From positions 1 through 22,912 of IMG/VR virus record IMGVR_UViG_3300046001_011637: a stretch of 22,912 bases of DNA. One strand, written 5' to 3'. Numbering within the stretch: position 1 is the stretch's first letter; every line of letters begins with the position of its first letter. Under the pieces are notes generated by a model, which did not search any database, was not told where the DNA came from, and was given only the letters and a program-made list of their open reading frames with translations. Of the stretch, positions 1 to 22,912 are shown piece after piece. The position numbers and the translations under genes are program-made. The stretch comes from a virus.

Positions 1-654
1 CTACGCCCAAGGCCGCACCTTTGGCATCGCCGCCGTTGCCTCAACCTCCCGGAGCATCCGGCCCGCAACAAGGCCATCCCGGACCCAGTCCAGCGATTGC
101 CACCAATCCTCATAGCCGCGACGGGCAGAGGCGATCTGCTCGGGGTGTGGTCGCCAGGTGACCGGGCAGGCCAGCACCTCGACCGTGCGCCACTTGCCGC
201 GGGACAGAACGCGCTCCGTGCCGACCACGATCGTGGACGCCCTCTCGCCATGCTGGTTGCTCTTGGTCTCGACCGGGACGCAGCGCGGCACCGCGCCTGG
301 TAGCCAGTCCGGCGTCATCCCTGCGCGCGCAAGTTCGGCCACGTAGATCGCCATGCGTTTGCCGCCCAAGCTGTCAGGCATCCCGGCGAGTGTGGCGGCA
401 ACCACCTCTGCATCCGCATGGGTGTAACTGCCCATCTTGTGCTGTCCGCCGTCGACCTTGCAGCCCAGCGCCCCGCGCTGCAGCAAAACGTATTCCATGC
501 CAAATCCGAAGCCTTCCTCCGACACGTCTATTGGCAAGGGCAGTTCCAACTGCGCCTTTTCCACCCGGAACGCCCATTCAAGAATGGCCTGCACGCCCAG
601 CGCGCGTTTCACCTTCGTGCCGCCTGCGCGCCCGATCCGTCCCTGCATGCTCAT
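1..654 (-). CDS. Conserved phage hypothetical protein, 217 aa
   Basis: I cannot assign a function. The protein is soluble, with no signal peptide or membrane segment, and is rich in Trp near its C-terminus (for example WWQSLDWVRDG). The overall pattern (RIGRAGGTKVKRALGVQAI near the start, GFGFGMEYVLLQR in the middle) matches what I remember as a conserved hypothetical next to replication and methylase genes in Rhodobacterales prophages; that memory is unverified. Its ATG (652-654) overlaps the TGA (651-653) of the alternative frame running through the methyltransferase gene, the same four-base coupling seen at the other junctions of this operon. The stop codon lies exactly at the window edge, so the gene is complete, but the operon probably continues to the left. 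A late regulatory or antitermination role is possible; nothing in the sequence proves it. Confidence 0.75.
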   Translation of the reverse strand: MSMQGRIGRAGGTKVKRALGVQAILEWAFRVEKAQLELPLPIDVSEEGFGFGMEYVLLQRGALGCKVDGGQHKMGSYTHADAEVVAATLAGMPDSLGGKRMAIYVAELARAGMTPDWLPGAVPRCVPVETKSNQHGERASTIVVGTERVLSRGKWRTVEVLACPVTWRPHPEQIASARRGYEDWWQSLDWVRDGLVAGRMLREVEATAAMPKVRPWA

Positions 655-1325
655 GGCAGCATTCCTTCAAAGAGATTCATCTGCGCTGGGCCTTCCGGCC
701 CATCCGTTGGCCGCCAGACCCAAGGGCCGGAGGCCATGGGCAGCTGAGAGAGTGCGCCACGCATGCGCTGCTGCCAGAGGGTGAACTCCGTTGCCGAGCA
801 GGCGCAGAGCGCGTGACCGATGGGCCAACCCATCAACCATCCGACGAACAGCGGGTTCAGCCGCCGCCGCGCTCGGGCTTTCAGGACCCTGCGCGACACG
901 ACCCGCCCATGCGATGCAATCATAAAAGCCCACAGCGGGCGCGAGATCGGGGCGTGATGCGAGGGTCGCAGCCCAAGCGGCGTGATCGCCGGGGCCGGGC
1001 GGGTGAAGCCCTGTTCGGCCCGGTAGTGCAGGATATCCATTCGGCTCTTGCCATCGGTGCGGATCACACTGGCCGGGCTGCTGCCCTTCCAATTCTGCGC
1101 TGCCGGTGTCGGCCATTGCGCGGCTTGGGCTGGCAGGGGTGGCATCCCGCCCGAGCCATAGCTCTGGCCGGGCCCACCTTTCGCGCCATCCGTGGCCTTC
1201 GGCGTCGACCAATTGATGATGCCCAGCGCCAATGCTTCCGCCTTGCGGGTGAAATCGCTGTTTCCCGCCGGGTTGTAGCGATCGGTGCCGGGATGCAGGC
1301 TCATCGGTGTGGGCCAGGATGAAGA
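651..1325 (-). CDS. Putative overlapping coding frame (+1) inside the methyltransferase gene
   Basis: The +1 frame relative to the methyltransferase is open from 651 to 1820. Its upstream half reads like an antisense-type shadow rich in Ser/Pro. From about 1325 downstream it becomes protein-like: SSSWPTPMS, NWSTPKATDGAKGG, QWPTPAAQNWKGSS, then LNPLFVGWLMGWPIG and a C-terminus ending MNLFEGMLP. WPTP repeats followed by LNPxFVxWLMGxP are, from memory, characteristic of the C-terminal half of another group of phage methylase-related proteins. Its TGA (651-653) overlaps the ATG of the next gene, whereas the methyltransferase frame stops 12 bases short. Expression would need an internal start or a +1 frameshift, and I identify neither with confidence. 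The alternative is a long chance-open frame in GC-rich DNA. The coordinates given cover only the protein-like part. Confidence 0.45.
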   Translation of the reverse strand, partial: SSSWPTPMSLHPGTDRYNPAGNSDFTRKAEALALGIINWSTPKATDGAKGGPGQSYGSGGMPPLPAQAAQWPTPAAQNWKGSSPASVIRTDGKSRMDILHYRAEQGFTRPAPAITPLGLRPSHHAPISRPLWAFMIASHGRVVSRRVLKARARRRLNPLFVGWLMGWPIGHALCACSATEFTLWQQRMRGALSQLPMASGPWVWRPTDGPEGPAQMNLFEGMLP

Positions 1326-1824
1326 TCCGGAGCCGCTGGTGCGGCGCGCCGACTTCTGCCGCACTGAACAAGCCCGCCGCAGGCGTGTAGCCCATGCGCC
1401 AAAGTTCTCGCAGGACGGTTTCAAGGCCGAGGGTGACGTGACCGGCGACGTTTTCGAGAAAGACCCATTCAGGCTGGCATTCGCCGATGACCCGGGCGAC
1501 GTCAGGCCAAAGGTGGCGGGGATCGTCTGCGCCACCGCGCTTTCCGGCGGCGCTGAAGGGCTGGCAGGGGTACCCGGCGAGGACGATATCGAAGGCGCCA
1601 CGAAATGGTCGGGCATCGAAGCTGCGGAGATCATCCCATATCGGCGCCGGGGCGAAGTATCCCGCGCGCTGGGCGGCGATGAGGACGGCGCGGGGGTAAG
1701 TTTCCCACTCGACAAAGGCGCGGGTGTGATAGCCGGGTTCGGCGAGCATGAGGCCCAGATCCAAGCCTCCGCCACCTGCGCAGAGGGACAATCCGTGCTG
1801 GGGACGTGACACCATGCCATTCAC
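667..1824 (-). CDS. Phage-type DNA (cytosine-5) methyltransferase
   Basis: This enzyme transfers a methyl group from S-adenosylmethionine to C5 of cytosine in DNA; in a phage it would protect the genome against restriction. The C5-methylase motifs appear in order: motif I LCAGGGGLDLG (about residues 14-24), motif IV GYPCQPFSAAGKR with catalytic Cys87, motif VI ENVAGH (124-129), motif VIII QRLRIF (163-168), and motif X RLLGNGVHPL (341-350). Its 385 aa is normal for the family. The start is GTG at 1822-1824, overlapping the TGA of the upstream HTH gene. There is no neighbouring restriction endonuclease, so it is probably a solitary phage methylase. The region between motifs VIII and X, where the target-recognition domain lies, is low in recognisable structure and is also open in the +1 frame (separate entry). 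The target sequence cannot be predicted. Confidence 0.93.
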   Translation of the reverse strand: MNGMVSRPQHGLSLCAGGGGLDLGLMLAEPGYHTRAFVEWETYPRAVLIAAQRAGYFAPAPIWDDLRSFDARPFRGAFDIVLAGYPCQPFSAAGKRGGADDPRHLWPDVARVIGECQPEWVFLENVAGHVTLGLETVLRELWRMGYTPAAGLFSAAEVGAPHQRLRIFILAHTDEPASRHRSLQPGGKQRFHPQGGSIGAGHHQLVDAEGHGWRERWARPELWLGRDATPASPSRAMADTGSAELEGQQPGQCDPHRWQEPNGYPALPGRTGLHPPGPGDHAAWAATLASRPDLAPAVGFYDCIAWAGRVAQGPESPSAAAAEPAVRRMVDGLAHRSRALRLLGNGVHPLAAAHAWRTLSAAHGLRPLGLAANGWAGRPSADESL

Positions 1825-2846
1825 CGCACCCCCCGCTGGCGCAGCCGTTCCGGCGTGACAAGGCCACGGGCAAGCATGGCATCACGGATGGTGTTGCTAA
1901 TCACGCTCTGGGGCAGGTAGCCATCGGCGTTGACCATTTTGGCATAGAACGCTGCCTTTTCGTCGTCGCTGAGGGGAAGCTTCACCTCGCCCTTGCTCGG
2001 CCGCTTTGTCTTTTTGCCGTTGGCGTTGGCCGTTGCAGCTATCGCATCGCGCTGGGCGGCCCGTGCCATGAACCTGTCGAGGGCTTTGGGCCCATCGGGC
2101 GGATTGGGGTGATCGCTGCGAGTTTCGGTCGCCGTCTCGATGATCCGATCCTCGGTCAACCCGAGATCCTTGATCCAGCGCCGAACGTGCAACCTCGCTG
2201 GCGATCCCTGCCACCATGCGGGGAGGGCGGCATTCGCGGCGAAGCCCAAGGCAGTTAGCAGCTGTGCGAAAAACCGATCAAAATCGGAATCGCGCGCTTG
2301 CGCGTCCTCCTCCTCCTTTACAGGTTTACTTAGTGGTTCTCTTACAAGGTTAGTGTCCGGATTCCGGACACGGCTCTCGGCTTTTTCCGGACACGGCTTT
2401 GGGCAAAATCCGGACACGGCTTCCTGGACGTTTCCGTGTGCGATTTCCGGACACGCCTCGACGGAATTGACGGCTGATGGTGCATTTTCAGGTTTGGTTT
2501 CAGCATCGTAGTCAACAGGCGAAAACCCGTGTCCGGTTTCCGGACATGGCTTCGGATCATGTGGCGTAAAGCCTTCTTCAAACCCCAAGATGTAGCGGGT
2601 CGGCAACTGACGCTTGGTGACTGGATCGATGCGCGGCACTCGCCGCAGCAGGCGATCAGCCTCCAGACGGTCGAGATGTTCGTTCAGGGTGGAACGGCTG
2701 ATTTCACAATCGTGGGCAAGCCGGTCCTGAGAGGGAAAGCACCCATAATCCGGGTTGAACCGGTCGCAGAGATGCCAGAGCACGATCTTAGTGGTCGGTT
2801 TCAGCCCACGGCGCTGGATCGCCCAGTTGGTGGCGTCATGGCTCAT
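1821..2846 (-). CDS. HTH replication-initiator-like phage protein (lambda O-like organisation)
   Basis: The N-terminal ~90 residues form a winged-helix domain of the Rep/O type: KIVLWHLCDRFNPDYGCFPS, then QDRLAHDCEISRSTLNEHLD as the helix-turn-helix, then RTL-like wing residues ending near RYILGFE. A long hydrophilic linker (about 95-185) follows, and then a basic and acidic helical C-terminal part (about 190-341). The linker is where the DNA carries repeated GTGTCCGGA motifs (separate entry), so a winged-helix protein contains a cluster of repeats inside its own gene, as phage lambda O does with its origin. The likely role is origin recognition for phage DNA replication. The ATG at 2844-2846 overlaps the TGA of the VRR-NUC gene, and its TGA overlaps the methyltransferase GTG. 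A transcriptional regulator is the alternative. Confidence 0.75.
   Translation of the reverse strand: MSHDATNWAIQRRGLKPTTKIVLWHLCDRFNPDYGCFPSQDRLAHDCEISRSTLNEHLDRLEADRLLRRVPRIDPVTKRQLPTRYILGFEEGFTPHDPKPCPETGHGFSPVDYDAETKPENAPSAVNSVEACPEIAHGNVQEAVSGFCPKPCPEKAESRVRNPDTNLVREPLSKPVKEEEDAQARDSDFDRFFAQLLTALGFAANAALPAWWQGSPARLHVRRWIKDLGLTEDRIIETATETRSDHPNPPDGPKALDRFMARAAQRDAIAATANANGKKTKRPSKGEVKLPLSDDEKAAFYAKMVNADGYLPQSVISNTIRDAMLARGLVTPERLRQRGVR
2353..2547. repeat. Cluster of TCCGGACA iteron-like repeats within the O-like gene
   Basis: Five sites share the core CCGGACA(C/T). Two are palindromes of two octamer arms with a 3-bp spacer: GTGTCCGG-ATT-CCGGACAC at 2353-2371 and GTGTCCGG-TTT-CCGGACAT at 2529-2547. 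Three are single sites, mostly extended to CCGGACACGGCTT: 2387-2400, 2410-2422 and 2446-2455 (the last reads CCGGACACGC). On the gene strand the same DNA is read in all three frames (as PCPE, VSGF and RVRN), so the repetition is not a protein repeat and must reflect DNA-level constraint or recent expansion. Inferred use: binding sites for the protein encoded around them, in other words the phage replication origin. I see no clear AT-rich unwinding region immediately beside the cluster. Confidence 0.7.
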
Positions 2847-3235
2847 TGGGCTATCCTCCGCACCGGGCGGACCCGGCTGGTGAAGCCATGATCCGCCAAG
2901 GCGCCCAGCGCATCGTCGACCGAGCGGACCAGCGCCCAGCCAAAGCCCTGCGCGCAGACGGTGTCGCGGAAGACCTCCTGGGATTTCCGTAAACGACCGG
3001 TCTGGCTCTTGACCTCGAGGAACAGAACGCGGCCGCCGGAGATCACCATCAGATCGGCAAAGCCAGCATGCACGCCCATGCCGACCAGGATGGATTGGCG
3101 GATTTTGCCGCAGGACCCGGCCTCGGTCACCTCGTTGGCGCAGTGATGGATGATGGCGTCACGGGGCAGTGCGACGCGCAGCGCTTGCACGATGGCGCGC
3201 TGGGCGTCGGCTTCGGGAGTGCTGCGTCGGTTCAT
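2843..3235 (-). CDS. VRR-NUC domain nuclease
   Basis: A 130-aa single-domain protein of the VRR-NUC branch of the PD-(D/E)XK nucleases. The visible signature is GFADLMVISGGRVLFLEVKS, with Asp61 and the E-x-K pair Glu74/Lys76 as likely metal-binding catalytic residues, followed by GRLRKSQEVFRDTV, where the conserved Gln and Lys/Arg fall. The family cuts structured or free-end DNA. In phages such stand-alone copies sit among replication and recombination genes, which fits its place directly upstream of the O-like gene. The ATG at 3233-3235 overlaps the TGA of the preceding 87-aa gene; I prefer it to an upstream in-frame start that would add 30 unrelated residues. The TGA at 2843-2845 overlaps the next ATG. 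Confidence 0.88.
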   Translation of the reverse strand: MNRRSTPEADAQRAIVQALRVALPRDAIIHHCANEVTEAGSCGKIRQSILVGMGVHAGFADLMVISGGRVLFLEVKSQTGRLRKSQEVFRDTVCAQGFGWALVRSVDDALGALADHGFTSRVRPVRRIAQ

Positions 3236-3495
3236 GCGGCACCCCCGTTCGGGAGGGCGGCCGCCGCAATGGCATGCAGAGGGCGGCGATCCAACAGGCG
3301 CAGCAGGTCGATGGCATCTGCGCATTCACCGGAATCATCGGTTTGCCCGGCGACGACACGGGCCGCGAGGATGACCAGCGATTCCGGGTGCTGCGGGACC
3401 TCGGCCAGGATGCCGCGCGCCTCGATCAGGCGGTCTTGCATCCAGTCGCCCGCAACTGATGCGGAACCCAGGGGGTGGGACAGGGGCGCGTTCAT
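3232..3495 (-). CDS. Small phage hypothetical protein, 87 aa
   Basis: Starts MNAPLSHPLG and ends ALPNGGAA. I recognise no catalytic motif. The middle (DWMQDRLIEARGILAEVPQH, then ILAARVVAG, then DAIDLLRLLDRRPLHAIAAA) predicts a compact all-helical protein. Position is the best evidence that it is real: its ATG (3493-3495) overlaps the stop of the upstream HTH gene, and its TGA (3232-3234) overlaps the ATG of the VRR-NUC gene. It is therefore locked into a translationally coupled chain. A longer in-frame opening upstream to 3624 runs antisense-like through the HTH gene and was not used. The function is unknown. Confidence 0.7.
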   Translation of the reverse strand: MNAPLSHPLGSASVAGDWMQDRLIEARGILAEVPQHPESLVILAARVVAGQTDDSGECADAIDLLRLLDRRPLHAIAAAALPNGGAA

Positions 3496-3737
3496 CGACG
3501 GCCACCCGCGCGCCGGGGGACCGGCACCTCTTGCAATTGCAGCCAGTCGCGCACCCCGTCGCGGCGGTAAAAGACCTTGCGCCCAGCGCGCACACAGGGC
3601 GGCCCAAAGCGCTGACCTTCCCAACGGCGCAGCGTTTCGACCGTCACGCCGAGCTCAAGCGCAAGGTCGAGGCGGCTTATCCAGCCGCCGAGAAGTCCCG
3701 TCGCAGCGGGTCGCCGGGGTGTTTCCGTTGCCGTCAT
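3492..3737 (-). CDS. Small HTH DNA-binding protein (AlpA/excisionase-like)
   Basis: An 81-aa protein with one MerR/HTH_17-type domain: GGWISRLDLALELGVTVETL is the helix-turn-helix, followed by RRWEGQRFGPPCVRAGRKVF and YRRDGVRDWL, the wing and the strand typical of excisionase and AlpA regulators. It is the first gene of the leftward operon and faces the integrase across a repeat-rich gap, the usual place for a directionality factor or integrase regulator. I chose the ATG at 3735-3737 because GGGGAG lies 7 bases upstream of it; two in-frame ATGs further upstream lack as good a site. Likely targets, by inference, are the nested repeats at 3801-4237. Its TGA overlaps the next gene's ATG. Confidence 0.8.
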   Translation of the reverse strand: MTATETPRRPAATGLLGGWISRLDLALELGVTVETLRRWEGQRFGPPCVRAGRKVFYRRDGVRDWLQLQEVPVPRRAGGRR

Positions 3738-3800
3738 CTTCTGTCTCCCCTTCATCACCCGGACTGGGTGGAATTGCAGGGTCATGAAGCGCAGGCGGTG

Positions 3801-3867
3801 AGGGGTGGCGGGAAGGCGCAGGGTGGCATCGGAAATGCCACTTGCGTGCCACCCCTTATTTCATTGG
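3801..3867 (+). repeat. Nested inverted repeat, copy 1
   Basis: The outer arms are AGGGGTGGC (3801-3809) and GCCACCCCTT (3848-3857), followed by ATTTCATTGG. Inside them is a second hairpin, GTGGCAT (3823-3829) with loop CGGAA and ATGCCAC (3835-3841). The outer and inner arms share the GGGTGGC core. Two further copies lie at 4011-4068 and, inverted, at 4171-4237. The copy sits about 60 bases upstream of the leftward HTH gene start. Confidence 0.8.
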
Positions 3868-4010
3868 GATTTTCCGGGTCTGTGCGCGGATTTCTGGTGA
3901 GTCAGCACCGCGATCCGAACAGGCTGCCAGCGTCGATGTTGGGCCGATTGATGCCTGTTCCCTATGTTTCGCCCACATTGGCTGTCATTCGGCAGCATAT
4001 ACGGGCTTTC

Positions 4011-4068
4011 AGGGGGTGGCAGGGTGGCATCGATCTGCCGAAACCGCGCCACCCCCTGATTTCATTGG
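4011..4068 (+). repeat. Nested inverted repeat, copy 2
   Basis: The outer arms are AGGGGGTGGC (4011-4020) and GCCACCCCCTGA (4048-4059), followed by TTTCATTGG. The internal GGGTGGCATCGATCTGCC gives a weaker inner pairing. It has the same orientation as copy 1 but is about 10 bases shorter because the spacer between the two GGGTGGC units is missing. Confidence 0.78.
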
Positions 4069-4170
4069 AGATTTACAGGATTGGCGCAGGAATCCGGCTG
4101 TGCGGAGGTATAGGCCGCGCCGAGCGTCCGCGATTTCGAGTGCTTGCGCGCTGCAGTTTTCGCACAAACA

Positions 4171-4237
4171 CCAATAAAACAAGGGGTGGCGCGATGCTGG
4201 CACATCAATGCCACCCTGCGCCTCCCCGCCACCCCTT
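4171..4237 (-). repeat. Nested inverted repeat, copy 3 (inverted)
   Basis: On the minus strand it reads AGGGGTGGCGGGGAGGCGCA then GGGTGGCATTGATGTGCCA, ending GCCACCCCTTGTTTTATTGG, and it aligns base by base with copy 1. The plus-strand arms are AAGGGGTGGC (4181-4190) and GCCACCCCTT (4228-4237). It lies about 70 bases upstream of the integrase start and points towards the integrase, whereas copies 1 and 2 point the other way. Confidence 0.8.
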
Positions 4238-4267
4238 TGCGTGTGGTTCGCTTGATAGATGCGCGAA

Positions 4268-4281
4268 TCTACGCCTGTGTC
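4268..4281 (+). promoter_or_regulatory. Integrase leader motif TCTACGCCTGTGTC
   Basis: The 14-base sequence TCTACGCCTGTGTC lies 23 bases before the integrase ATG. The identical 14 bases lie 22 bases before the start of the second, truncated integrase (20404-20417, minus strand), although the flanks differ. Here it can form a small hairpin (CGCCT / AGGCG). It could be a conserved regulator site, an integrase arm site or part of an attachment core; the sequence alone does not decide. Confidence 0.5.
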
Positions 4282-4304
4282 GTAGGCGAAAAGGGAGACC
4301 ATTC

Positions 4305-5573
4305 ATGCTCAAGCGACTGCGATTGAACGATAAATCTGTGAGGGAATGCGAGCCGGAGGCAGCACGCGATTACCAGGTGTTCGACACTGAGGTGCGAGGC
4401 TTTTCCATTCGCATCCTCCGTTCGGGCAACCGGTCCTTCTCGCTTGATTACAGGTTCGCGGGACGCCAGCGCCGCATGGCCATCGGGCGCTGGCCCGAAT
4501 GGACGGTGACTGCCGCCCGCGACCGCGCCAAGGATCTGCGCCGCGAGATCGACGAAGGGCGCGACCCGTTGGGCGAACGTGGCCAGTTGCGTGAAGCCCC
4601 GCGGTTCAGCGACATGATCGACCGCTATCTGGCCGAACATGTGCCGCATCTGGCCAAGACCAACGCTTCGGATCAGCGGTCGATGCTGACCAAGCTGGTG
4701 GCACCACACTGGGCAACGAAGCTGGTGACAGAGATCACGCCGCATGATGTCGCGAAACTGCTGAATATCATCGCCAAGGGCAGGGCGCGCCCGTCCAAGG
4801 AAAAACCCAACAACCGGGCGCGCAAGCTGCAGGGCCCCAAGCCGACGCCGATCCGCGCCAACCGAGTGGGGGAGGTGCTGCGCAAGATGTTCACCCTTGC
4901 GGTCGGCTGGGGCTGGCGCAGCGACAATCCAGCTTCGGCATTCAAGAAGCGGATCGAGAACGAACGCGAGCGGTTCCTGTCGCAGGAGGAAATTGGCAAG
5001 CTGGCCAAAGCCCTAGACGCCGCCACGGATCAGAGGGCCGCTGGCATCATCCGATTGTGCATGTTGACCGGTAGCCGGGTGGGCGAGGTGCGGCAGGCCC
5101 GGTTTGAACAGTTCAATCTGGAGCTGGGCAGCTGGTCAAAGCCTGCCGCCACCACCAAGCAACGCAAGATTCATCGCATTCCGATCTCGGCCGATGTAGC
5201 GGCCATCGTCCGTCAGCGTCAGCTAACGGTGTCGAAGGGCAATCCGTGGCTGTTTCCCGGCGATACGCCCGGCCAGCCCGTGAAGGAAATCCGCAGGTTC
5301 TGGATCAACATCCAGAAGCACGCCAAGCTGCCTGATGTTCGGATCCACGACCTTCGCCATACCTTCGCGTCCCTGTTGGTCAGCGGTGGCGCGTCGTTGG
5401 AAATGATCGGCAAACTGCTGGGCCATTCGCAAATGCAAACGACCCAGCGCTATGCCCACCTCATGGATTCACCCCTGCGCGCGGGCGTCGACGCCGTGGC
5501 CAGCGCCTTCCGACCAAGACCCGTGCTGGTGCACGATGCCGATGCCGTGCCGGTGGATCGCAAGACCGCTTGA
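4305..5573 (+). CDS. int: Tyrosine-recombinase integrase, complete
   Basis: A 422-aa site-specific integrase of the phage P4/bIPI-like type. The N-terminal DUF4102-type arm-binding domain (about 1-95) includes SFSLDYRF-GRQRRMAIGRWP. A SAM-like core-binding domain (about 98-215) and the catalytic domain (about 225-400) follow. All catalytic residues are visible: Arg258 in TGSRVGEVR, Lys285/288 in the beta-hairpin, His348 and Arg351 in IHDLRHTFA, His374 in LLGHSQ, and nucleophile Tyr383 in QRYAHL. The ATG at 4305 has AAGGGAGA seven bases upstream; the frame is open far upstream but crosses the inverted repeats, so longer starts are rejected. It should catalyse integration and excision of block A. 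A close paralogue, truncated, lies at 19614-20381. It is convergent with the next gene across a hairpin. Confidence 0.95.
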   Translation: MLKRLRLNDKSVRECEPEAARDYQVFDTEVRGFSIRILRSGNRSFSLDYRFAGRQRRMAIGRWPEWTVTAARDRAKDLRREIDEGRDPLGERGQLREAPRFSDMIDRYLAEHVPHLAKTNASDQRSMLTKLVAPHWATKLVTEITPHDVAKLLNIIAKGRARPSKEKPNNRARKLQGPKPTPIRANRVGEVLRKMFTLAVGWGWRSDNPASAFKKRIENERERFLSQEEIGKLAKALDAATDQRAAGIIRLCMLTGSRVGEVRQARFEQFNLELGSWSKPAATTKQRKIHRIPISADVAAIVRQRQLTVSKGNPWLFPGDTPGQPVKEIRRFWINIQKHAKLPDVRIHDLRHTFASLLVSGGASLEMIGKLLGHSQMQTTQRYAHLMDSPLRAGVDAVASAFRPRPVLVHDADAVPVDRKTA

Positions 5574-5578
5574 CCCGA

Positions 5579-5598
5579 CCGGCCCAGCGCCGGGCCGG
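5579..5598. terminator. Hairpin between convergent genes
   Basis: CCGGCCC (5579-5585), loop AGCGCC, GGGCCGG (5592-5598): a perfect 7-bp GC stem starting five bases after the integrase stop and ending six bases before the stop of the convergent gene. There is no strong T tract on either side, so it may be a weak bidirectional terminator. Confidence 0.5.
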
Positions 5599-5603
5599 AT
5601 CAA

Positions 5604-6203
5604 TCATGCATCTTCTTTGCGCAAGGCCCGCCAGATGGGGGTGATCCGCCTGCGGATGCTGCGGCTGTCGGGCATCTTGGTGCCGTCGGATTGATCGGCG
5701 AACCAGTGCTGCATTTCTGCGATGAGGTCTGCCTGCGTGGCGGGCAGCCCGCGATCATGGATGCGCTGGATCAGGGCGACATTCATGCCCTCCCAGTCAT
5801 ATGGGGATGCACCACTCGCGCTATTTGCCGCGCGCCGGGCCATGTCGTGATCATCCTCAAAGCCGAATACGTCCTCGGCCAGGATCAACATGTCAGCCAC
5901 CGTGATCGTGACCCCGCCCGCAGGGTCCGTGATGACCAGCCAGTCCGCGTGTCCGGGTGGCATAATGCGCCGCACAACCCCTTCGGCAGGGACGGTTCCG
6001 CTGCGCCGAAACAGGGGCAGCAGGTCCATCGCTGATATGTCAACTTGGCCAGCAAACACGGCATCGCCGCAGCGCACCAGGCCAATGCCCGTCTTGATCT
6101 TCAGTTTGCCGACAGCGGCCCAACCCGCGATGTCGGAGATGGAACAGTCCCAACGGACTGAGGTTTCGTAAAGCGTGAAAAACACGCGCGGAGGCAAAGC
6201 CAC
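5604..6203 (-). CDS. Conserved hypothetical protein near integrase, 199 aa
   Basis: Begins MALPPRVFFTLYETSVRWDC, with SISDIAGWAAVGKLKI resembling a short HTH-like start. This is followed by a beta-rich middle (FAGQVDISAMDLLPLFRRSG, VRRIMPPG, VITDPAGGVTITVADMLIL) and a helical C-terminus (DWEGMNVALIQRIHDRGLPA, then RSIRRRITPIWRALRKEDA). From memory this type of protein is often found beside integrases in Rhodobacterales genomes, but I know no experimental function. The C-terminal SIRRRITPIWRALR pattern resembles those of small proteins associated with helicase or replication genes. It is convergent with the integrase and separated from it by a hairpin. It has no signal peptide, so it is cytoplasmic. 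A regulator is a reasonable guess only. Confidence 0.75.
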   Translation of the reverse strand: MALPPRVFFTLYETSVRWDCSISDIAGWAAVGKLKIKTGIGLVRCGDAVFAGQVDISAMDLLPLFRRSGTVPAEGVVRRIMPPGHADWLVITDPAGGVTITVADMLILAEDVFGFEDDHDMARRAANSASGASPYDWEGMNVALIQRIHDRGLPATQADLIAEMQHWFADQSDGTKMPDSRSIRRRITPIWRALRKEDA

Positions 6204-6770
6204 GTTGAATCCTTCCTCAATGGAACCAGAGGAGGAAACGTGCCTGTACCGCCTTCTGGTCTTGTTTTTATGTGCAAAACGGAAAATCTCGGCACAAAAG
6301 GTCAGGACGCCAAAGCGCCTTCTTCGACCTTGTGTGCCGGGTGATACGACCTGTTATGCTTTTAGTTGAGGACTGCTCTCCCCATACGTGCAAGCTGCAC
6401 TGGGCCGCGATTCGGAGCAATAGGGGGCAGATCAGGAAGCTGTGGATAAGGTCGGGAAGGGGAACAAAGAGTGAAGATCGGCCGTGGGCGGTGCCAGCGG
6501 CAACAGGGGGCGGCGAAGGAACCAGCGCGTTGAGACCACAATCAGGACGCAGGTAAGGCGGTCGATCTTGCTGCTCAAGATAGCCGCAATGGGGCGGAGA
6601 GCACACCAATGATGGTGCGGCGAAGTGCCCGCAGCATCCCGACGCCACAGCCATTCGTCTGCGGCAGCTTTGTCTCCCGCTGTCATCACATAAGTCAGCA
6701 AGCCACCATAGACAGTTCCGTATAGTCGATGCTACCCCATTGGTGATCCTTCAGCTTTGGAATCCATTCG
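6204..6770. other. Intergenic region with no supported gene
   Basis: About 570 bases between the leftward hypothetical gene and darT. Short open frames exist on both strands but none has recognisable family features, good start signals or conserved neighbours. It presumably holds the divergent promoters. No clear -35/-10 pair, repeat or RNA gene stands out. The lower GC near 6340-6440 and 6680-6760 is compatible with promoters. Confidence 0.5.
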
Positions 6771-7481
6771 GTGGCACCGCGCTTTCTTTTTCGCATGACC
6801 TACTACCGCAACCTTCAGCGGTACCTTGGCGATGGCGCAATCTATGCGAAAAACAGCCCACACGTTCAGCCTGGGTTCCGGATTTCGTTTGACGACATTG
6901 TCGCAAGGAGGGGCACTGCGATCTTCGCTACCCCCTGTGGATCCACCGTGAACGATTTCGTGCCATTCTACTTTTCGCCCATCACCAAAATGGCCTACAC
7001 GATCCATGTGGGAAACGTCGACCTCAAGGCGCCAACTGGAGAGAGTCTCGGCCGCGCGACCATGGACGACGTGGCATACCTCGTCGTGGATCCTGGCCGC
7101 TTGTCCGCTTCAGGCAGGCAGTGCTGGTTTACGGACATTGCCTGCAACTCTGCGATCCCGCCAGCCTACGAAAGTGATCTCGGCAGGCTCGCCCACCATG
7201 TCACGTGGCCCCTCTTCGACGACAGCCCCTATACGGCGCAGATCCCTGAAGTCGGCTATCAGGGTGTCTGCAGGTGGCAGCATGACCGGGACGAGCCGGT
7301 CGCCCACCAGCAGCGCAGTAAGAAGCGCATGGCGGAATTCCTCGTCAAAGATCATTTGAGGATGGACGAAGTTTCGTGCATCGTGTTGAAGACGGATCAA
7401 CACGAAGGGGAGGTGCGGTCTTGGGTTGCGGCAGCCGGGGTGACTATCCCTGTGTTGGTAAAGCCTGCGTGCTATTTTTGA
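6771..7481 (+). CDS. darT: DarT-like DNA ADP-ribosyltransferase toxin
   Basis: DarT (DUF4433) attaches ADP-ribose from NAD+ to bases in single-stranded DNA and so blocks replication; several DarTG systems stop phage infection. Visible family features: FLFRMTYYRNLQRYL near the N-terminus (the DarT opening FxxTHxxNLxxIL), NDFVPFYFSPITKMAYTIH (61-79), CWFTDIACNSA (118-128), and the C-terminal KKRMAEFLVKD containing the presumed catalytic Glu189. Its 236 aa fits the family (about 200-230). The start is GTG at 6771; the next ATG (6795) would cut into the conserved opening, and a TGA lies at 6744-6746. The darG gene begins three bases after its stop, so the pair is one operon. It lies between a phage integrase and a tRNA-like remnant, suggesting cargo. 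Confidence 0.93.
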   Translation: MAPRFLFRMTYYRNLQRYLGDGAIYAKNSPHVQPGFRISFDDIVARRGTAIFATPCGSTVNDFVPFYFSPITKMAYTIHVGNVDLKAPTGESLGRATMDDVAYLVVDPGRLSASGRQCWFTDIACNSAIPPAYESDLGRLAHHVTWPLFDDSPYTAQIPEVGYQGVCRWQHDRDEPVAHQQRSKKRMAEFLVKDHLRMDEVSCIVLKTDQHEGEVRSWVAAAGVTIPVLVKPACYF

Positions 7482-7484
7482 ACC

Positions 7485-8531
7485 ATGACCATCGAATACA
7501 AAACAGGCGATATGTTTGATGAGCCCACCGAGGCCATCGTGAACACGGTCAACTGCGTTGGCGTGATGGGTAAGGGCGTGGCTCTCGAGTTCAAACGGCG
7601 TTGGCCTGAAAATTTCCGCGCCTACAAGCGCCTATGTGACGCTGGCGACTTCTCACCGGGGAAGATGTTCGTGTTCGAGAATGGCGGCCTCGTCGGCGAT
7701 GGGCATCGATATCTGATCAACTTCCCGACCAAGCAGCATTGGCGAGCTCAGTCCAAGATCGAGTTCATCGAGAAAGGTCTTGATGATTTTGTAACGCAAA
7801 TTCAACGTTTTGGCATCAAGTCTGTCGCGCTACCGCCCCTTGGCTGTGGGAACGGCGGGCTCAACTGGTCGGAAGTTCGCCCGCTCATCGAGCGCAAGCT
7901 CGCACCACTCTCGGAAGTGCGTTTCGTGGTTTTCGCACCAGGTTCTGAACTAGCGCCTGTTCCGGAGCAGGATGGCATTCCAACCGATCTGACAGTTGGT
8001 CGAGCCACGATGATGGTGGTGTTCGCCGAACTTGAGAAGTTTTTCGGTGGTCACCTGACCCGTCTGACAGCACAAAAACTCGCGTACTTCATGCAGGTAA
8101 TGGGGCCTGATTTCGGTTTGTGCTTTGAAAAGAAGCAGTTCGGTCCATATTCGGAAGGCTTGCACACCGCGTTCAAAGCCATGGAGGCCAAAAGGTATAT
8201 TGTTGGATACAGTGACGATGATCGGAAAGTCGTTGTCACCCATGCGACTTTTGCGGCTTCCAACGAGTATCTGAAATCTGAGGGCATCGACGTCGCACCA
8301 TTAATCAAGAAGCTATCGCTCTTGATCGACGGCTATGAGACCCCATACGGGATGGAACTGCTATCGAGCGTGCATTTCCTTTCAGCTACCGAGGGGATCA
8401 CGACCCAGCCCGAAATGTCTGAGGCGCTCGAAGCTTGGAGCGACCATAAGCGCGCGAGTTTTCCCCGACCTGCTGTCACGGCTGCGCTAGGACGGCTGAG
8501 GGAAGATGGCTACCTCAGAACCGCCATTTGA
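7485..8531 (+). CDS. darG: DarG-like antitoxin: macrodomain ADP-ribosyl glycohydrolase plus toxin-binding domain
   Basis: DarG removes the ADP-ribose that DarT adds to DNA and also binds and blocks DarT. The N-terminal macrodomain (about 1-155) shows AIVNTVNCVGVMGKGVALEF (17-36), INFPTKQHWRAQSKIEFIE (78-96, with Lys83 in the position of the likely catalytic lysine), and the phosphate-binding loop ALPPLGCGNGGLNW (115-128). The C-terminal domain (about 170-348; FFGGHLTRLTAQKLAYFMQ, FGPYSEGLHTAFKAMEAKRY, LSATEGI) matches the full-length antitoxin rather than a bare macrodomain. Its 348 aa is typical. It starts three bases after the darT stop without an obvious ribosome binding site, consistent with translational coupling. 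This is a complete, probably functional TA pair. Confidence 0.94.
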   Translation: MTIEYKTGDMFDEPTEAIVNTVNCVGVMGKGVALEFKRRWPENFRAYKRLCDAGDFSPGKMFVFENGGLVGDGHRYLINFPTKQHWRAQSKIEFIEKGLDDFVTQIQRFGIKSVALPPLGCGNGGLNWSEVRPLIERKLAPLSEVRFVVFAPGSELAPVPEQDGIPTDLTVGRATMMVVFAELEKFFGGHLTRLTAQKLAYFMQVMGPDFGLCFEKKQFGPYSEGLHTAFKAMEAKRYIVGYSDDDRKVVVTHATFAASNEYLKSEGIDVAPLIKKLSLLIDGYETPYGMELLSSVHFLSATEGITTQPEMSEALEAWSDHKRASFPRPAVTAALGRLREDGYLRTAI

Positions 8532-8843
8532 CTGTGGGGTCGTTTTGGGTGCTGCAAGCACCGACGACCGGTTCGATGGGCTGGCCAGCGCCAACGGAAA
8601 GTCGCAAAGGGCCGACTTTGACAGTCCAAGTCCTCGGTCGTTGATGGTCGTCCATGATTAGGATTCTCGATGCAGCCGCACAGTGCATGTCAACGCCACG
8701 TCAACCCGCATACGCCGATTTGGCGCGGTCGGTGTCGGTGAAAACAGGTCAATGTCCGTCGTTATGGGAATGGAAAATGCGCGAAATCAAAGGCTTGGCG
8801 CGTAAGTCGTTGAAATGCCTAAGCTATTGGAATCGCTGATGTT
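8532..8843. other. Intergenic region with no supported gene
   Basis: Downstream of darG. A short hairpin GGTGCT-GCA-AGCACC (8548-8562) lies 17 bases after the stop but lacks a T tract. A 61-codon open frame at 8654-8839 has no recognisable features. Nothing else is supported. Confidence 0.5.
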
Positions 8844-8925
8844 TTGGCTCATAACCTGAAGGTCGAGGGTCAGACTGCGCACCGTAGTTCAGGTAGGTTA
8901 CGGCGGTTGCGCGTCCCCGCAACCA
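8844..8925 (+). other. Initiator tRNA-Met (CAT) remnant, candidate attachment site
   Basis: GGCTCATAACCTGAAGGTCG at 8846-8865 matches, from memory, the anticodon loop, 3' anticodon stem and variable region of alphaproteobacterial initiator tRNA-Met. CCCCGCAACCA at 8915-8925 matches its 3' acceptor end. The 5' half of the tRNA is absent, and 49 bases separate the two matches where about 16 are expected, so this is not a working tRNA. Phage integrases often recombine in the anticodon or T arm of tRNAs, which would leave such a 3' fragment at one prophage end. The acceptor match also forms a local hairpin (GGTTGCG 8905-8911 / CGCAACC 8918-8924), so that part could be chance. Confidence 0.5.
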
Positions 8926-9131
8926 AAATATCTAACCTTTCCAAATAGACAGAACCCGACCTAAACAGTTGGGCTTTTGCTTGTCCAGTTTACATCAACA
9001 CCTCATCAACACCTCGCCTAAAAAACTGCATTCGACGACAGTCACCGGAATTCACCGACATTGGGCTGCATTCGCCAGCATTTTTGGGCTCCAGATGAAG
9101 TGATCGATCTGCCGGGGCAAGGTGAAGAGAA
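8926..9131. other. AT-richer intergenic region upstream of hip operators
   Basis: It contains a perfect 11-bp tandem repeat CATCAACACCT (8993-9003 and 9004-9014) and a loose repeat of CTGCATTCG. There is no open frame of note. Base composition is lower in GC than the neighbours, as expected of a boundary between inserted elements. Confidence 0.5.
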
Positions 9132-9249
9132 CTTACCCAATAGGGTAAATTTCTTGTGCGCCTGGCCTGAACCCCCTCTGACTTACTGATAACGATAAGA
9201 CTGCTTGAGCGATCCAGTATCTTGGGCTAATCTTATCGATAACGGTAAG
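9132..9249 (+). promoter_or_regulatory. Three phased 18-bp operators of the hip operon
   Basis: Three partial palindromes of the same length share the ends CTTA and TAA(G/A): CTTACCCAATAGGGTAAA (9132-9149), CTTACTGATAACGATAAG (9182-9199) and CTTATCGATAACGGTAAG (9232-9249). Their starts are exactly 50 bp apart, close to five helical turns, so all face the same side of the DNA. The third overlaps the -10 region and part of the ribosome binding site of the HTH gene. E. coli HipB represses its own promoter through several spaced palindromes; this is the same logic with a different sequence. The bound protein is inferred to be the HTH protein at 9260-9550, alone or with HipA. Confidence 0.8.
9205..9233 (+). 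promoter_or_regulatory. Candidate sigma70-type promoter of the hip operon
   Basis: TTGAGC (9205-9210), a 17-bp spacer, then TAATCT (9228-9233). The -35 lies between the second and third operators, and the -10 runs into the third, so occupancy of the palindromes would block RNA polymerase. It is followed by AAGGAG (9247-9252), 7 bases before the ATG at 9260. Confidence 0.6.
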
Positions 9250-9259
9250 GAGTCCAACC

Positions 9260-9550
9260 ATGTCCACTGAAACTGAGCAGCAGCTCCTAACAGCGGTTGG
9301 GCAGCGCATCAGGGCGATCCGGGCACAGCAGGGCCTCAACCTCGACCAATTGGCGCGCCTCACCGGGATCAGCGCTCCAGCATTGTCACTGATCGAGACG
9401 GGGAAGCGTGATGCGAGACTGACGACGCTTGCCAAGATCGCGGCCGCGCTGCGTGTGGCGCTCTCGGCGCTGCTTGAGGATCCGTCGCCAAGCACTGACG
9501 CCGGAACAGGGGGCGCGTCCCGAGGATACGACCTTGGGGATTACCAATGA
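9260..9550 (+). CDS. hipB: HipB-like XRE-family antitoxin/repressor
   Basis: A 96-aa protein with one XRE/Cro HTH domain: VGQRIRAIRAQQGLNLDQLA, then LTGISAPALSLIETGKRDA (recognition helix), then RLTTLAKIAAALRVALSALL (about residues 13-72), and a polar tail to YQ. HipB proteins bind HipA and repress the operon. AAGGAG lies 7 bases before the ATG, partly within the third operator. Its stop overlaps the hipA start (ATGA, 9547-9550), so the two are translationally coupled. The tail after the HTH domain is short and Gly/Ser-rich, similar to the flexible HipB C-terminus. Confidence 0.9.
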   Translation: MSTETEQQLLTAVGQRIRAIRAQQGLNLDQLARLTGISAPALSLIETGKRDARLTTLAKIAAALRVALSALLEDPSPSTDAGTGGASRGYDLGDYQ

Positions 9551-10854
9551 CCGCTTCGGTTTCGATCTGGTTTGACACGCTTGAAGTGGGGCATGTCGAT
9601 GTGGCCGCCGATGGGGCGCTGTCTTTGCGCTACGGCGAGCGCTGGCTGCAGACCGCTGGGGCGTTTCCGCTCTCAGTGACCATGCCCTTGCGCGCCGAGC
9701 CCTATTCGTCTGAGATTATCTCGCCTTGGCTTGCCAACCTGCTGCCAGAGGAAGAGCAGCTTCAGGTTCTGACCCGATCACTGGGCTTGGATCAGGCCGA
9801 TGTTTTGGCCGTGCTGAAGGAAATTGGTGGGGATACTGCAGGGGCGCTGTCTTTCGGAGAGCCTGCCGATCGCAGCCGTTGGGCCTATGCGCCACTGGCA
9901 CAGTTCTACAGCACTGACGACGCAGAGGAAGCGCTGGAGCGCCATTTCGCGGATCTGGGCCGCCGACCATTTTTGGTGGGCGAGGAGGGGGTTCGTCAGT
10001 CCCTCGCCGGTGGTCAGAAGAAGTCGGCTTTGGCCGTCCTAGGGCCTGATGGCGTTCCTGTGCTGCGCCTGCCCGGCCCGGAGGACGTGCTCGCCATTCC
10101 CCTCAACGGTGCCCCGTCCACATTGATCGTGAAGCCGGACAATCCCAATCTGCCGGGCATCACCGAGAACGAGGTCTGGTGTCTGCGGATGGGGCAGGCC
10201 GTCGGCATCGAGGCGGCACAGGCGACGATCCTCAAAGCGTCCGGTCGCACAGCAATCGGCGTGTTGCGCTATGATCGCAGGCTGGGGCGGAACGGACAGG
10301 TTCTGCGGCTGCACCAAGAGGATTTCGCACAGGCCAATGGCTTTCCTCCGGGGCGGAAATACGAGCGTGGCACGCGGCGCGGGCTGGACCTCAAGACGCT
10401 GCTGGAGACCGGGCGTTACGTGAGCGCAACCGATGCCCTTGCCCTGCTTGATCAGGTCATCTTCAACATTCTGGTCGCCAATACCGATGCGCATGCGAAG
10501 AATTACTCGCTGATCTTGCCTGTCGGAGCATCGCCGCGCCTTGCCCCACTTTATGATGTGTCTTCGATGCTGTCCTGGCCGCATGTCGTGCAGACTTTGG
10601 CCCAGAACATCGCAGGCAAAAGGCGTACACCTGACGCGATTGCAGCCCGGCACTGGGAGGCGGTCGCGCGCGAGATTGGCTATCGCCCGACTGATGTCCG
10701 CAATCGCGTGCAAGCGCTCGTCGATCAGCTGGTGGCAAGCCGGGTTCCGGTCACTGCTGAAGTTGCCGCCTTGCCGGGGGCGACTGCAGGCTATGCCGCG
10801 CAAACGGCCGAGGCTGTTGAGGGAAATGCGCTGAGAATTGCGGGGCGACTGTAG
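9547..10854 (+). CDS. hipA: HipA-family serine/threonine kinase toxin
   Basis: HipA kinases phosphorylate translation factors (E. coli HipA targets glutamyl-tRNA synthetase) and cause growth arrest and persistence. The length of 435 aa matches E. coli HipA (440). Visible features: an N-terminal subdomain with PYSSEIISPWLANLLPEEEQ (52-71), the Gly-rich SLAGGQKKSAL (152-162) whose Ser152 sits where the E. coli autophosphorylated Ser150 lies, LIVKPD (193-198) with the ATP-binding Lys, RYDRR (241-245), HQEDFAQ (256-262), the catalytic loop NILVANTDAHAKNYSL (307-322, Asp314), and the metal-binding Asp337 in LYDVSS. All key residues are present, so it should be active. It overlaps hipB by four bases and is followed directly by the next gene. 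The substrate is unknown. Confidence 0.94.
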   Translation: MTASVSIWFDTLEVGHVDVAADGALSLRYGERWLQTAGAFPLSVTMPLRAEPYSSEIISPWLANLLPEEEQLQVLTRSLGLDQADVLAVLKEIGGDTAGALSFGEPADRSRWAYAPLAQFYSTDDAEEALERHFADLGRRPFLVGEEGVRQSLAGGQKKSALAVLGPDGVPVLRLPGPEDVLAIPLNGAPSTLIVKPDNPNLPGITENEVWCLRMGQAVGIEAAQATILKASGRTAIGVLRYDRRLGRNGQVLRLHQEDFAQANGFPPGRKYERGTRRGLDLKTLLETGRYVSATDALALLDQVIFNILVANTDAHAKNYSLILPVGASPRLAPLYDVSSMLSWPHVVQTLAQNIAGKRRTPDAIAARHWEAVAREIGYRPTDVRNRVQALVDQLVASRVPVTAEVAALPGATAGYAAQTAEAVEGNALRIAGRL

Positions 10855-12093
10855 ATGGCAAGCAAACCAAGCCACAAATGGGCTTTCAAACCCGGCATGC
10901 GATCCGGTGCCTACAGTTGGAACTCTTCGGTCAAGGCCATTGACCGGCTGAAGGCGGCCAGCGCCGAAATTCGTGCGGTCTCCCGAACCGACCCAATCAC
11001 TGCGGCTGAGGGTGTTATAGCGCTCGCCCAGCGCATCTGGCCTGCTTTTGAGCATATCGATACGTCGTCGGGCGCCCTTGGCAATGCTGTGCGCCGGACG
11101 CTGGAAGAGCTGCTGCCGATCCTGATCGAGGCACCGGCTGACGAGAAAACCCGCGCGAAATGGCTTGAGCACCTGCGCGAGGCGATCCTGGATGACGGTG
11201 TCGACTATCTCGCACCGATTGCGGATCGCTTCGGTCAGATAGCGGCATACCCTGCACTGATGAACCTGCATGCCGACCGCGACCTTGACTTGATCCGCAA
11301 AGCTTGGGCGGATCACGCGCGGTTCTCACATGTTACTTCCGGCACGTTGACGCTGTCCTGCCTGCTTGAAGCCCGGCGGTACGGTGACTTGACGGCGCTT
11401 CTGGCGCTGAAGAAGACCTCCCTGTGGTTCGATATGAAGTTCGGGGCCGAAGCACTGCGGCGTCAAGGACGCGAAGAGGAGGCACTCGCCTTCGCCGAGG
11501 CGCTGCTGAAGGATGATCGCCGCCCATTGGGCTACCAGGATATTGCGCAGTTTTGCGAGGGCATTCTGGTTGGGCAAGGTCGCGAGGACGAAGCCTACCG
11601 AGGCTTCGGCCTGCCGACCGCCGCAGGCAATACCTATCTCGCAATGTGGCGCGATCTGGTGAAGCGCTATCCTGATCTTGATGCGCGCAGGATCCTCGAA
11701 GACCTGATCGAGACACAGGGCACCAAGGGCAAGTGGTTTGCGGCAGCCAAGACTGCGAAGTATCTCGACATTGCACTCGATTGCGCAGCCCATCCAGATG
11801 CCGCACTGGCAACGCTGATCCGCGCAGCGCGGGATTTCGCGATCAAGGAGCCAGCTTTTGCCGCGCAAGTCGGCCTTCACGCTATCGCACATCTTCTGGC
11901 TGGACGTGGGTATGAGCCGAGTCCCTTGGATATCGATGAGGCGGTTACCCATTTCATGGCAGCAAGCGCGCGGATCGGGCAGGGCGACCGGATGCTGCGA
12001 GAACTCCACAGGCTTGCGGCCAATGCCGCAACTGACGTGATCATGTCTGCGCGGCTGAAACCCCGGATCGCAGATATCGAAAAGGCCGATTGA
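10855..12093 (+). CDS. Helical-repeat protein, third gene of the hip operon, 412 aa
   Basis: Starts SKPSHKWAFKPGMRSGAYSW with a basic, aromatic N-terminus. A long all-helical region of TPR/HEAT-like hairpins follows (for example ARRYGDLTALLALKKTSLWF, then LRRQGREEEALAFAEALLKD, then ILVGQGREDEAYRGFGLP, then KWFAAAKTAKYLDIALDCAA). No catalytic residues or signal peptide are seen. From memory it resembles a family of about 400-aa cytoplasmic proteins of unknown function (possibly DUF6880), normally not part of hipBA. Its ATG follows the hipA TAG with no gap, so it is almost certainly co-transcribed and coupled. Possible roles: binding the HipA target, modulating HipA, or an independent stress or defence role. 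No function is proven. Confidence 0.82.
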   Translation: MASKPSHKWAFKPGMRSGAYSWNSSVKAIDRLKAASAEIRAVSRTDPITAAEGVIALAQRIWPAFEHIDTSSGALGNAVRRTLEELLPILIEAPADEKTRAKWLEHLREAILDDGVDYLAPIADRFGQIAAYPALMNLHADRDLDLIRKAWADHARFSHVTSGTLTLSCLLEARRYGDLTALLALKKTSLWFDMKFGAEALRRQGREEEALAFAEALLKDDRRPLGYQDIAQFCEGILVGQGREDEAYRGFGLPTAAGNTYLAMWRDLVKRYPDLDARRILEDLIETQGTKGKWFAAAKTAKYLDIALDCAAHPDAALATLIRAARDFAIKEPAFAAQVGLHAIAHLLAGRGYEPSPLDIDEAVTHFMAASARIGQGDRMLRELHRLAANAATDVIMSARLKPRIADIEKAD

Positions 12094-12191
12094 TAGATAG
12101 GGCGAATTGGGGGAATGCCAGCAGTTTCTCGGTCGCGCATGAGCTGTGTTTGGCGGGTGACGACTTCCGCTTCACGAGTTAGGCTGGGTCC

Positions 12192-12452
12192 ATGACATTT
12201 GCCTTCTACGATCTCGAAACGACTGGCTTTTCTTCCGCCTTCGATCAACCGCTGCAATTCGCCGCCATTCTGACGGATGACGAATTCAGAGAGGTCGAGC
12301 GGGTCAATCTTCGTTGCCGGATCGCCCCGCATATCATCCCTTCGCCATGGGCTTTGGCGGTAACCGGCGTGCGCCCGGCGCAGTTGCTGGATCCCGCTCT
12401 GCCGACACTGTTCGAGTTCACGCAAGAGATCGGCGCGCTGATCAATCGGTGA
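12192..12452 (+). pseudogene. sbcB: Truncated exonuclease I (sbcB), 5' fragment
   Basis: Encodes the first 86 residues of a DEDDh 3'-5' exonuclease: FAFYDLETTGFSSAFDQPLQ (motif I, with D and E of DLET), AAILTDDEFREVERVNLRCR and PWALAVTGVRPAQLLD. This is the opening of exonuclease I, which degrades single-stranded DNA in mismatch repair and recombination. Full-length proteins are about 470-490 aa, so more than 80% is missing. Coding stops at TGA within a junction (about 12442-12452) where the sequence turns into the end of a leftward phage tail gene. The missing exonuclease motifs II and III make it non-functional. It marks a recombination breakpoint between chromosomal or foreign DNA and prophage block B. 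Confidence 0.8.
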
Positions 12453-12800
12453 ACGTCCGGTCGCGAAGCAAATCGGTGACAACACCCATGCCCTTGTAGA
12501 TTGCGTTTTCCAGATCGATCCCGCAGCGCGCATCGCCCAAAGCCGCGTCGCATCCCGATTGAAACGTTCGCCCGACCGTCTGGCCAAGGACATTGCGCCA
12601 AGGACCGCACCTCGGCGACGAAGGCCATGCGGCCGCGCCGAATTTGTCCTACAGCCCCCCGGCGCAGCAAAACGCGCTGGCTGGTATCGGCCCAGTTCAC
12701 CCGCCACAATTCCACCGCGGCGTTGTCCCAGCGGCCGTCGAGAATGTCCGTTTCGGTGATGCGATCCGAGGTCAACACGCCGGTGGCAACTGGCTTCCAA
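12442..12800 (-). pseudogene. DUF2163-type phage tail/baseplate protein fragment, frameshifted
   Basis: In one frame: PWKPVATGVLTSDRITETDI, LDGRWDNAAVELWRVNWADT and QRVLLRRGAVGQIRRGRMAF, ending EVRSLAQ near 12590. The same protein continues only after a frame change: VLGQTVGRTFQSGCDAALGD, then ARCGIDLENAIYKGMGVVTD, then LLRDRTFTD and TGA at 12442-12444. This is the middle of a DUF2163 protein (also found in gene transfer agents), a component of the tail tip or hub. The N-terminal ~90 residues and the whole C-terminal domain are missing, and a one-base change near 12588-12598 breaks the frame. Its right border (near 12796) is fused to a different tail gene, and its left border overlaps the sbcB fragment. 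Confidence 0.75.
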
Positions 12801-12855
12801 GGCGACCGACCAGATCCCAGACCTGCCAACCCTCGGGGGTTTGCGGCCGGTTCAG
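12796..12855 (-). pseudogene. Remnant of small tail gene following the chaperone
   Basis: In the frame overlapping the chaperone stop, the DNA reads NRPQTPEGWQVWDLVGRLGS and then switches into DUF2163 sequence. PEGWQVWDLVGRLG resembles, from memory, the start of a short protein encoded just after the tail chaperone in related prophages. The usual ATGA overlap is CTGA here (CTG at 12853-12855), so it also lacks a normal start. About 19 codons survive. It marks a deletion that removed the rest of this gene, the tape measure and the next tail gene. Confidence 0.4.
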
Positions 12856-13289
12856 CCTTGCGGGGCAGTCGGGGCAGGCAACTTGGCAGGCCGCGCAGTA
12901 CCGGTCGCCCCCACCGAAGGACCAGTCGGCGAGGGCGCGGAGACGTTCTCTTCCGCGTCCAGGATCAGGCCCTTGGCGACATACGTGGTCTGGAACGCCT
13001 CGAAGACGGGCCAGATTTCCAGCAGGGCATCGATACCCTCGGGGGTGACGGGCAAGGGTTGGCCCATGGCATCACCGACACCCTCCCAATCCAGCACTGC
13101 GCGCCGAGCAACGGCCTTGGCCATTGCGAGGGCCAGCGCCTCTTGGCTGGCGCCTTCAGGCAGGGCCTCAATCGCCGGATCGGCGCGCGCCGACACCATC
13201 AGCGCGGTGGTCAGGGGGCCGACGAGCAGGCGGAGGCCGGGGGCGGGGTCCAGCCATTCGGGCGTTGCATTCAGGTTCAGTCGGATCAT
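12852..13289 (-). CDS. Phage tail assembly chaperone-like protein
   Basis: A 145-aa protein: MIRLNLNATPEWLDPAPGLR, LLVGPLTTALMVSARADPAI, a helical middle with DWEGVGDAMGQPLPVTPEGI and LLEIWPVFEAFQTTYVAKGL, and a Pro/Ala/Thr-rich tail. Position (directly after the tail tube gene, before remnants of later tail genes) and fold class match the tail assembly chaperones that load the tape measure protein in siphophages. Its ATG overlaps the end of the tail tube gene by four bases. The gene itself looks intact, but its partner genes downstream are deleted. The assignment is mainly by position and composition. Confidence 0.72.
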   Translation of the reverse strand: MIRLNLNATPEWLDPAPGLRLLVGPLTTALMVSARADPAIEALPEGASQEALALAMAKAVARRAVLDWEGVGDAMGQPLPVTPEGIDALLEIWPVFEAFQTTYVAKGLILDAEENVSAPSPTGPSVGATGTARPAKLPAPTAPQG

Positions 13290-14230
13290 GATGAGTATCC
13301 TGCAAGGGTGTTAACGAGAACGGCGGTGCACATGCGGGCGGGGCTTGTGGCTTTGGCGGCCATCCAGTCGAAGGTGGCCTGCACGCCTTGGGGCCCGGCG
13401 ATCTCGATGCGCGGGTGGGGCAGATAGACGGCATGGGCAGTGAAGGTGAAACTGGCGTTGGCCCCGAGGCTGTAGTTGAATTCCAGCTCGCAGGGCGTGC
13501 CGTCGATGGCTTGCGTGATCAGCGTGGTGTCGGAGAAACGCACCTCGATCCGGCCCGACAGGGCGGCCATTGCGGGATCGGCGCCATCGATGCGGCCGTC
13601 GCCGCGGATGGTTTCAATCCGGTCGAGGTTGTTGGAATAGGTGATCTCGGCCGAGACGATGTTGCCCAAGCTGCTGCCGTTGCGTTTCACCGTGCCGTTG
13701 AAATGGCCGAACCGCTGCAGGCCCAGCGCAGTCGGAGTTCCTGCGGCGGTTGCTGCAGCGATGGTTTCGCCCTGCGCCACTATTCGGGCATTGGCCGTCA
13801 GCAGGCCGGAGCGCTGCATCTGCCAGGTCAGCTGGTCCATCACGCAGCCGGAACACATCGCGAAGCGGGGCACTTCAGACATGGCAGTTTCAATCGCCAT
13901 GCTGGGCAGTGTCCAGTTGCCCGACTGGAAGGTGTGGGTCTTCGGCGTCGTGCCTGTGGTAGTGGGCTGGCCGAACGCGGCCTTCAGCCAGAATCCGAAA
14001 GCCTCGACATCGATGGGGATCACCACCTCGCCGTCGGCCGTCACCGCATCCTTGATCGGGGCCAGAGGATCGCGACCATAGCCCAGCAATTCGGATTCTA
14101 GCAGCGGCTGCTCCGAGCCGAGCGTCGTCCTGGCAAAGGGCATCAACCGAAACCCGCTGACAGGCGGGGTGCCGTAAACCGTCTCATACGCAAGCGCCAT
14201 CTGCGCCCGCGCGCCTTGCGCATGTGCCAT
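13286..14230 (-). CDS. Phage tail tube protein
   Basis: A 314-aa protein of the siphophage tail tube type. It begins MAHAQGARAQMALAYETVYG (the common A-x-Gx-x-AxLxxxxETxYGTxP opening), followed by TPPVSGFRLMPFARTTLGSE, VIPIDVEAFGFWLKAAFGQP, HTFQSGNWTLPSMAIETAMS, and a long beta-rich region with SAEITYSNNLDRIETIRGDG typical of tube proteins. It forms the inner tube of the tail through stacked rings. There is no internal stop or frameshift. It overlaps the chaperone gene by four bases. Upstream, 826 bases carrying two unrelated genes separate it from the tail terminator gene that would normally precede it directly. Confidence 0.85.
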   Translation of the reverse strand: MAHAQGARAQMALAYETVYGTPPVSGFRLMPFARTTLGSEQPLLESELLGYGRDPLAPIKDAVTADGEVVIPIDVEAFGFWLKAAFGQPTTTGTTPKTHTFQSGNWTLPSMAIETAMSEVPRFAMCSGCVMDQLTWQMQRSGLLTANARIVAQGETIAAATAAGTPTALGLQRFGHFNGTVKRNGSSLGNIVSAEITYSNNLDRIETIRGDGRIDGADPAMAALSGRIEVRFSDTTLITQAIDGTPCELEFNYSLGANASFTFTAHAVYLPHPRIEIAGPQGVQATFDWMAAKATSPARMCTAVLVNTLAGYSS

Positions 14231-14305
14231 TGTCGGGGTTCCTTTCTTGTTTAAACAGTCGGTGGATGTCTTGCAGAGCGGCAGGTAATCGGGTCATCTG
14301 CCTGA

Positions 14306-14745
14306 ATGATCAGACCTTTTCTCATTCCCCGCTTCACTCGTCAGCTGCGTCGTGCGGCATTTCTATTGATGATGGTCGTCACCACGACGGCATTTTTCGG
14401 CGCGCCTGATGCGCAAGCGCAGCAGTCGAACGTTCTGGAGGCGCGGGTCAGCAAGGTGCTCGATGGCGTACTTTCACGCTGCGTGGCGAGTCGCGCCGGA
14501 TCCGTGTCTGGGGGCTTGATGCGCCAGAGTGGGACCAGCGAGGTGGCTCTGCTGCGACAGAGACTTTGCATAGCTTGATCTCAGGCAACACACTCAGGTG
14601 CAGCGTTGTGGACATCGACCGGTATGGGCGACTTGTCGGGCAGTGCTTCCTGCCAGATGGGCGCGACATCGCAGCGGAAATGATCCGCTCCGGCGCTGCA
14701 TCTGAGTATTGCCGCTATTCGCGCGGTTTCTATGGCACCTGTTGA
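14306..14745 (+). pseudogene. Secreted staphylococcal-nuclease-like gene, frameshifted
   Basis: Starts MIRPFLIPRFTRQLRRAAFL, then a signal peptide core (LLMMVVTTTAFF) ending near AQAQQ, then EARVSKVLDG, the usual start of an SNase domain. The expected DGDTFTLRG is broken: the frame reads DGVLSRCV, while one frame over the DNA reads TFTLRGESRRIRVWGLDAPE, WDQRGGSAATETLHSLISGN, DIDRYGRLVGQCFLPDGRDI, and ends ASEYCRYSRGFYGTC, stopping at TGA 14743-14745. Restoring one A near 14469 would repair the gene. The rescued protein would be about 146 aa, a small periplasmic thermonuclease. It runs opposite to the phage genes around it, as independent cargo does. Confidence 0.8.
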
Positions 14746-14790
14746 ATGGGCTCGGATCGAGAACTCGCCGTATAAGGGCAGGGTTGCGCC

Positions 14791-14997
14791 ATGATCGAAG
14801 GTCTTTTCTTTCTGATCTTTGGGCTGGCCGCCCTGTATTTCACCCTGTGGATTTTCATCCTGCTGCCCGCCCGAATGGCGGAAGAGAGAGGCCGCAGTGC
14901 CTTTGGCTGGGTGCTCATAAGCATCTTCTTCTCGCCTATTCTTGCCTGCCTGCTCCTGTGGTTGCTCGGCAATAATCCCAATCGTCAGACCGATTAG
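14791..14997 (+). CDS. Small membrane protein, 68 aa
   Basis: Two hydrophobic segments are clear: IEGLFFLIFGLAALYFTLWI (about 2-27) and AFGWVLISIFFSPILACLLL (about 37-60), joined by the charged loop PARMAEERGRS. The tail is short and polar (GNNPNRQTD). It is probably an inner-membrane hairpin. No family is recognised; similar short proteins are common in Rhodobacterales. A holin is conceivable given the prophage surroundings, but its orientation opposite to the tail genes and the lack of a lysis cassette argue against it. It may be expressed with the nuclease pseudogene just upstream, which has the same orientation with 45 bases between them. Confidence 0.65.
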   Translation: MIEGLFFLIFGLAALYFTLWIFILLPARMAEERGRSAFGWVLISIFFSPILACLLLWLLGNNPNRQTD

Positions 14998-15055
14998 ACT
15001 GACGACTGACCAATACCAGCTTTGTCGTGTGGCATTCAGCCTAAGGAAGCTGGCG

Positions 15056-15478
15056 TCATGCGAGGGGGGCGGTGGTGGTATAGTGTAGCACGACGGTGAT
15101 CACCGCCGCCTTCAATGCCGCAGCGCCCTCGACGGGTAAATCGACCGAGGCAGGGGCTTCGGGTTCGATCCAGTCGCAGAGACCGCTGAGCGTGCGGTCA
15201 GCATCCAGCGCAGCGCCGATGGCAGCGATCAGGGTGTCGAAGGCGCTGGCCCTGCCATTCGGGGCTTGGACGACGACCTCCAGCTCGGCCCGGTGCTGGT
15301 AGTGGTAGCGCAGGGGCGACAGCGTCACATCCGGCTCGCCCGGCTGGCCATCGCGCAGGATGATCAGGCCCGCTATCGGGATCCGCTCGGGCAACACCTC
15401 GTCACGCAGGGTGAGGGCGGGAAGCAGCTGAAGCCGCGCATGCAGCGCGGCAAGGACGGTTTCGCGAGTGGTGGGCAC
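15056..15478 (-). CDS. Phage tail terminator/minor tail protein
   Basis: A 140-aa protein: MPTTRETVLAALHARLQLLP, VLPERIPIAGLIILRDGQPG, YHYQHRAELEVVVQAPNGRA, FDTLIAAIGAALDADRTLSG and LKAAVITVVLHYTTTAPLA. The pattern of an N-terminal helix, then RAELEVVVQ, then a helix, and a final beta strand is that of tail terminator or tail completion proteins that cap the tail tube. Its place upstream of the tail tube gene in the leftward order supports this. It looks intact. It is isolated from the DUF6441 gene by a 2.07-kb insert and from the tail tube gene by a 0.8-kb insert. Confidence 0.75.
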   Translation of the reverse strand: MPTTRETVLAALHARLQLLPALTLRDEVLPERIPIAGLIILRDGQPGEPDVTLSPLRYHYQHRAELEVVVQAPNGRASAFDTLIAAIGAALDADRTLSGLCDWIEPEAPASVDLPVEGAAALKAAVITVVLHYTTTAPLA

Positions 15479-15559
15479 GGTTCTGCCTTTGATCTTGTCA
15501 GTTTTCAGTGAGGCTGACGTATTAGACGATGTCGAACGACCTACTCGTCTTGCGCGCCG

Positions 15560-16834
15560 TCACTGATTTACGCCGAGCTTTTCCAGCGTCGCCCGATCAG
15601 GTGCCCCGGTCTCGGGGAGTCCGACCGAAGCTTGATAGGCGCGCATGGCAGTTTGTGATGCTGGCCCCCATTGTCCGTCAGGAGTTCCGACATCGAAACC
15701 CCCAGCGTTCAAGAGGGTCTGAATGGCACGGTAGTCGTCTGTGGACAGTGACAGCGTCGTCCATCCGCAAGCACCTGCAACCGCTTCGATTGCATCTTGC
15801 GATCCTGCGAGATCGAACTGTGCGTCATGCTGTTGGCCGTTGGACTCGACCAGCCGAAGGAAAAGCCGCTCAGCATCGTAGATCGAGCGGATGAATGTTT
15901 CTGCATCCCGTCCAAAGAGGCCAGCCCCCTTGTTACTGGTCAGACTATTCCAGCGGGCTTGCTGCGATGGCTGATCATCTATGCGGAGCGTCATTTCAAA
16001 GGAATTGCGCTGGAAGTCGTTCATCAGGAAGTCGTCCTGGACAAAGACCAAAGCTGTCTCGCCCTCAATGCAACGCGCGACAAGCGCTGTCTGACCCATG
16101 AAGTTGTTGGCCTGGAACTGCGAATGGTTCAGCGCGATGACCTGCGGGCTGTCGTCCACCGCTGCCCGCGACGATTCAATGGCCCACCAGCCCGAAATCC
16201 GATGCCCATCCCGATTGGCCTGTTCGAACGGAGCCAGAGTGTAGTCGATGGCCGGGAAACGCGGATCCGCCCATGCGACCGTTTGCGCTGCACCCTCCAG
16301 CGGTGTCGCAGCGTCGGCCGCTGGCGCCGCGGCTGGCGCCGATGTCGCAGGCTGAGGCACCATGACGGGGGATGCGATGCCGTATTTCGCCTGCAGATAG
16401 CCCATCTGCAATTGTGCCAATGTGAGCTTCTCGGTTTCGGCGCGGCTGAGTGCGAGGGCCTGGATCAGCCCGCCGCCGGATGCAGCTTCGCGTTCCGCCT
16501 CTTCAATGCGCTGTTGAACGGCCGCCATTTCGCCAAGGATCTGTGCCGCCCGCGCTTCGTCGGGCTGGACCGCCGGGACCGTCACTTCGACTGTCGCTGC
16601 ACCCGCTTCCGCATTGATCCGATTCTCGACCAAGGTCCGTGCGAGGAGAAGTGCTTCCCGGCGCGCATCGAGCAGGGTCAGGATCAGGCCACCCTCGTAG
16701 CGCGCCGCCTGCGCTTCGATTTCTGTCAGTTGTCGCTCGATATCGGCCAATTCCGTGGAAAGCGGTGCATCTTGCGCAAAGGCCGGAACGGCGGCAGCCA
16801 GTGCAATAGTGAAAACGAATGGTCTCAACGACAT
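15560..16834 (-). CDS. Secreted protein: coiled coil, VasI-like domain, peptidoglycan-binding domain
   Basis: A 424-aa protein with a signal peptide (SLRPFVFTIALAAAVPAFAQ, cleavage after AFA). A coiled coil follows (about 25-160; TELADIERQLTEIEAQAARY and EMAAVQQRIEEAEREA), then an Ala/Pro linker, then a beta-rich domain (about 215-355) with SGWWAIESSRAAVDDSPQVI, LVARCIEGETALVFV and WNSLTSNKGAGLFG that resembles the VasI/EvfG domain. A C-terminal PG_binding_1 domain (about 360-424: YRAIQTLLNAGGFDVGTPDG, then QWGPASQTAMRAYQ) completes it. It should act in the periplasm, attached to the cell wall. No type VI secretion genes are nearby, so a T6SS role is unlikely. It sits inside a prophage structural block and is probably an independently expressed conversion gene, or chromosomal DNA moved there. 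Confidence 0.8.
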   Translation of the reverse strand: MSLRPFVFTIALAAAVPAFAQDAPLSTELADIERQLTEIEAQAARYEGGLILTLLDARREALLLARTLVENRINAEAGAATVEVTVPAVQPDEARAAQILGEMAAVQQRIEEAEREAASGGGLIQALALSRAETEKLTLAQLQMGYLQAKYGIASPVMVPQPATSAPAAAPAADAATPLEGAAQTVAWADPRFPAIDYTLAPFEQANRDGHRISGWWAIESSRAAVDDSPQVIALNHSQFQANNFMGQTALVARCIEGETALVFVQDDFLMNDFQRNSFEMTLRIDDQPSQQARWNSLTSNKGAGLFGRDAETFIRSIYDAERLFLRLVESNGQQHDAQFDLAGSQDAIEAVAGACGWTTLSLSTDDYRAIQTLLNAGGFDVGTPDGQWGPASQTAMRAYQASVGLPETGAPDRATLEKLGVNQ

Positions 16835-17081
16835 GGGCTGCTCTGAAATAGGGTCACTTCGGGAATCAGGCTAGCGATGCACAATTCAACCATCAAGCGA
16901 ACATCGCAAACCGGGCATCAGACCCTGTCCGAATTTGTCACCCTCTCTGACAAGAGCCAGCTCAACTCGCACTCAATGCCAAAAGCCACTTCATCTGTAA
17001 GGCCAATCCATTTTTTGCTATGTGCGTCATTTTGCTGCCTAAATTCTATGAGAAGGAACACGGCGAACAGATTTGTTCAGC
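16835..17081. other. Divergent intergenic region, AT-rich
   Basis: About 250 bases between the divergently transcribed secreted-protein genes. It is clearly richer in A and T than the phage genes on either side and presumably holds two promoters. I see no repeat, operator or RNA gene. Confidence 0.45.
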
Positions 17082-17504
17082 ATGCTTCAAATTCAAGAAA
17101 GGGTTATCGGAGTGCTTCGCTTTTCACTTTTGGCAATTTTACTGCCCTCGCCAGTTTTCGCGTCTTCCATTGATTCCTATGCGACCTGCCTTCGCGCCTT
17201 CACGAACCTCATTTCTTATGTGTCTTTCGCAGAAGGTGACGGTTCAGTATTGCCTCCGCGATCAGTTGCGGCACTTGATGCTGACTTGCAAGCTTATGTT
17301 GAGCTTGGCCTTCAGAGGTTTGGCGAGCAGGCTGTTCAACGGCTGGCCAGCGAAGCCACTGAACCGGACGAAGAATATATCCGCGCCGCTTTGGCCATTC
17401 ATCGCGTCGATGGGCCCGAGAAAACCTTCAACATGTTGGCGGCAGTTGTCGCTCCTTGTGGCGGCCCGAACGGACAATTGAAGCGCGTCCTAGCCAGCAA
17501 ATAG
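17082..17504 (+). CDS. Small secreted hypothetical protein, 140 aa
   Basis: Begins MLQIQERVIGVLRFSLLAIL, with a hydrophobic core LLAILLPSPVFA and a signal-peptidase-like site after FASS. The mature part (SIDSYATCLRAFTNLISYVS, a helical middle, and FNMLAAVVAPCGGPNGQLKR) has two cysteines that may form a disulfide. No family is recognised. I chose the ATG at 17082 over a TTG at 17073. The base composition of the leader and upstream region is AT-richer than that of the flanking phage genes, suggesting a separate origin. The gene points away from the VasI-like gene and ends 48 bases before the convergent DUF6441 gene. Confidence 0.6.
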   Translation: MLQIQERVIGVLRFSLLAILLPSPVFASSIDSYATCLRAFTNLISYVSFAEGDGSVLPPRSVAALDADLQAYVELGLQRFGEQAVQRLASEATEPDEEYIRAALAIHRVDGPEKTFNMLAAVVAPCGGPNGQLKRVLASK

Positions 17505-17551
17505 AATGCAGACTGATCGTGTCATCTGGGACAGCGGCCAAGTAGATGGCG

Positions 17552-18178
17552 TTAGTTTGAACTTTTCCATTCGGCCACGATCAACCCCGGCACACCGTCC
17601 ACCGCCCGCTCCGCATCTCGCTCCAAATCCAGCCGCTTGCGTAGCTTGACCTGCGGGACCAGCAGGAAAATCGGAACTGTCGCCACGCCGCGTCCGGTCT
17701 TGGACTTTGATGCCACTGCCCGACCCTTCGAGTTCAGCCGACCCTCCGCTACCAGCATGCTCGGCCCCCGGCGGCGATAGATGAACCGCAGGCGCAGGCC
17801 GGTACGGCGTTCCCATTCGCCGGGGATGATCCGGCCGCCCTTGGTGCTTTTCCCGGCGGCTGGGGAGGGGATCGCCAGCCAGAACCCGTCCTTTGACCGG
17901 ATCAGCGGCCCTGTGTCATGCGCGCCGATGATCACCGGCGCGTTGGACCAGACGAGGGCCGCCGCGTTCAGGCTGTCGCCGGATTTCGGGAAGCTTACGA
18001 GGCGGATCGAGTTGGCGAGGCGCGTGCCAAAACCCGCGCCGGTGATCTGGCCTCGCCAGGCGGATTTCAGGGAAGGGCCAGCTTCGCGCATGGCGGCGGA
18101 GACTGCCTTTTCACCGGCGGCGATTTCGGCCTGCATCAGGGCGACGAGGTCGGGATCGAACGCAATCTTCAGCTTCAT
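17552..18178 (-). CDS. DUF6441 phage structural protein
   Basis: A 208-aa protein beginning MKLKIAFDPDLVALMQAEIA, then AGEKAVSAAMREAGPSLKSA and WRGQITGAGFGTRLANSIRL. This opening, with LPSPAAGKSTKG-like and GWERRTGLRLRFIYRRRGPS segments, is what I recall as DUF6441, a Rhodobacterales prophage protein found between head-tail joining and tail terminator genes (comparable in position to HK97 gp10-like neck proteins). The function is likely tail completion or head-tail joining. It starts with a four-base overlap (18175-18178) with the preceding gene. It is intact. The next gene leftward in phage order (15478) is displaced by a 2.07-kb insert. Confidence 0.82.
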   Translation of the reverse strand: MKLKIAFDPDLVALMQAEIAAGEKAVSAAMREAGPSLKSAWRGQITGAGFGTRLANSIRLVSFPKSGDSLNAAALVWSNAPVIIGAHDTGPLIRSKDGFWLAIPSPAAGKSTKGGRIIPGEWERRTGLRLRFIYRRRGPSMLVAEGRLNSKGRAVASKSKTGRGVATVPIFLLVPQVKLRKRLDLERDAERAVDGVPGLIVAEWKSSN

Positions 18179-18489
18179 GATGGGCGCAGGTCCAGCGACC
18201 AGATCAGGCGTTCACGGTCGCGCACCGGTTCGCCCTGAATGGTGAAGCTGTCTGCGCCAATCACGATCAGATCGCCGGAGCGGGGATCGGGCAGATCGGA
18301 CACGCGGACGTCCATCATCATGCTGTCGCTGACAAACCGCCCAGCGCCGAATTCTGTGATGCGATCCGCGGCGCGGCGGATCAAACGGATCGGGCGTTCC
18401 TCCGAGGTTGTGGCAGAAATCCAGACAGCGCCCGCCGCCATGGACGGGTTGGCGTAGATCCGGTCCATGGCGGCGGCGAAGACGTTCAT
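18175..18489 (-). CDS. Phage head-tail attachment/head completion protein
   Basis: A 104-aa protein: MNVFAAAMDRIYANPSMAAG, AVWISATTSEERPIRLIRRA, FVSDSMMMDVRVSDLPDPRS, and DLIVIGADSFTIQGEPVRDR, ending LIWSLDLRPS. The small beta-barrel pattern ending in DxFxIxGEPxRDxxRLxWxLD is typical of phage head-tail joining proteins (HK97 gp7/lambda FII-like). Position directly after the capsid gene and overlapping the DUF6441 start agrees with that. It appears intact. Confidence 0.82.
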   Translation of the reverse strand: MNVFAAAMDRIYANPSMAAGAVWISATTSEERPIRLIRRAADRITEFGAGRFVSDSMMMDVRVSDLPDPRSGDLIVIGADSFTIQGEPVRDRERLIWSLDLRPS

Positions 18490-18499
18490 GTCGGGACCG

Positions 18500-19387
18500 T
18501 CAGTTCGAGGTGTGAATACGGATCGCGATCCGCGGCCGCTTGTTCACCGGCAGGATCGAGGCCTCGGTCATCAGGTCGATCCAGCGGCCCTTTTCGTCGA
18601 GATGCTGGCGGGCATAGAGCGGCAGGCCGAGGGTGTTGGCCGCCTCCAGCAGGTTGGCCGGGCCGCCGTAGGTGGTGAACGTATCCATGGTGCCGAGCGG
18701 AAACGCGATGCCTTCGTTTGCCGGAACCAGCCGTTCGGTTGCCTTGGTCGACAGGGTGACAGTGCCCGCGTATTCCTCGAACACGATGCCCGCGAAGGGG
18801 AAATTGCGGCGCACGTCCTGGCGCAAGGGCTATGCACCGGTGGCGGCGTAGAACTTGTACGCCTCCTCGGTCTTGGGATGCGCGATCAGCTTGTCGAAGA
18901 ATTCCCGGCTGACCAAGGCATGCACGTCCGTCATGCTTTCGCCGAGGAGGTTGTCTTCGATTGACCGCACGACCTCGCGGACCTTGCTTTGGACGAGGGT
19001 CCCTGCCGTGCCCAGCAGAAAATCCACCGAGATTTGCGTCAGCCCGAATTCGGTGAAGTAGTTGTAGAGGGTCGTCCCGGCCCCGTCCTTCACGATGCCG
19101 CGCAGCGCGTTCATCTCCATGTATCCGCGGGTCTGGGCATGCTTGCGGCGCATGAGCTGCAGCTTGCGGTTCATCACCTCGACAAGCGGGTCGGCGGCAT
19201 CAAGCGCGCCCAGCGCGGGTTGGCCCTGGATGTCGCCGGGCAGGATCACATCGTCATGCGGGATCCACGGCAGGGCGAAGGACCGCATGGACCGCCCCTC
19301 GCGAGTGCCGACGGTAGCAGGACCGCCCAGCGGGACGGAGGGCAGCAGGTTCAGGACCCCCTCGTGGAAGGGGGCAGAAGCGGCGCG
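18500..19387 (-). pseudogene. Major capsid protein (type E family), N-terminally deleted and with an in-frame TAG
   Basis: The frame reads GVLNLLPSVPLGGPATVGTR, MRSFALPWIPHDDVILPGDI, VMNRKLQLMRRKHAQTRGYM, VRSIEDNLLGESMTDVHALV, ending FYAATGA; then a TAG at 18830-18832; and it resumes in the same frame as LRQDVRRNFPFAGIVFEEYA, GIAFPLGTMDTFTTYGGPAN, NKRPRIAIRIHTSN. This is a major capsid protein of the lambda gpE/pfam03864 type. Two defects exist: the first ~50-60 residues are missing or collapsed (no start between the preceding gene's TGA at 19388 and the conserved LLPSVP), and the amber codon splits the rest at about two thirds. Both halves keep good coding character, so the damage looks recent. 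No intact capsid can be made without suppression. Confidence 0.85.
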
Positions 19388-19615
19388 TCAGACGCCGTCA
19401 CGGGCGATGATGCCGACGGCGGCCAGCTGGGCGATCTTGGCGGTGATCTTGGCCGCGTCGTTGACGGTGCCCTCGTAGGCCAGGCCTGCGCGCGACACGA
19501 TCGATGGACCACGGGCGACCACGATGCCGACCGCATCCGCCAGAGTGGCATTCACCGGGTAAAGCAGGACCGCGACGGCGGCCTGCGCGCCATCTGCACC
19601 GGTTGCGGCGGACAC
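19388..19615 (-). pseudogene. Head decoration-like phage gene, 3' fragment
   Basis: An open frame from a GTG at the integrase junction: SAATGADGAQAAVAVLLYPV, NATLADAVGIVVARGPSIVS, then AGLAYEGTVNDAAKITAKIA and QLAAVGIIARDGV. It ends just before the capsid sequence and in the same frame as it. Its position directly upstream of the capsid gene suggests a head decoration protein; the family name is uncertain. The 5' part is lost: sequence immediately upstream of about 19614 is integrase. The GTG (19613-19615) would be a start created by the junction, so expression of a 75-aa product is possible but probably meaningless. Confidence 0.6.
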
Positions 19616-20381
19616 CGGTCAGCATGCACATGCGGATGATCGACGCCGCGCGCTGGTCCTCGGCGCTGTCGAGCACCATTGCAATCCGGGTCAGCTCCTC
19701 GGGGCCGAGGAACCGTTCGCGGGCCTGCTCGATGCGCCGATGGAACCCCTGTGCGGGATTGTCCGCCCGCCATTCCCATTCCACAGCCAGCGTGAACATC
19801 TTGCGCAGCACCTCGCCCATGCGGTTGGCCCGGATCGGGGTGGGTTTATGGCCCTGCAGCTTACGGGCCCGGTTGTTGGGTTTCTGCTTGCTGGGGCGCG
19901 GGCGGCCTTCAGCCACGAAGTCGAGGAAGCGCGCCACATCGGACTTGGTGATCTCAGTCACCAACTTGTTGCCCCAGTTGGGCTCCAGCATCTTCTTCAG
20001 CATCGAGGTCTGGTCAGCCGCGTTGTTCTTGGCCAGCTTCGGCAGGTGTTCCCGGATGTAGCGGTCGATCATGTCCGTGACGCGCGGGGCCTCGCGAAAA
20101 TCCTCTCGCACGGCCAGAGGGTCCTGCCCGTCGTCGATGGCGCGGCGCAACTCCTTGGCGCGTTCGCGCGCGGCCGTGACACTCCATTCCGGCCAGCGCC
20201 CGATGGTCATCCGGCGTTGCCGCCCCGCATGGCGGTAGTCGATGGTGAAGGTCCGCGCGCCTGATGCCTGCACCCGGGCGGCAAAGCCGATCACATCCGT
20301 GTCGAAGATCTGATAGCTGACGCCGGGCTTCGGCTCAGCATCACGCAGCACTTTCTCATTCAGTTTCGGTCGCTTGACCAT
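19614..20381 (-). pseudogene. int: Tyrosine integrase, truncated before the catalytic residues
   Basis: 256 codons align without a gap with the complete integrase at 4305-5573 and are similar throughout (GRQRRMTIGRWPEW, KPNNRARKLQG, KPTPIRANRMGEVLRKMFTL are nearly the same in both), with perhaps two thirds of residues identical by eye. The match stops at IIRMCMLTG, immediately before the first catalytic arginine; from there the DNA is a phage head gene in another frame. The arm-binding and core-binding domains remain, but no catalytic residue does. It could still bind integrase arm sites if expressed. The start is ATG at 20379-20381 with AAGGAGG about 10 bases upstream. Confidence 0.9.
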
Positions 20382-20403
20382 CTATTCCGCCTCCTTGCCC
20401 GAT

Positions 20404-20417
20404 GACACAGGCGTAGA
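20404..20417 (-). promoter_or_regulatory. Integrase leader motif, second copy
   Basis: Minus strand TCTACGCCTGTGTC, identical to 4268-4281, at nearly the same distance before the integrase start (22 versus 23 bases). The adjacent bases are less similar, which suggests the motif itself is conserved. Confidence 0.5.
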
Positions 20418-20720
20418 CCCGCGCCACAATCAAGTCGGACCATGGGGCAGGGGCCGGAATACAGGCGGAAGGTGGAATTGAGCCGGGGAAGTGAAATCCG
20501 GTTATTCAAATCAATGGGTTATCTGGAAACGCCCAGCTCTGTACGAAACTGTCACGACAGGGCTGTTTAAACGAATCGTGTTGAGGATCGTGGGGGCGTG
20601 CTTATCGTGGATCCCGCCGACCCATTCGCCATCGTGCAGGGCTGCGGGTTTGATGCCAAACGGCGCATGCAATATGACTTGCAGAACGCAATCCGTTTCC
20701 AAAGCCCCGAGTCCAGCGCC
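20418..20720. other. Intergenic region between truncated integrase and small hypothetical
   Basis: About 300 bases with divergent genes on each side. It contains CTGTACGAAACTGTCACGACAG (20536-20557), a weak inverted repeat with CTGT/ACAG ends, and GTTTAAAC at 20563-20570. No gene is supported; an in-frame extension of the next gene upstream to 20598 has low coding character. Confidence 0.4.
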
Positions 20721-21161
20721 ATGCCGAACGCCAAACCGCCGAGAAACCTGACGCCCGCACTCTGCCAGCGTGTGCAGGTCGAGATGTTGAAGGCCTGTCA
20801 GGATGTGGCGGCGCGCCATGGCCTGGTGGCGGAAGTTAGGGACATCGCCGGGGTTGATCTGCGGTGGGGCTTCGATCTGGCGTTCCGCGTGTCGATTCCG
20901 CTTCCCGACGGCACTGCGCTTGACCCGGAAAGGCTGCGTTTCGAAGCGCTGGCGGCGGCCTTCGGACTGTCTGCCGCCGATTACGGCCGTCAGTTCAGCA
21001 CTGGCCGCGAGACCTTCAGGATTGTAGGCATCGACCCGCGCAGGCCGAAGTATCCGGTCTCTGCAGAACGCATCCCGGACGGGCAGGGGTTCAAGTTCAC
21101 GGTGGACCAGGTGGCGCAGCTGCTGCAGAAGGGGATGAAGGACGTGACGCCGAGGGGGTAG
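20721..21161 (+). CDS. Conserved hypothetical protein, 146 aa
   Basis: Begins MPNAKPPRNLTPALCQRVQV, then EMLKACQDVAARHGLVAEVR, VDLRWGFDLAFRVSIPLPDG, FEALAAAFGLSAADYGRQFS, TGRETFRIVGIDPRRPKYPV and SAERIPDGQGFKFTVDQVAQ. It is a soluble alpha/beta protein without known catalytic motifs. I recall near-identical layouts as hypothetical proteins in Rhodobacterales phages and plasmids, with unknown function. I chose the internal ATG at 20721 because the residues encoded upstream lack similar character; a GTG at 20598 would give 187 aa. It is divergent from the truncated integrase and convergent with the next gene. Confidence 0.68.
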   Translation: MPNAKPPRNLTPALCQRVQVEMLKACQDVAARHGLVAEVRDIAGVDLRWGFDLAFRVSIPLPDGTALDPERLRFEALAAAFGLSAADYGRQFSTGRETFRIVGIDPRRPKYPVSAERIPDGQGFKFTVDQVAQLLQKGMKDVTPRG

Positions 21162-21196
21162 GGCGGGGCTTTTCGCCCATAACTCGTCGGAGATAC

Positions 21197-22912
21197 TTAC
21201 CTTGCCTCCGCACGATAGAAAGCCTCGACCGCAGCGGCGGTGGACGGCCCCCAACTGCCATCGATGGCCTTCATGTAATATCCTTTCGCCGCAAGAGCCT
21301 TTTGCAGGGCCGCGATGGTCGCCGGAGTCCAGTCACCGTAGTAGGTGTTCACGATCGTGCTTGCGGTGGCATCGTTTTGCCCGCGAAAGTCCTTGTGGCG
21401 CAGGAACTTCAGAATGAAATTCGCGGCGTTGTAGTCATCTCTTGTAACGCCGTTGCCGGATGAAAAGTTCTTGGCAACCCAGTAGTTCGCAAAGGCATCT
21501 CCGTTGACGGCCGCAGCGGACATCCACTTGGCCGATAGCTCCGGATCCTTCTGCACCCCTTGCCCATCCGCATACATCCACGCAAGACTGTACTGGGCGT
21601 CAGGGTTGTCAGCCGCCGCCGCCATCTTCATCCATTTGGCGGCTTCCAGATAATCCACCGGCACACCGCTGGCATTCAGATAGGCCAGACCAAGCCGAAA
21701 CTGTGCATCGGGGTTGCCATTTTCGGCCGATTTCCGGTAGAGCGCGGCCGCCCCCTTCTCGTCGACCTCCAGCCCTCTGCCAAACTCCAGGTTGACAGCA
21801 AGGTTAAACTGAGCCCAACGATCACCGGCTTGGGCCAACTTCTGCAGATAGAGATTTGCCTTGCTGTCGTCGGCAGCAAATACACCGCCAAACATGTAGA
21901 TCCTGGCCAGCTCGGCATCTGCCTCCTTCAGACCGGCCTCGGAGGACTTGACCAGCCACTGTCTGGCAAGATCTTCGTCCTGTGGAATGCCGTCGCCATC
22001 GCGATATACAAAGTAGAGATTGAGTTGCGCACGCGCATCACCCTGTTCGGCAGCCTTGGTCAGCCAGAAGACTGCTTTCTCGACATCCTTCGGAACACGC
22101 GCATTCAACCCGGTCAGATTGAGAATTCCCATATTCCACTGGGCCTTCACATCGCCATCTGCCGCCGCAGCCGTAATGGCCGCGACCAGATCTGGACTTA
22201 ACTCCTCCCAGGTCAGCTGTGCCGATCCTGCGGCCCTATCTGCCCGATCAGCGTCATTCAAACCGGAAACCATGGACCCGGTCGAGGCGAACTCCACGTC
22301 AATCCCGAGAGCCGTCGACCACTCGGCATCAAGCTCGTTGAAGTCGTCGGGTTGGGCTGAGGTCAGGAAGATGACGGCGTCTTCCTTTAGACCAAGTTTG
22401 CTCAGGTAGGCGCCGACGAGGGCATTCGCAACACCTGACTCCCGGGCGTTGCCGTCTTCAAGAACATAGGCGGCATGGAAACTGACATTACCATCGACGC
22501 CGACGATGCGCTTCGTCCCACCAAGCCAAGCAAGGGCGCAGGCCGAATAGCAAGACTGGCCGTCCGGGACGGCAGTGCCATATCCGCGCATCCTGACCAG
22601 AGACCCGATGTCGAGGCCAGTTTGCAAATCTCCGCCATCGCTCTGGAATAGGATGATCGCATTGGCGGCCCCATCTGTTGCCGTAAGGAACTTCTCGGCA
22701 TCACCCTTCGTCAAATCCCCCGAGATCTTGAAAAAAGCCCTGCCCTGCGTGTCGGCACCCATAGGCGTGACGTCGGCAGCAGGGACAGCAGTTGCTGACA
22801 TTAGAAGTGCCGTCGTTAAGAACTTGCCAAACAAAGGGAATTCCCAAGAACTGAGGTGCCGATATCGACATGATATGTGAGGACACATCGGTGTCAACTC
22901 GGCGCCAAGCAT
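21197..22912 (-). CDS. Secreted ClpP-like protease/Sel1-repeat/peptidoglycan-binding protein (5' end at window edge)
   Basis: The frame is open to the window edge. The signal peptide lies at KFLTTALLMSATAVPA (about 30-45), so the true start is probably the ATG near 22888 or a TTG near 22832. Residues ~55-190 form a ClpP/crotonase-fold domain like periplasmic COG3904 proteins: AIILFQSDGGDLQTGLDIGS, GQSCYSACALAWLGG with candidate nucleophile Ser123, and VSFHAAY with His146. About seven Sel1 repeats (about 250-500) follow, for example AQWNMGILNLTGLNARVPKD, AQFRLGLAYLNASGVPVDYL and AQYSLAWMYADGQGVQKDPE. The C-terminus is a PG_binding_1 domain (ALQKALAAKGYYMKAIDGSW, GPSTAAAVEAFYRAEAR). It is probably a periplasmic, wall-bound envelope protein; protease activity is inferred, not shown. 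Confidence 0.85.
   Translation of the reverse strand: MLGAELTPMCPHISCRYRHLSSWEFPLFGKFLTTALLMSATAVPAADVTPMGADTQGRAFFKISGDLTKGDAEKFLTATDGAANAIILFQSDGGDLQTGLDIGSLVRMRGYGTAVPDGQSCYSACALAWLGGTKRIVGVDGNVSFHAAYVLEDGNARESGVANALVGAYLSKLGLKEDAVIFLTSAQPDDFNELDAEWSTALGIDVEFASTGSMVSGLNDADRADRAAGSAQLTWEELSPDLVAAITAAAADGDVKAQWNMGILNLTGLNARVPKDVEKAVFWLTKAAEQGDARAQLNLYFVYRDGDGIPQDEDLARQWLVKSSEAGLKEADAELARIYMFGGVFAADDSKANLYLQKLAQAGDRWAQFNLAVNLEFGRGLEVDEKGAAALYRKSAENGNPDAQFRLGLAYLNASGVPVDYLEAAKWMKMAAAADNPDAQYSLAWMYADGQGVQKDPELSAKWMSAAAVNGDAFANYWVAKNFSSGNGVTRDDYNAANFILKFLRHKDFRGQNDATASTIVNTYYGDWTPATIAALQKALAAKGYYMKAIDGSWGPSTAAAVEAFYRAEAR

Follow-up and report, generated by a model that had tools for sequence, protein, structure and literature searches.

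Overlapping reading frames of a phage gene probably encode two halves of one C5 cytosine DNA methyltransferase

Introduction

What does a second long reading frame encode when it lies almost completely across a methyltransferase gene? The window analysed here, a stretch of 22,912 nucleotides from the viral record IMGVR_UViG_3300046001_011637, carries on its minus strand a C5 cytosine methyltransferase frame (A) and, in the +1 frame of the same DNA, a second open frame of similar length (B). An earlier note, made from the letters alone, drew attention to this overlap and proposed dual coding, a +1 frameshift product, or a shared ancestry in which two protein groups are frame variants of one locus; it did not notice that B resembles the small domain missing from A. 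The two-frame observation is confirmed, and dual coding is the best reading of the overlap. Beyond this, it is likely, judging from sequence comparisons, that A and B are the two structural halves of a single C5 cytosine DNA methyltransferase, which are encoded in overlapping frames of the same DNA and would assemble into the active enzyme.

Organization of the locus

The A frame is intact to motif X (LLGNGVHPL), as described earlier, and the B frame is open for its full 389 codons from an ATG that lies exactly in +1 of A (Table 1); the strings quoted from it, WPTPMS, WSTPKAT, WPTPAAQNWKGS and LNPLFVGWLMGWPIG, all occur in the translation. The description of the gene borders is equally accurate: the TGA of B overlaps the ATG of the next gene, A terminates 12 bases ahead of that ATG, and the remaining junctions of the operon are four-base overlaps (1821-1824 and 2843-2846). 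The interval of 651-1325 assigned to the overlap is correct for the 3′ half but falls short in extent, since B starts at 1820.

The pair is flanked by a replication-initiation O-like gene upstream and an unknown phage gene downstream; an excisionase-like gene and an integrase follow at a greater distance. The closest loci among bacterial genomes are mostly from Rhodobacterales, and the window is therefore probably a prophage of that group.

Table 1. Coordinates of frames A and B, their signals and their zones of constraint in the window (wA, wB: substitutions counted by their effect in each frame)
Feature	Coordinates	Strand	Assignment	Evidence
Frame A	667..1824	(-)	Proposed large (catalytic) subunit, C5 cytosine methyltransferase, motifs I-VIII + X, 385 aa, GTG start	PF00145 1e-31 over residues 12-184; AF2 model vs M.HhaI large domain Z 22.6
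Frame B	651..1820	(-)	+1 overlapping gene, 389 aa, ATG start; proposed small subunit with recognition region + motif IX	phrog_27243 2e-119, phrog_1008 7e-18; kept in +1 frame of related loci
Shared start GTGAATGGC	1816..1824	(-)	A from GTG, B from ATG 4 bases on; intervening TGA closes upstream gene	GTGAATGGC or near variants in most of 67 loci; TGA terminates upstream ORF in 66/67
A codons 31-140	1405..1734	(-)	Frame-A constraint; B open, little constrained (presumed linker)	wA 0.13-0.14, wB 0.75-0.94 (codons 21-140); phase profile
A codons 141-170 (to motif VIII)	1315..1404	(-)	Both frames constrained	wA 0.17, wB 0.31 (codons 141-175)
B helix, residues 140-157	1350-1403	(-)		pLDDT ~91 (AF2)
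A codons 171-270	1015..1314	(-)	Frame-B constraint (WPTP-type repeats); predicted disordered linker in A	wA 1.19, wB 0.20 (codons 176-275); switch at codon 171; A residues 176-268 pLDDT <50
A codons 271-360	745..1014	(-)	Both frames constrained	Codons 276-320 wA 0.39, wB 0.44; codons 321-360 0.10 in both
B putative motif IX LNPLFVGWLMGWPIG, B residues 321-335	816..860	(-)		Invariant core in 71 B sequences; weak alignment to canonical motif IX, P 0.014-0.032
A motif X LGNGVHP, A residues 343-349	778..798	(-)		G344 + N345 invariant in 86 A sequences; helix 349-362 pLDDT ~96
A codons 361-385	670..744	(-)	Mainly frame-B constraint (B C-terminal tail)	wA 1.54, wB 0.44
ATGA, B stop over start of next gene	651..654	(-)		ATGA or GTGA at B stop in 67/68 loci; next ORF at least 80 codons in 63/67

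Selection on the two frames

When the synonymous codons of A are shuffled, 3.9 stops are expected in frame B, whereas none is seen (P = 0.003). Across 65 diverse loci, 246 B-frame stops are expected against 0 seen, but this count is biased, as the ORFs are bounded by their own stops, and tests of selection were relied on instead. For these, variation by codon phase was compared in 59 and then in 120 distinct related sequences, and substitutions were counted by their effect in each frame in 29 independent pairs from the family of the window (Table 1). Over codons 31-140 the wobble base of A varies fastest, as in an ordinary A gene; over codons 171-270 the fastest position is the first codon position of A, which is the wobble position of B, and the wobble base of A is almost frozen. 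In the 120 related genes, the switch of constraint from A to B falls at codon 171. The wobble base of A is also slow at codons 1-20, which lie over the N-terminus of B. The same pattern is seen when 19 independent pairs are taken from other families of phages: constraint acts on A only before the B ORF, on B only between motifs VIII and IX, on both frames from motif IX to the stop of B, and on A only past that stop.

A and B are both conserved as proteins. Two outcomes that the earlier note had taken to count against its proposal, a +1 translation lacking database relatives and neutral substitution in that frame, have turned out otherwise: B matches established protein families, and it is constrained across homologous loci.

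Start and stop signals of frame B

In the family of the window, A and B start within four bases of each other (GTGAATG); in other phages, the start of B is an ATG within A that is preceded by a Shine-Dalgarno sequence. Among the internal B ATGs at no more than 58% GC, at least five complementary Shine-Dalgarno bases are present in 31 of 65, compared with 5.5% of control ATGs of the same genes (Fisher 2e-19, a value inflated by relatedness between loci). The coupled starts and stops, the slow A wobble bases at codons 1-20 and the internal Shine-Dalgarno sequences thus favour independent initiation of B over frameshifting.

Frame A: a catalytic half apparently lacking the small domain

A is recognizable as a C5 methyltransferase by its PF00145 match and by motifs I, IV (PCQ), VI (ENV) and VIII; residues G17/G19/G20, P86 C87 Q88, E124 N125 and R164/R166 are invariant in 86 sequences. 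The small domain, which comprises the recognition region and motif IX, is not found in the A chain: PF00145 ends at residue 184, and residues 176-268 are disordered and, as A sequence, unconstrained. An AF2 model built with the 86 sequences consists of a confident domain (1-175) and a confident motif X helix, joined by this low-confidence segment. Since the model aligns with M.HhaI over ~200 of 327 residues at both chain ends, the small domain appears to be missing from A. The likeness extends over the large domain including its C-terminal helix; the monomeric M.HhaI, unlike the A model, bears a small domain on its single chain. Canonical methyltransferases of 15 host genomes cover the length of PF00145, and the many partial matches there end near position 167.

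Frame B: a candidate for the missing half

No match to B was obtained in Pfam or NCBIfam. By profile, B belongs to phrog_1008 and phrog_27243 (Table 1), and the B proteins of ten further loci match phrog_1008; the annotations of the two families, 'DNA methyltransferase' or unknown function, do not mention an overlap with a methyltransferase gene. A conserved B segment, RRLNPLFVGWLMGWP, aligns unguided, if weakly, with the canonical motif IX, RRLTPRECARLMGYD. Relatives from other phages provide stronger evidence on the identity of B than this direct alignment. In the mycobacteriophage ShiLan, gp70 combines motifs I-VIII, B-type LPTP repeats, the segment EWMMGWPAGW and motif X in one chain; in Catdawg, gp6 carries motifs I-VIII and gp5, one frame on, the B-type half and motif X. 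The B profile matches the C-terminal half of ShiLan gp70 in the motif IX region (7e-15) and Catdawg gp5 (3e-11). Because a B-type half occurs in both, we take the C-terminal half of B to correspond to that of a C5 methyltransferase.

Modelled alone, B reached a mean pLDDT of 56, Foldseek found no fold match for the model, and a search of PDB sequences with the B profile returned nothing convincing. The assignment of B as small domain thus rests on sequence, and the low-confidence model and the Foldseek blank are no evidence for a new fold.

Distribution of the pair

A search with the C-terminal half of B yielded 78 viral loci, in which A and B are both recognizable on the same DNA, B is always in frame A+1, and both frames are open in most. 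The relation extends as far as two Synechococcus phages at 30-35% identity (L001, L002 1414-2553), where the same matched stretch is annotated as A (methyltransferase) in one record and as B (hypothetical protein) in the other. The loci were also chosen by each frame separately. Scanning by the B peptide NPxFVEWLMGFPxGW alone gave 65 contigs, in nearly all of which motif X of A follows in the frame one base back. Motif X of A, located past the B motif, was used by itself for a second scan, from which 78 loci were analysed; they span 33-71% GC, 63 of them carry the strict B motif, and most others a variant. In 52 of these diverse loci, picked by motif X alone, the wobble bases of the A block EPxVGRVAHGVP are ~98-100% the base required by B at most positions; for example, an alanine is encoded by GCT in 100%, compared with a background of 17%. 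The way in which loci were selected thus does not account for the two-frame pattern. A search of plasmids gave two weak places.

Some loci appear to lack B. In one of them (L185, 6737-8050) the EPxVGRVAHGVP block occurs twice in the A frame; the second copy has lost the B motif, but the first, at another place in the gene, retains it intact. Another, L196, has motif X in the frame of B itself; L171 and L154 are likewise apparent B-negatives. Further irregularities are a shortened A (L030, L055) and a B that is interrupted or frame-shifted near its end (L037, L058, L073), either of which may reflect sequencing error or decay. In L059 (882-3611) the A frame lies within an open frame of 910 codons and the open B frame has only 238 codons. 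Five loci (L003, L006, L015, L031, L071) possess a second methyltransferase-like stretch, ~30% identical, within ~1-2.5 kb downstream of the A/B pair. Motif X lies in the B frame in Catdawg (L455 804-1755), Inventum (L457 1083-2172) and L196 (4342-5598), and everything is in one chain in ShiLan gp70 (L456 1011-2180); hence, the split point differs between lineages.

Comparison with known split methyltransferases

Two C5 methyltransferases formed by two polypeptides offer themselves for comparison. In M.EcoHK31I (YGGCCR), motifs I-VIII and X reside on the large subunit and motif IX on the small one, and the predicted recognition region was placed on the large subunit (PMC3404938). M.AquI (CYCGRG) is one enzyme on two polypeptides that are split past motif VIII (PMC3404938). 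The window resembles the former in that A has motifs I-VIII and X, and the putative motif IX is found on a separate small polypeptide, B. The genes of M.EcoHK31I reportedly overlap in different frames, which is also the case for A and B, where the +1 arrangement is conserved. The recognition region, in contrast to its place in M.EcoHK31I, appears in B, as A is unconstrained over codons 176-275 and B is not. A further difference is that pairs of the window type are spread over many phages; the comparison drawn here is one of motif and gene layout. M.AquI differs from the window, where the large subunit keeps motif X and the two genes overlap over nearly their whole length; Catdawg gp6/gp5, whose second ORF bears both motif IX and motif X, is closer to M.AquI. 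ShiLan gp70 joins A-type motifs I-VIII and a B-type C-terminal half with motif X, but it is a single chain, and its B-type half does not contain two overlapping frames. The ShiLan domain has been described as an HNH endonuclease concealed in another frame of insertions in phage methylases (PMC11855218). It likewise involves overlapping frames within the gene of a phage methylase, but it is an inserted mobile endonuclease rather than a methylase half.

By analogy, A and B most likely are split methyltransferase subunits that work like M.EcoHK31I (alpha I-VIII+X, beta IX). A would be the large catalytic subunit, contributing the AdoMet site, the catalytic PCQ, ENV, motif VIII and the motif X helix, with the middle of its gene read as a disordered linker. 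B, starting 4 bases after A, would be the small subunit, in which a short conserved N-terminus and a linker are followed by the WPTP-type repeats and the putative motif IX, which would form the target-recognising small domain. Assembly of both would generate a single active enzyme, probably an orphan methyltransferase protecting or marking the phage DNA. We infer the expression of B, its assembly with A, and the activity, target site and biological role of the enzyme.

Alternative explanations

It is improbable that the ribosome reads A to motif VIII and then slips into B by a programmed +1 frameshift, producing a fused chain of motifs I-VIII and the B half. The switch of constraint directly past motif VIII and the single-chain relatives such as ShiLan gp70 would fit such a product. 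A frameshift, however, should restrict constraint on the second frame to the part past the slip and leave this frame without a start of its own. B departs from this pattern: constraint acts on it ahead of the switch as well, near codons 1-20 and 141-170, and it possesses a conserved start, which elsewhere is an internal ATG with a Shine-Dalgarno sequence. Motif X is essential in C5 methyltransferases of this kind, and the fused product would lose it, yet motif X of A is conserved. Among the explanations offered in the earlier note, dual coding and protein groups as frame variants of one locus thus hold, and the frameshift product is not supported, given the constraint on B before the switch and its own conserved start.

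That B arose by overprinting on A and acts independently of the methyltransferase reaction, for instance as a regulator or an anti-restriction factor, would agree with its own start and with the blank in Pfam and NCBIfam. Such independence is nevertheless unlikely: ShiLan gp70 joins the C-terminal half of B to motifs I-VIII and X in one chain, A appears to lack a small domain and B has a motif IX-like block, and B hardly ever occurs except on an A gene. Hardly credible is the notion that B is a mere by-product of A that looks conserved through the conservation of A. Long open +1 frames are indeed common in GC-rich genes, but the wobble positions of B vary and its other positions do not, in a region where A is unconstrained; B is open and conserved at 33-50% GC, and the codon choice of A tracks the needs of B. 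A single methyltransferase encoded as two overlapping halves remains the preferred reading.

Implications

The nesting as such has already been seen in single genomes, since B is entered as a nested gene, once under 'g55 internal gene', in annotations of Paenibacillus larvae phages. A literature search, which left subscription papers mostly outside its reach, found no description or explanation of the A/B overlap; the breadth of the arrangement in phages and the proposed role of phrog_1008 and phrog_27243 as small subunit appear to be new. An abundant phage protein family for which Pfam and NCBIfam hold no model is thereby given a testable role. The two domains of one enzyme would be encoded over each other in a reciprocal manner, the linker of one over the domain of the other.

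We lean towards a more general view, in which the gene of most phages with this type of motif X specifies two proteins, with the catalytic half in one frame and the recognition half in another; motif X would have changed sides in some lineages, and whoever annotates or clones a methyltransferase ORF on its own would capture just half an enzyme. Should this be true, the single-gene annotation of many phage methyltransferases is wrong, and codon optimisation of A alone would destroy B, so that assays of activity or specificity could fail for this reason.
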